Source: Streptomyces kronopolitis (GTDB lineage Bacteria > Actinomycetota > Actinomycetes > Streptomycetales > Streptomycetaceae). Taken from it: DNA of 64,000 bases. The notes beneath the pieces were generated by a model. That model saw only the letters and a list, made by a program, of their open reading frames with translations. It had not been told where the DNA came from and searched no databases. Position 1 is the first letter of the stretch, and every line of letters begins with the position of its first letter. This document shows, one piece after another, positions 1 to 64,000 of the stretch. The DNA lies in assembly GCF_014646275.1 (NCBI RefSeq), contig NZ_BMND01000004.1:87040-151039 (forward strand), given 5' to 3'. Made by a program: the position numbers and the translations under genes.

Positions 1-172
1 CCACCCACGGAAATTCCGCTACGCAGGCGCTGCGTGCGGTTTCTCGGGCTGGAGCCGGGAGGGTCCGGGACCGGTGCCCCGTGGGGGCTGGGCCGTTGAA
101 CTCCGGTTGTGGTACGGGTTGTTCAGGTCTGTGCGTGGACCGGCTGTTCCGGTGGGTTCGGCCTCTGCGGAT

Positions 173-186
173 GTTTCACGTGGAAC
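173..186. other. parS-like ParB binding site (one mismatch)
   Basis: The 14-mer GTTTCACGTGGAAC differs from the Streptomyces parS consensus GTTTCACGTGAAAC at one base (183, A to G). The flanking bases extend the dyad by one pair (172 and 187). ParB is known to bind parS sites clustered around oriC and to organise the origin during sporulation septation. Six perfect sites elsewhere in the window support the reading. This is the weakest of the seven. Confidence 0.7.
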
Positions 187-602
187 ACGTCTGCGACGGC
201 TCCCGCGTCGGCACCCAAGTCCATTTCCGCGTTCGTGCCTGTGTCTGTGCCAGGCCTGCCTCTACGTCAGTTCTGCTTCACTGTCCGGGTCTGCGTCTAC
301 CTCAGTTCTGCCTCTGTATCCGCGTAAGTTCCCTCATCTGCGTGGGTGTCGGTCGGGCTGCTGGTCCGTCGTGCGGCCCCGCTACGGGAGCGCGCCTCGG
401 GATCCGCTGCCGGACCGGCCGGTGGGTCTCCGCTCCGGAACTGCTCCGGGGGTGCCCACCGGTGTGCGTGCGGTGGATCGTGCCGGTGACCGCTCTCCTC
501 GGCGCGGATCTGTCACGCGCCTGGTCCGTCTCCGGTCCGTCCCTCGTCGGGACCGACCGAGCCGTCACCATCATCGGAGCCGTCAAACCGAACTGCCGAA
601 CC

Positions 603-638
603 GTCGAATCGTCGAATCGTCGAATCGTCGAATCGTCG
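603..638. repeat. 8-bp tandem repeat
   Basis: Four perfect tandem copies of GTCGAATC (603-634) are followed by a partial fifth copy. The repeat ends about a dozen bases before the stop codon of the leftward DUF6344 gene at 650. It is probably a simple slippage product; no function is visible. Confidence 0.85.
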
Positions 639-649
639 GAAATCCGAGG

Positions 650-1216
650 TCAGATGACACCGGCGGTGTGCGCGCGATTGCGGGCCGCCGGGATGACCGC
701 GCCGCGTGCGTCGGCGTGGGCATCGGTGCGGACGTCGGCGCGGGCATCGGCAGGCGCGGCGGCGGCCGGTTCGGCGGTGGCCGGGGCGGCCTCGTCCTGG
801 TCGGCGCAGGCGTCGTCACTGGTCAGCGGATCGGCCGTGTAGCTGCGTCGGCTGCGCATGCCGGGTGAGGTGCCGTGCGCCTCGGCGAGGATGCGCTGCT
901 TGATCGTCGGCGGCAGCTCGGGCCGCGGGAACCTGCGCCGCCCCGATCCGGCCTGGCCGTACAGCGGTACGCCGCGCGGCGCGGGCACGGAGGGCGACCC
1001 CGCTCCCGGCCGGTCCGACGCGCCGCGGCCCACCGCCTCGGGAACTCCGGTGCCCGGGGCCTCGCCGCCCGCGCTCTCCTTGCCCGGCGTCCGCTCGTAC
1101 AGTGCGGCGTCCCGGCGCGCCGCCGAGGCGGTCGCGGAGACACCCAGTGATGCCAGCAGCCTGCCGAGCACGGCAAGGCACACCGCCCAGAACTTCATGA
1201 CCTTGGTCGCAGCCAT
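650..1216 (-). CDS. DUF6344-type secreted or membrane-anchored protein
   Basis: This encodes 188 residues. A hydrophobic N-terminal segment (about residues 7-32, ending near an Ala-Ser-Ala motif) looks like a signal peptide or anchor. A low-complexity linker follows. Around residues 100-125 a short conserved-looking block, LPPTIKQRILAEAHG, and a basic stretch match what I remember of the Streptomyces DUF6344 family. The C-terminus is Ala/Asp-rich and disordered. The ATG at 1216 has a GAGGGG ribosome site just upstream. The function is unknown; the family assignment comes from memory of the two conserved blocks. Confidence 0.72.
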   Translation of the reverse strand: MAATKVMKFWAVCLAVLGRLLASLGVSATASAARRDAALYERTPGKESAGGEAPGTGVPEAVGRGASDRPGAGSPSVPAPRGVPLYGQAGSGRRRFPRPELPPTIKQRILAEAHGTSPGMRSRRSYTADPLTSDDACADQDEAAPATAEPAAAAPADARADVRTDAHADARGAVIPAARNRAHTAGVI

Positions 1217-1603
1217 GGCCCCTCACTTTCGGTGGAGGACCTCTCCCCGAGAGATCCGTTGCGTCTACTTCCTTCGTGCCGGTGGTGCGGCGCTCCAGTC
1301 GCTCCGCTTCCGGGGGTGCACCGCTCGGATGGCGTCGCTTCTGTTGCGTTTTCTTATGATGAGTACGCAATGGGAGGATTCACGGACCGACGCCCCCGGA
1401 TCGGCGTTCTTCCGATGAACACCACCCGTACGCAGTAGCCGCGGCCGTCCAGGGGCGGGGGATCGCAGGTCGCGGGCCCGGCACGGACGGGTCGTCCGCC
1501 TCGCCGCGGCGCCGGGCGGGGTGCCGGCGGGTGCGCCGGACGGGAACCTGGGTTATGGCCGGACGCGGGCCGGATCCGGGCCAGGAGCGAGGCGGGGCCG
1601 GGC
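1217..1603. other. Intergenic region with inverted repeat
   Basis: This lies between the end of the desaturase operon and the start of the DUF6344 gene, both read leftwards. It is AT-richer around 1340-1375, where TTGCGT (1344-1349) and ACGCAA (1365-1370) form an inverted repeat with a 15-nt spacer. That is a plausible operator or part of the DUF6344 promoter. No convincing promoter pair or gene is seen. Confidence 0.4.
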
Positions 1604-2038
1604 TCAGGCCGGTGTCAGCTCGCCCGTGCGCGCCATCTGCGCCATCATGCGCACGCCCGTCGGCTCGGGGATGCCGGGCGGGATGATCAGCAGGTCCCAG
1701 CGGCCCCGGCCCATCGAGACCAGGCAGACGGTGTCCGGCCCGGGGCGGCCGGCGGTCCGGCGCAGGCGCACCACATGCCCCTCGACGAGGATGTGGGACG
1801 GGAGCGCGGGCCAGGCCTTGCCGTTCACGGTGGCGTGGGTGATCCGCGGCCAGTCGAAGGGCAACGCGGTCAGCATCTCGGGGAGTTCGGCCAGGAGGTC
1901 GGCCGAGTGCGGCCACCAGACGCCGTCGATGCGCCGCGCCGTGCCGGTGTGCGGGGCGAAGGTCAGGCGGGCGACGGGCGGGGGCGCGTGGTGCCGGTGC
2001 GGGTCGGTGTGCGGGTGGTCCTTGGCGACGGCGGTCAT
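1604..2038 (-). CDS. DUF5994 family protein
   Basis: This encodes 144 residues. It has a His/Pro-rich N-terminus, then the typical DUF5994 pattern: an opening strand ending in GVWWPHS, a central segment on Trp/Pro-containing strands, and a closing segment with RWDLLIIPPG. The family is restricted to actinobacteria and has no known function. The ATG overlaps the desaturase stop as ATGA, so translation is probably coupled. It is the last gene of a three-gene operon. The open frame extends further upstream, but that part overlaps the desaturase and is Arg/Pro-rich, so I start at 2038. Confidence 0.85.
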   Translation of the reverse strand: MTAVAKDHPHTDPHRHHAPPPVARLTFAPHTGTARRIDGVWWPHSADLLAELPEMLTALPFDWPRITHATVNGKAWPALPSHILVEGHVVRLRRTAGRPGPDTVCLVSMGRGRWDLLIIPPGIPEPTGVRMMAQMARTGELTPA

Positions 2039-3021
2039 GCGGTGCTCCCGATGCGGCGGGCCGCCACCCGCGCCGGGTCCGGCCAGTGCACGTCCCGGAC
2101 CCAGCCGAGGCGTTCGAAGAGCCGGATGACGGCGGCGGACACATCGACCTGCCCGCGGTCGACGCCGTGCCGGGCGCAGGTCGGGTCGGCGTGGTGCAGG
2201 TTGTGCCAGCTCTCGCCGAACGACAGCAGGGCCAGCGGCCACAGATTGGTCGCCCGGTCGTGGCGGCGGGTGCGGAAGGGCCGCTCACCGATGAGATGGC
2301 AGAGCGAATTGACGCTCCAGGTCACATGGTGCAGCAGCGCGATCCGGATGAACCCCGCCCACAGCAGCGCGGTGAGCGCGGTGACCCAGGAGCCGCCCAG
2401 CGCCCAGCCGAGCGCGAAGGGCAGCCCCAGGGTGAGCAGGCACAGCACGGGGAACGCCCGGTCCACCGCCCGGATGCCGGGGTCGGCGAGCAGATCGGGC
2501 GCGTAGCGGCGGTGCGAGGTGGGGTCGTCGCCGAACAGCCAGCCGATGTGCGAGTGCACCAGTCCGCGCAGCTGACCGCGCAGGCCGGTGCCGTAGCGGT
2601 AGGGGGAGTGCGGATCGCCGGGGCGGTCGGTGAAGGCGTGGTGGCGGCGGTGGGTGGCGACCCAGTCGATGACATCGCCCTGGAAGCTGAGCGAGCCGGC
2701 CACGGCCAGGGCGATCCGCAGCACGGGGGTGGCGGTGTAGCTGCCGTGGGTCAGGCCGCGGTGGAAGCCGATGGTGACGCCCAGACCGCTGATGACGTAG
2801 AAGACCACGAGCAGTACGAGGTCGGTGAGGTGCACGGCGCTGCCCCACAGCAGGGGGATCGCGACGGCCAGTCCGACGAAGGGGGCGACGACGATGATGG
2901 CGGTGATCGTGACGTACATCCTGCGGCCACTCGTCGGCGGGGACGGGGCGCCGCGGTCGGGGAACGGCGAGGTCCCGTCGTAGTCCCCCGCCGGCGGGAC
3001 GTCGCGGGCCGCGGAGGTCAC
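2035..3021 (-). CDS. Acyl-CoA/fatty acid desaturase, membrane di-iron type
   Basis: This encodes 328 residues. Three histidine boxes of the delta-9 desaturase superfamily are visible: HRGLTH, HRRHH and HNLHH. They would bind two irons and introduce a double bond into an acyl chain, with electrons from a reductase partner. About four membrane segments surround the boxes. The first is near residues 38-80, after a disordered N-terminus. The GTG start at 3021 overlaps the stop of the upstream small membrane gene as GTGA, and the stop overlaps DUF5994. The natural substrate cannot be told from sequence. Confidence 0.9.
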   Translation of the reverse strand: MTSAARDVPPAGDYDGTSPFPDRGAPSPPTSGRRMYVTITAIIVVAPFVGLAVAIPLLWGSAVHLTDLVLLVVFYVISGLGVTIGFHRGLTHGSYTATPVLRIALAVAGSLSFQGDVIDWVATHRRHHAFTDRPGDPHSPYRYGTGLRGQLRGLVHSHIGWLFGDDPTSHRRYAPDLLADPGIRAVDRAFPVLCLLTLGLPFALGWALGGSWVTALTALLWAGFIRIALLHHVTWSVNSLCHLIGERPFRTRRHDRATNLWPLALLSFGESWHNLHHADPTCARHGVDRGQVDVSAAVIRLFERLGWVRDVHWPDPARVAARRIGSTA

Positions 3022-3245
3022 AGGTCGCTTCCCGCCTTGCCGGAGGGTGGCGGCGGTCCGGCCACGTGCGGTCCGCTCCCGGCGGCCTCGGCCTGCTGCC
3101 GCTTGCGCAGCCGCCGCGACTCCCTCCAGTCCGCGTACCGGTGGTGGGGCATCCGCCCGGTGTTCTGTGCGTTGAGCCGGGCCAGGAACAGCGCGCCCAG
3201 CGCGACCAGCGCCAGCAGCACGACCACGGTCCACAGCGTCTGCAT
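3018..3245 (-). CDS. Small single-pass membrane protein
   Basis: This encodes 75 residues with one N-terminal transmembrane segment (about 5-24), followed by a basic stretch (RESRRLRKRQQ) and a Pro/Gly tail. The topology suggests a short lumen-out anchor with a cytoplasmic tail. It is the first gene of the operon with the desaturase (GTGA overlap) and DUF5994, so a role with the membrane desaturase is a reasonable guess. I recognise no family. Confidence 0.75.
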   Translation of the reverse strand: MQTLWTVVVLLALVALGALFLARLNAQNTGRMPHHRYADWRESRRLRKRQQAEAAGSGPHVAGPPPPSGKAGSDL

Positions 3246-3332
3246 GTGCTCACCTCACCGCATACCTCGGTCACCCTCGGCATTCCTCGGTGTTCCGGTG
3301 CTTTCACGGTACCCCGAGTGGGCCAGGTACAT

Positions 3333-3344
3333 CCCCATATGGGG
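3333..3344. promoter_or_regulatory. Perfect palindrome in divergent intergenic region
   Basis: CCCCATATGGGG is a perfect 12-bp palindrome in the roughly 300-bp gap between the leftward desaturase operon and the rightward BlaI-type gene. It is a candidate operator for either unit. Which protein binds it, if any, is unknown. Confidence 0.35.
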
Positions 3345-3543
3345 GACTACGTGCTGCTCTGTGCGGTTATCGCGGGGTAAGGGCCCGCCTCCCGGCCGGT
3401 CCGGATGCGCCCGCCCGTGCGCCGGCGGGGAGCGCCGGCGGCGGGCTCCGGGGCGGGCGGCCGCCCCGTCCGGAGGCCGTCGCTCAGTAGGATGCTGCGG
3501 CGTCCCGGCCCGCGGGGCGCCCGGCGTGACGGGAGGCGACGGC

Positions 3544-4032
3544 ATGGGCGGGAAGCCCTTCGGGAGGCCGCCGGGCGGCGCGGGGAAGCCCGGCCGGGCC
3601 GCGCCGGAAGCGCAGGAGTGCGGCGCCGGCGGGCCGGAGCACACCCGCCGCCGCGGGCAGGGCCAGCTGGAGGCCCAGGTGCTGGCCGCGCTGCACCGCG
3701 CGCCGGGGCCGGCCGGCGCCGGCTGGGTCCGCGAACGGCTCGGCGGCGACCTCGCCTACACGACCGTGATGACGATCCTGTCCCGGCTGCACGCCAAGCA
3801 GGCCGTCACCCGCGAGCGGTCCGGCCGCGCCTACCTCTGGAGCCCGGCGGCCGACGAGGCCGGGCTCGCCGCCCTGCGGATGCGCCGCGTCCTGGACGGC
3901 GAACCGGACCGGGACGCCGTCCTGACCAGCTTTGTCTCCGCGCTCTCCGCCCAGGACGAGCAGCTGCTGCGCGCCCTGCTGGACCGCGCCGCGGACGAGG
4001 ACTCCGGCACGGACGAAGCGCGCGGAGGCTGA
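3544..4032 (+). CDS. BlaI/MecI/CopY family transcriptional repressor
   Basis: This encodes 162 residues. After a roughly 35-residue Gly/Pro-rich extension, a winged helix-turn-helix runs from about residue 40 to 110, with the family signature YTTVMTILSRLHAK and the wing residues GRAYLW. A C-terminal dimerisation segment follows. BlaI-family repressors are usually cleaved by, or inactivated through, a partner membrane protease of the M56 family. That gene follows 3 nt downstream. The ATG has GGGAGG 8 nt upstream. The inducing signal is unknown. Confidence 0.88.
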   Translation: MGGKPFGRPPGGAGKPGRAAPEAQECGAGGPEHTRRRGQGQLEAQVLAALHRAPGPAGAGWVRERLGGDLAYTTVMTILSRLHAKQAVTRERSGRAYLWSPAADEAGLAALRMRRVLDGEPDRDAVLTSFVSALSAQDEQLLRALLDRAADEDSGTDEARGG

Positions 4033-4035
4033 CCG

Positions 4036-5001
4036 GTGGGCGTCTTCGTGTTCCTGCCGCTCGTCCTGCCGCTCACCGCCCTGCCGATCGCCCGGCTCGC
4101 CGAGCAGCACCTCCATCCGCGGGCCACCACCCGGCTGCTGACCCTGCTCGCCGCGGTCCTCGGGCTGTGCAGCACGCTCTGCCTGGGGCTGCTGGTGGTG
4201 GTCGGCACCGCCCAGCTGCCCGGCAACCCGCTGCCCGACGGCTGGTCGGACCCGGAGGTGCGGGCCGCGGTCCCGTTCGCCGAGGTCGCCGGCGCCGCCG
4301 CGATCCCGCTGCTGGCCGCGGCGCTCACGGTGGGCGCCACCACGCTGCGCCGGCACCACCGCATCCGGGCCCGCACCCACCGCGCGCTGGACGCGCTGCC
4401 GGCCGGCACCGACCCCGCGGTGCTGCCGGACGACGCCCCCTACGCCTACGCCGTGCCCGCCGCCCCCGCCCGGCCCGGACGGCCCGCCAGGCCCGGCCGG
4501 ATAGCGGTCTCCCGCGGGATGCTGGAGCGCCTGGACGAGGACGAGGTCCGCGCGCTGTTCGCCCATGAGCACGCGCACCTGACCTGCCGTCACCACCGGT
4601 CGCTGCTCGCCGTGCGGCTGGCCGGCTGCGTCAACCCGCTGCTGCTGCCGCTGCGTTCGGCCGTCGCGTTCGCCACCGAGCGCTGGGCCGACGAGGAGGC
4701 GGCGCGGGTGGTGGGCGACCGGCGGCTGACCGCCCGGGCGGTGGGCCGGGCGGCGCTGATCCAGCGGTCCGCGGCGCCGGTGGAGCTGGCGCACTTCGCC
4801 GGGCCCGAACCGGGGCCGGTACCGCGGCGGGTGGCGGCGCTGCTCGGGCCCGTACCGCCGGCCCGCCCGTGGCCGCCGGCGCTGACCCCGGCGGGTCTGG
4901 CGGCCCTGGTCGCCGCGGCGGGCACCGCCGCCTCCGCGCTCTGCGCGCTCAACGCGGCCGTCGCGCTGTTCGTCGTTCTGAAGGCGGCCACGCCGCTCTG
5001 A
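4036..5001 (+). CDS. M56 family (BlaR1-like) membrane metallopeptidase
   Basis: This encodes 321 residues from a GTG. There are about four membrane segments: two near the N-terminus (1-20 and 33-58), one around 80-102 and one near the C-terminus (290-317). The zinc-protease motif HEHAH is at 177-181, in the cytosolic loop typical of M56. There is no C-terminal penicillin-binding sensor domain, so it is a short M56 protease rather than a full BlaR1. It forms an operon with the BlaI-type repressor upstream and is likely to act on it. Confidence 0.88.
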   Translation: MGVFVFLPLVLPLTALPIARLAEQHLHPRATTRLLTLLAAVLGLCSTLCLGLLVVVGTAQLPGNPLPDGWSDPEVRAAVPFAEVAGAAAIPLLAAALTVGATTLRRHHRIRARTHRALDALPAGTDPAVLPDDAPYAYAVPAAPARPGRPARPGRIAVSRGMLERLDEDEVRALFAHEHAHLTCRHHRSLLAVRLAGCVNPLLLPLRSAVAFATERWADEEAARVVGDRRLTARAVGRAALIQRSAAPVELAHFAGPEPGPVPRRVAALLGPVPPARPWPPALTPAGLAALVAAAGTAASALCALNAAVALFVVLKAATPL

Positions 5002-5074
5002 GTGCACACTGACCCATGACCCGTACCGGGCGGCTCCCGCGCGGTGCGCCGTGCGCCACCCCACGACCGGCTCC

Positions 5075-5092
5075 TTCTACACGACTGTAGAA
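5075..5092. promoter_or_regulatory. Inverted repeat, possible BlaI-type operator
   Basis: TTCTAC, a 6-nt spacer and GTAGAA form an 18-bp dyad whose core reads TACA-N4-TGTA. BlaI/CopY operators are typically TACA/TGTA dyads. The repeat lies 74 bp downstream of the BlaI/M56 pair and about 50 bp upstream of the start of the next gene, where an operator would be expected. The spacer is 4 nt rather than the usual 2, so the assignment is tentative. Confidence 0.45.
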
Positions 5093-5143
5093 CTTCCCGG
5101 TACAGTGGCGCGCACTGCGCAACAGGCGCTTCCGGAGGGGGAG

Positions 5144-5392
5144 ATGGCAACGAGGTGCGGACTCCTGACCTGGGACTGCCCGCCCCCAGAGGCGGAGGTG
5201 CGATGGGTCTATCAGCCGGTGGAGGTCCAATACCCGGACGGCGGATGGACGTTGGGCCGGATCAATGCCTGGTGGACGGACGGGGCGGGCGAGTTGTGGT
5301 GCCGGCTGCGGACGCTGCCCGGCGGCGCGTGCCCGCAGTGGCTGCGTTACGACCCAGAGTCGATCCTGCTGCTGCCCAGCACCGGTCTGTGA
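5144..5392 (+). CDS. Conserved-looking hypothetical protein, 82 aa
   Basis: This encodes 82 residues, Trp- and Pro-rich, with no signal peptide or membrane segment. Two patterned blocks (WVYQPVEV and WTLGRINAWW) suggest a small beta-rich fold. The ATG has a good GGAGG 5 nt upstream; the open frame extends 31 codons further, but without a ribosome site. It follows the candidate BlaI operator and may be the target of the BlaI/M56 pair. I do not recognise the family. Confidence 0.7.
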   Translation: MATRCGLLTWDCPPPEAEVRWVYQPVEVQYPDGGWTLGRINAWWTDGAGELWCRLRTLPGGACPQWLRYDPESILLLPSTGL

Positions 5393-5494
5393 CCCACTCC
5401 CCCCGGCCGGCCCGCCCGGCCACCGCGAGCGCCCCCTCCCCCGTACGGCATCACCCGCATCGACAGCATCAGAAGGACCAGAAGGGCCACCGGC

Positions 5495-7033
5495 GTGCAT
5501 GACAGGCAGAGGCACCAGCAGACGGCCCGGCGGGGCACCGGTGGCGCCACCGGCACGCCCCCTGCCGCCGGTGACGGCTCCCGCGGCCCCGGCGGCGCCC
5601 GCGGGGGCGGCGCCTCCGGGCGCCGCAGGTCCGCCGACCCGGCCGGCGGCTCCGGCGGCCGGTCCGCCGGCGGCTCCCGGAAGGCGGGCCGGCCGGACAA
5701 GGTGCGGATGACCCGCCGCGGCCGGATCGTCGCCTGGACCGGCGGCACGCTCGGTGTGCTGCTGCTCTGCACGGCCGGCGTCGGGGCCTGGGTCTACCAG
5801 CACCTGGACGGCAACATCCACGGCGCGGACATCGGCGTGGACGGCGCCCGGCCGGTCAACCTCAGCCCCGGCTCCAAGAACATCCTGGTCGTCGGCTCCG
5901 ACAGCCGGGCCGGCGCCAACGCCAAGTACGGCAAGGGCCTGACCACCATGCAGTCGGACACGCTGATGGTGGTGCACATCGCCGCCAATCGGAAGTGGGC
6001 CACCGCGGTGTCCTTCCCCCGGGACTCCTGGGTGCAGATCCCCGCCTGCACCCGCGGCAACGGCTCCCAGTCCACCCCGCACCACTTCAAGATCAACGAA
6101 GCGTTCTCGATCGGCGGGGACTCCGGCGACATCGGCAAGGCCGCGGCCTGCACGATCAAGACCGTCGAGAAGAACACCGGGCTGCGCATCGACCACTTCA
6201 CCTCGGTCGACTTCCAGGGCTTCAAGGGCATGGTCAACGCCCTGGGCGGCATAGAGGTCTGCCCCAAGCACGCCATCCACGACAAGAAGGCCCACCTGGA
6301 CCTGGACGCCGGCTGCCAGAACGTCCAGGACGAGAAGGCCCTCGGCTACGTCCGCACCCGCTACAGCGTCGGCGACGGCTCCGACCTCGGCCGGATCGGC
6401 CGCCAGCAGGAGTTCATGAAGGCCCTGGGCGCCAAGGCGCAGGCCAAGCTCACCAGCCCCGGCGAGCTCTACGACTTCCTGGACTCGGCCACCAAGTCCC
6501 TGACCACCGACAAGGACCTGGCCGGACTCAAGCCGCTCTACGACCTGGCCGCGACCGTCAAGGACATCCCCGCCGACCGGCTCACCTTCGTGACCGTCCC
6601 CAACTACTACCGCGAGTCCGACGTCCCCACCGACAAGGCCAACGTCGTCTGGCAATACCCCCAGGCCGCCCAGCTGTTCAGCGACATCGCCCACGACCGG
6701 GAACTCGGCGCCGCGGGCAAGAAGAAGCTGGCCGAGGCCGCCAAGAACCCGGTGACCGCGCACGCCGTGCGGGTCCGCGTGCTCAACGGCACCGGCGTCC
6801 CCGGCCGGGCCGCCTCCGCCGCAGAGCAGCTCCGCAGGCTCGGCTTCACCGTCATCGCCACCGGCAACGGCCCCTCCACGGACCGCACCACCGTCACCTA
6901 CCCGGCCGCGCTCAAGACCCAGAGCGAGGTGCTCGCCGCCCGGCTCGGGGGGACGAAGGCCACGGAGTCGGCCGGCGCGGCGGCGGGCGCGGTGACGCTG
7001 ACGATCGGGCCGGACTTCCGGGCACAGGGGTAG
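5495..7033 (+). CDS. LytR-CpsA-Psr (LCP) family protein with LytR_C domain
   Basis: This encodes 512 residues from a GTG. A long Gly/Arg-rich cytoplasmic N-terminus (1-70) is followed by one transmembrane segment (about 78-98). The extracytoplasmic LCP catalytic domain (about 120-340) includes ILVVGSDSR, SDTLMVV, the basic SFPRDSW loop and DHFTSVDF. A C-terminal LytR_C domain (about 425-510) begins at the VRVLNGTG motif. LCP enzymes transfer lipid-linked polymers such as teichoic acids or glycans to peptidoglycan. The gene stands alone, with a GAAGGG site 8 nt before the start. Confidence 0.92.
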   Translation: MHDRQRHQQTARRGTGGATGTPPAAGDGSRGPGGARGGGASGRRRSADPAGGSGGRSAGGSRKAGRPDKVRMTRRGRIVAWTGGTLGVLLLCTAGVGAWVYQHLDGNIHGADIGVDGARPVNLSPGSKNILVVGSDSRAGANAKYGKGLTTMQSDTLMVVHIAANRKWATAVSFPRDSWVQIPACTRGNGSQSTPHHFKINEAFSIGGDSGDIGKAAACTIKTVEKNTGLRIDHFTSVDFQGFKGMVNALGGIEVCPKHAIHDKKAHLDLDAGCQNVQDEKALGYVRTRYSVGDGSDLGRIGRQQEFMKALGAKAQAKLTSPGELYDFLDSATKSLTTDKDLAGLKPLYDLAATVKDIPADRLTFVTVPNYYRESDVPTDKANVVWQYPQAAQLFSDIAHDRELGAAGKKKLAEAAKNPVTAHAVRVRVLNGTGVPGRAASAAEQLRRLGFTVIATGNGPSTDRTTVTYPAALKTQSEVLAARLGGTKATESAGAAAGAVTLTIGPDFRAQG

Positions 7034-7101
7034 CGGGTGTCCGGCGGGCCCCGGCCGCGGTCAGGGTCCGGCGGGCACCGCAGTGGGCGGCGCGCCGTGC
7101 G

Positions 7102-7374
7102 TCAGACGCGCAGCCGCTCCACCGGGCGGGCCGTGTGCATCTCGATGTCGTGCGCGGCCCGCTGGATCAGCTGATGGCTGAGGTCGGACATCGCCCGGGC
7201 CACGGCCAGCTCGTCCCCGATGTCCGGGACGTTCTCGTCGGCGGGGTTGCAGCGGGCCGTCCCCTGGCCGACCAGCTGCCCGCCGTCCTTGCCCCGCAGC
7301 CTGGCCTCGGCCCTGACCTCGCTGTCGACCTCGACGATGCTGATCTCGGTGTTCCATGTCTTCGTGGCGGTCAC
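7102..7374 (-). CDS. DUF1876 domain-containing protein
   Basis: This encodes 90 residues from a GTG with an excellent GAGGAGG site upstream. The pattern KTWNTEISIVEVDSEVRAEARL, then CNPAD, IGDELAVARAMSDLSHQLI, covers the whole DUF1876 fold. This is a small soluble actinobacterial family resembling a dsRNA-binding or dodecin-like fold, without known function. It is convergent with the LCP gene and divergent from the DUF4097 lipoprotein. Confidence 0.9.
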   Translation of the reverse strand: MTATKTWNTEISIVEVDSEVRAEARLRGKDGGQLVGQGTARCNPADENVPDIGDELAVARAMSDLSHQLIQRAAHDIEMHTARPVERLRV

Positions 7375-7471
7375 CGGAAGCCTCCTCGTACGCGCCCCGA
7401 GCAGCACATATAACGCCCCCACCCACAAATCCTCGCACCGGCCCGGACCGGCCGCACCTGGGGCGATCCCG

Positions 7472-7503
7472 CCCCCGATCAGGGGGTTTTCCCCATGGTG
7501 GGG
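7472..7503. promoter_or_regulatory. Stacked inverted repeats between divergent genes
   Basis: CCCCC-N5-GGGGG (7472-7486) is directly followed by TTTT and then by CCCCA-N3-TGGGG (7491-7503). The two dyads lie about 95 bp before the DUF4097 start and about 100 bp before the DUF1876 start. They could be operator half-sites or a hairpin with a short T-run. A possible -10 hexamer TAGTCT for the rightward gene is at 7520-7525. Function is inferred only from position. Confidence 0.35.
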
Positions 7504-7595
7504 CCGTCTCGCACCGCCCTAGTCTCACCTCGGCGGGCGCCCGGCGGACCACGGCGGCCCGCCGGACCGACCATCGATCGTCTCCGGGGGACCTC

Positions 7596-8327
7596 ATGCA
7601 CCAGCGGACTCGCTTCCTCGCCGTCGTCGCGGCGGCCGGCATCGGGATGTGCGGCCTCAGCGCCTGCGACCTGGTGACCGGCACGACCTTCCGGGACGAC
7701 GCCGAGATCTCAAGGAAGATCACCGCCATCCGGCTGGACAACACCTCGGGCGGCCTCACGGTCCACGGCGGAAAGCGCGGCGGCGCGGTCTCGGTGCACC
7801 GCTCCGTGTCGTACTACGGCCACCGGCCCGGGCACGCCACCCACCGGATCGAGGACGGGGTGCTGGTGCTCGGCGGCTGCGGCGAGCAGTGCTCGGTGGA
7901 CTACACCGTCGAGGTACCGGCGGGCCTCCCGGTGAGCGGCGAGACCTCGGACGGCTCGCTGAAGCTGTCCGGGGTGGGCGCGGTGCGGGTGACCACCAGC
8001 TCCGGGGCCATCGACCTGGCCGGCGTCACCGGCACCGTCGACGCCACCACCTCCGACGGCGCGATCACCGGACGCGGGCTGTCCGGCCGGCGGATCGCGG
8101 CCGAGACCTCCAACGGGGAGATCGACCTCACCCCGGCCACCGCCCAGAGCATCCGGGCGAAGACCTCCAACGGCAGCATCACGGTGACGGTGCCCAGGGC
8201 CCGCTACCGCGTGTCGGCCGAGACGAGCAACGGCGACAAGCGGCTCGGTGTCGGCCAGGACCCGGCGGCGCGCTACCGCCTGGACCTGTCCACCAGCAAC
8301 GGGGACATCACCGCGAAGTCCGCCTGA
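7596..8327 (+). CDS. DUF4097 beta-strand-repeat lipoprotein
   Basis: This encodes 243 residues. The signal peptide ends in a lipobox with Cys24 (LSAC). The mature part is built of short repeats of the type TSNGxI/TSDGxI, about eight in a row from residue 105 on. This is the hallmark of DUF4097, a right-handed beta-helix-like domain. Proteins of this family often sit at envelope-stress loci; the exact role is unknown. The ATG is preceded by GGGGGA. A terminator-like hairpin at 8362-8385 follows. Confidence 0.88.
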   Translation: MHQRTRFLAVVAAAGIGMCGLSACDLVTGTTFRDDAEISRKITAIRLDNTSGGLTVHGGKRGGAVSVHRSVSYYGHRPGHATHRIEDGVLVLGGCGEQCSVDYTVEVPAGLPVSGETSDGSLKLSGVGAVRVTTSSGAIDLAGVTGTVDATTSDGAITGRGLSGRRIAAETSNGEIDLTPATAQSIRAKTSNGSITVTVPRARYRVSAETSNGDKRLGVGQDPAARYRLDLSTSNGDITAKSA

Positions 8328-8361
8328 CGCCAAGGCTGTTGAGCCGCCCGGGACGTGGAGT

Positions 8362-8385
8362 CGCCCCGGCCCCCCGGCCGGGGCG
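8362..8385. terminator. Hairpin between convergent genes
   Basis: CGCCCCGGCC and GGCCGGGGCG form a perfect 10-bp stem with a CCCC loop. It lies between the DUF4097 gene (ending 8327) and cobN (ending 8416, opposite strand). There is no T-run, which is usual for streptomycete terminators. It could work in both directions. Confidence 0.65.
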
Positions 8386-8415
8386 GCCCCGCGCCCGGAT
8401 CAGTCCGCGCCCGGG

Positions 8416-12018
<3,603 letters not shown>

Positions 12019-12055
12019 GCGAGCGCAGGCCTTCCTCGGGGTGTCCGCGCCCCGG

Positions 12056-12203
12056 GTGGGTCGTAGGGACGGCGGGAGTTCCTGACTCACCCGGCGCCTG
12101 CCGGGTTCACAGTGGCGGGACCGCGCCGGATTCGCACCGGGCTTCCTCCCCGGGGTCGTACGACCCCACGCCGTCGCTGGCGTCGGCGGATCAGCCGACC
12201 CAC
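12056..12203 (-). promoter_or_regulatory. Cobalamin (AdoCbl) riboswitch upstream of cobN
   Basis: On the minus strand the leader shows the B12-box (GCCACTG), the upstream GGTGCGAAxCCGG core and the downstream GAGTCAGGAACTC block, in the right order and spacing. The closing stem pairs 12196-12203 with 12056-12063 (GTGGGTCG/CGACCCAC). A short CGGGG/CCCCG hairpin (12037-12054) then abuts the cobN ribosome site (12030-12037). This suggests that bound cobalamin represses cobN by hiding the ribosome site. The mechanism is inferred; the riboswitch itself is clear. Confidence 0.93.
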
Positions 12204-12328
12204 CGACCTGAATGGTAAGGGCTGCGTCCGGGCGAGGTAAGCGGGCCTTCGCGGCGGCCGCCCCGGGGTGGCCGCGAGGGGGTCCGGGGCCGGTTCCGGC
12301 GCGCACCGTCGTAGGTATGCTCGCCGCC

Positions 12329-13690
12329 ATGCCGCCCTCCCCCTCGATACGCCCCCCAGGGGCGAAGCCGCCCCTGCGGGACCGCGGTGACGCCTGCCCG
12401 GGGGCGCTGCGGCTGCACTCCGCCGCCGACGGGCACCTCGCCCGAGTGCGGCTGCCTGCCGGGGATTTGACGGTGCGTCAGGCAACCGTCCTGGCCGACG
12501 CCGCGGACCGGCTGGGCGACGGCCACCTCTCCCTGACCTCGCGCGGCAACGCCGAGCTGCGCGGCCTGCCCGAGGGCTGCGGCGCCGAGCTGGCCGACCT
12601 GCTGCGCGACGCCGGACTGCTGCCCTCCGCCCGCCATGAGCGCGTCCGCAACATCCTCGCCTCCCCGCTGGCCGGACTGACCGCCAACGCCCCTGCCCAG
12701 GTGCGCCGGTGGGCCCGTGAGCTGGACGGACTGCTCTGCGCGAGCGAGCCGGCGGCCGGGCTGTCGGGGCGGTTCCTCTTCGTCCTGGACGACGGGCTGG
12801 GCGAGCTGGCGGGGCTCGGCGGCGATGTGAGCTTGGTCGCAGAAGCGGCCCGGACCGGGGAGCCCGCCGGGGCCGCGGGCACCGCGCTGCTGCGGGTCGG
12901 CGACGATCCGGCGGCGCTGCGGATCGCCGGCCCAGACGCCCCGCGGGCCGCGCTCGCCGCCGCCGAGGCCTTTCTGTCCGCCGCCGCGGCGAGCGGCAGC
13001 GGCGCCTGGCGGGTCCGCGAACTGCCCGACGGACAGCGGCTGACGGCCCGCGACGTGGCGGCGCGGCTGCACGAAACCGGCCTCACCGCCACATATCTGG
13101 CACAGCCACCAACGCCCGCCGCCCCCTCCTCCCCCCGCTCCGCGACCCCCGGGATCGTCGACGGCCCCGACGGCACCGCGGCGCTCTGCGTCCTGGCACC
13201 GCTGGGCCGGCTGACCTCCGCCCAGTGGCGGCTGCTGACCGCCGTCGCCGCCGACGACGGCTGCGGCGCGCTGCGGCTGACCCCCTGGCGCGGCCTCGTC
13301 CTCCCCGGGCTGCCGGCCGGCGCGGCCGCCGCCCGCCTCTCCGCGCTGGCCGCGGCCGGCCTGATCACCGACCCGGACTCCCCCTGGCACCGCCTCGGCG
13401 CCTGCACCGGCCGCCCCGGCTGCGCCAAGTCCCTCACCGACGTGCGCGCCGACGCCGCGGCCGCCGTCACCGCCGGCGCCCGCCTCCCCGCCGGGGAAGC
13501 GGCCGACGGCCTGCCCGTCCACTGGTCCGGCTGCGCCCGCCGCTGCGGCCACCCGCACGGCGCCTGGGTGGACGTGCTGGCGACGGAGGAGGGCTACCGG
13601 GTGTCGGTCGTCCGACCCGCTGCCGCCCCCGACGACACCCCGGCACCCCCGCCGCACCCCGCCCCGCCGGCCCCGAGCCGCACCCCATGA
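12329..13690 (+). CDS. cobG: Precorrin-3B synthase CobG
   Basis: This encodes 453 residues from the ATG at 12329. CobG is a nitrite/sulfite-reductase-like iron-sulfur protein that oxidises precorrin-3A with oxygen, the step that commits to the aerobic route. The Cys-containing motifs [10 protein letters not shown] and [10 protein letters not shown] near residues 350-400 fit the [4Fe-4S]/siroheme region. No ribosome site precedes the ATG. A TATGCT hexamer (12316-12321) ends 7 nt upstream, suggesting leaderless translation. An ATG at 12317 is the alternative start. The stop overlaps cobH as ATGA. The C-terminal 25 residues are Pro-rich. Confidence 0.9.
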
Positions 13691-14355
13691 GCCAGCCCGC
13701 ACCCGACAACCCCGAGGCCACAGTGACCGCGTTCGACTACGAGAAGGACGGTGCGGCGATCTACCGCCAGTCCTTCGCCACCATCCGCGCCGAGGCGGAC
13801 CTCGGCGCTCTGCCCGCCGACGTCAGCCGGGTCGCGGTCCGCATGATCCACGCCTGCGGCATGGTCGACCTGGTACGCGACCTGGCCTTCAGCCCCGGCG
13901 TGGTGACCGCCGCCCGCACCGCGCTGCGCGCCGGTGCGCCCATCCTCTGCGACGCCAACATGGTCGCCAGCGGCGTCACCCGCAAGCGGCTGCCGGCGGA
14001 CAACGAGGTGCTGTGCACCCTCGCCGACCCCGCCGTCTGGGACCTGGCCGCCCGGATGGGGACGACCCGCAGCGCCGCCGCCCTGGAGCTGTGGCGCGAC
14101 CGGATGGAGGGCGCCGTGGTCGCGTTCGGCAACGCCCCCACCGCCCTCTTCCGGTTCCTGGAGATGATCGAGGAAGGGGCGCCCCGCCCCGCCGCCGTCC
14201 TCGGCATACCCGTCGGCTTCATCGGCGCCGCGGAGTCCAAGGACGCGTTGGTCGCCCACCCGTCGAAGCTGGACCACCTGGTGGTGCGCGGACGCCGCGG
14301 CGGCAGCGCCATGGCCGCGGCCGCGATCAACGCCCTGGCGAGCGAGGAAGAGTGA
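13687..14355 (+). CDS. cobH: Precorrin-8X methylmutase CobH
   Basis: This encodes 222 residues. CobH moves the methyl group from C11 to C12 of precorrin-8X to give hydrogenobyrinate. Motifs visible are the IRAEADL helix start, RMIHACGM (the catalytic His in the family), [11 protein letters not shown] and the C-terminal GFIGAAESK. The ATG overlaps the cobG stop and the stop overlaps cobIJ (GTGA), so the three genes form a coupled operon. Confidence 0.95.
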
Positions 14356-15899
14356 GCGTGAGCGAGCAGCAGGCACCCGGCAACGACGGCACCCCGCCCG
14401 CCCCGGGCCGTCTCTACGGCGTCGGGCTCGGCCCCGGCGACCCGTCCCTGATGACCGTGCGGGCCGTACAGGTCATCGGCGCGGCCGACGTCATCGCCTA
14501 TCACAGCGCCCGGCACGGACGCTCCATCGCGCGCGCCATCGCCGCCGAGCACCTGCGCGCCGACCACATCGAGGAGGCGCTGGTCTACCCGGTCACCACC
14601 GAGTCGACCGACCACCCCGGCGGCTACCGGGGCGCGCTGGACGAGTTCTACGAGTCCGCGGCGGCCCGCCTCGCCGCCCACCTCGACGCCGGCCGCACGG
14701 TCGCCGTCATCTCCGAGGGCGACCCGCTCTTCTACGGCTCCTACCAGCACATGCACAAGCGGCTGGCCGACCGCTACCGCACCGAGGTCATCCCCGGCGT
14801 CACCTCCATCAGCGCCGCCGCGGCCCGCCTGGGCCGGCCGCTCGCCGAGGCCGACGAGGTGCTGACGATCCTCCCCGGCACCCTGCCCGAGGAGGAGCTG
14901 ACCGCCCGTCTGGCCGCGACCGACACCGCCGTCGTCATGAAGCTCGGCCGCACCTTCCCCACCGTGCGCCGCGCCATGGAACGCGCCGGGCGCCTGCCGG
15001 AGGCCCACTACGTCGAACGCGCCACGATGTCCGGCGAACGCACCGAGAAACTGGCCGACATCGACGCGGAGACGGTCCCGTACTTCGCCGTCACCGTCGT
15101 CCCCAGCCGCATCGCGAGCGCGGCCCCCGAGACGGACCCCGAGCCCGGCACCGGTGAGGTCGTCGTCGTCGGCACCGGCCCGGCCGGCCCGCTCTGGCTG
15201 ACCCCCGAGTCCCGCGGCGCCCTGGCCGCCGCCGAGGACCTGGTCGGCTACACCACCTACCTCGACCGCGTCCCGCAGCGCCCCGGCCAGCGCCGCCACG
15301 GCTCCGACAACAAGGTCGAGTCCGAACGCGCCGAACTCGCCCTGGACCTGGCCCGGCGCGGCCGCCGAGTGGCCGTGGTCTCCGGCGGCGACCCCGGCGT
15401 CTTCGCTATGGCCACCGCCGTCCTGGAGGTCGCCGCCCAGGACCCGTACCGGTCCATCCCGGTCCGCGTCCTGCCGGGCGTCACCGCCGCCAACGCCGCC
15501 GCCGCCCGGGCCGGCGCCCCCCTCGGCCACGACTACGCGGTCATCTCCCTCTCCGACCGCCTCAAGCCCTGGGAGGTCATCGCCGAACGCCTGCACGCGG
15601 CCGCCGGCGCCGACCTGGCCCTGGCCCTCTACAACCCCGGCTCCCGCAGCCGCACCTGGCAGGTCGGCAAGGCCCGCGAACTCCTCCTGGAACACCGCGC
15701 CCCCGACACCCCGGTCATCCTCGCCCGCGACATCGGCGGCCCCGAGGAATCCGTCCGCACCGTCCGCCTGACCGACCTCGACCCCCACCAGGTCGACATG
15801 CGCACCCTCCTCATCGTCGGCTCCTCCCAGACCCAAGCGGTCCGGCGCGACGACGGCACGGAGTCCGTCTGGACACCCCGGAGGTACCCGGAGAACTGA
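14352..15899 (+). CDS. cobIJ: CobI-CobJ fusion (precorrin-2 C20- and precorrin-3B C17-methyltransferase)
   Basis: This encodes 515 residues from a GTG that overlaps cobH. It has two SAM-dependent tetrapyrrole methylase domains. The N-terminal one (about 18-255, [39 protein letters not shown]) is CobI. The C-terminal one (about 268-505, [38 protein letters not shown]) is CobJ. Such fusions are known in actinobacteria. CobG acts between the two methylations, so its place in the same operon makes sense. Confidence 0.95.
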
Positions 15900-15903
15900 A
15901 ACC

Positions 15904-15940
15904 GGCAGGGGCTAACGGGTCATCCGGACAGTTCCCTGCC
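15904..15940. terminator. Hairpin between cobIJ and hicB ends
   Basis: GGCAGGG (15904-15910) and CCCTGCC (15934-15940) can pair. An inner AAC/GTT and CCGG stretch may extend the fold. The stop codon of the convergent hicB gene lies inside the loop. The spacer is long, so this is a weak terminator call. Confidence 0.35.
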
Positions 15941-16417
15941 CCGCTGCAAGCGCTTCTGCCCACCGGAACGCTCGTCGTGACCGGCACGGGCCCGTCCGGC
16001 CTTCGTCGCCTTGACCGCGGTCTTCGGCGCCGACGCGCCCGGCCGGGCCCGCAGAAGCTGCGATACGCGCTGGAACGAGACCCCGAGGACGCGACCGGCG
16101 TCCCGCTGGCTCAGCGACTCGGTCAGGGTGGCCGCGGCCTGCTGCATCGCCTCCTGGGCGGCCTTCCGCGCGTCCTCGGCAGCCCTCTCGGCCTTCTCCG
16201 CCGCCTTGATGGCCCGGACCGCCTCCCGCGGCAGCACCGGCTCGATCCTCACCTCGACGTCCTCGGTCTCGACATCGAGCATGACGGCGATGGCCTCGCG
16301 GGCCGCCTCATCCGCCTTGTCGAGGCGCCTGGCCTGGCTGAACACCCCCGGCAGGTCCGGGACCTCCAGGGCCCACCACTCACCCGCGCGGCGCGCCGTG
16401 ACACGGTAGGAAGTCAT
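15920..16417 (-). CDS. hicB: HicB-type antitoxin with HTH
   Basis: This encodes 165 residues. An N-terminal HicB fold (about 1-55: YRVTARRAGEWWALEVPDLPG, then an AREAIAVMLDV helix) is followed by an Ala-rich coiled helix (about 66-100). A C-terminal helix-turn-helix follows (about 105-132, LSQRDAGRVLGVSFQRVSQLL). HicB antitoxins neutralise HicA and repress their own operon. The ATG overlaps the hicA stop as ATGA, with the toxin gene first. The pair lies between cobIJ and cobK in the cobalamin locus. Confidence 0.88.
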   Translation of the reverse strand: MTSYRVTARRAGEWWALEVPDLPGVFSQARRLDKADEAAREAIAVMLDVETEDVEVRIEPVLPREAVRAIKAAEKAERAAEDARKAAQEAMQQAAATLTESLSQRDAGRVLGVSFQRVSQLLRARPGASAPKTAVKATKAGRARAGHDERSGGQKRLQRGRELSG

Positions 16418-16626
16418 CGCCACCACCCTTCTCCGAGTTCCGGTTCGAGCGTCTTGCAGATGCCCTGACCGGTGAGTTCGTTGACTTCGGTGTGCTTGGG
16501 GATCACGACGCGGGTGTGGCCGCACACCCAGGTTTGGTGACTGCCCTTCTGGCGGACGAGGTCGAAGGCGACGCCTTGGGCCTTGGCCGCGTCACTGATC
16601 TTTTTGATCAGATCCCGGTACTTCAT
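16414..16626 (-). CDS. hicA: HicA-type mRNA interferase toxin
   Basis: This encodes 70 residues beginning MKYRDLIKKI. It has the compact HicA double-stranded-RNA-binding-like fold, with the conserved GSHQTW motif. His30 is the expected catalytic residue. HicA toxins cleave mRNA and are held inactive by HicB. The open frame extends 9 codons further (ATG at 16653), but the later start matches family length. The codon use is more Lys/Ile-rich than the neighbours, which may hint at a horizontally acquired module. Confidence 0.88.
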   Translation of the reverse strand: MKYRDLIKKISDAAKAQGVAFDLVRQKGSHQTWVCGHTRVVIPKHTEVNELTGQGICKTLEPELGEGWWR

Positions 16627-16627
16627 C

Positions 16628-16680
16628 AGTGTAAGTCCAATGACACTAGACACATCAAGTCAAGCCCAGGTAGACACCTC
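16628..16680 (-). promoter_or_regulatory. Likely hicAB promoter with inverted repeat
   Basis: AGTGT (16628-16632) and ACACT (16643-16647) form an inverted repeat just upstream of the hicA start. On the minus strand a TTGACT hexamer lies a little further upstream. HicB usually represses its own operon at such a dyad. The patch is AT-richer than its surroundings. The exact -10 is uncertain. Confidence 0.45.
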
Positions 16681-16819
16681 CCTGCCGCACACAGGACCCG
16701 CCCCCCGAGGTGAGCCCCATCGTCATCTCGGACGCGAGGGGAAGTGGCAGGGACGCGACGAAGGCGTCCGAACGGGTGAAGGCGCGAGGCGCGGCACCCG
16801 CCGCGAATCCGCCCGGCGC

Positions 16820-17371
16820 TCAGGCCCCGGCCGCCGCCGCCTCGCGGCGGCAGACCGCGCACCGGTCCGTGCCGTCCCACTCCTCCCAGCCGAAGGCCGC
16901 CGGGCCGAAGGACGTGCCTTCGAGTTCCTCGCGCACCGCGACGCGGTAGGCCCATACGGCGTCGAGATACGGGTGGTAGGCGTCGTGGAACGCGGGCGAG
17001 GTCTGCCGGGCGCCCGCACCGACGACGCGCTGCAGGACGCGCAGCCGCTCGAACATCGCCTGCCCGGCGCCGGCGATGTCGGTCGTCGCGTCAATGAACA
17101 GCCGCTCGCGCACTTCCCGGATCCCGGCGTCACTCAGCGCCGCGCGGGCGGCGGCCTCCGGATCGGCCTCCGCCTCCGGGCTCTGGGCGATCTGCCGCAA
17201 CCGCGCATGCCCCACCCCGGCGGCCGTGATGAACTCGATGTACACCGCCCGCCGCCGCGCCTCGCCGGTGCGTTCACCCTCGTGACGATGGCGCAGACGA
17301 TCGGCGAGAACGGTCCCGGAGATCGCGATGACCCCACCGCTCAACGTCGCGAGAAGCGTTCCCCAGTCCAT
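16820..17371 (-). CDS. Membrane-anchored hypothetical protein, 183 aa
   Basis: This encodes 183 residues. One N-terminal hydrophobic segment (about 4-24, GTLLATLSGGVIAISGTVLAD) is followed by a long charged helical region (30-140), with Arg/Glu-rich stretches likely to form a coiled coil. The C-terminus ends in a DRCAVCRRE motif whose two Cys (CxxC) may be redox-active or bind metal. The ATG has AAGGGGG upstream. I know this architecture from Streptomyces genomes only as hypothetical. It sits between hicA and cobK, all on the same strand. Confidence 0.8.
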   Translation of the reverse strand: MDWGTLLATLSGGVIAISGTVLADRLRHRHEGERTGEARRRAVYIEFITAAGVGHARLRQIAQSPEAEADPEAAARAALSDAGIREVRERLFIDATTDIAGAGQAMFERLRVLQRVVGAGARQTSPAFHDAYHPYLDAVWAYRVAVREELEGTSFGPAAFGWEEWDGTDRCAVCRREAAAAGA

Positions 17372-17541
17372 GCGTCCCCCTTGGCGGTGGCGACCTTCAC
17401 AGTGGCGATGAGCAACAGCCTGACAGGTGCGAGGAAGCTCGCGGGAAGAGCGCCCTGCCCCACAAGTGAGCGTAGGACAGCCGGAGTTGGAACGCATCGG
17501 CCCCCGCCCTTGACGGCAGCGGGCCCGCGAGACCCCTCACT

Positions 17542-18321
17542 TCAGCGCGAACCGGCCCCGCCGAAAAGGCGTCGGAGCCACTCCGCGGCCTCCTCCGGAT
17601 CCGTCGCGACCGGCACGCCGTCCGGGACGGGCGGGCGCTGGACGACGACCACCGGCAGGGCCGCCTCGCGGGCCGCCGTCAGTTTGGCGGCGGTGGCGGC
17701 CGCCCCGCTGTCCTTCGTGACGAGGACGTCGATGCGGTGCTCCCGCAGCAGGGCCCGTTCGCCCTCCGGTGTGAAGGGGCCGCGGTCCAGGAGGGTCGTC
17801 ATCCGGGGCGGGTAGGGAGGTTCGGGGGCGTCGACGGAGCGGACGAGGAACCAGAGGTCGGTGAGGTGGGCGAAGTGGGCGAGACCCATGCGGCCGGTGG
17901 TGAGGAAGACGCGGTTGCCGAGGGCCGGGAGAGCGGCGGCGGCCTCGTCCAGGGAGGTGACCTCATGCCAGCGGTCGCCGGGTCCCGGTACCCAGCCGGG
18001 CCTGCGGAGGGCGAGCAGGGGAACATGGGCGGTGCCGGCGGCCAGGGCCGCATGGCGACTGATCGTGTCGGCGAAAGGATGGGTGGCGTCGATGAGCGCG
18101 TCCACCGCGTGCTCGCGCAGCCAGCGGGCCTGGCCCTCGGGGCCGCCGAACCCGCCGATGCGCACCTCCCCGGCGGGCAGCCGGGGCGCGGCGACCCGGC
18201 CGGCGAGCGAGCTCGTCACCCGCAGGAACGGGTCGGCCGCCAGGAGGCCGGCCAGCCGGCGGGCCTCGGTCGTACCGCCGAGAATCAGGACATGGCGCAC
18301 CGGGCGGGCTGCGTCGTTCAT
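17542..18321 (-). CDS. cobK: Precorrin-6A reductase CobK
   Basis: This encodes 259 residues. The N-terminal VLILGGTTEARRLAGLL is the nucleotide-binding loop of CobK/CbiJ. DATHPFADTIS and LTTGRMG are further family marks. The enzyme reduces precorrin-6A with NADPH to precorrin-6B. The start at 18321 is only 5 nt from the cbiD start on the other strand; GTG at 18300 is an alternative start that leaves more room for promoters. Confidence 0.92.
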   Translation of the reverse strand: MNDAARPVRHVLILGGTTEARRLAGLLAADPFLRVTSSLAGRVAAPRLPAGEVRIGGFGGPEGQARWLREHAVDALIDATHPFADTISRHAALAAGTAHVPLLALRRPGWVPGPGDRWHEVTSLDEAAAALPALGNRVFLTTGRMGLAHFAHLTDLWFLVRSVDAPEPPYPPRMTTLLDRGPFTPEGERALLREHRIDVLVTKDSGAAATAAKLTAAREAALPVVVVQRPPVPDGVPVATDPEEAAEWLRRLFGGAGSR

Positions 18322-18326
18322 GGGAT

Positions 18327-19547
18327 GTGGGTTCCTCCGTGGCTGAAGCGCAACCGCAGGGTACGGGGCCGCAGGGCGCGGGCGGGGCCGCGGGGGGCCG
18401 CAGCGCGCAGCTCGCGCACACCGGGCTGCGGCACGGCTGGACGACCGGTGCCTGTGCGACGGCGGCGAGCACGGCCGCGTACACGGCGCTGCTGAGCGGC
18501 GAGTTCCCCGACCCGGTGACGATCACGCTGCCGAAGGGGCAGACGCCGTCCTTCGCCCTGGCGGTGGAGGAGCTGGCGGCGGGCCGGTCCTCCGCGATGG
18601 CGGGCGTGGTCAAGGACGCGGGCGACGATCCGGACGTCACGCACGGCGCGCTGGTGCGCGCCACGGTACGGCCGCTGCCCGCCGGGGCGGGCCTCGTCTT
18701 CCGGGCCGGGCCGGGCGTCGGCACGGTGACCCGGCCCGGGCTGCCGCTGGACGTCGGCGAGCCGGCGATCAACCCCGTGCCGCGGCAGCTGATCCGGGAG
18801 CATCTGACCCGGGTCGCGGAACGGTACGGCGCGGGGGCGGGCGCGGTGCCGGACGTCGAGGTGGAGGTCTCGGTCGACCACGGGGAGGAGATCGCCCGCA
18901 GCACCTGGAACCCGCGGCTGGGCATCCTCGGCGGGCTGTCGATCCTGGGCACCACCGGGATCGTGGTGCCGTACTCCTGCTCGGCCTGGATCGACTCGAT
19001 CCGGCGCGGGGTGGACGTGGCGCGGGCCGCGGGGCGCCGGCACGTGGCCGGGTGCACGGGATCGACCTCGGAGAAGGTCGCCGTCGCCCTGCACCACCTG
19101 CCCGAGGACGCGCTGCTGGACATGGGCGACTTCGCGGGCGCGGTGCTGAAGTACCTGCGGCGCCATCCGGTGGACCGGCTGACCGTCTGCGGCGGGTTCG
19201 CCAAGCTGTCCAAACTGGCGGCCGGGCACCTGGATCTGCACTCCGCGCGCTCCCAGGTCGACAAGGGCTTCCTGGCGGAGCTGGCCCGGCGGGGCGGGGC
19301 CGACGAGGCACTGGCGGCGGCGGTGGCGGAGGCCAACACGGGCCTGGCGGCACTCCAGTTGTGTGCCGCGGCGGGCGTGCCGCTGGGCGATCTGGTGGCG
19401 GCCCGGGCGCGCGAGGAGTCGCTGGCCGTGCTGCGCGGGGCGCCCGTCGCGGTCGATGTCATCTGCATCGACCGCGCGGGGATGGTGGTGGGCCGGGCGG
19501 AGCCGCGGGGCCCCGGGGAGAGCGGACGTGGAGCGCCCCTCGGGTGA
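18327..19547 (+). CDS. cbiD: Cobalt-precorrin-5B C1-methyltransferase CbiD
   Basis: This encodes 406 residues from a GTG (GTG at 18339 is possible). The family hallmark GWTTGACATAA starts near residue 37. STWNPRLGILGGLSILGTTG and the later CTGSTSE and GDFAG blocks confirm CbiD. CbiD methylates C1 in the anaerobic pathway, the step carried out by CobF in the classical aerobic one. The locus also has CobG, so the route is a mosaic. The N-terminal 30 residues are Gly/Ala-rich and poorly conserved. Confidence 0.92.
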   Translation: MGSSVAEAQPQGTGPQGAGGAAGGRSAQLAHTGLRHGWTTGACATAASTAAYTALLSGEFPDPVTITLPKGQTPSFALAVEELAAGRSSAMAGVVKDAGDDPDVTHGALVRATVRPLPAGAGLVFRAGPGVGTVTRPGLPLDVGEPAINPVPRQLIREHLTRVAERYGAGAGAVPDVEVEVSVDHGEEIARSTWNPRLGILGGLSILGTTGIVVPYSCSAWIDSIRRGVDVARAAGRRHVAGCTGSTSEKVAVALHHLPEDALLDMGDFAGAVLKYLRRHPVDRLTVCGGFAKLSKLAAGHLDLHSARSQVDKGFLAELARRGGADEALAAAVAEANTGLAALQLCAAAGVPLGDLVAARAREESLAVLRGAPVAVDVICIDRAGMVVGRAEPRGPGESGRGAPLG

Positions 19548-19552
19548 GGGGC
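19535..19552 (+). terminator. Hairpin at the cbiD stop
   Basis: GCCCCTC and GAGGGGC pair around a GGGT loop. The stop codon TGA (19545-19547) lies at the loop/stem junction. It is a likely terminator for cbiD in a region convergent with the next gene, and there is no T-run. Confidence 0.55.
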
Positions 19553-19568
19553 GTCCCCGCGCCGGCGA

Positions 19569-19919
19569 TCAGGTGCGGTAGCCGCGGCTGAGCCGCTGCG
19601 CGCAGGCGTCGTCGTTGCCGGTGAGCGCGCCCAGGGCCGTTCTCAGGGCGCAGGCCGTCATCCGCAGCGGGTTGTTGCGGTGGCGCCCCTGGGCCTCGGT
19701 GCGCCCGACCCGGCGGTCGCTGCGGCGGTCGCGGAACCGGGCCGCGGAGTCGTAGGTCCGGAACGGGGTGTCGTGCATCCACGGCGAGGCGTCGTGCGTC
19801 CGGGGGGTGTCCGAGGACAGCGTGGCGTGGTCCTTGCCGTCCGCGGCGGCGACGGGGCCGCCGAAGAGCGTCAGCACGGTTGCGGCGCCGACCAGGCCGG
19901 CGGCGAGTCTGGTACGCAT
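19569..19919 (-). CDS. Small secreted hypothetical protein
   Basis: This encodes 116 residues. The first 26 residues form a clear signal peptide (hydrophobic core GLVGAATVLTLFGGPVAAA, cleavage after AAA). The mature part is rich in Asp, Arg and His and has no recognisable motif except two Cys near the C-terminus (about 91 and 105), which may form a disulfide. A strong AAAGGAG site precedes the ATG. It is convergent with cbiD and sits inside the cobalamin locus without an obvious link to it. Confidence 0.8.
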   Translation of the reverse strand: MRTRLAAGLVGAATVLTLFGGPVAAADGKDHATLSSDTPRTHDASPWMHDTPFRTYDSAARFRDRRSDRRVGRTEAQGRHRNNPLRMTACALRTALGALTGNDDACAQRLSRGYRT

Positions 19920-20041
19920 CGTGGCGTACTCCTTTGGCTCGGCCCCCCTATGGATGTCGCAGCTTCCTTACCGGCCCCCGGGAGCCAGGAAACGGCTATT
20001 CACCCCGATGCGGTGAGATCACCCACCGGACGGTCCCGGCC

Positions 20042-20830
20042 TCACGGCGTGTCCGTCGGCGCCGGCTCCGGCTCCGCGCACGGCGCATGCGGGCGCTCGC
20101 GGTCGGCCGAGTAGAGGTGGCTGTCGCGGAACTGCTCGGCGCCCAGGGTGCGGCCGACGAGGATGACGGCCGTGCGGACCACCCCCGCGTCCTTCACCTG
20201 GCACGCGATGTCGGCGAGGGTGCCGCGCAGCACCAGTTCGTCGGGGCGCGAGGCCATCGCGACGACGGCGGCCGGGCAGTCGGCGCCGTAGTGCGGCAGG
20301 AGTTCGGCGACGACCCGGTCCACGTACATCGCCGCCAGGTGCAGGACCAGCAGCGCGCCGCTGCGGCCGAGGGTGGCGAGGTCCTCGCCCTCGGGCATGG
20401 GCGTGGCGCGCTGGGCGACCCGGGTGAGGACGACGGTCTGGCCGACGGTGGGGACGGTCAGCTCGCGCTTGAGGGCGGCGGCCGCCGCGGCGAACGCGGG
20501 CACGCCCGGCACCACGTCGTAGGGCACCCCGGCCGCGTCCAGCCGGCGCATCTGCTCGGCGACGGCGCTGAAGACGGACGGATCGCCGGAGTGCAGCCGG
20601 GCGACGTCGTGGCCCTCCCGGTGGGCGCGGACCATCTCGGCGGTGATCGTGTCGAGGTCCAGCTGCGCGGTGTCGATGAGCCGGGCGCCGGGCGGGCACG
20701 CGTCGAGCAGCTCCCGCGGCACCAGGCTGCCGGCGTACAGGCACACCCCGCAGGCTTCCAGCGTCCGGGCGCCGCGCACGGTGATCAGGTCGGCGGCGCC
20801 GGGACCCGCGCCGATGAAGTGGACGGTCAT
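20042..20830 (-). CDS. cobM: Precorrin-4 C11-methyltransferase CobM
   Basis: This encodes 262 residues. It has the SAM-dependent tetrapyrrole methylase pattern: HFIGAGPGAADLITVRGAR at the N-terminus, LHSGDPSVFSAVAEQ, PGVPAFAAAAAAL. It methylates C11 of precorrin-4. The ATG overlaps the cobL stop (ATGA), so the two genes are translationally coupled. The C-terminal 25 residues are Pro/Glu-rich. Confidence 0.95.
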   Translation of the reverse strand: MTVHFIGAGPGAADLITVRGARTLEACGVCLYAGSLVPRELLDACPPGARLIDTAQLDLDTITAEMVRAHREGHDVARLHSGDPSVFSAVAEQMRRLDAAGVPYDVVPGVPAFAAAAAALKRELTVPTVGQTVVLTRVAQRATPMPEGEDLATLGRSGALLVLHLAAMYVDRVVAELLPHYGADCPAAVVAMASRPDELVLRGTLADIACQVKDAGVVRTAVILVGRTLGAEQFRDSHLYSADRERPHAPCAEPEPAPTDTP

Positions 20831-22155
20831 GGCTGTCGGTTCTCCTGCGGGGACGGGGACGGTATCGGGGCCGGGGCGTCGGCTGCGGGCTTGACCACCG
20901 ACCACTGGGTGACCGGCATCGCCTGCCGCCAACCCGTGAAGCCGCCGACCGGCACCGCGTGGGAGACCGCGAGCCGGACCAGTTCGCCGCCGTGGCGGCG
21001 GTAGCGCTCGGCGAGCAGCGCCTCGGACTCCAGGGTCACCGTGTTGGCGACGAGGCGGCCGCCCGCGGGCAGCGCCGCCCAGCAGGCGTCCAGCAGGCCG
21101 GGGGCGGTCAGCCCGCCGCCGATGAACACCGCGTCCGGCACCGGCAGCCCCGCCAGCGCCTCGGGCGCGGAGCCGGTGACCACCCGCAGCCCGGGCACGC
21201 CCAGCGCCCCGGCGTTGCGGCCGATGCGCGCGGCGCGCACCGGGTCCCGCTCGACGCCGACGGCGCGGCAGGAGCGGTGCGCGCGCAGCCACTCGACGGC
21301 GATGGAGCCGGAGCCGGAGCCGATGTCCCACAGGAGTTCACCGGGGGCGGGCGCCAGCGCGGCCAGGGTGGCGGCCCGGACATGACGCTTGGTCAGCTGG
21401 CCGTCGTGCGCGTAAGCGTCGTCGGGCAGGCCGGGGACGGTGGACAGGTGCGGGGTGCCGGGCGCGTGGACGCAGTCGAGCGCGAGCACGTTGAGGGCGT
21501 CGCCGGGCGGCAGGTCCCAGCCCTCGGCCACCCCCTCGGCGATCCGCTCGCGGGCACCGCCGAGCTGCTCCAGCACCCGCACCCGGGTCGGTCCGAAGCC
21601 GTGGGCGCGCAGCAGCGCGGCGACCTCGGCGGGGGTGCCGGCCCCCGCGGACAGCACCAGCACCCGGCGGCCGTCGTACAGCGCCCGGACCAGGTTCTCG
21701 GCGGGCCGCCCGACGAGCGTGACGACCTCGGTGTCCTCCACCGGCCAGCCGAGGCGGGCGCAGGCGTGGGAGACGGAGGAGGGGTGCGGCAGGATCCGCA
21801 GCCCGGGGCCCGGCCCGCCCGCGCCGTCCCGGCCCGCCCGCTCCGCCAGCGCCTCGGTCAGGGTCCGCCCGATCCCGTGGAACATCGGATCCCCGCTGGC
21901 CAGCACACACACCCGGCGCCCGGCGTACGCGTCCAGCAGCCCGGGGACGGCGGGCCGCAGCGGCGACGGCCACGGCACCCGCACCCCGCCGCACTCGTCG
22001 GGCAGCAGCGCCAGCTGACGGCCCCCGCCGATCAGCACCTCCGCCGCCTCCAGCGCGTCCCGGGAGGCGGCGGGCAGCCCGTCCCACCCGTCGGCCCCGA
22101 TCCCGACGACACACAGCGGTTCACGAGCGGCCGGTTCGGTCGGTGCGGGACTCAC
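20827..22155 (-). CDS. cobL: Precorrin-6Y C5,15-methyltransferase (decarboxylating) CobL
   Basis: This encodes 442 residues from a GTG. The N-terminal CbiE-type domain (about 15-215, VVGIGADGWDGL, VLASGDPMFHGIG, PSSVSHACARLGWP) is fused to a C-terminal CbiT-type domain (about 245-420, LLWDIGSGSGSIAVEW, VFIGGGLTAPGLLD). Together they methylate C5 and C15 and remove the C12 acetate carboxyl. The open frame runs far upstream but is Arg/Pro-rich there. The start chosen fits the family and has GAGG upstream. Confidence 0.93.
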   Translation of the reverse strand: MSPAPTEPAAREPLCVVGIGADGWDGLPAASRDALEAAEVLIGGGRQLALLPDECGGVRVPWPSPLRPAVPGLLDAYAGRRVCVLASGDPMFHGIGRTLTEALAERAGRDGAGGPGPGLRILPHPSSVSHACARLGWPVEDTEVVTLVGRPAENLVRALYDGRRVLVLSAGAGTPAEVAALLRAHGFGPTRVRVLEQLGGARERIAEGVAEGWDLPPGDALNVLALDCVHAPGTPHLSTVPGLPDDAYAHDGQLTKRHVRAATLAALAPAPGELLWDIGSGSGSIAVEWLRAHRSCRAVGVERDPVRAARIGRNAGALGVPGLRVVTGSAPEALAGLPVPDAVFIGGGLTAPGLLDACWAALPAGGRLVANTVTLESEALLAERYRRHGGELVRLAVSHAVPVGGFTGWRQAMPVTQWSVVKPAADAPAPIPSPSPQENRQP

Positions 22156-22295
22156 TGCCGGGTACCTCGGGGTCGGGAGGGAACGGTCTTCCGTTCCGGA
22201 AGGACGGGAGCCGAACTCTACTGACCGGCCGGAGGGCGGTGGTCCGCGGGGAGCCCCGGCGGGCTCCGGGCGGCCGTCCGCCCGCCGCCCGCCCC

Positions 22296-22565
22296 TCAGC
22301 TCAACAACGCCCGCAGGAACTGCCCCGTGAACAGGAAGGCCGCGCAGAAGCCGACGAGGGCGGGGAGCCATTGCCAGGGGCCGCGGGGGGCGTCGAAGCA
22401 GGCCAGGTGGCCGAGGACGGCGAGGACGCCGGTCAGGGCGCCGAGCCAGAAGGGCAGGCCGTCGGGCTGGGTGTACAGGATGGCGACGGCGGCGAGCAGG
22501 CCCAGTACCGCCATGATCTGGCCCCTGCCGGGCGCGGGCCGCCGGGTCTCCCCCGTAGCGCTCAT
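22296..22565 (-). CDS. Small integral membrane protein
   Basis: This encodes 89 residues with about three hydrophobic segments (17-32, 38-56 and 66-86). It carries Trp/Phe-rich loops such as LPFWLGAL and GPWQWLPALVGF. It has no Cys pair or signal peptide. It is the gene upstream of cobL on the same strand, with a 140-bp gap. It might be a cobalt or vitamin-related accessory protein, but this is guesswork. I recognise no family. Confidence 0.65.
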   Translation of the reverse strand: MSATGETRRPAPGRGQIMAVLGLLAAVAILYTQPDGLPFWLGALTGVLAVLGHLACFDAPRGPWQWLPALVGFCAAFLFTGQFLRALLS

Positions 22566-22804
22566 GCCGCCGGATGCTACCGGCGCCGGGCCGGCTGCGG
22601 CGGTTGCCCACGCCGGAGGTGGCCGGGCGGTCGGCTTCCGCTTCCCGCTCTCCCTGCTTCGGCCCCCACACCTCTCTGACCAGGCACGATCGGCCGTTCG
22701 ACGGTAATGACAACGGTCACCGGTGCAGCCTTTGGATCTTTCGCCGAAGTGCGGTTTGCTTCCCAGCAGGAGCCGGACCGACAGGAAGCGGAAGGGAGGC
22801 GTCC

Positions 22805-23824
22805 ATGACCGAGCACGCCCACAGCCAGGGGCACGACCACAGCCATGCGCACGGTGTCTCGGCGGACACCGACCGGCGCTGGCTGCGCGGCGCCCTCTTC
22901 CTGCTGACCGGATACCTGGCCATCGAGGTCGTGATCGGTGTCCTGGCGCAGTCCCTGGCGCTGATCGCGGACGCCGCCCACATGCTCACCGACGCGGTCT
23001 CGATCGTGCTCGCCCTGGTCGCGATGCGGCTGGCCGCGCGCCCGGCCCGCGGCGGGTACACCTACGGCCTCAAGCGGGCCGAGATCCTCTCCGCGCAGGC
23101 CAACGGCATCACCCTGCTGCTGCTGTCGGCCTGGCTGGGGTACGAGGCGATCCAGCGGCTGATCTCGCCGCCCGCGGTGACCGGCGGGCTGGTGCTGGTC
23201 ACCGCGCTGGCCGGGGTCGTGATCAATCTGTTCTGCACCTGGATGCTGTCCCGGGCCAACCGCTCCAGCCTGAACGTCGAGGGCGCCTACCAGCACATCC
23301 TCAACGACCTGTTCGGGTTCATCGCCACCGCAGTCTCCGGTCTGATCGTGCTGACGACCGGCTTCCGGCAGGCGGACTCGATCGCCTCGCTGGTGGTCGT
23401 GGTGCTGATGCTGCGGGCCGGGATCAATCTGGTGCGCGAGTCCGGCCGGATCTTCCTGGAGGCCGCCCCGGCCGGGGTCGACCCGGACGCGCTGGGCGAT
23501 CACCTGTGCGCCGCGGACCAGGTCGTCGAGGTGCACGACCTGCACATCTGGCAGATCACCTCCGGGCAGCCGGCGCTGTCCGCGCACATCCTGGTGGAGC
23601 CGGGCGGCGACTGCCACAAGGTCCGCCGCAGCCTCCAGGAGCTGCTGAGCGGCGAGTACGGCATCGCCCATGCCACCCTCCAGGTCGACCACGTCGGCGA
23701 ACAGGGCGCGCCCGACGACGTCCTCACGCTCGGCCCGCGGCCCGGCGCCGAGCCGGACCAGGGGCCCGGGCACTGCGCGGACGCCCACGGCCCGGTGCAC
23801 CGGCCGGGTCCGCACGAGCACTGA
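22805..23824 (+). CDS. Cation diffusion facilitator (CDF) metal transporter
   Basis: This encodes 339 residues. It starts with a His-rich segment (HAHSQGHDHSHAH), then has six membrane spans (about 28-210) carrying the zinc-site motifs DAAHMLTD (second span) and HILNDLFG (fifth span), then a cytoplasmic CDF domain with HDLHIW. The C-terminal tail is again His-rich (GPVHRPGPHEH). CDF proteins export Zn2+ and Co2+ among others by proton antiport. Its place next to a cobalamin locus fits either zinc or cobalt. The ATG follows GGAAGGGAGG. No binding site for Zur or a metal sensor is certain. Confidence 0.92.
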   Translation: MTEHAHSQGHDHSHAHGVSADTDRRWLRGALFLLTGYLAIEVVIGVLAQSLALIADAAHMLTDAVSIVLALVAMRLAARPARGGYTYGLKRAEILSAQANGITLLLLSAWLGYEAIQRLISPPAVTGGLVLVTALAGVVINLFCTWMLSRANRSSLNVEGAYQHILNDLFGFIATAVSGLIVLTTGFRQADSIASLVVVVLMLRAGINLVRESGRIFLEAAPAGVDPDALGDHLCAADQVVEVHDLHIWQITSGQPALSAHILVEPGGDCHKVRRSLQELLSGEYGIAHATLQVDHVGEQGAPDDVLTLGPRPGAEPDQGPGHCADAHGPVHRPGPHEH

Positions 23825-23937
23825 CGGCGGCCGCCGCCGGGCGTTCCGCCGCTGCCGCCCCCTCACTCGGGTGAACCCGTGCCCGGGAGGGGGCCGCCTG
23901 CCGCCGGTGGCGGCGGCCGCGATGCTCCGATGACGGC

Positions 23938-24543
23938 ATGAGAACCGCCGTTGTCCGCACGCTGCTGTGCACCGCCACGTTCCTCGGACCGTCCGCCGCC
24001 GCAGCCTTCCCGCAGGCACCACCGCCCGCCGTCTCGGTGTCGGTCGCGGTGACCGACGGGCTCGACGACACCGAGGCCGGCAAGCGGCTCGACTACCGCA
24101 TCACCGTGCACAACCTGGGGCCCACCGTCGTCCACCGGGCCCGCATCGAGCAGGAGATGCCGGCCACCACGACCTCCGCCACCGCGCCCGGCGCCACCGT
24201 CGAAGGCCGGGGCGCGGGCGGGCGGAAGGTGATCTGGCGCTCCGATCTGCCCGCGCACGACATCCAGGTGTTCCGGGCCACCGCCGTGCTCGGCGACCGC
24301 CCCGACCTCACCGCCACCGCGGCCCCCGGCAGCCTGCGCGCCGCCGCGACGGTCTGCGTCTACGTCGGCGGCTCCTTCGCGCCCACGGCCTGCTCGGGCG
24401 ACCTCGACGACATGCCGGAGACGCATCCGGAGGGCGGCGACGGCGACGACTGGGTGTGGTGGGCGGTGGGCGCCGCGGCCGCCGCGCTGTTCGGGCCGGG
24501 CGTGGTGCGGGCGGTGCGGCGGCGGACCGCGGCCCGGCGCTGA
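23938..24543 (+). CDS. DUF11-like surface-anchored protein
   Basis: This encodes 201 residues. The signal peptide (about 1-23) is followed by a CARDB/DUF11-like Ig fold (about 28-145: VSVSVAVTDGLDD, RLDYRITVHNLGPTVVHRARIEQEMP). A Gly/Asp-rich linker, one transmembrane segment (WWAVGAAAAALFGPGVV, about 172-189) and a short basic tail follow, so it would be anchored with the domain outside. The ribosome site is weak. The function is unknown. Confidence 0.78.
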   Translation: MRTAVVRTLLCTATFLGPSAAAAFPQAPPPAVSVSVAVTDGLDDTEAGKRLDYRITVHNLGPTVVHRARIEQEMPATTTSATAPGATVEGRGAGGRKVIWRSDLPAHDIQVFRATAVLGDRPDLTATAAPGSLRAAATVCVYVGGSFAPTACSGDLDDMPETHPEGGDGDDWVWWAVGAAAAALFGPGVVRAVRRRTAARR

Positions 24544-24705
24544 GCGCGGGCGGGCGCCCGGTCACCCGTTGGCACCGGCCCCGCTCGCGGACGGCGGGGG
24601 TTCGCACTTGCCTGGGAGCAGGCCGCGGGGCGCGCCGGGTGGCGCTCCCCGGACCGGCCGAGCCAGGGGACGCAGACCGCAGTGCCGCCAGGAAGGACAG
24701 CCGCG

Positions 24706-25701
24706 ATGTCAGCGAGCGCACCCGTACGCCCGGGCGGGCGGGTGCGCGCGGCAAAGCCCTCGCCGCCCGGCCCGCGCCGCCGCCCGCGGAGCCTGGTCGG
24801 CGGGGTGCTGCTGCTCGTGGGGGCGGTGCTGCTGCCGCTGGGGCTGGCCGCCGTCCGGGCGCGCACCGAGCTGACCGAGACCGACGGCTATGTGGCGGCG
24901 GTGGCGCCGCTGGCCGGGAACACCGCCGTCCAGGAGGCGGTCGTCCACGAGGTGACCGACGGGGTGATGGCCCACGTCCGGCTCGACGGACTGCTGAGGA
25001 CCGTCCCCCGCGCCGAACGCCCCGCGGTGCGCCGCCACTTCACCCGCGGCATCCGCCAGTACGTGACCCGGCAGGTGCGGCAGGTCGTCACCGGCCACGG
25101 CTTCCCGGCGATGTGGAACGGGGTGCACCGCACCGCCCACCGGACCCTGGACGGCAGCCTGACCGCGCCCGGCCGCTCCGCGGTCACCCTCGATCTCACG
25201 CCCGTCGTGGAGCGGGTGCGCGGTCAGCTGTCCCACAACGGCATGGGGCTCGACGTCGTGCGCCGGGTGCCGTCGGCCGGGGTGCGGATCGTGCTGCTGA
25301 AGGCGCCGGACGTGCCGCGGGTGCGGGCGCTCCACGACCTCGTCCTCACCGGGGCCCGGCTGCTGCCGCCGGCCGCGGCGCTGTGCCTGGCCGGCGGGCT
25401 GCTGCTGGTGCGGCGCCGGCGGCGGGCGCTGATCGGCGCCGGGGCGGGCTGTGCGGCGGCCGCCGCGCTGCTGGCCGTGGCGCTGTCACTGCTGCGCCGC
25501 CGCACCCTGGACGCGCTGCCCGCCATGGTCTCCCGGCCCGCCGCGGGCGCCTACGCCGACGCGCTCACCGATCCGCTGCTCACCGGGGTCTGGCTGCTCA
25601 TCGGCGCGGGCACGCTGACCGGCGCGCTGGCCGCGGGCGGCCCGCAGGCGGCCCGGGCGCTGCGCGCACGGCGCGCGGCCCGCGGTGCCGACGGCTGCTG
25701 A
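24706..25701 (+). CDS. Predicted integral membrane protein
   Basis: This encodes 331 residues. A basic, Pro-rich N-terminus leads to a first transmembrane segment (about 29-49). A long extracellular domain of about 150 residues is rich in Arg/Val, with helices of the type VVHEVTDGVMAHVRLDG. Three further membrane segments follow near the C-terminus (about 213-233, 243-264 and 292-315). The family resembles several actinobacterial hypothetical proteins, but I cannot name one. A GGAAGGA site lies 8 nt before the ATG. It is followed with almost no gap by the convergent oxidoreductase gene. Confidence 0.75.
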   Translation: MSASAPVRPGGRVRAAKPSPPGPRRRPRSLVGGVLLLVGAVLLPLGLAAVRARTELTETDGYVAAVAPLAGNTAVQEAVVHEVTDGVMAHVRLDGLLRTVPRAERPAVRRHFTRGIRQYVTRQVRQVVTGHGFPAMWNGVHRTAHRTLDGSLTAPGRSAVTLDLTPVVERVRGQLSHNGMGLDVVRRVPSAGVRIVLLKAPDVPRVRALHDLVLTGARLLPPAAALCLAGGLLLVRRRRRALIGAGAGCAAAAALLAVALSLLRRRTLDALPAMVSRPAAGAYADALTDPLLTGVWLLIGAGTLTGALAAGGPQAARALRARRAARGADGC

Positions 25702-25708
25702 CCCGCGC

Positions 25709-26650
25709 TCAGAGCGCCAGCACCGTCTTGCCCTGCGCCCGGCCGGTGCGGCTGGCGGCCAGGGCCTCCGGCGCCTCCTCCAGCGGGACCTCGCGGCCCA
25801 CCAGGACCGTCAGCCGGCCCGCGTCGACGTGTCCGGCGAGGATCTCCAGCAGCTGCGGGGAGGGGCGGTTGACGAAGTTGAAGCCGCGCAGGTTGTGCTC
25901 GGTCAGCTCGTCCGCGTCGGCCGAGCCGATGAGCGAGACGGCGATGCCCCCGTCGCGCACGGTCCGGGTCATCTTGGCGAAATCCTCGGGCCCGCCGGTC
26001 ATGTCGATCAGCACGTCGACCCCGTCCGGATGGGCCGCCAGCACCTGGTCGGCGACCGACCCCGCGGTGTGGTCGACGGTCTCCGCGGCGCCCAGGGTGC
26101 GCATCAGCTCCGCCTTGGCGGGGCGGGCGGTGGCGATCACCTCCGCGCCGCGGCCGGCCGCGAGCTGAGTGGCGAAGGTGCCGACGCCGCCGGTGGCACC
26201 GACGATCAGCACCCGGCGGCCCTCGCCCACCCGGGTCTCCTCCACCAGGTTGTACGCGGTCATGCCGGCCGTCGGCAGCGCCGCGGAGCTGGCGTAGGTG
26301 ACGCTGCGGGCGGCGTGCGCGATGCGGTCCTCGTCGGCGAGGGCGAGTTCGCCGTACGAACCGCCGCCCTGCGCCGGCCGCTGGAACTGCCCGAACACCG
26401 CGTCGCCGATGGTGAACCGCCGTACCCCCGACCCGATCGCGAGCACCTCACCCGCCCCGTCCGACCCCAGGACCAGCGGGAACGAGGCCGGCATGGCATC
26501 CCCGAACATCCCGTCGGCGATCTTCCAGTCGATGGGGTTGAGTCCGGCGGCGGCCAGCCGCACCAGGACCTCACCGGGCCCTGGTTCGGGCTGTGGCAGA
26601 TCCATGAGCTGCGGCTGTGCACCGAATGCGCTGACTGCTACGGCTCTCAT
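25709..26650 (-). CDS. NADP-dependent quinone-oxidoreductase-like enzyme
   Basis: This encodes 313 residues of the zinc-free MDR superfamily. The N-terminal catalytic half includes AAAGLNPIDWKIADG. The Rossmann loop GATGGVGTFATQLA is near residue 142, followed by the typical LMRTLGAAETVDHT. No structural zinc Cys cluster is present, as expected for quinone oxidoreductases. The substrate is unknown. The ATG has GGAAGGGA upstream. The stop is 8 nt from the end of the convergent membrane gene. Confidence 0.92.
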   Translation of the reverse strand: MRAVAVSAFGAQPQLMDLPQPEPGPGEVLVRLAAAGLNPIDWKIADGMFGDAMPASFPLVLGSDGAGEVLAIGSGVRRFTIGDAVFGQFQRPAQGGGSYGELALADEDRIAHAARSVTYASSAALPTAGMTAYNLVEETRVGEGRRVLIVGATGGVGTFATQLAAGRGAEVIATARPAKAELMRTLGAAETVDHTAGSVADQVLAAHPDGVDVLIDMTGGPEDFAKMTRTVRDGGIAVSLIGSADADELTEHNLRGFNFVNRPSPQLLEILAGHVDAGRLTVLVGREVPLEEAPEALAASRTGRAQGKTVLAL

Positions 26651-26881
26651 GTGGCGTTCCCTTCCACCCTTCCGACCGGTGGCCGAAGTGGATCGTAAGC
26701 ACGGGGGCGGGGCCGGACGCGGCAGGAGGGGAGGCGGTGCGGCGGAAGCAACTCGTACGGCCCCCCGGGCAGGGCCGCCTGGCCGCCGGGCGGACCCGGG
26801 GTGGTGAATTCCCCGGCCCGCGGGTCGCCGCCGCAGGAGCGTCCGGCGGCCGGACGCGGCGGCTCGGGTACACATGACGCC

Positions 26882-27598
26882 ATGCGCGTTCTGGTGGTGG
26901 AGGACGAGGAGTTCCTCGCGGACATGATCGTCTCGGGGCTGCGCCGCGCGGCGCTCACGGTGGACATCGCCCACAGCGGCCGCGGGGCACTGGACCGGCT
27001 GCGGCGCGACGCCTACGACGTCCTCGTCCTGGACCAGGATCTGCCCGGCCTGCACGGTGACGAGGTCTTCCGGTACGTGGTGGAACAGGCGCTGCCGACC
27101 CGGGTGTTGCTGCTGGTCGCGTCCGGCCCGGCGCCCTCTCCCGGCGGCCGGGAGCCCGGCGCCGACGACCTGCTGACCAAGCCGTTCGCGTTCGACGTGC
27201 TGCGCGACCGGGTGCTGGCACTGGGCCACAGCGCCCGCTCCGGACGGCCGCCGGTGATCGAGCGGGCCGGTGTCCGCCTCGACACCGGGCGCCGGCTGGC
27301 CGTCCGCGACGGCCGGCCGCTGGCGCTGTCCCGCAGGGAGTTCGGCGTGCTGGAGGTGCTGCTGCGTGCCCAGGGCGCGGTGGTCGGCGACGACGAGCTG
27401 ATCGAGGAGGTGTGGGAGGAGCAGCCCCGCCACCGCACCAACGCCGTCCGCGTCACGCTCGGCACCCTGCGCGCCAAGCTCGGCGACCCGCCGGTGATCG
27501 AGGCCGTGCCGGGCGCCGGATACCGGATGGGCGGCGGGCCGGCGGCGGGTGACGCCCCCTCGGCGAGCGGCGAGCCGGCGGCGGGCGCCCTCGGCTGA
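26882..27598 (+). CDS. OmpR-family response regulator, orphan
   Basis: This encodes 238 residues. The receiver domain (1-115) has the acidic pair Glu7/Asp8, phospho-acceptor Asp51 (in VLVLDQDLPG) and Lys100 (LTKPF). The winged-helix DNA-binding domain (about 125-218) ends in the GYRM motif typical of OmpR members. No histidine kinase gene is adjacent. The C-terminal 20 residues are Gly/Ala-rich. ATG at 26882 matches the usual receiver start MRVLVVEDE. Confidence 0.9.
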   Translation: MRVLVVEDEEFLADMIVSGLRRAALTVDIAHSGRGALDRLRRDAYDVLVLDQDLPGLHGDEVFRYVVEQALPTRVLLLVASGPAPSPGGREPGADDLLTKPFAFDVLRDRVLALGHSARSGRPPVIERAGVRLDTGRRLAVRDGRPLALSRREFGVLEVLLRAQGAVVGDDELIEEVWEEQPRHRTNAVRVTLGTLRAKLGDPPVIEAVPGAGYRMGGGPAAGDAPSASGEPAAGALG

Positions 27599-27696
27599 AC
27601 CGGTGCCCCGGCCTCCGCTGACGGCCCGTCCGGACCCGCCCCACCCGATTGCCCGTAAGACGGGTCGGGCCGCTAACCCCGGGATTCAATGGCGCA

Positions 27697-28854
27697 ATGA
27701 TCCGGTTCGACTCCGTCACCAAGCGCTACCCCGACGGGACCACCGCCGTCGACGACCTCTCCTTCGAGGTCCGCGAGGGTGAGCTGGTGACGCTGGTCGG
27801 GCCGTCCGGCTGCGGCAAGACGACGACCATGATGATGGTCAACCGGCTGATCGACCCCACCCGCGGCCGGATCAGCGTCGACGGGGCCGACATCGCCGGC
27901 GTCGACCCCGTCCGGCTGCGCCGCCGGATCGGCTACGTCATCCAGCAGACCGGCCTCTTCCCGCACCGCACCGTGCTGGACAACACCGCCACCGTGCCCT
28001 TTCTGACCGGCTGGAAGAAGGCCAGGGCGCGCGAGCGGGCCGCCGAACTCCTCGACCTGGTCGGCCTGGACCCCGGCGTCTACGGCTCCCGCTACCCCGA
28101 TCAGCTCTCCGGCGGCCAGCGCCAGCGGGTCGGGGTGGCCCGTGCGCTCGCCGCCGACCCGCCGGTGCTGCTGATGGACGAGCCGTTCGGCGCGGTCGAC
28201 CCGGTCGTCCGCGACCGGCTCCAGAAGGAGTTCCTGCGGCTCCAGGCCGGCATGCACAAGACCGTGCTGCTGGTCACCCACGACATCGAGGAGGCCATCC
28301 GGCTCGGCGACCGGATCGCGGTCTACGGGGAGGGCCGGATCGAGCAGTACGACACCCCGGCGAACGTGCTCGGCGCCCCCGCCACGCCCTATGTCGCCGA
28401 ATTCGTCGGCACCGACCGCGCGTTGAAGCAGCTCTCGGTCACCGCCATCGACCGCGCCGACCTCGAACGCCCTCCGTTCGCCCGGCTCGGCGAGCCCGCC
28501 GCGGACGCCATGACCCGGCTGCGGACCGAAGGCGCCCGCTGGGCCGTGGTCCTCGACGAGGAGGGCGAACTGCACGGCTGGGTGGGCACGGAGGAGCTGG
28601 TGGGGGCGGCCGGCACGGTCGCCGGGCACGCCCGGCGGATGGAGGCCTGGGTCCCGGTGACCGGCACCCTCAAGGACGCCTTCAGCGAGATGCTCAAGCA
28701 CGACGCCGGCTGGATCGCGGTCCTGGACGGCCACCGCTTCCTGGGCGTCCTCACCCCGACCGCGCTCCACGAGGCGCTGCGCCGCACCATCGGCCGGGGC
28801 AAGCGGGGCGTACCGCGGGAGCGGGACGAGGTGGACTCCGTGCCGACGCAGTGA
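27697..28854 (+). CDS. Osmoprotectant-type ABC transporter ATP-binding protein
   Basis: This encodes 385 residues. ABC motifs are Walker A GPSGCGKTT (37-45), signature LSGGQRQRVG, Walker B LLMDEPFG, and the H-loop VTHDIEEAIRLGDR. The C-terminal third (about 255-370) is a CBS-domain pair of the OpuCA/glycine-betaine type. Its likely partners, two permeases and a binding protein, lie just downstream on the opposite strand (28941-31317), so the system is split into convergent units. No ribosome site precedes the ATG. TTCAAT (27685-27690) ends 6 nt upstream, so leaderless translation is possible. Confidence 0.9.
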   Translation: MIRFDSVTKRYPDGTTAVDDLSFEVREGELVTLVGPSGCGKTTTMMMVNRLIDPTRGRISVDGADIAGVDPVRLRRRIGYVIQQTGLFPHRTVLDNTATVPFLTGWKKARARERAAELLDLVGLDPGVYGSRYPDQLSGGQRQRVGVARALAADPPVLLMDEPFGAVDPVVRDRLQKEFLRLQAGMHKTVLLVTHDIEEAIRLGDRIAVYGEGRIEQYDTPANVLGAPATPYVAEFVGTDRALKQLSVTAIDRADLERPPFARLGEPAADAMTRLRTEGARWAVVLDEEGELHGWVGTEELVGAAGTVAGHARRMEAWVPVTGTLKDAFSEMLKHDAGWIAVLDGHRFLGVLTPTALHEALRRTIGRGKRGVPRERDEVDSVPTQ

Positions 28855-28893
28855 GCGCGTCGCGCGAGAGGGGGAGCGAGGGGGAGAGCGGCT

Positions 28894-28907
28894 GTTTCAC
28901 GTGAAAC
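28894..28907. other. parS (ParB binding site)
   Basis: This is a perfect GTTTCACGTGAAAC. It sits in the 86-bp gap between the convergent ends of the ABC ATPase and the binding-protein gene. Confidence 0.95.
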
Positions 28908-28940
28908 ACCCGCCGCGCCGACCGTGCCGTGCCGCCGCGG

Positions 28941-29891
28941 TCACCCCTTCGGCAGCAGCCCCTTCGATCGCAGGAAGGCGCGGGCCACGTCCTCGGGCAG
29001 CCGCCGCCAGCTGTCCACCTGCTCGTTGAGGTATGCCAGATCGGCGGTGGTGAGCACCTTGCCGAGGCGGTTGAGCGCGGCGGCCACCCGTGCGCTGCCG
29101 GCGCGGGAGCGGTTGACGACCGGGAGGACGTAGTCGGCGTTCTGCAGCTTCTTGTCGTCGGTGAGCAGCACCAGACCGAACTTGTCGAGGGTGGCATCGG
29201 TGCTGGTGGTCAGCATCATCTGGTCCTGCCCGTTCTGCACGGCCCGCTTGGCGGGGGTGGTGCCGACGCCCTTCGGGTCGATGGCGGTGATGTGGATCCC
29301 GTACTTCTTCCGCAGCCCCGGCGCGCAGAACGGCCGCTGGACACACTCGTCACCCGCCGCCAGGCGCACCGGCAGCTTGGACCGGCCCAGGTCGCTGAGG
29401 GTCTTGAGGTGGTGCTTGCGGGCGTAGGCGGCGCTCACCGCGAAGGCGTTCTGGTCGACGGCCCGGCCGGCCGGGAGCACGGTCAGCCCGCGGGGGGCGG
29501 CCAGCCGGCGCAGCGCGGCCATGGTGACGCCGAGATCGGGCGAGGCGACCGGGGCCGCCTTGGAGCCCTTGTTCTTGGTGTTGAGCCAGTCCGCGAAGGT
29601 CGCGGCGTACTCGGGGACGACATCGATCTGCCCGGCCTCCAGGGCGGGTTCGTACAGCTCACGGTTGCCGACGGTCACCACATGGGTGCGGTAGCCGGCG
29701 TGGTCGAGCAGCGCCGCGTACATCTGGGCGAGCAGCTCGCTCTCGGTGAACCCGGCCGAGCCGATGGCCAGCTCGTGGCTGTCGCCGGGGGAGCTGGTGA
29801 TCGCGGAACGGGTCTCCAGGGACGGCCCGCCGGCGCAGGCCCCGAGCCCGACGACGGCGAGGAGCACCAGGACCGGCCCGGCGGCCCTCAC
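28941..29891 (-). CDS. Osmoprotectant-type ABC substrate-binding lipoprotein
   Basis: This encodes 316 residues from a GTG. The signal peptide ends in the lipobox LGAC (Cys19). The mature part is a ProX/OpuAC-type periplasmic-binding fold: IGSAGFTESELLAQMYAALLDHAGY near the N-terminus, DVVPEYAATFADW, then DDKKLQNADYVLPVVN. Proteins of this class bind glycine betaine, choline or similar quaternary amines. The GTG overlaps the second permease stop (GTGA), so it is the last gene of the operon. Confidence 0.92.
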   Translation of the reverse strand: MRAAGPVLVLLAVVGLGACAGGPSLETRSAITSSPGDSHELAIGSAGFTESELLAQMYAALLDHAGYRTHVVTVGNRELYEPALEAGQIDVVPEYAATFADWLNTKNKGSKAAPVASPDLGVTMAALRRLAAPRGLTVLPAGRAVDQNAFAVSAAYARKHHLKTLSDLGRSKLPVRLAAGDECVQRPFCAPGLRKKYGIHITAIDPKGVGTTPAKRAVQNGQDQMMLTTSTDATLDKFGLVLLTDDKKLQNADYVLPVVNRSRAGSARVAAALNRLGKVLTTADLAYLNEQVDSWRRLPEDVARAFLRSKGLLPKG

Positions 29892-30562
29892 CGGGCCTGC
29901 CCCCGCACCCACCCCGGCGCGCGCCGCTGCACCAGCTCGAAGGCCGCCTCCATCAGCAGGGCGAACACCGCGACCAGTACGGCGCCTGCGACCACCTGCG
30001 GGGTGCTGGCCAGGTTGAACCCCGCGGTGATGATCCGCCCCAGCCCGCCACCGCCCACCAGCGCCGCCAGCGTCGCCGTGGCCACCAGCTGGACCGCGGC
30101 GATCCGGATGCCGGTCAGCACGAGCGGGAAGGCGAGCGGCACCTCCACCCGCCGTACCAGCTGCAGCCCCGTCATCCCCATGCCGCGCGCGGCCCGCACC
30201 ACGTTCTGGTCCACCTCCCGCATCCCGACGTATGCGTTGGTCAGCAGCGGCGGAATGGCGAACAGCACCAGCGCAATGATCGTCGGCCACTGACCGTACC
30301 GCCCGAGGGGCGTGAGCAGCAGCAGGACCAGGACGGCGAAGGTGGGCACCGCCCGGCCGACGTTGGCGAGGTTGACGGCCAGCGCACCGCCGCGCCCGAG
30401 ATGGCCGAGGGTCAGCGCGACCGGCAGCGCGATCAGGGCGCTGAGGACCAGGCAGGCGAAGGTGAGCACCACATGCTGTTCGAGGCGGTGCCAGACGCCG
30501 TTCTCGCCGGACCAGTTGGCGGCGGTGGTCAGCCAGGACCAGACCGCGGCGAGGGTGCTCAC
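29888..30562 (-). CDS. ABC permease (osmoprotectant type), second
   Basis: This encodes 224 residues with about six membrane spans and the binding-protein-dependent permease signature (EAA-type loop GMGMTGLQLVRRVEVPLAFPLVLTGIR). It is of the OpuCB/OpuCD type. The GTG overlaps the first permease stop and the stop overlaps the binding protein, so expression is coupled. It forms the membrane channel with the other permease. Confidence 0.92.
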   Translation of the reverse strand: MSTLAAVWSWLTTAANWSGENGVWHRLEQHVVLTFACLVLSALIALPVALTLGHLGRGGALAVNLANVGRAVPTFAVLVLLLLTPLGRYGQWPTIIALVLFAIPPLLTNAYVGMREVDQNVVRAARGMGMTGLQLVRRVEVPLAFPLVLTGIRIAAVQLVATATLAALVGGGGLGRIITAGFNLASTPQVVAGAVLVAVFALLMEAAFELVQRRAPGWVRGQAR

Positions 30563-31317
30563 GCCCGCCGCCCGACGGCCGCGGCCGGCTCTTCCGTCGC
30601 CGCCGTGGCCCGACGGCGCACCCCGCGCACCCGCGTCCGCCGGTGCGTCCGGCGCCAGGGCGTGAGCAGCCGCTCCGCACCGAGCAGCAGCAGATCGAGG
30701 ACGACCGCGATGAGCACGCAGAGCACCGACGCGGTGAGTACCTGCGCCTTGAAGAAGGAGTTCATCCCGGCGTAGATGAGGTTGCCCAGCCCGCCGTATC
30801 CGACGATCGCGCCGACGGTGGTGAGCGCGACCGCGGAGACCGTGGCGATCCGCAGCCCGGCCATCGCGGCCGGCACGGCCAGCGGCAGCTCCACGGTCAG
30901 CAGTTGGCGCATCGGCCCGTACCCCATGCCGCGGGCGGCCTCCGTGGCCTCGGCGGGGACCCCGTCCAGCCCCGCCAGGATGTTTCGCACGAGCAGGGTG
31001 AGGGAGTACAGGGCCAGGCCGACCACGACGAGGGTGGCGGACAGCCCGTAGACCGGCAGCAGCAGGGAGAACATCGCCAGCGACGGGATCGTGTAGATCA
31101 CCGTGGTGATGCCGAGCACCGGCCCGGCCGTCCAGCGCCGGCGGCGGGCCAGCAGTGCCAGCGGGACCGCGATCACCAGCCCGAGCGCCACCGAGGACAG
31201 CGTCAGCTGCAGATGCTGGGCGACCGCGTCGAGCAGGATCTGCTGACGGGTACGCAGATAGTCGCCGCAGATCCAGTCGTTTCGGGCCAGGCAGTCGTCC
31301 GGCGGCGGTGCGGTCAC
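30559..31317 (-). CDS. ABC permease (osmoprotectant type), first
   Basis: This encodes 252 residues from a GTG. The N-terminal soluble part is about 30 residues and begins with a Cys-containing DDCLARNDWICGDYL. Six membrane spans follow, with an EAA-type loop (GMGYGPMRQLLTVELPLAVPAAMAGLR) around residue 130-157. It is the first gene of the three-gene operon. The C-terminal 35 residues are a basic Arg/Ala tail. The roughly 250 bp upstream show no clear promoter. Confidence 0.92.
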   Translation of the reverse strand: MTAPPPDDCLARNDWICGDYLRTRQQILLDAVAQHLQLTLSSVALGLVIAVPLALLARRRRWTAGPVLGITTVIYTIPSLAMFSLLLPVYGLSATLVVVGLALYSLTLLVRNILAGLDGVPAEATEAARGMGYGPMRQLLTVELPLAVPAAMAGLRIATVSAVALTTVGAIVGYGGLGNLIYAGMNSFFKAQVLTASVLCVLIAVVLDLLLLGAERLLTPWRRTHRRTRVRGVRRRATAATEEPAAAVGRRA

Positions 31318-31575
31318 GGTACGAGTCCACCCCGGCGGGCGCGGAGTGTCGCGGCGGACGCGTCCGATCGGGGTGGCCTATCCGGGTGGCCGCTCGGGGT
31401 GGCTGAGAAGCGCGGCTACACGGTGGTCACGGTCTCCCGGCTGCTCGCCCCGGCGAAGCCGCGGCCGGGGATGGTCCACCGGCCGTAGCGGCGACGGGGG
31501 CGGGTTCCGCGGGGCCCGGCCCACCGCGCGCGGGCCTGCCGGCCGGCCGTCGCCGGTCACGCCGTCCCGCCGCGG

Positions 31576-32205
31576 TCACTCCGTCCCGGCCCCGGCGGTC
31601 CCCGCTCCGGCGGTCCCGGCCCCGGCGGTCCCGGCCCTGGCGGTCCCGGCCCCGGCGGTCTCGGTAGGCCCCACCGGACCCCGGTTCCGCAGCCGGTGCC
31701 ACCAGTGCCGGCGCCGCGGGTGCACGGCGCGGCCCAGTCGGCGGCCCAGCAGCAGATAACCGAGCAGCGCGCCGGTGCAGTTGAGGATCACGTCGTCGAT
31801 GTCGAAGGCGCGGCCGGTGATCAGCGCCCCCTGCACCAGTTCCACCAGCAGCATCACCAGCGCCGTCGCCACCCCCACCCGCACCAGCCCGCGGGCCTTC
31901 GGCAGCAGCACCGGGAGCAGCACCCCGAACGGCATCCCCAGGACGACATTGCCGCCCAGCTGCTTGGCCGCGTCGGCCGCCGTCGACTGGGTGAAGTAGC
32001 TCCGGATCGAGTCGCCCGGGCGGAGGTTGGGGTGGGTGAGCGGTACCGACGCCGCCGACGGGGTCAGCGTGACCCGCGCCAGCGCCACCGCGAAGGCCAC
32101 CATCGCGGCGAACGCCAGCACCAGCAGCAGGATCCGGACGGCCAGTGGAGCCCGCGCGGCGACCGGTGACCACCCGGCCCCGCCACCTTGTTCCGTACGC
32201 GCCAT
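31576..32205 (-). CDS. VanZ family protein
   Basis: This encodes 209 residues. About four membrane spans (22-46, 82-101, 105-128 and 141-160) enclose the VanZ-type pattern NVVLGMPFGVLLPVL, VELVQ and FDIDDVILNCTGALLGY. VanZ proteins occur in glycopeptide-resistance clusters but also widely elsewhere with unknown function. The C-terminus is made of 5-residue repeats of the AGAGT type, from 15-bp DNA repeats. The ATG at 32205 has GGGAG upstream. Confidence 0.85.
   Translation of the reverse strand: MARTEQGGGAGWSPVAARAPLAVRILLLVLAFAAMVAFAVALARVTLTPSAASVPLTHPNLRPGDSIRSYFTQSTAADAAKQLGGNVVLGMPFGVLLPVLLPKARGLVRVGVATALVMLLVELVQGALITGRAFDIDDVILNCTGALLGYLLLGRRLGRAVHPRRRHWWHRLRNRGPVGPTETAGAGTARAGTAGAGTAGAGTAGAGTE
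31586..31660. repeat. 15-bp tandem repeat in VanZ gene
   Basis: About five copies with a 15-bp period (core GGCGGTCCCGGCC) run through the 3' end of the VanZ gene and are translated in frame as AGTAG-type repeats. The copies differ at a few bases. The number of repeats may vary between strains. Confidence 0.75.
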
Positions 32206-32412
32206 GACGATCTCCCGGTGTCCGAGAAGGGCCGTGCGCCCCGATGGCAGGTGCGGGTACCCCCGGTCGCGGCGATCATGCGGGACGGCCGGCCGCCCCG
32301 CGCCGGACCGGGCCACGACACACGGCAGGGGCGCCGGATCGCTCCGGCGCCCCTGCTCGGTTCCCCGCGGTGCGCGCCTGCTCGGCCCGCCCGCGGACGT
32401 CTCACCCGCGGC

Positions 32413-33711
32413 TCACCCCCGCGGGCGCTCCGCCTCCACCCGCCGGCGTCCCTTGTCGTCGGCCCCGGCCGGCGACTTGGACGGCCCGGCCTGCGGCCCC
32501 GCGGCACCGCCCTTGCCCGCTCCGGGCTTCCGCGGCGGGGCGGCCTGGGTGTCCTGCGGGAAGGTCAGCTGCTGGCTCTGCCACTCCAGCGCCGGGACGA
32601 CCTCGCGCCGCCAGGTCGTGAACTGGTGGCTGCCCTGCGGCAGGATGATCGAGTCGACCGTCATCGGCGGCTTGACCGCGTGCACGAAGTCCATCGTGGC
32701 GCCGTAATCCGCCTCGCCCTTGCGGCTGCTGGCCACCAGCGCGGAGATCTGCGGGGTGGGCAGGTGCTTCAGCCGCCACAGCAGGTCGTGCTCGTGCTCG
32801 CGCTTGGCGCCCTCGGGGCCCGGGCCGAACAGGCTGCCGGTGGTCAGGTCGTCCTTGATCGCGTAGTCGCCCGAGAGCGAGACCGCCGAGGTGTAGGCCT
32901 TCGGGTTGCGCATCGCCAGCTGGAGCGAGCAGGTACCGCCGGACGAGTAGCCGAACGCGCCCCAGGCGCTGGGGTCGTGGCCCACCCGGTAGGTCGCCTT
33001 CATGGCGTCCGGCAGGTCCTTGGTGAAGAAGGTCTCGGCCTGCGGCCCGCCCGGCACGTCGACGCACTCGGTGTCCCGCGGCGGCGCGATGGTCGGCCGC
33101 ACCATGACGATCACCGTCGGCTGCATCCGGCCCTGCGCGATCAGCCGGCCCGCGTTCTGCGGCACCTGGAGGTGCTGGGCGAGGTTCATGATGCCGCCGG
33201 GGTAGCCGCTGATGACGACCATGACGGGGAAGCGCTGACGGCGGAACTGCTGCTGGAAGTACTGCGGCGGCAGATAGACGAAGCCGGGGTTGATGGCCCG
33301 CGTGCGGCGGCCGATGATCCGCACGGACTCGACCTTGCCCACCTTGTCGGCGGGGCCCTTGGGCAGCCCGGTCACCCGGTCGAGGCCCTGCGGCCCCGCG
33401 GGCTGGATCAGCCCGCCCTTCATGTTGCCCACCGAGGCGTACTGGCCGCCGCCCTGGCTCACGGACACCGGGGCCTTGTCGTTGTTGCCCAGCAGCTCGT
33501 CCCAGTTGCCGTAGAACTCGAAGTTCGTGTTCACGGCGAGGGCGAGCGCGCACACGATCGACAGCTGGGTGACCGCGATGGCCCCCAGTCTGCCCAGGAC
33601 CGGGCCGACCCCGCGTCGTGACAACCGGGGCCAGAGCCACACCGTGGCGGCCACACTCGCCACCGCCAGCACGATCACCGTGTACTCGAGCGACTGACTG
33701 GTCAGCCCCAT
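32413..33711 (-). CDS. Membrane-anchored esterase (antigen 85/putative esterase family)
   Basis: This encodes 432 residues. The N-terminus has two hydrophobic segments (about 10-28 and 42-61), then an extracytoplasmic alpha/beta-hydrolase domain (about 125-385). The GYSSGG motif at 254-259 makes Ser256 the likely nucleophile. An Asp and a His (GSHQF, around 357-361) complete the triad. This is the PF00756 esterase class, related to mycolyl-transferase antigen 85. The C-terminal 45 residues are Pro/Lys-rich and disordered. The substrate is unknown. The ATG follows GGGAG. Confidence 0.86.
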   Translation of the reverse strand: MGLTSQSLEYTVIVLAVASVAATVWLWPRLSRRGVGPVLGRLGAIAVTQLSIVCALALAVNTNFEFYGNWDELLGNNDKAPVSVSQGGGQYASVGNMKGGLIQPAGPQGLDRVTGLPKGPADKVGKVESVRIIGRRTRAINPGFVYLPPQYFQQQFRRQRFPVMVVISGYPGGIMNLAQHLQVPQNAGRLIAQGRMQPTVIVMVRPTIAPPRDTECVDVPGGPQAETFFTKDLPDAMKATYRVGHDPSAWGAFGYSSGGTCSLQLAMRNPKAYTSAVSLSGDYAIKDDLTTGSLFGPGPEGAKREHEHDLLWRLKHLPTPQISALVASSRKGEADYGATMDFVHAVKPPMTVDSIILPQGSHQFTTWRREVVPALEWQSQQLTFPQDTQAAPPRKPGAGKGGAAGPQAGPSKSPAGADDKGRRRVEAERPRG

Positions 33712-34637
33712 GCGCCCACATCTCCCGTCACCCGCGAAAGGGTTCTTGCCTTCTTACGGCCGCCTAAGGCACAACGTGCGGCTCAGGACAATGGTCACCG
33801 GAGAAGATGGGCACACCTGCGCATCGGATACCTGAACGACCCAGTTCTTACCTCGCTCTTGCCACATCGTTTCCGCGGCGTGATGTGCGACGGGGGCCAT
33901 CGGCGCTCGCGAAGGCGCGGCGAGCGCGGCGCGGATGGCGCGCCCGTCGACCCAAAAGCCCAGGTCAGTGAGGTGTTCGGCAGCAGGGCACGGGGCCGGC
34001 GGCCCGGACACCCGCGCCTCGGGCCGTCCCTCCCACCCCGCACATCCCGCCACTTCACAAATGGCCGAATCAACTTCCCTTCCCCGTGCGCTCCTTGCGA
34101 CACCTGACGCGCTCTCCGCCGACGCGTCCGCCGAAGCCCGTCCCGCGGTTCCCGGCTATATGGTGCGCGGTACGCATTTCGCCGAATTATTGCTCCCTAT
34201 TCTTCCCGATGTGCGGTGTGCTGCATATGGGCGAGTAATGCGTTGTTCGGGTGCACTGTCGCGATGCATGACGCACTGCTTCCTTTGCGACGCTTTCTGC
34301 GTGATGCGCCCTTCGCCGGGCGAATACCGGGGTCCGGTCCGTGAAATGCCGTGGGGAGATTCGGCGAAGAGAGGGACGGTCCGTCAGAACCCCCGAAAGG
34401 CCCGCCCGTACCGCCCGCGACCTCGTACGCAGGGCGAATGCGGCGGCGGGCCACCGCCGGGCTCCTGGCCGAAACCCATCGCCCCCGTAACACCCCCGGA
34501 TGGCCCACCACACAAGGCGCGGGGTCCCACGATGAGGCCGGTCCCGGCCGCTACGCTTACGTATCCGTCCTGGTCAGGGACATGTCTGTGCTTCACGGAC
34601 AAAGGCCGCACCCACCACACGCAAGAGAGGTTCGCCG
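33712..34637. other. Long gene-less region upstream of the VWA gene
   Basis: I see no gene in this roughly 925-bp stretch. Several open frames exist on both strands, but their translations are unpatterned. The part from about 34150 to 34350 is clearly AT-richer than the neighbours, which suggests a regulatory region or the remains of a decayed gene. Just before the VWA gene (34550-34637), a hexamer TACGCT or TTACGT may be a -10. No RNA gene is seen. Confidence 0.5.
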
Positions 34638-36044
34638 ATGGGCATTCGGAGTCTGCTGCGCAACGCTTTCGGTCGCTCCAAGGCGACCCGCGAAGAAACC
34701 GGCGCGGCCCCGAGCGGCGCCGGCACCACCCCGGAGTCCGCGACCATTCCCGAGGCCCGCGAGGAGTCCGTTCCGGCCCCCTCCGCTCCGGCCCCGGAAG
34801 CCGAGGTCCCGGCCGCACGGACGGCACCCCCCGCCGCCACGGACGCTCCGGCCGACGACCCGGCCCCGGCGGCCCCCACGCTGCCGGCCCAGGGCAGCCG
34901 CCCCGATGTCGCGGAGCGCGCGGCGGAGACCTCCGCGGCGCGGGAGGAGTCCGCAGCACGGGACGAGGCCGAGGCGCGGGACGGGGCCGCGGTGGAGTCC
35001 GTCGACGAGGCCGAGGTGCGGGACGAGGCCGTGACCGACCTCGTGAGCCAGGCCTTCGACAACCCCACGCCGCCGGCCGCGGAGCCGGAGCCCGAGGCAG
35101 CGACGGAAGCCGAGCCCGAGCCGAAGGCCGCGGCCACCGAGACCGAGGCCGTCGCGGAGCCCGCGCCCGAGCCGGAGGCCGTCGCGGAGCCGGAGCCCAA
35201 GCCGGCGTCCGAGCCCGAGGCAACGACGGAGGCCGAGGCAGCGGCGGAAGCCGCCCCCGAGCCGCAGCCCGCCCCCGAGCCCGCCCCGGCCCCCGAGCCC
35301 GTGGCCACCGCCGCCGCGGACACCACCGCCGCGGACACCACCGGCACCGCCACGCCCCCCGCCCTCGTCAGCCTCGTGAAGTCCGCGGCCGCCACCCTGG
35401 ACAAGCACGGCCTCGGCACCCAGCGCGCCGCCGTCTACCTGGTCCTCGACCGCTCCGGCTCGATGCGCAACTACTACAAGGACGGCACCGTCCAGAACCT
35501 CGCCGAGCAGGCGCTGGCCCTGGCCACCCGGTTCGACGACGACGCCACCGTCCCGGTCGTCTTCTTCTCCACCGACGTCGACGGCACCGCCGACCTCGAC
35601 CTCACCAACTACGAGGGGCGCATCGCGGAACTGCACGCCGGCCTCGGGCACATGGGCCGGACGAACTACCACTGGGCCATCAACGCCGTCATCGAGCACT
35701 ACAAGAAGTCCGGCTCCACCGCGCCGGCCTTCGTCATCTTCCAGACCGACGGCGCCCCGACCTCCAAGCCGGCCGCCGAGAAGGCGCTCTGCGAGGCGGC
35801 CGGGCTGCCCCTCTTCTGGCAGTTCGTCGGCTTCGGCGACCCGGACGCCAAGGGCTTCGACTTCCTCCGCAAGCTCGACGACCTGAGCGTCCCGGAGAAG
35901 CGGGTCATCGACAACGCCGGCTTCTTCCACGCCGGCCGCGACCCCCGCGGCCTCTCCCACGACGAGCTCTACCAGCAGCTCATGGTCGAGTTCCCCGAGT
36001 GGCTCGCCGAGGCCCGCGGCGCCGGCATCCTCAAGGACAGCTGA
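34638..36044 (+). CDS. VWA domain-containing protein (TerF/TerY-like)
   Basis: This encodes 468 residues. A short basic N-terminal motif (GIRSLLRNAFGRSK) leads into a Pro/Glu/Ala-rich disordered linker (about 18-235) that carries Pro-Glu repeats. The C-terminal VWA domain (about 240-460) has the MIDAS motif DRSGSM, then TNYHWAI and FQTDGAP. Such proteins are part of the tellurite/chemical-stress ter systems or stand alone; here no other ter gene is seen. The ATG follows GAGAGG. Confidence 0.88.
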   Translation: MGIRSLLRNAFGRSKATREETGAAPSGAGTTPESATIPEAREESVPAPSAPAPEAEVPAARTAPPAATDAPADDPAPAAPTLPAQGSRPDVAERAAETSAAREESAARDEAEARDGAAVESVDEAEVRDEAVTDLVSQAFDNPTPPAAEPEPEAATEAEPEPKAAATETEAVAEPAPEPEAVAEPEPKPASEPEATTEAEAAAEAAPEPQPAPEPAPAPEPVATAAADTTAADTTGTATPPALVSLVKSAAATLDKHGLGTQRAAVYLVLDRSGSMRNYYKDGTVQNLAEQALALATRFDDDATVPVVFFSTDVDGTADLDLTNYEGRIAELHAGLGHMGRTNYHWAINAVIEHYKKSGSTAPAFVIFQTDGAPTSKPAAEKALCEAAGLPLFWQFVGFGDPDAKGFDFLRKLDDLSVPEKRVIDNAGFFHAGRDPRGLSHDELYQQLMVEFPEWLAEARGAGILKDS

Positions 36045-36301
36045 CCCCCGCTCCGCTCACCCCACGTCACCGGCCGCGGGCGGGCCCCACCGGCCCGGCC
36101 GCGGCCGCTGTCGTACGCCCCCGCACGCACCACCCCACGGGGCGCCTCTCCCGCCCCGCCCGGCTCCCTGACCACACGAGAGGCGAGCGCCCGCCCCGCT
36201 ACCTACGCTGAATGGGTGACATGCCCCGTGTGATCCGGTTGCTCCGGTGTGGGCGGCGAGGTGGGCGGGGTGGCCCTACCAGCCGAGCGAGGCCGGTCGT
36301 G

Positions 36302-37885
36302 ATGAGTGACGCGAGCCAGCAGGGAGCCGCCGCCGGCGCTCCCGGCGCCAGCACTCCCAGCTGGGCCGTGGCGGCCCCGCCCGATCCGCGGCGCTGGTGG
36401 GCGCTGGTGGTGATCGCCATCGCGCAGCTCATGGTGGTGCTGGACGCCACGATCGTGAACATCGCGCTGCCCTCGGCCCAGCGCGACCTGGGGATCTCGG
36501 ACGCGAACCGGCAGTGGGTGATCACGGCGTACACGCTCGCCTTTGGCGGGCTGCTGCTGCTCGGCGGCCGGATCGCCGACCTGGTCGGGCGGAAGAAGAC
36601 GTTCATGATCGGCCTGGTCGGGTTCGCGGCCGCGTCGGCGCTGGGCGGAGCGGCCACCGGCTCCGCGATGCTGTTCGGGGCGCGGGCGCTCCAGGGCGCC
36701 TTCGGGGCGCTGCTGGCGCCGTCCGCGCTGTCGCTGCTGACCACGACGTTCACCATCGGCAAGGAACGCAGCAAGGCCTTCGGCATCTACGGGGCCATCG
36801 CGGGCGGCGGCGCGGCCATCGGCCTCATCGCCGGCGGGCTGCTGACCCAGTACCTGACCTGGCGCTGGTGCCTGTACGTGAACGTGCCGGTCGCGGTGAT
36901 CGCGTTCACCGGCGCCGCCGTGTTCCTGCGCGACAAGCCCGAGCGGGACCGCGTCCACCTGGACGTTCCCGGCGTGCTGCTGGGCTGCGGCGGCCTGGTC
37001 GCGATCGTCTACGCGTGCAGCGAGGCGGAGCCGCGGGGCTGGGCTGACGGGCTGGTCATCGGGCTGCTGGCCGGGGGTGTGCTGCTGCTGGCCGCCTTCG
37101 CCTGGTGGCAGACGCGGGCGCGCCATCCCCTGCTGCCCCTGCACATCGTGCGGAACCGGAACCGCGGCGGCGCCTTCCTGACGATGGCCCTGGCGGTCAT
37201 CGCGCTGTTCGGGATGTTCCTGTTCATGACGTACTACCTGCAGACCGTGCTCGGCTACTCCCCGGTGAAGACCGGAATGGCGTTCCTGCCGATGGTGGCG
37301 GCGATCGTGATCGGTTCGACGCAGATATCGGCGCGGCTGCTGCACCGCGTCCCGCCGCGGTTCCTGATGGTCCCGGGCGCGCTGCTGGCCGCCGCGGGGC
37401 TCTTCACGCTGCGGTACCTGACCGCCGCGCCCGCCTATGTCTCGCACGTCCTTCCGGCCATGCTGCTCGTCGGTCTCGGCATGGGCCTGACCTTCATGCC
37501 GGTGATGGCGACGGCCACGTCCGGGGTGGCGCCGCACGACTCCGGGGTCACCTCCGCGACGGTCAACACCGCGCAGCAGGTGGGCGGTTCGATCGGGACG
37601 GCGCTGCTGAACACGATCGCGACCTCGGCGAGCGCGACCTTCATCGCGAGCCGGCTGGCGGACGCGGCGCGGCGGGCCGGCGGCCCCGGGGGGCTGACCC
37701 CGGCGGTGCGCGACGGGATCGTGACGACCGGGGTCGTGCACGGGTTCACCATCGCCATCGGGGTGGGGTCGGCCGTGATGCTGCTGGCCGCCCTGGTCGC
37801 CGGGCTGATGGTCAACGGCCGGCCCGCGAAGCAGGGTCAGGTGCCGACGTCGGACAGCGCCGAGTCGGCGGACGCCGCGGTGTGA
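36302..37885 (+). CDS. DHA2-family MFS multidrug exporter (EmrB/QacA type)
   Basis: This encodes 527 residues with about 14 membrane spans. The N-terminal motif C region (LDATIVNIALP), the WVITAYTLAFGGLLLLGGRIADLVGRKK motif A loop and the WRWCLYVNVP segment are typical of drug:H+ antiporters of the DHA2 group. The open frame begins 30 codons earlier, but MSDASQQ (ATG 36302) is the first sensible start. The substrate cannot be told. A TetR-like regulator is not adjacent. Confidence 0.9.
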   Translation: MSDASQQGAAAGAPGASTPSWAVAAPPDPRRWWALVVIAIAQLMVVLDATIVNIALPSAQRDLGISDANRQWVITAYTLAFGGLLLLGGRIADLVGRKKTFMIGLVGFAAASALGGAATGSAMLFGARALQGAFGALLAPSALSLLTTTFTIGKERSKAFGIYGAIAGGGAAIGLIAGGLLTQYLTWRWCLYVNVPVAVIAFTGAAVFLRDKPERDRVHLDVPGVLLGCGGLVAIVYACSEAEPRGWADGLVIGLLAGGVLLLAAFAWWQTRARHPLLPLHIVRNRNRGGAFLTMALAVIALFGMFLFMTYYLQTVLGYSPVKTGMAFLPMVAAIVIGSTQISARLLHRVPPRFLMVPGALLAAAGLFTLRYLTAAPAYVSHVLPAMLLVGLGMGLTFMPVMATATSGVAPHDSGVTSATVNTAQQVGGSIGTALLNTIATSASATFIASRLADAARRAGGPGGLTPAVRDGIVTTGVVHGFTIAIGVGSAVMLLAALVAGLMVNGRPAKQGQVPTSDSAESADAAV

Positions 37886-38068
37886 GGGCGGCCCCGCGGG
37901 CGAGGCCCCGGGGCCTGCGGAGAGCCGCCGGTGTCCGGCGGCGGGGCACTGTCCAGCCCGTGTCCACCCTGTAAAAGCCCGCGCGGGCACCCCCGGGCCG
38001 TCCAGTACGATATTGACGTTCCGTAAAGCAAATCCTCACTCACCGTAGCGACTTGGGAGCAGCCGGCA

Positions 38069-39787
38069 ATGGCTCGACACCTCATCACCAGCGCCCTTCC
38101 GTACATCAACGGGATCAAGCACCTGGGCAACATGGTGGGGTCCATGCTCCCGGCGGATGTGTACGCCCGCTATATGCGGCAGCGCGGGCACGAGGTGCTC
38201 TACATCTGCGCGACGGACGAGCACGGGACCCCCGCCGAGCTGGCGGCCAAGGACGCGGGGCAGTCGGTCGACGCCTTCTGCGCCGAGCAGCACGACAAGC
38301 AGAAGGCGATCTACGACGGCTTCGCCCTCGACTTCGACTACTTCGGCCGGAGCTCCTCGCGGGAGAACGTCGAGCTGACCCAGCACTTCGCCCGCAAGCT
38401 GCACGAGAACGGCTTCATCGAGGAGCGGGCGATCCGCCAGGTCTTCTCGGTCACCGACGACCGCTTCCTGCCGGACCGCTACATCGTCGGCACCTGCCCG
38501 CACTGCGGCTACGACAAGGCCCGCGGCGACCAGTGCGAGAACTGCACCCGGGTGCTCGACCCCACCGATCTGATCGACGCCCGCTCGGCGATCAGCGGCA
38601 GCGGCGATCTGGAGGTGCGGGAGACCAAGCACCTCTTCCTGCTCCAGTCGAAGCTGCAGCACGAGGTCGAGGGCTGGCTGGAGGGCAACGGCAGCAAGGA
38701 GTGGCCGACGCTGGCCTCGTCCATCGCGCACAAGTGGCTGACCGAGGGCCTCCAGGACCGGGCGATCACCCGCGACCTGGACTGGGGCGTTCCGGTGCCG
38801 GCCGATGTGTGGCCCGAGCTGGCCGCCGAGGGCAAGGTCTTCTACGTGTGGTTCGACGCGCCGATCGAGTACATCGGCGCGACGAAGGAGTGGGCGGACG
38901 CCGCCTCCGACGGGAGCCGCGACTGGAAGTCGTGGTGGTACGAGGCCGAGAACGTCCGGTACACGCAGTTCATGGCCAAGGACAACGTCCCGTTCCACTC
39001 GGTGATGTTCCCGGCGACCCAGCTGGGCACCCGCGAGCCGTGGCAGAAGGTCGACTTCCTCAAGGCCTTCAACTGGCTGAACTACTACGGCGGGAAGTTC
39101 TCCACCTCCCAGCGCCGCGGCATCTTCACCGACGCGGCGCTGGAGCTGCTGCCGGCCGACTACTGGCGCTACTTCCTGATCGCCAACGCCCCCGAGTCGG
39201 ACGACACCTCCTTCACCTGGGAGCTGTTCTCCTCGTCGGTCAACAAGGACCTGGCCGACACCCTCGGCAACTTCGTCAACCGCGTGCTGTCGTTCTCCCG
39301 GAAGCGCTTCGGCGACGAGGTGCCCGCGGGCGCCGAGGCCGGGGCCGCCGAGCAGAAGCTGGGCGCGGAGATCGCCGGGCTGCTGGCCGAGTACGAGGGC
39401 CACATGGACGCCCTCCAGTTCCGCAAGGCCGCCGCCTCGCTGCGCGCCCTGTGGAGCGCGGGCAACTCCTACCTGGAGGAGAAGGCCCCGTGGCTGGAGA
39501 TCAAGACGGACAAGGACGCGGCGGCGCTGACGCTGCGCACGGCGATGAACCTGATCCACCTCTACGCGGTGGTCTCCGAGCCGTTCATCCCGTCCTCGGC
39601 CAAGGCCATGCGCAGCGCCTTCGCGCTGGAGGACGACACCGCGGTGTGGGTCTCCCCGGAGGAGGCCGAGGCGCTGGCCTCGGTGCCGGCCGGGACGCCG
39701 TTCACCGTGCCGCCGGTGCTCTTCGCGAAGATCACCGAGGAGGACCTGGAGTCCTACCGCGCCCGCTTCGGCGGCGCCGAGGAGTAG
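38069..39787 (+). CDS. metG: Methionyl-tRNA synthetase
   Basis: This encodes 572 residues, a class I synthetase. The HIGH-like motif is HLGN (17-20 in NGIKHLGN). A zinc knuckle is seen at Cys143/146/156/159. The KMSKS-like loop is KFSTS (343-347). An anticodon-binding domain follows (about 410-570). There is no C-terminal dimerisation/tRNA-binding domain. The enzyme charges initiator and elongator tRNA-Met. The ATG follows GGGAG. The 180-bp leader contains TACGAT (38006-38011), a possible -10. Confidence 0.96.
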
Positions 39788-39810
39788 GCCTCCCCGCATC
39801 CGCGCGCACG

Positions 39811-39841
39811 CGCCCGTCCGGCCCCCGCGGCCGGGCGGGCG
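39811..39841. terminator. Hairpin downstream of metG
   Basis: CGCCCGTCCGGCC and GGCCGGGCGGGCG pair in 12 of 13 positions around a 5-nt loop. It lies between the convergent metG and the GT-C-like membrane gene and may terminate both. Confidence 0.65.
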
Positions 39842-39872
39842 CCCGCGTGTGCGGCCCCGCAGGCGACCCGGC

Positions 39873-41612
39873 TCAGGGCCGGGCCGGCGGCGACACATAG
39901 GCGCTCAGCCGCGCCAGGCCCGGCACCGGCCGCAGCGGGACCGGCCGCCAGCCCCGGGCGTAGGCGGGCGGCTTGCCGCCGGTGAGCAGCAGGACCGCGG
40001 CCGGGCGGTGCGCGCCCAGGCGGGCCAGCGCGGCGGGGCTGATGCCGGCGTCATGGCCGGACGGCTGCCGGGACGCGCAGCCCGCCCGGTACGCCACCCG
40101 CACCGCCTCCTCGCCGCTGACCACGCACGGCGGCCGGACCCCGGCGTCCCGCAGCATCCCGGCGATCCGGTCGATGCCGGTCTGCGCCCGCGCGGTGCTC
40201 TGCACCATCCGGTGCACGATCATCAGCTGGACCACCTCATGGCCGAGCAGCACCAGCACCAGGGCGGCCACCGCCCAGCCGTGCCGGCGGCGCGGCAGCC
40301 GGGTCAGCCAGGACAGGAACCAGGCGGCCGGCATCAGCAGCAGGGCGTAGGCGGGCAGCAGGAACCGGGGCGCGGCGTAGTCCACGGTCAGGAGGTAGGG
40401 GGCGGCGAGGCACACGCCGACCAGGGCCGCCATGACGAGCGGGGCCGGCCCGGACCCGTGCCGGTCGCCGGCGGGCTCCCGCAGCCGCACCCCGGACCAG
40501 GCCGGGCGGCCGCGGGTCGTCGTCCCGGCCGGTCCGGTGCCGTCGGCCGGGGCGGTGATCCGCCGCAGTCCGTCCGGCGGGACGGGTGTCAGCCCGAGCG
40601 GATGCCGGCCGGCGCGGCGCGCGGACGGCCAGACCGCTCCGTACCCGTGCGGCGCGCCGCCGGACTCACGCAGGCGCAGCCCCACCCAGAGCGCCCCGAT
40701 GACGGCCAGCGGCAGCAGGAACCACCACACCGCCGCCTCCGGGTGGTCCCACGCCAGGTGGCAGGGGCGGCAGAGCGTCTTCCCCTGGAGGGCCCGGGCA
40801 TGGTCGTCGAACGACAGGTGCCAGCCGAGGCCGCCCTGGATCCGCCCGGCCTCCCGCAGCCGGGCGAGCAGCCCGCCGTAGTGCAGATACGCCTCGGCGA
40901 CCCACTCGGCGCACCCCAGGGCCAGCCCGGCCGGCAGCCCGAGCAGCACGGCGGGGCGCCGCCAGGCCGGTACGCACAGCGCCGCGACGAAGAGCGGCAC
41001 GGCCAGCCACACGGCGTCGGTGGGGCGCATCAGCGCGGCGAAGGCCACCGCGGCGGCCAGCCCCGCCGCCGCGCCCCGCCCGGCCCGGGGCGCCAGTTGG
41101 CGGGGCGGCTGCCGGACGGCCCGCAGGAAGCAGCCGGTGGCGGCGAGCGCGGCGTAGGCGACCCACAGGTTGGGCATCGCCTGCGGCCCGTAGAAGAGCG
41201 TGACCCACAGGCCGGCGAAGAGCGCGCCGCCCAGGGCCGGGACGGGCGCGGGCAGCAGGCGCCGCCAGACGCACAGGCAGAGCAGCAGCCCGGCACCGGA
41301 GAGCACCGCCAGATAGCAGTGCAGCAGGGGCGCCGAGGTCGTCAGTGCCGCGGCCGGGGCGAGCAGGTAGGAGACCCCGCGGGCCCGCGGGGCGCTGAAG
41401 AACGCGGCCGGCCGGTGCGGATCGACCTGGCTGACGTACACCGCCTCGTCCCACCCCAGCCCGGGGGTGACCAGGGCCGAGTAGAGCAGGCAGGCGGTGA
41501 AGACGACGGCGACGGCGGCTAGCCACCACAGGTCACGGGCCGGGGCGGAGCGCACCGGCCGGGCCCTCGGCCCGAGGGCGGACGCGGCGGAGAGGAGGCT
41601 GGCTTGCTGCAT
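39873..41612 (-). CDS. GT-C-like integral membrane protein
   Basis: This encodes 579 residues with about 10 to 12 membrane spans. The first loop holds GLGWDEAVYVSQVDPHR. The Asp-Glu pair resembles the catalytic acidic motif of GT-C lipid-linked glycosyltransferases (ArnT/PMT family). A second loop (about 325-395) is charged and Arg/Pro-rich. I infer a mannosyl- or arabinosyl-type transfer to the envelope; no acceptor is visible. ATG at 41612 lacks a clear ribosome site, and GTG 41618 is an alternative start. Confidence 0.75.
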   Translation of the reverse strand: MQQASLLSAASALGPRARPVRSAPARDLWWLAAVAVVFTACLLYSALVTPGLGWDEAVYVSQVDPHRPAAFFSAPRARGVSYLLAPAAALTTSAPLLHCYLAVLSGAGLLLCLCVWRRLLPAPVPALGGALFAGLWVTLFYGPQAMPNLWVAYAALAATGCFLRAVRQPPRQLAPRAGRGAAAGLAAAVAFAALMRPTDAVWLAVPLFVAALCVPAWRRPAVLLGLPAGLALGCAEWVAEAYLHYGGLLARLREAGRIQGGLGWHLSFDDHARALQGKTLCRPCHLAWDHPEAAVWWFLLPLAVIGALWVGLRLRESGGAPHGYGAVWPSARRAGRHPLGLTPVPPDGLRRITAPADGTGPAGTTTRGRPAWSGVRLREPAGDRHGSGPAPLVMAALVGVCLAAPYLLTVDYAAPRFLLPAYALLLMPAAWFLSWLTRLPRRRHGWAVAALVLVLLGHEVVQLMIVHRMVQSTARAQTGIDRIAGMLRDAGVRPPCVVSGEEAVRVAYRAGCASRQPSGHDAGISPAALARLGAHRPAAVLLLTGGKPPAYARGWRPVPLRPVPGLARLSAYVSPPARP

Positions 41613-41762
41613 GGGCACCAGAGTGCGGGCGGCGCGGGGGCCCGGCCACACGGGTGGAGCGGTCGGGGCACCCGGCCCGCCGTCGCGGGCCAGCGGCCCG
41701 TCCTCCTGCCGGCCGCCCGGCCACCCGGCCGTGTCCCGGGCCCCGGAACGGGCCGGGGCGGC

Positions 41763-41776
41763 GTTTCACGTGAAAC
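41763..41776. other. parS (ParB binding site)
   Basis: This is a perfect GTTTCACGTGAAAC. It lies between the end of aspS (41817) and the start of the GT-C-like gene (41612), both read leftwards. Confidence 0.95.
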
Positions 41777-41816
41777 GCCGCCCCTGTGCCTGCCGGGGAA
41801 TCGCCCCGGGCCGTGC

Positions 41817-43613
41817 CTACTTCGCCTGCGGCTTGCGGATCGAGAGGTGCAGCTCCTTCAGGCGCGCTTCCTCGACCTCGCTCGGGGCGCCCATCAGCAG
41901 GTCCTGGGCGTTGCCGTTGAGCGGGAAGGCGATGGTCTCGCGGATGTTGGGCTCGTCGGCCAGCAGCATGACGATGCGGTCGACGCCCGGGGCGATGCCA
42001 CCGTGCGGCGGGGCGCCGAACTTGAAGGCGCGGAGCATGCCGCCGAACTCGGCCTCGACGGTCTCCTTGTCGTAACCGGCGATCGCGAAGGCCTTGTACA
42101 TGACCTCGGGCTCGTGGTTGCGGATCGCGCCGGAGGACAGCTCGGTGCCGTTGCAGACGATGTCGTACTGCCAGGCCAGGATGTCCAGCGGGTCCTTGGT
42201 CTCCAGCGCCTCCAGGCCGCCCTGCGGCATGGAGAAGGGGTTGTGCGAGAACTCGATCTTGCCGGTGTCCTCGTCCTTCTCGAACATCGGGAAGTCGACG
42301 ATCCAGCAGAAGCGGAACTCGTCCTCGACGAAGTGGCCGGCGCGCTTGGCGGCCTCGACCCGGACGGCGCCCATGATCTTGGAGACCTCGTCGAACTCAC
42401 CGGCGCCGAAGAACACGGCGTGGCCCGGCTTGAGGTCCAGGGCGGACACCAGCGCCTTGGTGTCGTCCTCGGTGAGGAACTTGGCGATCGGGCCGCTGAG
42501 GGCGATGGGGGCACCTCCCTGACCCTCAAGGTCTTGGGGGACCTCGCCGACGCGGACCCAGGCCAGGCCCTTGGCGCCCTGCTGGACGGCGAAGTCGCCC
42601 AGCTGGTCGAAGAACTTGCGCGGCTGGTCGCCGGTGTCCGGCACGGCCAGGGCGCGGACGTGCTTGCCGGCGAAGGCCTTGAAGCCGGAGCCCGCGAAGA
42701 CGTCGGAGACGTCCACCAGCTCCAGCTCGGCACGCAGATCCGGCTTGTCGGAGCCGTACTTGAGCATCGCCTCGCGGAACGGGATGCGCGGGAAGGGGGA
42801 GGTGACCCTGCGGCCGTTGCCGAACTCGGTGAACAGCTCGGTCATCAGCGTCTCGACGGGCCCGAAGACGTCCTCCTGCTCGACGAAGCTCATCTCGACA
42901 TCGAGCTGGTAAAACTCGCCCGGCGAGCGGTCCGCGCGGGCGTCCTCGTCGCGGAAGCAGGGCGCGATCTGGAAGTAGCGGTCGAAGCCGGCGATCATCA
43001 GCAGCTGCTTGAACTGCTGGGGGGCCTGCGGCAGCGCGTAGAACTTGCCGGCGTGCAGCCGGGAGGGGACCAGGAAGTCGCGGGCGCCCTCGGGGGAGGT
43101 CGCGGAGAGGATCGGGGTCGCCATCTCGTTGAAGCCGAGGGCCACCATCTTGTGGCGGATGGCGGAGATGACGGCGGTGCGCAGCATGATGTTGCGGTGC
43201 ATCCGCTCGCGGCGCAGGTCGAGGAAGCGGTACTCCAGGCGGCGCTCCTCGTTGACGCCGTCGTCCGCGTTGATCGTGAAGGGGATCTGGTCGGCGGCGC
43301 CGAGCACCTCGACGTCGGAGACCTCGATCTCGACCTCGCCGGTCGGCAGATCGGGGTTGACGTTGTCGGCGCCGCGCGCGCTGACCTTGCCGTCGATCCG
43401 GACGACGGACTCCTTGGTCAGGGAGCCGAGGGCCTCGTTGGCCGGGGTGCCGGGGCGGGCGACGAGCTGGACCAGACCGTAGTGGTCGCGCAGATCGATG
43501 AAGAGGATGCCGCCCAGGTCACGTCGATTGTGCAGCCAGCCGCTGAGGCGGACGTCGGTGTCGACGTCCGCGGCTCGGAGCTCGCCGCAGTTGTGGGACC
43601 GGTACCGATGCAT
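41817..43613 (-). CDS. aspS: Aspartyl-tRNA synthetase
   Basis: This encodes 598 residues, a class II synthetase of the bacterial type. It has an N-terminal OB-fold anticodon domain (1-105), catalytic motif 2 around [20 protein letters not shown] (219-238), an inserted GAD domain (about 290-410), and motif 3 [13 protein letters not shown] near the C-terminus. It charges tRNA-Asp; whether it also charges tRNA-Asn cannot be told. Residues about 357-371 ([13 protein letters not shown]) are an extra loop from a palindrome-like insertion (42503-42546) in a linker where other AspRS have only a few residues. Reading frame and motifs are intact. Confidence 0.95.
42503..42546. repeat. Palindrome-like insertion in aspS
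   Basis: The block contains GGGGGCACCTCCC on one side and TTGGGGGACC on the other, with a GACC/GGTC dyad between. The type G5-cacctCCC is familiar from short palindromic elements scattered through Streptomyces genomes. It adds about 12-15 codons in frame between GE and SGPIAKF. The call rests on comparison with remembered AspRS sequences and the unusual base pattern. Confidence 0.6.
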
Positions 43614-43887
43614 CGCTCATCCAAGTCGTCGCGAGGTCGAGGTGAGGAGTTGGGAGAGGGAGAGGAAAAGGAGCACGGGCGCGGATGCCCGGTCGCTCTC
43701 CCCGTGGATCACCCGAAAGGCCACCCCAGGATTGACATAACCGCTCCAGGTTACCGTCCCGGTCCGCACGCCTTGGTTGACATAGACGCATCAGCGTCGC
43801 CGGACCCGGGAGCGGGCGCCCCAACTGGGACGATGGTCACGTCCAGCTCGCTGGCCCGGCCTCGGCAAACGCCCATAAAGTGAGGCA

Positions 43888-46056
43888 ATGCGCACCGAGG
43901 ATCTCCTGGCCGCCATCGCGACCGGCCTGTGGCGCTGGGACAACGCGTCGGGGCGGGTGACCCTCGACGCCGAAGCCGCCCGGCTGCTCGGGCTGCCCGC
44001 CGCCCCCGCCGAGCTGACCGAGGCCGCGGTGCGCTCCCGGTTCCATCCCGTCGACTTCGCCGAGATCAACGGGATCGTGCAGCTCGCCCTCGCCGAGGAG
44101 ACGCTGGCCGAGGCCCGGCTGCGGATCGTCGACGAGCGCGGGCGGGTGCAGCGCATCGTCCGCACCCGCTCCCGCGCCCGGGCCGTCGACGGCGGCTTCG
44201 AACTGGTCGGCACTCTCCAGGAGGTGCCCGAGCCGCAGCCCGGGACCTCCGCCGCGCACACCCCGATCACCGGCGACTGGCGGCGCTCGCGCGAGGCGTT
44301 CCTGCTGGACGCGGGCCGGGCGCTGGCCGAGGCGCGGTCCACCGCCGAGGTGCTGCGGGTCGCGGCGGGGCTGTCCATGCCCGGGTTCATGCCGGACGGG
44401 CTGGCGGTCTTCGCCATCGAGGGCGACCGGCTGTCGGTCATCGGCCACCACGGCCCCCACGACGCCCACGAGAACGGCGCACCGCCGTTCCCCGCCACGG
44501 CGCTGGCCGACCACCACCCGGCCGCCGAGGTCGTCCGCACCGGGCGGGCCCTCTATCTGCCCACCCCCGAGGAGTACAGCCGCCGCTACCCCGCCGTCCG
44601 GCCGGTGGACGCCCCCTGCGGGCGCACCTCCTGGGCGTTCGTGCCCCTGGTGAACGCGGGCCGGACCATCGGGGCCTGGATGGCCGCGTTCCTCCAGCCC
44701 GTGGCCTTCACCCCCGATGAGCGCTCGGTGCTGACCACCGTCGCCCGGATGCTGGCGCAGGCGCTGGCCAGGGCCGGGATGCAGGAGGAGCAGCAGGAAC
44801 TGGCGCTGGGACTCCAGCGCAGCATGATGCCGACGGTGCAGCCGGACATCCCCGGGATGACGGTCGCGGCGCGCTATGTCCCCACCGGCGGCGGACTGGA
44901 GGTCGGCGGCGACTGGTACGACATGATCCCGCTGCCGTCCGGCCGTCTCGCCCTGGTGATCGGGGACGTCCAGGGGCACGACGTACGGGCCGCGGGCCTG
45001 ATGGGGCAGTTGCGCATCGCCCTGCGCGCCTACGCCTCCGAGGGGCACCACCCCGACGCGGTGCTCTCCCGCGCCTCCCGGTTCCTGGCCGGGATCAACA
45101 CGACCGAGCTGCACGGCCACGGCGAGGACCAGCGCTTCGCGACCTGCCTCTACATCGAGGTGGATCCGGCGACGGGGCTGCTGGACATCGCCCGGGCCGG
45201 GCACCCCGACCCGGCGATCCTGCTGGGCGACGGCACGGTGCTGGTCCGGCCCACCGCGGGCGGGCTGCCGCTGGGCATCGTCCCGGACACCGACTACCCC
45301 ACCACCCGGCTCGTCCTGGAGCCCGGCGAGACCATGCTGGTGTGCACCGACGGGCTGATCGAGACCGGCGGCCACGACCTGGACACCGGCTGGGCGCGGC
45401 TGCGCGACACCATCGAGGCGCACGAGACCGGGGAGACCGGCGAGCGCGACGAGAGCCTGGAACGGCTCGCCGACGCCCTGGTCCAGGCCGTGCACGGACC
45501 GCCCTCGCACCACACCACCGGACCGCTGGTGGACCGCCGGGAGGACGACATCGCCGTCCTCCTGCTGCGCCGCGACGGCGCCGGCTGCGGCATCGGCCCC
45601 GGCGGACCGTCGGCCCGGCCGGTGCGGCGCACCGTGCTCACCGTCGCCCAGGCCGAGCCGGAGCGGATAGCCGAGGCGCGCCGGCAGGTGCGTGCGCTGC
45701 TGCACGACTGGGCCGACCCGGACCAGGTGGATTCGGCGGTGCTGATGGTCTCCGAGATGGTCACCAACGTGCTGCTGCACACCGACGGGGACGCCCTGCT
45801 GGTCGCCGAGGTCACCGGGGAGCGCGGGTCCCGGCGCATCCGGATCGATGTCGCCGACAGCAGCGACGAGTTGCCGCACCGCCGCTGCCCCGGCGAGCTG
45901 GCATCGTCGGGGCGCGGTCTGGTGCTGCTGGAACTGCTCGCCGGGGCGTGGGGCGTGGATCCGCGCGGGGACGGCAAGTCGACGTGGTGCGAGCTCTACG
46001 AGGACGCCGGCGCGGCGGCCGGCCCGCCGTCCTCGGAGTCCGGTCCCGCGGCGTAG
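43888..46056 (+). CDS. PP2C phosphatase with PAS, GAF and HATPase domains
   Basis: This encodes 722 residues. The likely order is PAS-like sensor (1-110), GAF (about 135-300), SpoIIE/PP2C-type Ser/Thr phosphatase (about 320-565, with DWYDMI and GDVQGHDV) and an anti-sigma-type HATPase_c (about 590-705). Such multi-domain proteins control SigB-like stress factors through partner switching in Streptomyces. Cognate anti-anti-sigma genes are not adjacent. No ribosome site precedes the ATG; TAAAGT (43876-43881) ends 6 nt upstream, suggesting leaderless translation. The 3' end overlaps the convergent transporter gene by 61 bp. Confidence 0.92.
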   Translation: MRTEDLLAAIATGLWRWDNASGRVTLDAEAARLLGLPAAPAELTEAAVRSRFHPVDFAEINGIVQLALAEETLAEARLRIVDERGRVQRIVRTRSRARAVDGGFELVGTLQEVPEPQPGTSAAHTPITGDWRRSREAFLLDAGRALAEARSTAEVLRVAAGLSMPGFMPDGLAVFAIEGDRLSVIGHHGPHDAHENGAPPFPATALADHHPAAEVVRTGRALYLPTPEEYSRRYPAVRPVDAPCGRTSWAFVPLVNAGRTIGAWMAAFLQPVAFTPDERSVLTTVARMLAQALARAGMQEEQQELALGLQRSMMPTVQPDIPGMTVAARYVPTGGGLEVGGDWYDMIPLPSGRLALVIGDVQGHDVRAAGLMGQLRIALRAYASEGHHPDAVLSRASRFLAGINTTELHGHGEDQRFATCLYIEVDPATGLLDIARAGHPDPAILLGDGTVLVRPTAGGLPLGIVPDTDYPTTRLVLEPGETMLVCTDGLIETGGHDLDTGWARLRDTIEAHETGETGERDESLERLADALVQAVHGPPSHHTTGPLVDRREDDIAVLLLRRDGAGCGIGPGGPSARPVRRTVLTVAQAEPERIAEARRQVRALLHDWADPDQVDSAVLMVSEMVTNVLLHTDGDALLVAEVTGERGSRRIRIDVADSSDELPHRRCPGELASSGRGLVLLELLAGAWGVDPRGDGKSTWCELYEDAGAAAGPPSSESGPAA

Positions 46057-47132
46057 TGCCGCCGCAGCTCGTGGAGCACGCCGGAGAACGCGGCGACCAG
46101 CGGCACGGACAGCAGCATGCCGAGGATCCCGGCGAGGCTGGCGCCCGCGGTGATGGCCAGCAGCACGGTCGCCGGATGCATCTGGACGGTGCGGCTCTGG
46201 ATCATCGGCTGCAGCACATGCCCCTCCAGGACCTGCACGGCCAGCACGACGCCCAGCGCCCACAGCGCGATCACGAACCCGCGGTCGGCCAGCGCCACCA
46301 GCACCGCCACGGCCCCGGAGATGAAGGCGCCGAGGTAGGGGATGTAGGCGCCGACGAAGACCAGCGCGCCCAGGCCGACCGCGCCCGGCACCCGCAGGAC
46401 CAGCAGCCCGACGGTGATGCAGAGGGCGTCGATCAGCGCGATGAAGGTGGTGCCGCGCATGAAGCCCTCGATGCCCTGGAACCCCCGGCGGGCCATCCGC
46501 TCCAGCCGCGGCCCGGAGCTGCCCGGCGCCCAGTCGTGCAGCGCCCGCACGGCCTTGTCGGAGTCGCGCAGGAAGAAGAACGTCAGCAGCAGGGCCAGGA
46601 TCGACGCGGCGATGACCTGCCCGACGACGCTGACCCCGGCCAGCAGCCCGGAGGCCGCGCTGCCGCCGAACTTGGTGGCCAGCTGCTTGGACCGGGAGGC
46701 GAGGTCGTCGAGCGAGGTGCCGGCCGCGCCGAAGTGCTCCGTCAGGCTCTTGGCGGCGCTCCGGAGCGAGGTGAGGATCTGGTCACCGGTGTCGACCAGC
46801 GCGCTGACCACGATGTATCCGGCGCCGCCGACCACCACCACGAGGACGGCGCAGGTCAGTCCGGCCGCCAGCGAATGGTTGAGCCGCATCGCCACCAGCC
46901 GCCGGTAGAGCGGCCCGAGCAGCCCGCTGCCCAGCAGCGCCAGCAGGACCGGGGTGACCGCCGCGCTCAGTTCGACGCACAGCCACACTCCCAGGGCCAC
47001 CACGGTCGCGAGCAGCAGCACCACCAGGCACCAGGCCGCGGCCCGGCGGGCCGCGACGGGCAGCAGCGGCTCATGGGACCACGGCCGTTCACGCTCGGCG
47101 CCGGGCCGGTTGTCGTCCGAGTCGTTTCGCAC
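45996..47132 (-). CDS. AI-2E/PerM-type membrane transporter
   Basis: This encodes 378 residues from a GTG. About eight membrane spans and a central cytoplasmic-like part (SLTEHFGAAGTSLDDLASRSKQ) match the AI-2E transporter superfamily; VGAYIPYLGAFISG and GHVLQPMIQSR are typical. The substrate of most members is unknown. No ribosome site is visible before the GTG. The C-terminal 20 residues overlap antisense with the phosphatase gene. Confidence 0.86.
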   Translation of the reverse strand: MRNDSDDNRPGAERERPWSHEPLLPVAARRAAAWCLVVLLLATVVALGVWLCVELSAAVTPVLLALLGSGLLGPLYRRLVAMRLNHSLAAGLTCAVLVVVVGGAGYIVVSALVDTGDQILTSLRSAAKSLTEHFGAAGTSLDDLASRSKQLATKFGGSAASGLLAGVSVVGQVIAASILALLLTFFFLRDSDKAVRALHDWAPGSSGPRLERMARRGFQGIEGFMRGTTFIALIDALCITVGLLVLRVPGAVGLGALVFVGAYIPYLGAFISGAVAVLVALADRGFVIALWALGVVLAVQVLEGHVLQPMIQSRTVQMHPATVLLAITAGASLAGILGMLLSVPLVAAFSGVLHELRRHYAAGPDSEDGGPAAAPASS

Positions 47133-47191
47133 CCGGACAGTCCACCACGCCCGAAGGCCCGCGCCCGGGCCCCGCAACGGGCCGGTGCGGC

Positions 47192-47205
47192 GTTTCACGT
47201 GAAAC
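47192..47205. other. parS (ParB binding site)
   Basis: This is a perfect GTTTCACGTGAAAC, inside a longer CGGC-flanked dyad (47189-47208). It lies between the transporter gene start (47132) and the pirin remnant, both on the minus strand. Confidence 0.95.
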
Positions 47206-47271
47206 GCCGCACCTGGCTGCCCGTGGGGATCAGGCCGGGCTCGCGGTGTCCGCCGCGCCCCCGACGCGTCG

Positions 47272-48064
47272 TCAGTGCTCCCCGGCGGGGATGGTGCCGA
47301 GCCGTCCGGCCTGGAAGTCCTCGAAGGCCTGGGCGAGTTCGGCGTGGGTGTTCATCACGAACGGGCCGTAATGCATCATCGGCTCGCGGATCGGCAGCCC
47401 GCCCAGCAGCACCACCTCGAAGTTCGGGCTGCGCGACTCCTGGGACTCGTCCGCCCGGATCGTGAGCGAGTCGCCGTCGCCGAACACGACCGCCTGCCCC
47501 ATGCGGAACGGGCGCCCCTCGGCACCGGCTGTGCCGCGTCCGGCCAGGGCATAGGCGAGGGCGTTGAAGTCCTTGCGCCACGGCACGGTCAGCTCGGCCC
47601 CCGGGTTCACCGTCACATGCATCATCGTGATCGGGGTGTGGGTGATGCCCGGGCCCTGGTGGCCGTCGAGCTCACCGGCGATCAGCCGCAGCAGCGCACC
47701 GCCGTCGGCGCTGGTCAGCAGCTTGACGTTGCCCCCGCCGATGTCCTGGTAGCGCGGGGCCATCATCTTGTCGCTCTTCGGGAGGTTCACCCACAGCTGG
47801 AGGCCGTGGAAGAGCCCGCCGGACAGCACGAGCGACTCCGGCGGCGCCTCGATGTGCAGCAGGCCCGAACCGGCCGTCATCCACTGGGTGTCGCCGTCGT
47901 TGATGACGCCGCCGCCCCCGTGCGAGTCACGGTGCACGAAGGTGCCGTCGATCAGGTACTCCACTCGGAGCGGTGGCCACGGCCAGCGCGGGACGGGTGT
48001 GCGCCGCGGCGGGCGCCGCCACACGCGGCAGGCTCAGCGGGTTCTCTACGGTCACAGCGGGCAT
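47272..48064 (-). pseudogene. Pirin family pseudogene (internal deletion and frameshift)
   Basis: The N-terminus MPAVTVENPLSLPRVAAP from ATG 48064 reads in one frame up to about ATAPS. From about 47960 the gene continues in another frame with EYLIDGTFVHRDSHGGGG and stays open to the stop at 47272. About 60 residues expected between the two parts, including the first metal-binding HPHRGFE block of the bicupin, are missing. The deletion junction shifts the frame. The second cupin with LLHIE remains. A protein could only be made from an internal start and would lack the metal site, so I call it broken. Confidence 0.82.
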
Positions 48065-48208
48065 CAAGGCCTCCTCGGTCGCACCCAACTTAGTTGAATG
48101 GTGAACAACCCGCAAGGGGCACGGCATTCCCGGCCGCATATCCGCAGGTCAGACGGGTAATCGAAAATCTGCCGCCGGGGGGATCGGGCACGGTCGACGG
48201 ACAGCCGA

Positions 48209-48240
48209 AGGGGCCGACCCCCCTCCCGGGACCGGCCCCT
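48209..48240 (-). terminator. Hairpin downstream of SseB gene
   Basis: AGGGGCCG and CGGCCCCT pair around a C-rich loop of about 16 nt. It lies beyond the stop of the SseB gene on the same (minus) strand and fits a terminator. Confidence 0.5.
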
Positions 48241-48295
48241 CACACCGCAAAGACGGCCGGAACCCCTCCCGGGCCCGGCCGCGCGTCGACAATCC

Positions 48296-48340
48296 CTAGC
48301 CGTACATCCGCTAGCCGTACATCCGCTAGCCGTACATCCG
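48296..48340. repeat. Triplicated 15-bp stop region of SseB gene
   Basis: Three perfect copies of CTAGCCGTACATCCG run in tandem (48296, 48311 and 48326). On the minus strand each reads CGG ATG TAC GGC TAG, the last codons and stop of the SseB gene. The result is three in-frame stops in a row, 15 bp apart. Confidence 0.9.
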
Positions 48341-48799
48341 CCGCATCGCGAAGTCGACCATCTGCTCCACGGCCTTCGCGTCGAAGACCATCCGGTGGTC
48401 GCCCTCCATGTCGAGGACGAAGCCGTAGCCGGTCGGCAGCAGATCGAGGACCTCGGCGCCGGTGATCACGAAGTACTTGGACTCCTTGCCCGCGTACCGC
48501 CGCAGCTCCTTGAGCGAGGTGAACATCGGGATCACCGGCTGCTGGGTGTTGTGCAGCGCCAGGAAGCCGGGGTTGTCACCGCGCGGGCAGTAGATCTTGG
48601 ACGTGGAGAAGATGCCCTGGAAGTCCTCGGCCGACATCGAGCCGGTGGTGAAGGCGCGCACCGCGTCGGCCAGGGAAGGCGGGGACGGCTCGGGGTAGAG
48701 CGGCTGCTCGCCGTAGCCCCCGGGGGCCGGTTGCTGCGGCGGGGGCGGCGCACCGTACTGCTGCTGCCCGGCACCCGCGTTCTGGTCGTAGCCGTACAT
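48326..48799 (-). CDS. SseB-family protein
   Basis: This encodes 157 residues. A Gly/Gln/Pro-rich N-terminal tail (1-45) precedes an SseB fold (about 45-155) with IYCPRGDNPGFLAL and the TSLKELRRYAG motif. SseB proteins are poorly characterised; they are secretion-chaperone-like in enterobacteria and of unknown role in actinobacteria. There is no ribosome site. TACGCT (48807-48812) ends 7 nt before the ATG, suggesting leaderless translation. The stop is followed by two further in-frame stops in tandem copies of the gene's last 15 bp. Confidence 0.85.
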   Translation of the reverse strand: MYGYDQNAGAGQQQYGAPPPPQQPAPGGYGEQPLYPEPSPPSLADAVRAFTTGSMSAEDFQGIFSTSKIYCPRGDNPGFLALHNTQQPVIPMFTSLKELRRYAGKESKYFVITGAEVLDLLPTGYGFVLDMEGDHRMVFDAKAVEQMVDFAMRRMYG

Positions 48800-48966
48800 G
48801 CCGCCCAGCGTACTGAGTCGGCGGGCGGCGGGGGACGCTCGTCACAGATGGGCGGTAGGGGTTGATTCTTATTACCGGTGGGTAGCATCATTTAGCTACT
48901 AGCTGGTATTGCGTCTGAGGTCCCTCCCTTGGGGCCCTCTCCCGAACCCTTAACGGAGCCGTACCC

Positions 48967-50793
48967 ATGGGCCACTACAAGTCGAATCTCCGCGACATCG
49001 AGTTCAACCTCTTCGAGGTCCTCGGCCGCGACAGCGTCTACGGCACCGGACCGTTCGCGGAGATGGATGTCGACACCGCCAAGAGCGTGCTGTCCGAGAT
49101 CGCCCGGCTGTCCGAGAACGAGCTGGCGGAGTCCTTCGCCGACGCCGACCGCAACCCGCCGGTCTTCGACCCGGACACCAACACCGCGCCGGTCCCGGAC
49201 ACCTTCAAGAAGAGCTACCAGGCCTACATGGACGCCGAGTGGTGGCGGCTGGGCATCCCGGAGGAGCTGGGCGGCACCACCGCGCCGCGCTCCCTCCTGT
49301 GGGGTTTCGCCGAGACCATCCTGGGCGCCAACCCGGCCGTGTGGATGTACGCGTCCGGCCCCGCCTTCGCCGGCGTGCTCTTCGACGAGGGCACCGAGGA
49401 GCAGCACCGCATAGCCCAGCTCATGGTGGACAAGCAGTGGGGCTCCACCATGGTGCTCACCGAGCCGGACGCCGGTTCGGACGTCGGCGCCGGCCGCACC
49501 AAGGCCGTGCAGCAGGCGGACGGCTCCTGGCACATCGAGGGCGTCAAGCGCTTCATCACCTCCGGTGAGCACGACATGTCCGAGAACATCGTGCACTTCG
49601 TCCTCGCCCGCCCCGAGGGTGCCGGTCCGGGCACCAAGGGCCTGTCGCTGTTCATCGTGCCGAAGTTCGACTTCGACTGGGAGAGCGGCGAGCTGGGCGA
49701 GCGCAACGGCGCCTACGCCACCAACGTCGAGCACAAGATGGGCCTGAAGGCCTCCAACACCTGCGAGATGACCTTCGGCGCCAACCACCCGGCCAAGGGC
49801 TGGCTGCTCGGCGAGAAGCACGACGGCATCCGCCAGATGTTCAAGATCATCGAGTTCGCCCGGATGATGGTCGGCACGAAGGCCATCGCCACCCTCTCCA
49901 CCGGCTACCTCAACGCGCTGGAGTACGCCAAGGAGCGCGTGCAGGGCCCGGACCTGGCGGCCTTCACCGACAAGACCGCGCCGCGCGTCACCATCACCCA
50001 CCACCCCGACGTGCGCCGCTCCCTCATGACGCAGAAGGCGTACGCCGAGGGCATGCGCGCCCTGGTGCTCTACACCGCCACGGTCCAGGACGAGATCATC
50101 GTCAAGGAGGCCGCGGGCGAGGACGCGAGCGCCGAGACCCGCCTCAACGACCTGCTCCTGCCGATCGTCAAGGGCTACGGCTCGGAGAAGTCCTACGAGC
50201 AGCTGGCGCAGTCGCTGCAGACCTTCGGCGGCTCCGGCTACCTGCAGGAGTACCCGATCGAGCAGTACATCCGGGACGCCAAGATCGACACCCTCTACGA
50301 GGGCACCACCGCGATCCAGGGCCAGGACTTCTTCTTCCGGAAGATCGTCCGCGACCAGGGCCAGGCGCTCACCGCCCTGTCGGACGAGATCAAGCAGTTC
50401 CTCGCCGGCGACACCGGTGGCGAGGAGCTGGCCGAGGCCCGCGGCGAGCTGGCCAAGGCCGCCGCCGACCTGGAGGCGATCGTCGGCACCATGCTGACCG
50501 ACCTCGCGGCGACCGAGAAGGACGTCAAGTCCATCTACAAGGTCGGGCTGAACACCACCCGCGTGCTCATGGCCTCCGGCGACGTCGTCATCGGCTACCT
50601 CCTGCTCAAGGGCGCGGCCGTGGCCGCCGGGAAGCTGGCCGGCGCCTCGGCGAAGGACAAGCCCTTCTACACCGGCAAGATCGCCGCCGCGAAGTTCTTC
50701 GCGCACCACGTCCTGCCGGGCGTCGGCCTCGAGCGCGGCCTGGCCGAGAGCGTCGACCAGTCGCTGATGGAGCTCGACGAGGCCGCGTTCTGA
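48967..50793 (+). CDS. Acyl-CoA dehydrogenase (FadE-like)
   Basis: This encodes 608 residues, long for the family. A 60-residue N-terminal extension and a C-terminal domain (about 480-600) flank the core. Motifs are [10 protein letters not shown], then [35 protein letters not shown]; the Glu in YEGT is the likely catalytic base. It uses FAD to oxidise acyl-CoA in fatty-acid breakdown. The ATG has CGGAG. Upstream is a dyad TACC-N4-GGTA (48873-48884) and TAGCAT (48883-48888), which may be an operator and a -10. No FadR or TetR gene is adjacent. Confidence 0.93.
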
Positions 50794-50852
50794 GCACGCC
50801 GCCCGCAGCCCGCTGCGGCGTCCTCACCGGTCCCTGACCGACCGCACCGACC

Positions 50853-50894
50853 GACGCGGCCCGTCTCTCTTCCCCCGGAGAGGCGGGCCGCGTC
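50853..50894 (+). terminator. Strong hairpin after acyl-CoA dehydrogenase gene
   Basis: A 17-bp stem (50853-50869 with 50878-50894, one G-T wobble) encloses an 8-nt loop. It is the most stable hairpin I see in the window. The rest of this roughly 310-bp gap up to the M18 gene shows no gene. Confidence 0.8.
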
Positions 50895-51106
50895 ATCTGC
50901 GGCCGGCGCCGCCCGCGCCGGTGCGCCGCCCGTCCGCCCGTCCGCCCGGCGAGCGGGACGGACACCCCGACGAGCGGGACGGAAACACGGAATTGCCGCT
51001 TCCCTTACGGACTTCGCTCCGGCGCACCCGAATCGTGGCCGGAAGGCAACGGAGTCACGAGGCATGCGCACGAGGAATGCCGGGTCGGGATCCTTATGCT
51101 GAATCC

Positions 51107-52402
51107 ATGACCAACTCCGCCCGCTTCGATCGCGGCCACACCGACGACCTCATGTCCTTCCTCGCCGCCAGCCCGTCCCCCTACCACGCGGTGGCGAATG
51201 CGGCGGAGCGGCTGGAGAAGGCCGGTTTCCACCAGGTCGCCGAGGTCGACGAGTGGGACGGCACGAGCGGCGGGAAGTATGTGCTGCGCGGCGGGGCGAT
51301 CATCGCCTGGTACGTGCCCGAGGGCGCGAGCGCGTCGACGCCGTACCGAATTGTCGGGGCTCACACCGACTCTCCCAATCTGCGGGTGAAGCCGATTCCG
51401 GACACCGGCTCCCGCGGCTGGCGGCAGATCGCCGTCGAGATCTACGGCGGCACCCTGCTCAACACCTGGCTCGACCGCGATCTGGGGCTCAGCGGGCGGG
51501 TGACGCTGGCGGACGGCAGCCACCGGCTGGTGCACGTCGACCGGGCGCTGCTGCGCGTGCCGCAACTGGCCGTGCATCTGGACCGCTCGGTGAACTCCGA
51601 CGGCCTCAAGCTCGACAAGCAGCGCCACATGACGCCGATCTGGGGCCTGGGGACGGTGGCCGAGGGCGATCTGATCGCCTTCGTCGCCGAGGAGACCGGC
51701 GTCCCGGCCGGCGACATCAAGGGCTGGGACCTGATGGTGCACAGCATCGAGGCCCCCGCCTATCTGGGCCGCGACCGGGAGCTGCTGGCCGGTCCGCGGA
51801 TGGACAACCTGCTGTCCGTGCACGCCGGTACGGCCGCCCTGGCCGCCGCCGCGACCAGAGGCGGCGCGCTACCGGCCATCCCGGTGCTGGCCGCCTTCGA
51901 CCACGAGGAGAACGGCAGCCAGTCCGACACCGGTGCCGACGGCCCGCTGCTCGGCACGGTGCTGGAGCGCTCGGTCTTCGCCCGCGGCGGCTCGTACGAG
52001 GACCGGGCCCGGGCCTTCGCCGGCACCCTGTGCCTGTCCTCCGACACCGGGCACGCCGTCCACCCCAACTACAGCGAGCGGCACGAGCCGGGGCACCACC
52101 CGATGCCCAACGGAGGGCCGATCCTCAAGGTCAACGTCAACCAGCGCTACGCGACGGACGGCAGCGGACGGGCCGTCTTCGCGGCGGCCTGCGAGCGGGC
52201 CGGGGTCCCGTGGCAGAGCTTCGTCTCCAACAACTCGATGCCGTGCGGGACCACCATCGGGCCGATCACCGCGGCCCGGCACGGCATCTCGACGGTCGAC
52301 ATCGGAGTGGCGATCCTTTCCATGCACTCGGCGCGTGAGCTGTGCGGTGCCGAAGACCCGTACCTGCTGGCGAACGCCCTGACGGCCTTCCTGGAGGGCT
52401 GA
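51107..52402 (+). CDS. M18 family aminopeptidase (aspartyl type)
   Basis: This encodes 431 residues. M18 features are GAHTDSPNLRVKP (metal His/Asp), DHEENGS (catalytic/bridging Glu), SSDTGHAVHPNY and a final SMHSARE. The enzyme removes N-terminal acidic residues from peptides in the cytosol, with two metals. There is no ribosome site; TATGCT (51095-51100) ends 6 nt upstream, suggesting leaderless translation. The SARP gene starts 2 nt after its stop, with its own GGAGGG inside this gene. Confidence 0.92.
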   Translation: MTNSARFDRGHTDDLMSFLAASPSPYHAVANAAERLEKAGFHQVAEVDEWDGTSGGKYVLRGGAIIAWYVPEGASASTPYRIVGAHTDSPNLRVKPIPDTGSRGWRQIAVEIYGGTLLNTWLDRDLGLSGRVTLADGSHRLVHVDRALLRVPQLAVHLDRSVNSDGLKLDKQRHMTPIWGLGTVAEGDLIAFVAEETGVPAGDIKGWDLMVHSIEAPAYLGRDRELLAGPRMDNLLSVHAGTAALAAAATRGGALPAIPVLAAFDHEENGSQSDTGADGPLLGTVLERSVFARGGSYEDRARAFAGTLCLSSDTGHAVHPNYSERHEPGHHPMPNGGPILKVNVNQRYATDGSGRAVFAAACERAGVPWQSFVSNNSMPCGTTIGPITAARHGISTVDIGVAILSMHSARELCGAEDPYLLANALTAFLEG

Positions 52403-52403
52403 G

Positions 52404-54413
52404 TTGGACTTCTCCCTGCTCGGCCCCATCGCCGTGACGACCGGCTCCGCGGAGCTGTCGCTCGGGCCCGCCAAACGGCGCAGCGTGCTCGCACTGCTGC
52501 TGCTCCAGCCCAACACCACCGTTCCCCTGGAGCAGTTGATCGACTCCCTGTGGGAGGACGAGCCGCCGGAGCATGCCCGCACGGTCGTCCAGGGGCACGT
52601 CTCACGGCTGCGCGCCACGCTCGCCGAGGGCGGCGCGGAGGCGTACGGCGTCGAACTGACCACGCACGGCTCCGCCTATCTGCTGCGGCTGCCGGAGGAG
52701 CTGATCGACGCCCACCGGTTCGGTGAGCTGGTGACCCTGGCCCGGCCCGAGGCCGCGCCGGCCGACGCCGTCCCCCTGCTGCGCGAGGCGCTGGGGCTGT
52801 GGCGGGGCCCCGCGCTGACCGGCACGGTCACCAGCCCGCCGTTCGCGGCCGCCGCGCACGCGCTGGAGGAGCGCCGGCTGACGGCCGTGGAGGCGCTCGG
52901 GCGGGCGTACGGCGCGCTCGGCGAGCACGAGCAGGCGGCCGCGATCCTCTACTCCGCCGCCGTCAACCACCCGTTGCGCGAAGGCCTGATCGCCGGGCTG
53001 ATGCGGGCGCTGTTCCGTACCGGGCGGCAGTCCGACGCGCTGGAGTGGTTCCACCGCACCCGGCGGCTGCTCAGCGAGGAGCTGGGCGTCGACCCCGGCG
53101 AGCGGCTGCGCGGCGCCTACGAGGAGATCCTGCGGGCGGAGGCGGTCGGCAAGGTGCGCAAGGCCGCGGCCCCGCCCTCGGGCGGAGCGGGCGCTTCCGC
53201 TGCCGGGCCCGCCGGTGGGCCTCGTGCCGCGACGGACGGCGGGGCGCGTCCCGCCGCGGCGGAGCCGCCGTCCGCGGCCGCCGGGGAGACCGGCGCACCG
53301 GCGCCCGGCGGTGCCCGGACCGGCGCCGCGAACGGGCCGGGTCAGCGGGCCGGTGCCGCGCCCCGGCTGCTGCCCCGTCCCCCCGCCCGCTTCCTGGGTC
53401 GGGAGCACCAACTCACGGCACTGACGCAGGTGTTGACCGACCGCACGACCGGCGAGAGCCCGCTCGCGGTGGTGGCGGGCCCGGCCGGCGTCGGCAAGAC
53501 GGCCTGCGCCGTGCAGTGGGCGCATCTGCACGCCGGGTCCTTCCCCGACGGCCAGCTCTTCGCCGACCTGCGCGGCTTCGGCGAGGGCGACGAGGCGCCG
53601 CCGGCCGAGATCCTGCGCGACTTCCTGCTGGCGCTGGGCACCCCGCCGGAGCGGGTGCCCCGCTCCGCCGAGGCCGCCTCGGCGGAGTTCCGCTCGCTGG
53701 TCGCCGAGCGCCGGCTGCTGGTCGTCCTCGACAACGCGCGCAGCTCGGCGCAGGTACGCCCGCTGCTGCCCGGCGGCCCGCACTGCGCCACGGTCGTCAC
53801 CAGCCGCAGCCGGCTCGACGGGCTGGTCGCCACCGACTGGGCCCGGCCGGTCGGCCTCCAGGCGCTCGGCCACGAGGAGGGCGCGGCGCTGCTCGGCGCG
53901 ATGCTCGGCCCGGACCGGGTCGCCGAGGACCCGGCCGCCGCGCGCGAACTGGTCGACCTGTGCGACGGACTGCCGCTGGCGCTGCGGGCCGCGGCCGCCC
54001 AGCTGACCGCCCGGCCGCGCTGGCGGCTGGCCCGGCTGGCCGCCGCGCTGCACGACGAACGGCGGCGGCTGGCGCTGCTGTCGGCGGAAGACACCGGCGT
54101 CGCGGCGGCGCTGCGGATGTCCGTGGCCCGGCTGTCGGCGGACGACGCCCGGCTGCTCAGCGCGCTCGCGACGACCTCGGACGGACACCTCAACGCCTCG
54201 GCTGCCGCGGCGCTCGCCGGGTACGACCAGGAGCGCACCCAGGACGGCCTGGACCGGCTCGCGGAGATGCATCTGGTGGACGAGGAGGCCACCGACGTCT
54301 ACACCATCAGCACGCTGACGCAGCTGTTCGCCCGGGACACCCGGGGGGAGAGCGGCGAGAGCGGGGAGGCGGGCCCGAGCGGTACGGGTGACGGGGGCGC
54401 CAAGAGCGGCTGA
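52404..54413 (+). CDS. SARP-family regulator with NB-ARC domain (AfsR-like)
   Basis: This encodes 669 residues from a TTG with GGAGGG 5 nt upstream. An N-terminal OmpR-like winged helix (about 1-90) and a bacterial transcriptional activator domain (95-245) are followed by an Ala/Pro-rich linker (about 250-325). The NB-ARC ATPase then follows (from about 340: P-loop AGPAGVGKT at about 357-365, LVVLDN Walker B). There is no C-terminal TPR, so it is shorter than AfsR. Such regulators activate secondary-metabolite and development genes by binding 11-bp-spaced heptamers; one such site lies just downstream. Confidence 0.9.
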   Translation: MDFSLLGPIAVTTGSAELSLGPAKRRSVLALLLLQPNTTVPLEQLIDSLWEDEPPEHARTVVQGHVSRLRATLAEGGAEAYGVELTTHGSAYLLRLPEELIDAHRFGELVTLARPEAAPADAVPLLREALGLWRGPALTGTVTSPPFAAAAHALEERRLTAVEALGRAYGALGEHEQAAAILYSAAVNHPLREGLIAGLMRALFRTGRQSDALEWFHRTRRLLSEELGVDPGERLRGAYEEILRAEAVGKVRKAAAPPSGGAGASAAGPAGGPRAATDGGARPAAAEPPSAAAGETGAPAPGGARTGAANGPGQRAGAAPRLLPRPPARFLGREHQLTALTQVLTDRTTGESPLAVVAGPAGVGKTACAVQWAHLHAGSFPDGQLFADLRGFGEGDEAPPAEILRDFLLALGTPPERVPRSAEAASAEFRSLVAERRLLVVLDNARSSAQVRPLLPGGPHCATVVTSRSRLDGLVATDWARPVGLQALGHEEGAALLGAMLGPDRVAEDPAAARELVDLCDGLPLALRAAAAQLTARPRWRLARLAAALHDERRRLALLSAEDTGVAAALRMSVARLSADDARLLSALATTSDGHLNASAAAALAGYDQERTQDGLDRLAEMHLVDEEATDVYTISTLTQLFARDTRGESGESGEAGPSGTGDGGAKSG

Positions 54414-54441
54414 GCCGTGCCCGGGCCCGTCCCGCGCGCGG

Positions 54442-54470
54442 ACGTTAGGCGCACGTTAGTGGCACGCCAG
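54442..54470 (+). promoter_or_regulatory. Candidate SARP binding repeats
   Basis: ACGTTAG occurs at 54442-54448 and 54453-54459, and a degenerate copy ACGCCAG at 54464-54470. The copies are spaced exactly 11 bp. Known SARP sites are heptamer direct repeats with 4-bp gaps, placed upstream of a -10. They lie between the SARP gene and the DUF4232 lipoprotein gene. The -10 itself is not clear (CACTCT at 54481 is possible). Confidence 0.55.
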
Positions 54471-54570
54471 CGGCCGGCGGCACTCTGGTGCCCAGGCCGC
54501 GGGGGAGCACCCGGCCGGACACAGGGCGCACCGCGGACACGGTGCGGGCCACCGACCGGGGGAGACCGAC

Positions 54571-55377
54571 ATGGACAGCCGCACCCGATCCGGGACCGTC
54601 TCCTCCGGGACCGCCACCGGTGGCCCGGCCCGGGGGCCCACCGGCCGCAGCCGCGCGGTGCGCCGGGCCGAGGCCGGGCTGACCGCCGCCGCCGCGCTCG
54701 GCCTCACCGCCTGCGGCGGCCAGGACAACCCGCTCCAGACCAGCGCCGCCAAGCCGTTCCACCCGCGGCCGCAGGAGGCCGTCCCGGTGGCCCGGCAGGG
54801 CGGCGCCGCGGTGGCGGGCGGCCTGCAGACCGACAGCGGCCGGGAGGAGCGGACCGCTTCGGGGCAGGCCGGCGGCGCCCCGGCAGCGGGCGCGACCGTC
54901 CGCACACCCGACACCCGCGGCACCGGCCGCGGCGGCAACACCGGTGCCGGACACACCACCTGCGACGCCGCGAAGGTCCGCCTCGCGGCCACCGTGCTGA
55001 CCCGGCCGGTCAACCATCTGCTGCTGACCGCCACCAACATCTCCGGCGCCCCCTGCGACCTCCACTTCTCCCCGGACCTGCGCTTCGACGACGCCCCGTC
55101 GCCGCTGCCCGCGCTGCCGGCCAGCAAGCCGCAGGCCGTGGTCACCCTCGCCCCCGGCGCGTCCGGCTACGCGGGCGTGCTGACCTCGTCCGCCGACGGT
55201 TCCGGCCGCCACGGCCGCATGCGGACCGCACTGTCCGTCAGCCTCCCCGGCCGCGACGGCAAGGGCAGCATCGGCGGCCCGGCGGCCGTGGAGCTGCCCG
55301 GCGGCGCGGCCTACGTCGACGACAGCGCCTGGGTGACGTACTGGCGCACGGACGTGAGCGAGGCGACGGCCTGGTGA
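54571..55377 (+). CDS. DUF4232 lipoprotein
   Basis: This encodes 268 residues. A long N-terminal part with lipobox ALGLTAC (Cys48) is unusual in its 30 residues of basic/Gly leader before the hydrophobic core. The mature part has a disordered stretch (about 50-125) and a DUF4232 domain (about 130-265, TCDAAKVRLAATV, LLLTATNISGAPCDLHF). DUF4232 is a secreted actinobacterial beta-domain of unknown function, typical in pairs. The ATG follows GGGGGAG. It is next to the SARP gene and its repeats, so it may be its target. Confidence 0.85.
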   Translation: MDSRTRSGTVSSGTATGGPARGPTGRSRAVRRAEAGLTAAAALGLTACGGQDNPLQTSAAKPFHPRPQEAVPVARQGGAAVAGGLQTDSGREERTASGQAGGAPAAGATVRTPDTRGTGRGGNTGAGHTTCDAAKVRLAATVLTRPVNHLLLTATNISGAPCDLHFSPDLRFDDAPSPLPALPASKPQAVVTLAPGASGYAGVLTSSADGSGRHGRMRTALSVSLPGRDGKGSIGGPAAVELPGGAAYVDDSAWVTYWRTDVSEATAW

Positions 55378-55421
55378 GCCACCGTTGAGGAACCTCCTCC
55401 GGTGAGCCACCCCCCTGAACT

Positions 55422-55453
55422 CAGGGCGCCCGCATCCCCCAGCGGGCGCCCTG
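55422..55453 (+). terminator. Perfect 12-bp hairpin after DUF4232 gene
   Basis: CAGGGCGCCCGC pairs perfectly with GCGGGCGCCCTG around an 8-nt loop. It follows the DUF4232 gene by 45 bp, and no T-run is present. Confidence 0.8.
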
Positions 55454-55661
55454 TGCCGCGTCCGGGGCCCTCCTGTCCCCTCCGTCTCCTCTCCCCGAGA
55501 CCTCCGCACCGCCGCGACGCCCCATCTGACCTGCTATGGCGCCAGATCGCCCGGGCGGCCGGCGCACCTGCCCTGGCGCATCCGGCGGCTATCGATATCG
55601 TGGCCGTGCCATGACAGACGCGCCTCGCTGACACCGCGGCACTCCACGGGGGGACCCACCC

Positions 55662-56354
55662 ATGACCGCACGCCGTTCCCGCCCTCGCTCCGCCGCGTAT
55701 GCCGCGCTGGCGCTCGGACTGGCCGGCTCGCTCGCGCTGACCGGCTGCAACAGCCACTCGTCGAAGCGGTCGAAGACGTCGAAGAAGTCCTCCTCGTCGT
55801 CCTCGTCCTGGTCGTCCGCCAAGAGCAAGTCGTCGTCCAAGAGCAAGAAGCGCAGGATCATCGGCGGTGGCGCGGCCGGAGTGGGCGCGGGGACGGCGGC
55901 CTCGCACCGGGTGCCCGACTGCTACCCGAGCACCTACAAGGTGACGTTCTCCCAGCAGACCGGCCCCGGCAGCCATGTCACGGTGCAGTTCAAGAACACC
56001 ACCGCCCGCGGCTGCAAGCTGTACAACGCCCCCCTGCTGCGCTTCGACCACGCCAAGTCCGCGCTGCCGCTGCTGCAGGGCACGCCCGGTCACCTCAGCG
56101 GCACCCGCCTGACGGTGCCCGCTCACGGCTACGCCTACGCGGTCATCCCCACCGACACCGCGGCCGCCAAGGGCACCGCCCGGAAGTCGGTGACCATCGA
56201 CTTCATGGGTGTCTCGGCAAGCTCCGTCACCCACGGCCCGGTGACCGTCGACTTCGCCGAGAAGCGGCTGCACCTCTCCGTCGGCAGGACCAAGGTCACC
56301 AACTGGACGTCGAGCGTCCACGGCGCCGAGCTGGCGGCGGGCGTCGGGAAGTAG
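55662..56354 (+). CDS. DUF4232 lipoprotein with Ser/Lys-rich linker
   Basis: This encodes 230 residues. The lipobox LTGC places Cys29. A remarkable Ser/Lys-rich stretch follows (about 31-65). After a short Gly-rich hinge comes a DUF4232-like domain (about 85-228) with CYPSTYKVTFSQQTGPGSH and a second Cys in RGCKLYNAP, typical of this domain's conserved disulfide. The Ser/Lys segment may bind to anionic cell-wall polymers. The ATG follows a GGGGGGA site. It is a probable paralogue of the preceding DUF4232 gene. Confidence 0.84.
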   Translation: MTARRSRPRSAAYAALALGLAGSLALTGCNSHSSKRSKTSKKSSSSSSSWSSAKSKSSSKSKKRRIIGGGAAGVGAGTAASHRVPDCYPSTYKVTFSQQTGPGSHVTVQFKNTTARGCKLYNAPLLRFDHAKSALPLLQGTPGHLSGTRLTVPAHGYAYAVIPTDTAAAKGTARKSVTIDFMGVSASSVTHGPVTVDFAEKRLHLSVGRTKVTNWTSSVHGAELAAGVGK

Positions 56355-56427
56355 CCGCCCGCGACGGGCGGCGGCACCGCGGCCGGGCGGCCGTCCGGAC
56401 CCGCGCCCGGCCCGGACGGCCCCGCGG

Positions 56428-58236
56428 CTACTCCGCGTCCAGCCCCGCGAGGACCAGCCCCAGCCGGGCCGCCCCGCCCTCGGAGACCTCCACCGGAACT
56501 CCCCAGTCCTGCTGGTGCACATGGCAGGCCGGGTACTCGATGTCCGGGGCGTCATCGCAGGACGCGGCCATCGCCGAGACGTGCAGCACCCCCTCGGTCA
56601 CACCGTCCGCGAGCACCAGGTCCCGGGCGAGGTCGGTACCCGCGCCCGCACCCTCGGCGAGCAACTCCGGCGGGGTCGCGCTGACCAGCAGCCGCGTCGA
56701 CGGGCCGTAGCGGGTGTCGAGCTTCTGGCCCGCGGGAGCCTGGAAGACCACCTCCAGCCGCAGCGCCCCCGGGGCGACCGGGGTCGCCGCGCGCCGGGTG
56801 TGGTGCGCCACCGCCTCGACCCGGACCGCCTCCTCGGGCAGCCGCAGCCGGGTCAGCCGGTGCCGGGCCGACTCCACGACCACGATGTCGTCGCCGGCCA
56901 GCACCGCGGCGGACGGCTCCCGCAGATCCGTCGCCAGCGTCGTCACCTCACCGCTCGCGGGGTCGTAGCGGCGCAGCGCGTGGTTGTAGGTGTCCGCGAC
57001 GGCCACCGAGCCGTCGGGCAGCGCGGTCACGCCCAGCGGATGCTGCAACAGCGCCTGCCCCGCGGGGCCGTCGCGGTGCCCGAAGTCGAAGAGGCCGGTG
57101 CCGGCGGCGGTGCGGACGACATAGCCGTCGCCCGATTCGTCGGGCTCCACCCAGCGGACCGCGCTGGTCTCCGAGTCGGCGACCCACAGCCGCTCGCCGG
57201 ACGCCGCGAGCCCGGACGGCTGGGCGAACCAGGCCTCCGCGGCCGGGCCGTCCACCAGTCCCTCGTTGGTCGTGCCGGCCGCGACCTCGACCGTGCCGGT
57301 GGCCGGGTCGTAGGTCCACAGCTGGTGCACCCCGGCCATCGCGATCCACAGCCGGTCCCGCCACCAGGCGAGGTCCCACGGCGAGGAGAGCGCCACCTCA
57401 CGGGCCGGGCCCGAGGTCGGCGAGCCCTGCCACCACTGCGTGCCGGTGCCGGCCACCGTCTCCAGCGTGCCGCTCTCGGGGTCGAGGACGCGCAGGGCGT
57501 GGTTGACGGTGTCCGCCACGGCCACCCTGCCGTCGGGCAGCAGCGCCAGGCCCTGCGGCTCGTTGAAGGAGTCCGGGGTCAGCCCGCGCTCACCGGAGCC
57601 GATCCGGCGCAGCACCTGCTCGCCGTCGGCCGCCAGCTCCACCAGCTGATGGCGGGTGGTGTCCGACACCAGGAAGCCGCCGTGCGGCAGCCGGACCGCC
57701 TTGCCGGGGAAGCGCAGATCGGTGGCGACCGGCTCCGGCGGCACATAGGGGCCGTCGCCGCGGCGCAGCGTGCCCTTGGCCGTGTGCGCCGCCTCCAGCT
57801 CCTCGACCAGCTTCTCGATGGCGTGCGCATGGCCCTCGCCGGCGTGCTGGGCGACGACATAGCCCTCGGGGTCGATCACCACGAGCGTGGGCCAGGCCCG
57901 CACCGCGTACTGCTTCCAGGTGGCCAGCTCGGGGTCGTCGAGGACCGGGTGCTCCACCTCGTAGCGCTCGACGGCGTCCACGACCGCCTGGTGCTCGGCC
58001 TCGTGCACGAACTTCGGGGAGTGCACGCCGATGATCACGACCGTGTCGCGGTGCCGCTCCTCCAGCGCCCGCAGCTCGTCCAGGACATGCAGGCAGTTCA
58101 CACAGCAAAAGGTCCAGAAGTCCAGGACGACGATGCGTCCGCGCAGGTCGGAGAGGGTCAGTTCCTTGTCGCCGGTGTTCAGCCAGCCGCCCTTGCCGAT
58201 CAGCTCGGGGGCGCGGACGCGTGCACGTGAAGCCAT
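56428..58236 (-). CDS. Thioredoxin-like NHL-repeat protein
   Basis: This encodes 602 residues. The N-terminal part (about 1-145) is a thioredoxin-like/AhpC-TSA domain with the CxxC motif at Cys45 and Cys48 (TFCCVNC). The rest is a six-bladed NHL-repeat propeller (about 150-480) with repeated NHALR and DG-V-VAD patterns, and a C-terminal beta domain. Proteins of this build are common in Streptomyces as redox or scaffold proteins of unknown substrate. TTGAAT (58243-58248) ends 6 nt before the ATG, with no ribosome site. Confidence 0.9.
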   Translation of the reverse strand: MASRARVRAPELIGKGGWLNTGDKELTLSDLRGRIVVLDFWTFCCVNCLHVLDELRALEERHRDTVVIIGVHSPKFVHEAEHQAVVDAVERYEVEHPVLDDPELATWKQYAVRAWPTLVVIDPEGYVVAQHAGEGHAHAIEKLVEELEAAHTAKGTLRRGDGPYVPPEPVATDLRFPGKAVRLPHGGFLVSDTTRHQLVELAADGEQVLRRIGSGERGLTPDSFNEPQGLALLPDGRVAVADTVNHALRVLDPESGTLETVAGTGTQWWQGSPTSGPAREVALSSPWDLAWWRDRLWIAMAGVHQLWTYDPATGTVEVAAGTTNEGLVDGPAAEAWFAQPSGLAASGERLWVADSETSAVRWVEPDESGDGYVVRTAAGTGLFDFGHRDGPAGQALLQHPLGVTALPDGSVAVADTYNHALRRYDPASGEVTTLATDLREPSAAVLAGDDIVVVESARHRLTRLRLPEEAVRVEAVAHHTRRAATPVAPGALRLEVVFQAPAGQKLDTRYGPSTRLLVSATPPELLAEGAGAGTDLARDLVLADGVTEGVLHVSAMAASCDDAPDIEYPACHVHQQDWGVPVEVSEGGAARLGLVLAGLDAE

Positions 58237-58300
58237 GACGCCATTCAACGTCACTCCGGTGCGTGCGCATTCCGCAGGGCCCGCAGGGAACACGTCACCC

Positions 58301-58831
58301 ATGCTGCAATCTCCCGGGGAGCCGGCCCCGCATTCGCGCAAGTACCTGGTCCGCGACCGCATCTTCGGCATCGGTGACGACTACTGGATCGAGGACGAGC
58401 ACGGGCGGCACGCCTTCCTCGTCGACGGCAAGGCGCTACGGCTGCGGGAGACCTTCGAGCTGAAGGACCCCGAGCGGCGGGTGCTGATCACCATCCGCAA
58501 GAAGATGCTCAGCCTGCGCGACACGATGACCATCGAGCGGGACGACCAGCCGCTGGCCACGATCAAGCGCAAGCGGCTCTCGCTGCTGCGCAACCACTAC
58601 CGCGTCGAGCTGGTGGACGGCACCGAACTCGACGTCAGCGGCAAGATCCTCGACCGGGAGTTCGCGGTCGAGTACGAGGGGGAGCTGCTCGCCGACATCT
58701 CACGGCGCTGGCTGACCGTGCGGGACACCTACGCGGTCAGCGTGGTGCGGGAGGACGCGGATCCGGCGCTGCTCATCGCCGTCGCGGTCTGTGTGATCCG
58801 GCTGGCGGAGCGGGAGCGCGGCGAGGACTGA
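58301..58831 (+). CDS. LURP-one-related (tubby-like) protein
   Basis: This encodes 176 residues. The sequence KYLVRDRIFGIGDDYWIEDEHGRHAFLVDGKALRLR is the start of the LURP-one/tubby-like barrel, followed by repeated beta-strands (RKKMLSLRDTM, RVELVDGTELDVSGKI). The family binds lipids or acts as a scaffold in plants; its bacterial role is unknown. It is divergent from the NHL gene, with about 65 bp between starts. An upstream ATG (58235) would overlap the NHL gene start, so I chose 58301. Confidence 0.84.
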   Translation: MLQSPGEPAPHSRKYLVRDRIFGIGDDYWIEDEHGRHAFLVDGKALRLRETFELKDPERRVLITIRKKMLSLRDTMTIERDDQPLATIKRKRLSLLRNHYRVELVDGTELDVSGKILDREFAVEYEGELLADISRRWLTVRDTYAVSVVREDADPALLIAVAVCVIRLAERERGED

Positions 58832-58981
58832 GAAGCGGGCGTTCCGCCCCGCGTCGCACCCCTCTGCGGCCGGGGGACATCGGCCTACGATGGTCACCCG
58901 AAAGCACTGCCGGGGTGCTCGCGCGCAGCGTAACTTAACTGCACAGACCGCAGCCCGCGTACGAACCGTCCGAGGGGTCCC

Positions 58982-59806
58982 GTGACCGTCCATCCCAGCC
59001 TTCAGTCCTCCGTCGATGCCTGGTCCCACTCCATAGAAGCGATAACCGAGCTGGTGACTCCGCTCGTCGAAGGCGAGTGGAACCGGGCGACGGGCCTGCC
59101 AGGCTGGTCCGTGCGCGATGTCGTCTCCCATGTCATCGGCCTGGAATGCGAAATGCTGGGCGATCCGCGGCCGATCCACACGCTGCCGCGCGACCTCTAC
59201 CACGTCCGCAGCGAGTCGGCGCGGCGCATGGAGGTGCAGGTCGACGTCCGCCGGCACCACACCGCGCCGGAGATGCTCAGCGAACTCGAGTACACCGTCA
59301 TCCGCCGCTCCCGGCAGCTGCGCAACGAGTCCCGTCAGCCGGACGCCGTGGTGCGCAGCCCGCTCGGTGAGGAGCGCTCACTGGAGTTCGTCCTCCAGCA
59401 GCGGGCCTTCGACGTCTGGGTGCACGAGCAGGACCTGCGCCGGGCGCTCGGCAAGCCCGGCAACCTCGACTCCCCCGGCGCCCATGTGACGCGCGATCTG
59501 CTGGTGAAGGCCCTGCCCGGCATCGTCGCCAAGAGGGCCCAGGCACCCGCCGATTCCGCGGTGGTCTTCGATGTCAGCGGGGCGCTGGAGTTCCTGCGCA
59601 CGGTCCGTCTCGACGCCGAGGGCAACGCCACGATCGACGGAAGTGTCTCGCTCGGCCCGACCGTCACGCTCGCCCTGGACTGGGACACCTTCCACCAGCT
59701 GGCCTGTGGCCGGGTCCGCGCGGCGGCCGTCGCCGAGCAGATCAAGATCGACGGTGACCGCGAGCTGGCCGACGCGGTCCTGCACCACTTCGCCGTCACG
59801 CCGTAG
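58982..59806 (+). CDS. Maleylpyruvate isomerase-family mycothiol-dependent enzyme
   Basis: This encodes 274 residues from a GTG with GAGGGG upstream. The N-terminal DinB-like bundle (about 8-170) carries LPGWSVRDVVSHVIGLE, with His50 as a likely metal ligand, and DVWVHEQDLRRAL further on. The C-terminal part (about 180-270) is an SCP2-like domain. Enzymes of the family use mycothiol and a divalent metal. The substrate is unknown; the name is by family only. Confidence 0.88.
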   Translation: MTVHPSLQSSVDAWSHSIEAITELVTPLVEGEWNRATGLPGWSVRDVVSHVIGLECEMLGDPRPIHTLPRDLYHVRSESARRMEVQVDVRRHHTAPEMLSELEYTVIRRSRQLRNESRQPDAVVRSPLGEERSLEFVLQQRAFDVWVHEQDLRRALGKPGNLDSPGAHVTRDLLVKALPGIVAKRAQAPADSAVVFDVSGALEFLRTVRLDAEGNATIDGSVSLGPTVTLALDWDTFHQLACGRVRAAAVAEQIKIDGDRELADAVLHHFAVTP

Positions 59807-59822
59807 CGGCGGCCCGGCCGGC

Positions 59823-59867
59823 GTGGCACCGGCCGACACCCCTCCCCCCACCGGCCGGCCGGTGCAC
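59823..59867. terminator. Hairpin between convergent genes
   Basis: The GTGGCACCGGCC arm and the GGCCGGTGCAC arm pair with a one-base bulge. It lies between the mycothiol-type gene and the MFS gene, just before a double parS site. Confidence 0.55.
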
Positions 59868-59891
59868 GGAAGGTGAGTCCCCGAGCGAGCT

Positions 59892-59905
59892 GTTTCACGT
59901 GAAAC
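59892..59905. other. parS (ParB binding site), first of a pair
   Basis: This is a perfect GTTTCACGTGAAAC in the convergent gap (59807-59962). A second perfect site lies 24 bp away centre to centre. Confidence 0.95.
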
Positions 59906-59915
59906 CGCGCTGTCC

Positions 59916-59929
59916 GTTTCACGTGAAAC
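59916..59929. other. parS (ParB binding site), second of a pair
   Basis: This is a perfect GTTTCACGTGAAAC, 10 bp after the end of the first. Two parS this close are unusual compared with the single sites elsewhere in the window and may form one high-affinity nucleation point. Confidence 0.95.
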
Positions 59930-59962
59930 GGGCCCGCCCGACGGCCAGTTGACCGTCCGGCG

Positions 59963-61318
59963 TCACGCCGGGACGTGCACCGCCTCGACCCGGCTGACCA
60001 CCAGCCGCTCGCGCTCGCGTCGTACCGCACGCCGGCGCAGCCGCAGCATCTGCGAGAGACCGAGCGCCTCCACGACGAAGAGCGAGGCGAAGGCGATCCG
60101 GTAGTTGTCGCCGGTGGCGTCCAGCAGGACCCCGATGGCGAACAGGGTCGTCATCGAGGCGGTGAAGCCGCCCATGTTGACGATGCCGGAGGCGGTGCCC
60201 AGGCGCTCGGGCGGATTGGCGGGCCGCGCGAAGTCGAAGCCGATCATCGAGGCGGGACCGCAGGCGCCCAGCACCGCGCACAGCGTGATCAGCAGCCCCA
60301 TCGGCGCATGGTCGCCCGGCCAGCTCAGCACGATCACCCACATCAGGGCCGTGGCGAGGACCGTGCCCAGGGCCAGCGGCATCCGGGCCGCATGATGGCG
60401 GGCGATGACCTGGCCGTACACCAGGCCCACCGCCATGTTGGAGAGCACCACCAGGGTGAGCAGCTCGCCTGCGGTGCCACGGGAGAGCCCCTGGGCCTCG
60501 ACGAGGAACGGCAGGCCCCAGAGCAGCAGGAACACCATCGCGGGGAACTGGGTGGTGAAGTGCACCCACATGCCCAGCCGGGTGCCGGGCTCACGCCAGG
60601 CCGCGGCGATCTGCCGGCGGACGAAGCCCGGGCCGACGTTCTCGGCGGCGGGCGGCGGCGGGGCGAAGCCCTCCGGGTGGTCCTTGAGGAACACCAGCAG
60701 CACGATCAGCACGACGATGCCGCCGGCGGCGCTGGCGACGAAGGTCGGCGTCCAGCCGAAGCTGTGCAGGAACCGGGCCAGGACGAGCGTCGAGACCAGG
60801 TTGCCCGCCATGCCCACCAGCGCGGCGATCTGCGCGATCATCGGGCCGCGACGGGCCGGGAACCACCGGGAGCCCAGCCGCAGCACGCTGATGAACGTCA
60901 GCGCGTCCCCGCAGCCGAGCAGCGCACGGGAGCCGAGCGCCATGGAGTACGAGGAGGAGAGCGCGAAGCCGAACTGGCCGACGGTGTAGAGCACCACGCC
61001 CATGGTCAGCACCTTCTTGGCGCCGAGGCGGTCCACCAGCAGCCCGACCGGAATCTGCATCCCCGCGTACACCAGCAGCTGGAGGATGGAGAAGGTGGAC
61101 AGCGCCGAGGCGTTGATGTGGAAGCGCTCGGCGGCGTCCAGCCCGGCCACACCGAGGCTGGTGCGGTAGGTGATGGCGACGAAGTAGACCGCGACGCCGA
61201 TGCCCCAGACGGCCATGGCCCGGGCACCGCCGGGCGGATCGGCGGGCAGCGCCCGGACGCTGCCGCCGCCTATGCCGGAACTCCCGGCCCCGTCGGCCGC
61301 CCCCGTACCGGCGCTCAT
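59963..61318 (-). CDS. MFS transporter
   Basis: This encodes 451 residues with about 12 spans. The N-terminal cytosolic stretch is Gly-rich (1-33). Motif A (LLVDRLGAKK) follows the second span, and GCGDALTFISVLRLGSRWFPARRG is a typical fourth-to-fifth span loop. It is similar to anion or organic-acid transporters, but the substrate is unknown. The ATG overlaps the GntR gene stop (ATGA), so the GntR protein probably controls it. Confidence 0.9.
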   Translation of the reverse strand: MSAGTGAADGAGSSGIGGGSVRALPADPPGGARAMAVWGIGVAVYFVAITYRTSLGVAGLDAAERFHINASALSTFSILQLLVYAGMQIPVGLLVDRLGAKKVLTMGVVLYTVGQFGFALSSSYSMALGSRALLGCGDALTFISVLRLGSRWFPARRGPMIAQIAALVGMAGNLVSTLVLARFLHSFGWTPTFVASAAGGIVVLIVLLVFLKDHPEGFAPPPPAAENVGPGFVRRQIAAAWREPGTRLGMWVHFTTQFPAMVFLLLWGLPFLVEAQGLSRGTAGELLTLVVLSNMAVGLVYGQVIARHHAARMPLALGTVLATALMWVIVLSWPGDHAPMGLLITLCAVLGACGPASMIGFDFARPANPPERLGTASGIVNMGGFTASMTTLFAIGVLLDATGDNYRIAFASLFVVEALGLSQMLRLRRRAVRRERERLVVSRVEAVHVPA

Positions 61319-61998
61319 CGCACATCCCCCTGCGCGAGGTGGCGGACCCAGCTGACGTGGCGCTGCACGACATCGGTCGCGGCGTCCGCGTCACCGGCCC
61401 GCAGCGCTTCCAGGATCTCCGCATGCTCGGAGATGTTCTTGGCGATCCGGTCCGGGTGGGCGTGCATCACCGCGACCCCCATCCGCAACTGCCGGTCACG
61501 CAGCTGCTCGTAGAGGCGGTCCAGGATCTGGTTGCCGGCGCTGCGCACGATGGCGGCGTGGAAGGCGCGGTCGGTGACGGAGACGGCGGCCAGATCGCCG
61601 GCGGCGGCCTGCTCCCGCATCGTCTCCAGCAGCTCGGTCAGCTCGCCGAGCAGCGCCTCGCTCGCGGGCACCGCCTTGGCGGCGGCGTGCTTCTCCACCA
61701 GCAGCCGGGTCTCGACGACATCGGCGATCTCCTGCGCGGAGACCGGCAGCACCAGCGCGCCCTTCTTCGGGTAGAGCTTGATCAGCCCCTCGACCTCCAG
61801 CCGCAGCAGCGCCTCCCGCACCGGGGTCCGCGAGACCCCGACGGCCTCGGCCAGCTCCCCCTCGGTGAGCAGCATCCCGCCCTCGTAGCGGCGGTCGAGA
61901 ACGGCGTCCTTGACGTGCGCATAGACCCGCTCGGCGGCGGGCGGCTGTTTGGCGGCGGACTCCCGGACAGGGGCGGTGGGCGTGGCGGCGGAAGGCAT
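61315..61998 (-). CDS. GntR-family regulator (FadR/FCD subfamily)
   Basis: This encodes 227 residues. A winged HTH (about 20-85, EGELAEAVGVSRTPVREALLRLEVEGLI) is followed by an FCD ligand-binding domain of six to seven helices (about 95-220). This contains Asp/His residues (DRAFHAAIV, HAEILEAL) typical of metal-ion and acid ligands. It is the first gene of a two-gene operon with the MFS transporter. TATCAT (62005-62010) ends 6 nt before the ATG; nearby GTATAC and a TTGTATC stretch may be the operator. Confidence 0.92.
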   Translation of the reverse strand: MPSAATPTAPVRESAAKQPPAAERVYAHVKDAVLDRRYEGGMLLTEGELAEAVGVSRTPVREALLRLEVEGLIKLYPKKGALVLPVSAQEIADVVETRLLVEKHAAAKAVPASEALLGELTELLETMREQAAAGDLAAVSVTDRAFHAAIVRSAGNQILDRLYEQLRDRQLRMGVAVMHAHPDRIAKNISEHAEILEALRAGDADAATDVVQRHVSWVRHLAQGDVR

Positions 61999-62430
61999 GC
62001 ACACATGATAGATACAACAGGTATACGTGCGAAACCCGGTCCGCGATGCGGACACGAACCACGCCCCAACGAGGTACATCTCACGGCGGACCGGGCCGGT
62101 GCGCCTCCGCCCTCCTCCGCGCTGAACGGGGGCGCCTGCCTTCCCTCCCAGGACCGCACCCGGGCCGGTGCGGATGTCCTGGTCAGCGCCCCGGCCGCGG
62201 CCCGCCGTCCGCGCGGCGACCGAGGTGCCCACCGTGAGCGGCGGACGGTAGACGCCATTCCGCTTTCTCCCGGCGGGCCCGGCCCCGCCGGACGGCAGAC
62301 CACAGGCTGATGCCCTGTCCCCCTCAGGTCTGACACGAGTCCGTACCTGCCGCGTACGAAGGAGCGCGCATCTCATGGGTGAATAGAGACAGGGAGCCGG
62401 GGAGGCTCCGACAGCCAAGGGGAGTGGACC
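61999..62430. other. Intergenic region between GntR and small-peptide genes
   Basis: The left end holds the probable GntR promoter. A 3-codon ORF, ATG GGT GAA TAG (62375-62386), follows an AAGGAG motif (62359-62364). A GGAGCC/GGCTCC hairpin (62393-62409) precedes the ribosome site of the next gene. The middle (about 62100-62330) shows no gene. A leader or attenuator-like function is speculative. Confidence 0.45.
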
Positions 62431-62607
62431 ATGCAGCCCAGGACGAGCGCCGGCCGCCGTACGCGGAACACCGTCGTGGTGGCCCTGATCGTGGCCGGCC
62501 TGTGGGCCGGCGTCACCCTGACCCGCGGCGCCGCCCGCGCCGAGGAGTCAGGCACCAACGGCCCGGTGGGGCACTTCAGCCGCGCGGTCCAGCTCATCCA
62601 CGGCTGA
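62431..62607 (+). CDS. Small membrane or exported peptide, 58 aa
   Basis: This encodes 58 residues, too short for many gene finders. A basic N-terminus (RTSAGRRTRN) leads into one hydrophobic segment (about 15-31, TVVVALIVAGLWAGVTL), then a short hydrophilic tail. A strong AAGGGGAG site lies 6 nt before the ATG, which makes it credible. I recognise no family. It is convergent with the VOC gene. Confidence 0.72.
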   Translation: MQPRTSAGRRTRNTVVVALIVAGLWAGVTLTRGAARAEESGTNGPVGHFSRAVQLIHG

Positions 62608-62627
62608 CCACCGGCCCGTAGTGCTCG

Positions 62628-63041
62628 CTACACCGTCCGCGGCTCCCCGCGATAGGTCCCGAACGACCAGCGGTTGCCCTCGGGATCGCGGGCACCGAAG
62701 CCCCGTGAGCCGTAGTCGGTGACGGCCGGCTCATCGGTGATCTCCGCACCGGCCGCGGTGGCGCGGGCGTACAACTCGTCGGGCCGGTCGGTGACGACAT
62801 AGGCCCCGAAGGTCCCCGGCCGCAGCGGCCAGTGGTCGTCCTGCTCGTCCCGGACGGAGCCGAGCATGATGCCACCGCCCTCCGGCCAGGAGAGCTGGGC
62901 GTGCTCGATGCGCCCGCCCTCGCCGGGGATGACCACGGTCTCCTCAAAGCCGAACGCGTCGACCAGGAACCGGATCAGCGCGCGGGCGTCGCGGGCCCGC
63001 AGCGTCGGCCATACCTGGGGTGCGGGGGTGGTGTCGGACAT
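62628..63041 (-). CDS. VOC (glyoxalase-like) family protein
   Basis: This encodes 137 residues. The VOC fold shows paired beta-alpha-beta-beta-beta modules: LRARDARALIRFLVDAFGFEE in the first half and GSRGFGARDPEGNRWSFGTY in the second. The latter is a common signature of bleomycin-resistance-like and glyoxalase-like enzymes. Metal ligands cannot be confirmed. The ATG follows GGAGG. Confidence 0.88.
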   Translation of the reverse strand: MSDTTPAPQVWPTLRARDARALIRFLVDAFGFEETVVIPGEGGRIEHAQLSWPEGGGIMLGSVRDEQDDHWPLRPGTFGAYVVTDRPDELYARATAAGAEITDEPAVTDYGSRGFGARDPEGNRWSFGTYRGEPRTV

Positions 63042-63192
63042 GGTCGCCGGACCTCCTGCCTCGGACGGGCGGCCATCGATGAGCCGCTGCCCTCAGCTTC
63101 CCCGCCGCACCCCCGGGCCGGGACCTTTCGGAATTCCTCGGCGAGCCTTCCGCGGACGCGCCTCCGCGGGGCCTGGACGGGGCCCGGACGGC

Positions 63193-63206
63193 GTTTCACG
63201 TGAAAC
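63193..63206. other. parS (ParB binding site)
   Basis: This is a perfect GTTTCACGTGAAAC. It lies between the VOC gene start and the end of the E2 gene, both on the minus strand. Confidence 0.95.
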
Positions 63207-63239
63207 ACCGCATCGCACCGCCCGGCCCCGCGTCCCGGC

Positions 63240-64000
63240 TCATCCCCAGGTGATCAGCCGCTTCGGCCGTTCCAGCACCGCGGCGACATCGGCGAGCAGC
63301 TTGGAGCCCAGCTCACCGTCGATGAGGCGGTGGTCGAAGGACAGCGCGAGGGTGGTCACCTGACGCGCCTTCACCTTGCCCTTGTGGACCCACGGCTGGA
63401 GCTTGACCGCGCCGAAGGCCAGGATCGCCGACTCCCCCGGGTTGAGGATGGGCGTACCGGTGTCGACGCCGAAGACGCCGACGTTGGTGATGGTGACCGT
63501 GCCGCCGGACATCGCCGCCGGGGAGGTCTTGCCGTCGCGCGCGGTGGCGACCAGGTCACCCAGCTCCGCGGCCAGCTCGGGGAGCGTCTTGGATCCGGCG
63601 TCCTTGATGTTCGGGACGATCAGCCCGCGCGGAGTGGCCGCCGCGATCCCGAGATTGACGTCGTCCTTGTAGACGATCTCCTGGTTCACCTCGTCCCAGG
63701 CCGCGTTGACCTCCGGGTGGCGCCGCAGAGCGACCAGGAAGGCCTTGGCGACGAGCAGCAGGGGGTTGACCCGCAGCCCCGCCATGTCCGGGTCCTGCTT
63801 GAGTTCCTGGACGAGCTTCATCGTGCGGGTCACATCGACGGTGATGAACTCCGTGACGTGCGGCGCGGTGAAGGCACTGGCGACCATCGCCTGCGCGGTG
63901 GCCTTGCGGACGCCCTTGACCGGCACCCGCCGCTCGCCGCCGCCGGCCGGGACCGCCGCCGGAGCCACCGCCACCGGCGCGGGGGCGGCCGCCGCGGACG
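63240..64000 (-). CDS. 2-oxoacid dehydrogenase E2 component (branched-chain type), partial
   Basis: This is the C-terminal 250 or so residues, still open at the window edge, so the lipoyl domain and start are missing. A low-complexity Ala/Pro linker leads into RRVPVKGVRKATAQAMVASAFTAPHVTEF, the peripheral-to-catalytic transition. The acyltransferase domain ends in SFDHRLIDGE with the catalytic His and Asp. It would transfer acyl groups to CoA in a pyruvate or branched-chain 2-oxoacid complex. The bkd-type assignment is from family similarity and would need the E1 genes further right to confirm. Confidence 0.9.
   Translation of the reverse strand, partial: SAAAAPAPVAVAPAAVPAGGGERRVPVKGVRKATAQAMVASAFTAPHVTEFITVDVTRTMKLVQELKQDPDMAGLRVNPLLLVAKAFLVALRRHPEVNAAWDEVNQEIVYKDDVNLGIAAATPRGLIVPNIKDAGSKTLPELAAELGDLVATARDGKTSPAAMSGGTVTITNVGVFGVDTGTPILNPGESAILAFGAVKLQPWVHKGKVKARQVTTLALSFDHRLIDGELGSKLLADVAAVLERPKRLITWG

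Follow-up and report, generated by a model that had tools for sequence, protein, structure and literature searches.

Results

The SARP gene, its neighbours and the repeats between them

The window analysed here is the whole 64,000-nucleotide stretch of Streptomyces kronopolitis contig NZ_BMND01000004.1 (positions 87,040 to 151,039). It holds a SARP-family regulator gene that follows an M18 aminopeptidase gene and precedes two DUF4232 genes (Table 1). The aminopeptidase and SARP genes are probably co-transcribed because the gap between them is just 1 bp. Three heptamers, ACGTTAG twice and then ACGCCAG, start exactly 11 bp apart; they lie 28 bp past the 3′ end of the SARP gene and 100 bp 5′ of the first DUF4232 gene. 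Both the exact spacing and the adjoining SARP gene had been claimed in an earlier sequence-only reading, and they are borne out by direct reading of the letters and by the Pfam domains of the gene product.

Table 1. Features of the SARP-DUF4232 region, in coordinates of the window
Feature	Position	Strand	Basis or remark
M18 aminopeptidase gene	51107..52402	+	PF02127, E 6.2e-121; immediately 5′ of the SARP gene
SARP-family regulator, 669 aa	52404..54413	+	TTG start one base past the M18 aminopeptidase stop
Repeat 1, ACGTTAG	54442..54448	+	direct read; orthologue stack
Repeat 2, ACGTTAG	54453..54459	+	direct read; orthologue stack
Repeat 3, ACGCCAG	54464..54470	+	in the PapR2 frame (GTCAGSS), GCCAGCG at 54466-54472
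Predicted -10 element, CACTCT	54481..54486	+	10 bp past repeat 3; NANNNT at the same distance elsewhere
Predicted target, DUF4232 lipoprotein, 268 aa, lipobox LTAC	54571..55377	+	PF14016, E 1.2e-18; automatic lipobox test
Second DUF4232 lipoprotein-like gene, repeats absent	55662..56354	+	PF14016, E 2.7e-9; directly follows the first

The SARP matches PF03704 (BTAD, 3.8e-38), PF00486 (Trans_reg_C, 1.1e-8) and PF00931 (NB-ARC, 7.9e-8). An OmpR-type DNA-binding domain followed by BTAD is the architecture of the class, and both PF00486 and PF03704 score above their cut-offs. Target sites of the class consist of heptameric direct repeats set 11 bp apart, some 8 bp ahead of the -10 element, and that distance is 8 bp here in the GTCAGSS frame. 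The protein reaches 351 bits on the AfsR equivalog model NF053617, whose cut-off is 1430, and it shows no TPR match at E 0.001. No FHA match, the mark of EmbR, was found at E 0.001 either. By its domains and site geometry, the protein is thus a SARP, yet not AfsR. Its recognition helix reads RTVVQGHVSRLRATL.

The repeats were searched for with a strict pattern, CGTTAGN5CGTTAGN5CGNCAG, which has 17 fixed bases, and with a looser one, RCGTTAGN4RCGTTAGN5CGNCA. Short motifs are common in large genomes, so the heptamers could in principle have arisen by chance. For the base composition of the window and both strands of the 7.83 Mb genome, however, the strict pattern is expected 0.0005 times exactly and about 0.03 times with one mismatch, and at one mismatch or fewer we found nine sites in the genome against none for the reversed control. 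Chance is refuted by the conservation of the repeats beside orthologues described below, and we give it next to no credence. The rest of the window has no further site at up to three mismatches and one at four mismatches (at 9492). Autoregulation of the aminopeptidase-SARP unit was considered and rejected because a second window site is lacking at up to three mismatches, and the same scan showed no site belonging to the second DUF4232 gene.

Conservation at SARP-orthologue loci

The SARP was found at 46 loci of named genomes, 45 from Streptomyces and one from Mangrovactinospora. Four were left out, three with no stop in the stretch (L037, L059, L067) and one with no N-terminal SARP match (L078), which leaves 42 usable loci. 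A locus counted as having the repeats if they matched at up to two mismatches no more than 1.5 kb from the SARP stop, and as having a DUF4232 neighbour if that gene lay no more than 1.7 kb away. Both were present at 28 of the 42 loci and neither at 12; one locus had the repeats alone and one the DUF4232 gene alone (Fisher p 1.5e-8, a statistic that ignores shared descent). Conservation of the repeats next to orthologues, the check that the sequence-only reading had asked for, is therefore passed with two discordant loci. At the first of these (L072), the repeats precede another lipobox protein, as judged by reading, with no DUF4232 match; at the second (L058), the DUF4232 gene has only a shifted repeat with four mismatches. 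The reversed pattern never came closer than four mismatches in the orthologue stretches. When the window was stacked with 29 orthologous loci, the mean information was 1.85 bits in the repeat columns, against 0.34 upstream and 0.47 downstream, although the first value is inflated because loci were admitted by a match at up to two mismatches.

In the rimosus group (L047, L048, L060), other DNA of about 1.1-1.5 kb lies between the SARP and DUF4232 genes, and the repeats stand beside the DUF4232 gene. Since the repeats stay with the moved gene, they are part of the lipoprotein promoter, not of the 3′ end of the SARP gene. The SARP must also have other duties at some loci because 12 of the 42 keep it without the neighbour or the motif. 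The Mangrovactinospora locus (L054) shows a minus-strand match with one mismatch to the looser pattern and no lipobox ORF after it; this may be chance or another promoter.

A predicted regulon in the same genome

At up to three mismatches, the looser pattern has 21 matches in the genome against 15 for the reversed control. Together with the nine against none for the strict pattern at one mismatch or fewer, this places the excess in the good matches. All 11 sites at up to two mismatches precede genes for exported proteins, the export signal being judged by reading, and an automatic lipobox test accepts 8 of them, compared with 30 of 4000 random positions. Three fail the test: L083 encodes a 101-aa product (1691-1993) with a signal-like start, an LAVTG motif and a hydrophobic tail, by reading a possible sortase substrate; L084, whose own lipobox is poor, is paralogous to the lipoprotein L089; and L085 carries DUF4232 and has a signal-like N-terminus. 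For the lipobox and -10 tests, L094, L096 and L099 were taken out of the 21 matches as they overlap other listed sites. Among the seven sites with three mismatches that were tested, L090 and L095 pass the lipobox test and have a -10 element, and the other five do neither.

The predicted targets thus number 13 (the 11 and two of the three-mismatch sites). Seven have DUF4232, and the 13 together are spread over 12 contigs of the 141-contig assembly. The targets are not independent, since several are paralogues (L084/L089, L082/L095, L080/L088), and there are more distant DUF4232 matches too. These sequence data suggest that the same SARP probably runs a dispersed set of exported proteins, most of them with a lipobox. 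The earlier proposal that the DUF4232 lipoprotein is a target of the SARP is supported by the linkage in orthologues and by a -10 element at fixed distance, but it was too small, as 12 further targets are predicted.

Promoter geometry and the afs box

Of the 29 orthologous loci that have the motif, 28 show a NANNNT sequence at the fixed distance past the repeats, and in the remaining one (L072) it lies 11 bp further on. In the genome of the window, it stands 10 bp past the last of three or four repeats in all 13 predicted targets, compared with 644 of 20,000 random positions. The repeats might instead repress, or belong to an RNA structure or terminator, as their position 28 bp past a stop codon could suggest. 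The poor -10 at a fixed distance in 13 of 13 targets argues against this, and so does a spacing within one bp of that of the afs box, where AfsR acts as an activator as described in PMC10936776; we therefore hold repression or an RNA role to be very improbable.

The true AfsR of this genome (G000:C37) scores 1640 bits on the AfsR model, and a small ORF next to it is afsS-like, a name given by reading. The afs box behind this AfsR reads CGTTTATCGAT CGTTCATCGCC, with CGTTTA and CGTTCA where the window repeats have CGTTAG. Its -10 element, CATTCT, begins 11 bp past the last CGTTCA, compared with 10 bp at the window site; counted from the C of the last repeat, the distances are 17 bp and 16 bp. 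The afs box and the window promoter are therefore alike, not identical, because the distance to the -10 differs by one bp. The -10 elements themselves are CACTGT at afsS (PMC10936776), CATTCT at the afs box of this genome and CACTCT in the window. According to PMC7040171, the sites of AfsR, Aur1PR4 and FdmR1 also lie 8 bp before the -10, a comparison affected by the fact that heptamer frames differ between papers. Judged by its letters, the window promoter follows the same plan as the afsS promoter with a different repeat.

Co-occurrence of sites and SARP in 150 Streptomyces genomes

We drew 150 Streptomyces genomes and called the SARP in them from its N-terminal 254 residues at E 1e-50, with 17 candidates scored per genome. 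It was matched in 42 genomes, one of which (G054) has a match at just 48% identity, and strict sites occur in 25. Fifteen of the 25 have this SARP and 10 have no match to it; as a point against the proposed link, only 15 of the 42 SARP genomes have a strict site. Over all sites, the co-occurrence gives a Fisher p of 3e-4, which ignores descent. The 10 SARP-less genomes have one site each, of nearly one sequence, and a shared tag shows that an SseB-family gene follows in 9 of them (PF07179 was tested on L103). None of these 10 sites passes the lipobox test, and 9 have no -10 at the SARP spacing. Their repeats, which are CGTTAGACGGACGTTAGATGTGTGTCAG-like, lie near 1501-1528 at L102, L103, L104, L106, L111, L113, L115, L119, L121 and L122, and we regard the SseB-gene repeats as a separate, unrelated element. 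When it is excluded, strict sites are found in 15 of 42 SARP genomes and in 0 of 108 others (Fisher p 6e-10, again ignoring descent, by which the co-occurrence is confounded). A strict site before a lipoprotein or secreted-protein gene was seen in SARP genomes only, and in none of the 108 genomes without a SARP match.

Of the 55 strict sites listed, 30 were read, two of which (L105 and L127) overlap on one promoter. Twenty of the loci read are outside the SseB element (19 promoters, two from the genome of the window), and 16 of them pass the lipobox test. Three of the failures (L108, L110, L125) have an export signal at the start by reading, and the fourth (L117) has no ORF of at least 80 aa in that stretch. 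In 17 of the 20, the -10 is found at 10 bp or at one or two repeat lengths more.

Long SARPs

A longer form of the SARP, 882-1008 aa in length and with an N-terminal identity of 56-67%, occurs at 28 loci of the draw. A lipobox ORF lies within 480 bp of the SARP stop at 15 of these 28 loci. The repeat-plus-(-10) pattern was found at 8 of the 15 and at 1 of the 13 without such a neighbour. Over all 39 usable loci, short forms included (L197 was left out of 40), the pattern is present at 12 of 23 with a lipobox neighbour and at 1 of 16 without, and it is absent from all 39 both on the opposite strand and in the reversed sequence. Several long-SARP loci that miss the pattern show GTCAG, GGCAG or GATAG versions by eye, and the PapR2 consensus GTCAGSS given in PMC7040171 resembles the repeats at some long-SARP loci (GTCAGCG). 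The SARP is kept with no lipobox ORF or DUF4232 match behind it at L170-L172. TPR was tested on two long orthologues: L163 scored above the cut-off and L162 only below it.

At L160, L161, L162, L167, L182 and L183, a CGTTAG repeat includes the TAG stop of the SARP gene, so coding end and operator overlap in several long-SARP genomes. In one genome, G137 (L163, L196), a short SARP coexists with a long one. Both genes precede a DUF4232 gene of their own; the repeats are CGTTAG at the short SARP and of the GTCAG type at the long one. This pair offers a natural test of specificity.

Which regulator reads the repeats

The recognition helix is QGHVSRLR at 79 of 85 loci; its first R is replaced by K or Q at five, and V by I at one. 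In the alignment with AfsR, this R falls on R92, the residue that contacts the T of CGTT, while T88 of AfsR contacts base 5 of the repeat (PMC10936776). A simple reading of the R92-type contact is disfavoured because CGTTAG sites persist at L072, with K, and at L176, with Q.

The binder might instead be AfsR, or PhoP, with which AfsR has sites in common, and the neighbouring SARP would then be incidental. A full AfsR is encoded in this genome, and its repeats, CGTT(T/C)ATCGNN, overlapped by PhoP, have the same CGTT core and 11-bp period (PMC10972967). Several lines argue against this reading. The box of AfsR in this genome has CGTTTA and CGTTCA instead of CGTTAG, and its -10 is one bp further away. 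AfsR is described as highly conserved in most Streptomyces (PMC10972967), yet among the 108 genomes without a SARP match we saw no strict site ahead of a lipoprotein gene. In addition, T88 of AfsR aligns with G in the window SARP. We consider it distinctly unlikely that AfsR or PhoP is the binder. Alternatively, another OmpR-type regulator of the same clade could read the repeats, as co-occurrence across genomes cannot split two regulators with a shared history and this genome has six other AfsR-like matches. One protein only matches the N-terminal 254 residues of the SARP at E 1e-50 or better (17 scored of 51 candidates), the helices of L200, L201, L202 and L204 are unlike that of the window SARP, and the neighbour linkage at 28 of 42 loci points to the adjacent SARP gene; such a second regulator therefore seems unlikely. 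MtrA was also considered as a binder and dropped: in passages of PMC9045223, both CGTTAG occurrences fall in the primer list under EMSAs.

The DUF4232 lipoproteins

The first DUF4232 protein scores 67.9 bits on PF14016, for which the cut-off is 27, and has a lipobox, as expected of a secreted DUF4232 protein. Its DUF4232 domain is predicted to be all-beta (pLDDT 93). A sequence search for solved relatives gave none at E 1, and the model has no Foldseek match at E 0.001; the best VIA-align match is archaellum FlaG (Z 6.2, rmsd 3.3, 92 residues), which may reflect a mere common beta sandwich. The attempt to read a function from the fold thus gave a confident model, but no informative solved match. 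DUF4232 relatives occur in 118 of 150 Streptomyces genomes, so DUF4232 presence alone does not bring the site. Among the open-licence papers searched, none names DUF4232.

Discussion

Our analysis suggests, with good confidence, that the repeats serve as operator in a promoter activated by a SARP, and that the neighbouring SARP activates the DUF4232 lipoprotein gene as one of a set of about 13 genes for exported proteins. From the sequence, we infer binding, activation and the transcription start, and also that the repeats are bound by this SARP alone. The SARP would bind the three 11-bp-spaced repeats side by side and substitute for a -35 element, bringing RNA polymerase to the poor -10 CACTCT. 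The DUF4232 lipoprotein gene would thereby be switched on, much as AfsR switches on afsS. In the AfsR structure, a SARP dimer sits on the repeats and sigma region 4 rests atop the SARP instead of in the -35 groove (PMC10936776). The dispersed genes of about 13 exported proteins, each with such repeats equally far ahead of a NANNNT, would all be activated by this regulator. The NB-ARC domain may sense the signal by binding a nucleotide; the analogy is to AfsR, in which ATP binding relieves inhibition (PMC10936776).

The closest parallel is the AfsR/afsS pair of Streptomyces coelicolor, in which the SARP gene is likewise followed by its target and 11-bp direct repeats with a CGTT core stand near a poor -10. 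The two systems differ in the repeats (CGTTAG instead of CGTTCA) and in a -10 that is one bp nearer in the window. Unlike AfsR, the window SARP has no TPR match and falls below the cut-off of the AfsR model, and the gene next to it encodes a DUF4232 lipoprotein and not afsS. Instead of a small sigma-like target, the lipoprotein gene and 12 more genes for exported proteins are predicted. The best-scoring solved match to the N-terminal 258 residues is EmbR of Mycobacterium tuberculosis (112 bits, compared with 94 for AfsR), which differs from the window SARP by its C-terminal FHA domain. EmbR is a SARP outside antibiotic clusters that affects cell length and wall structure (PMC9239209), a study in which its link to embCAB was not confirmed in vivo. 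PapR2 is described as an activator of antibiotic clusters (PMC7040171), whereas the 13 predicted sites of the window SARP precede genes for exported proteins. In the sequence-only reading, the pairing had been called an unusual non-biosynthetic use of a SARP. This is a fair description for Streptomyces, but SARPs outside antibiotic clusters do exist, as EmbR and the action of AfsR on afsS illustrate.

SARPs are known mainly as antibiotic activators. For Streptomyces, we think it probable that AfsR is not the only SARP with a dispersed regulon and that this one is a second, whose duty is surface lipoproteins, about half of them DUF4232 proteins, and not antibiotics. The pair of regulator and target would have been kept in many species, and the clade with the sharpest CGTTAG sites would have a shortened regulator, its TPR lost or never gained. 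A dispersed lipoprotein regulon under a Streptomyces SARP looks new, as our searches of open-licence papers showed no report of this SARP-lipoprotein pair or regulon. Two paralogous regulators with closely similar sites in one genome allow a test of how SARPs discriminate between sites. If the proposed regulon is true, it would give a regulatory handle on the DUF4232 proteins, and a conserved set of lipoproteins under SARP control would run against the rule of thumb on what SARPs do.
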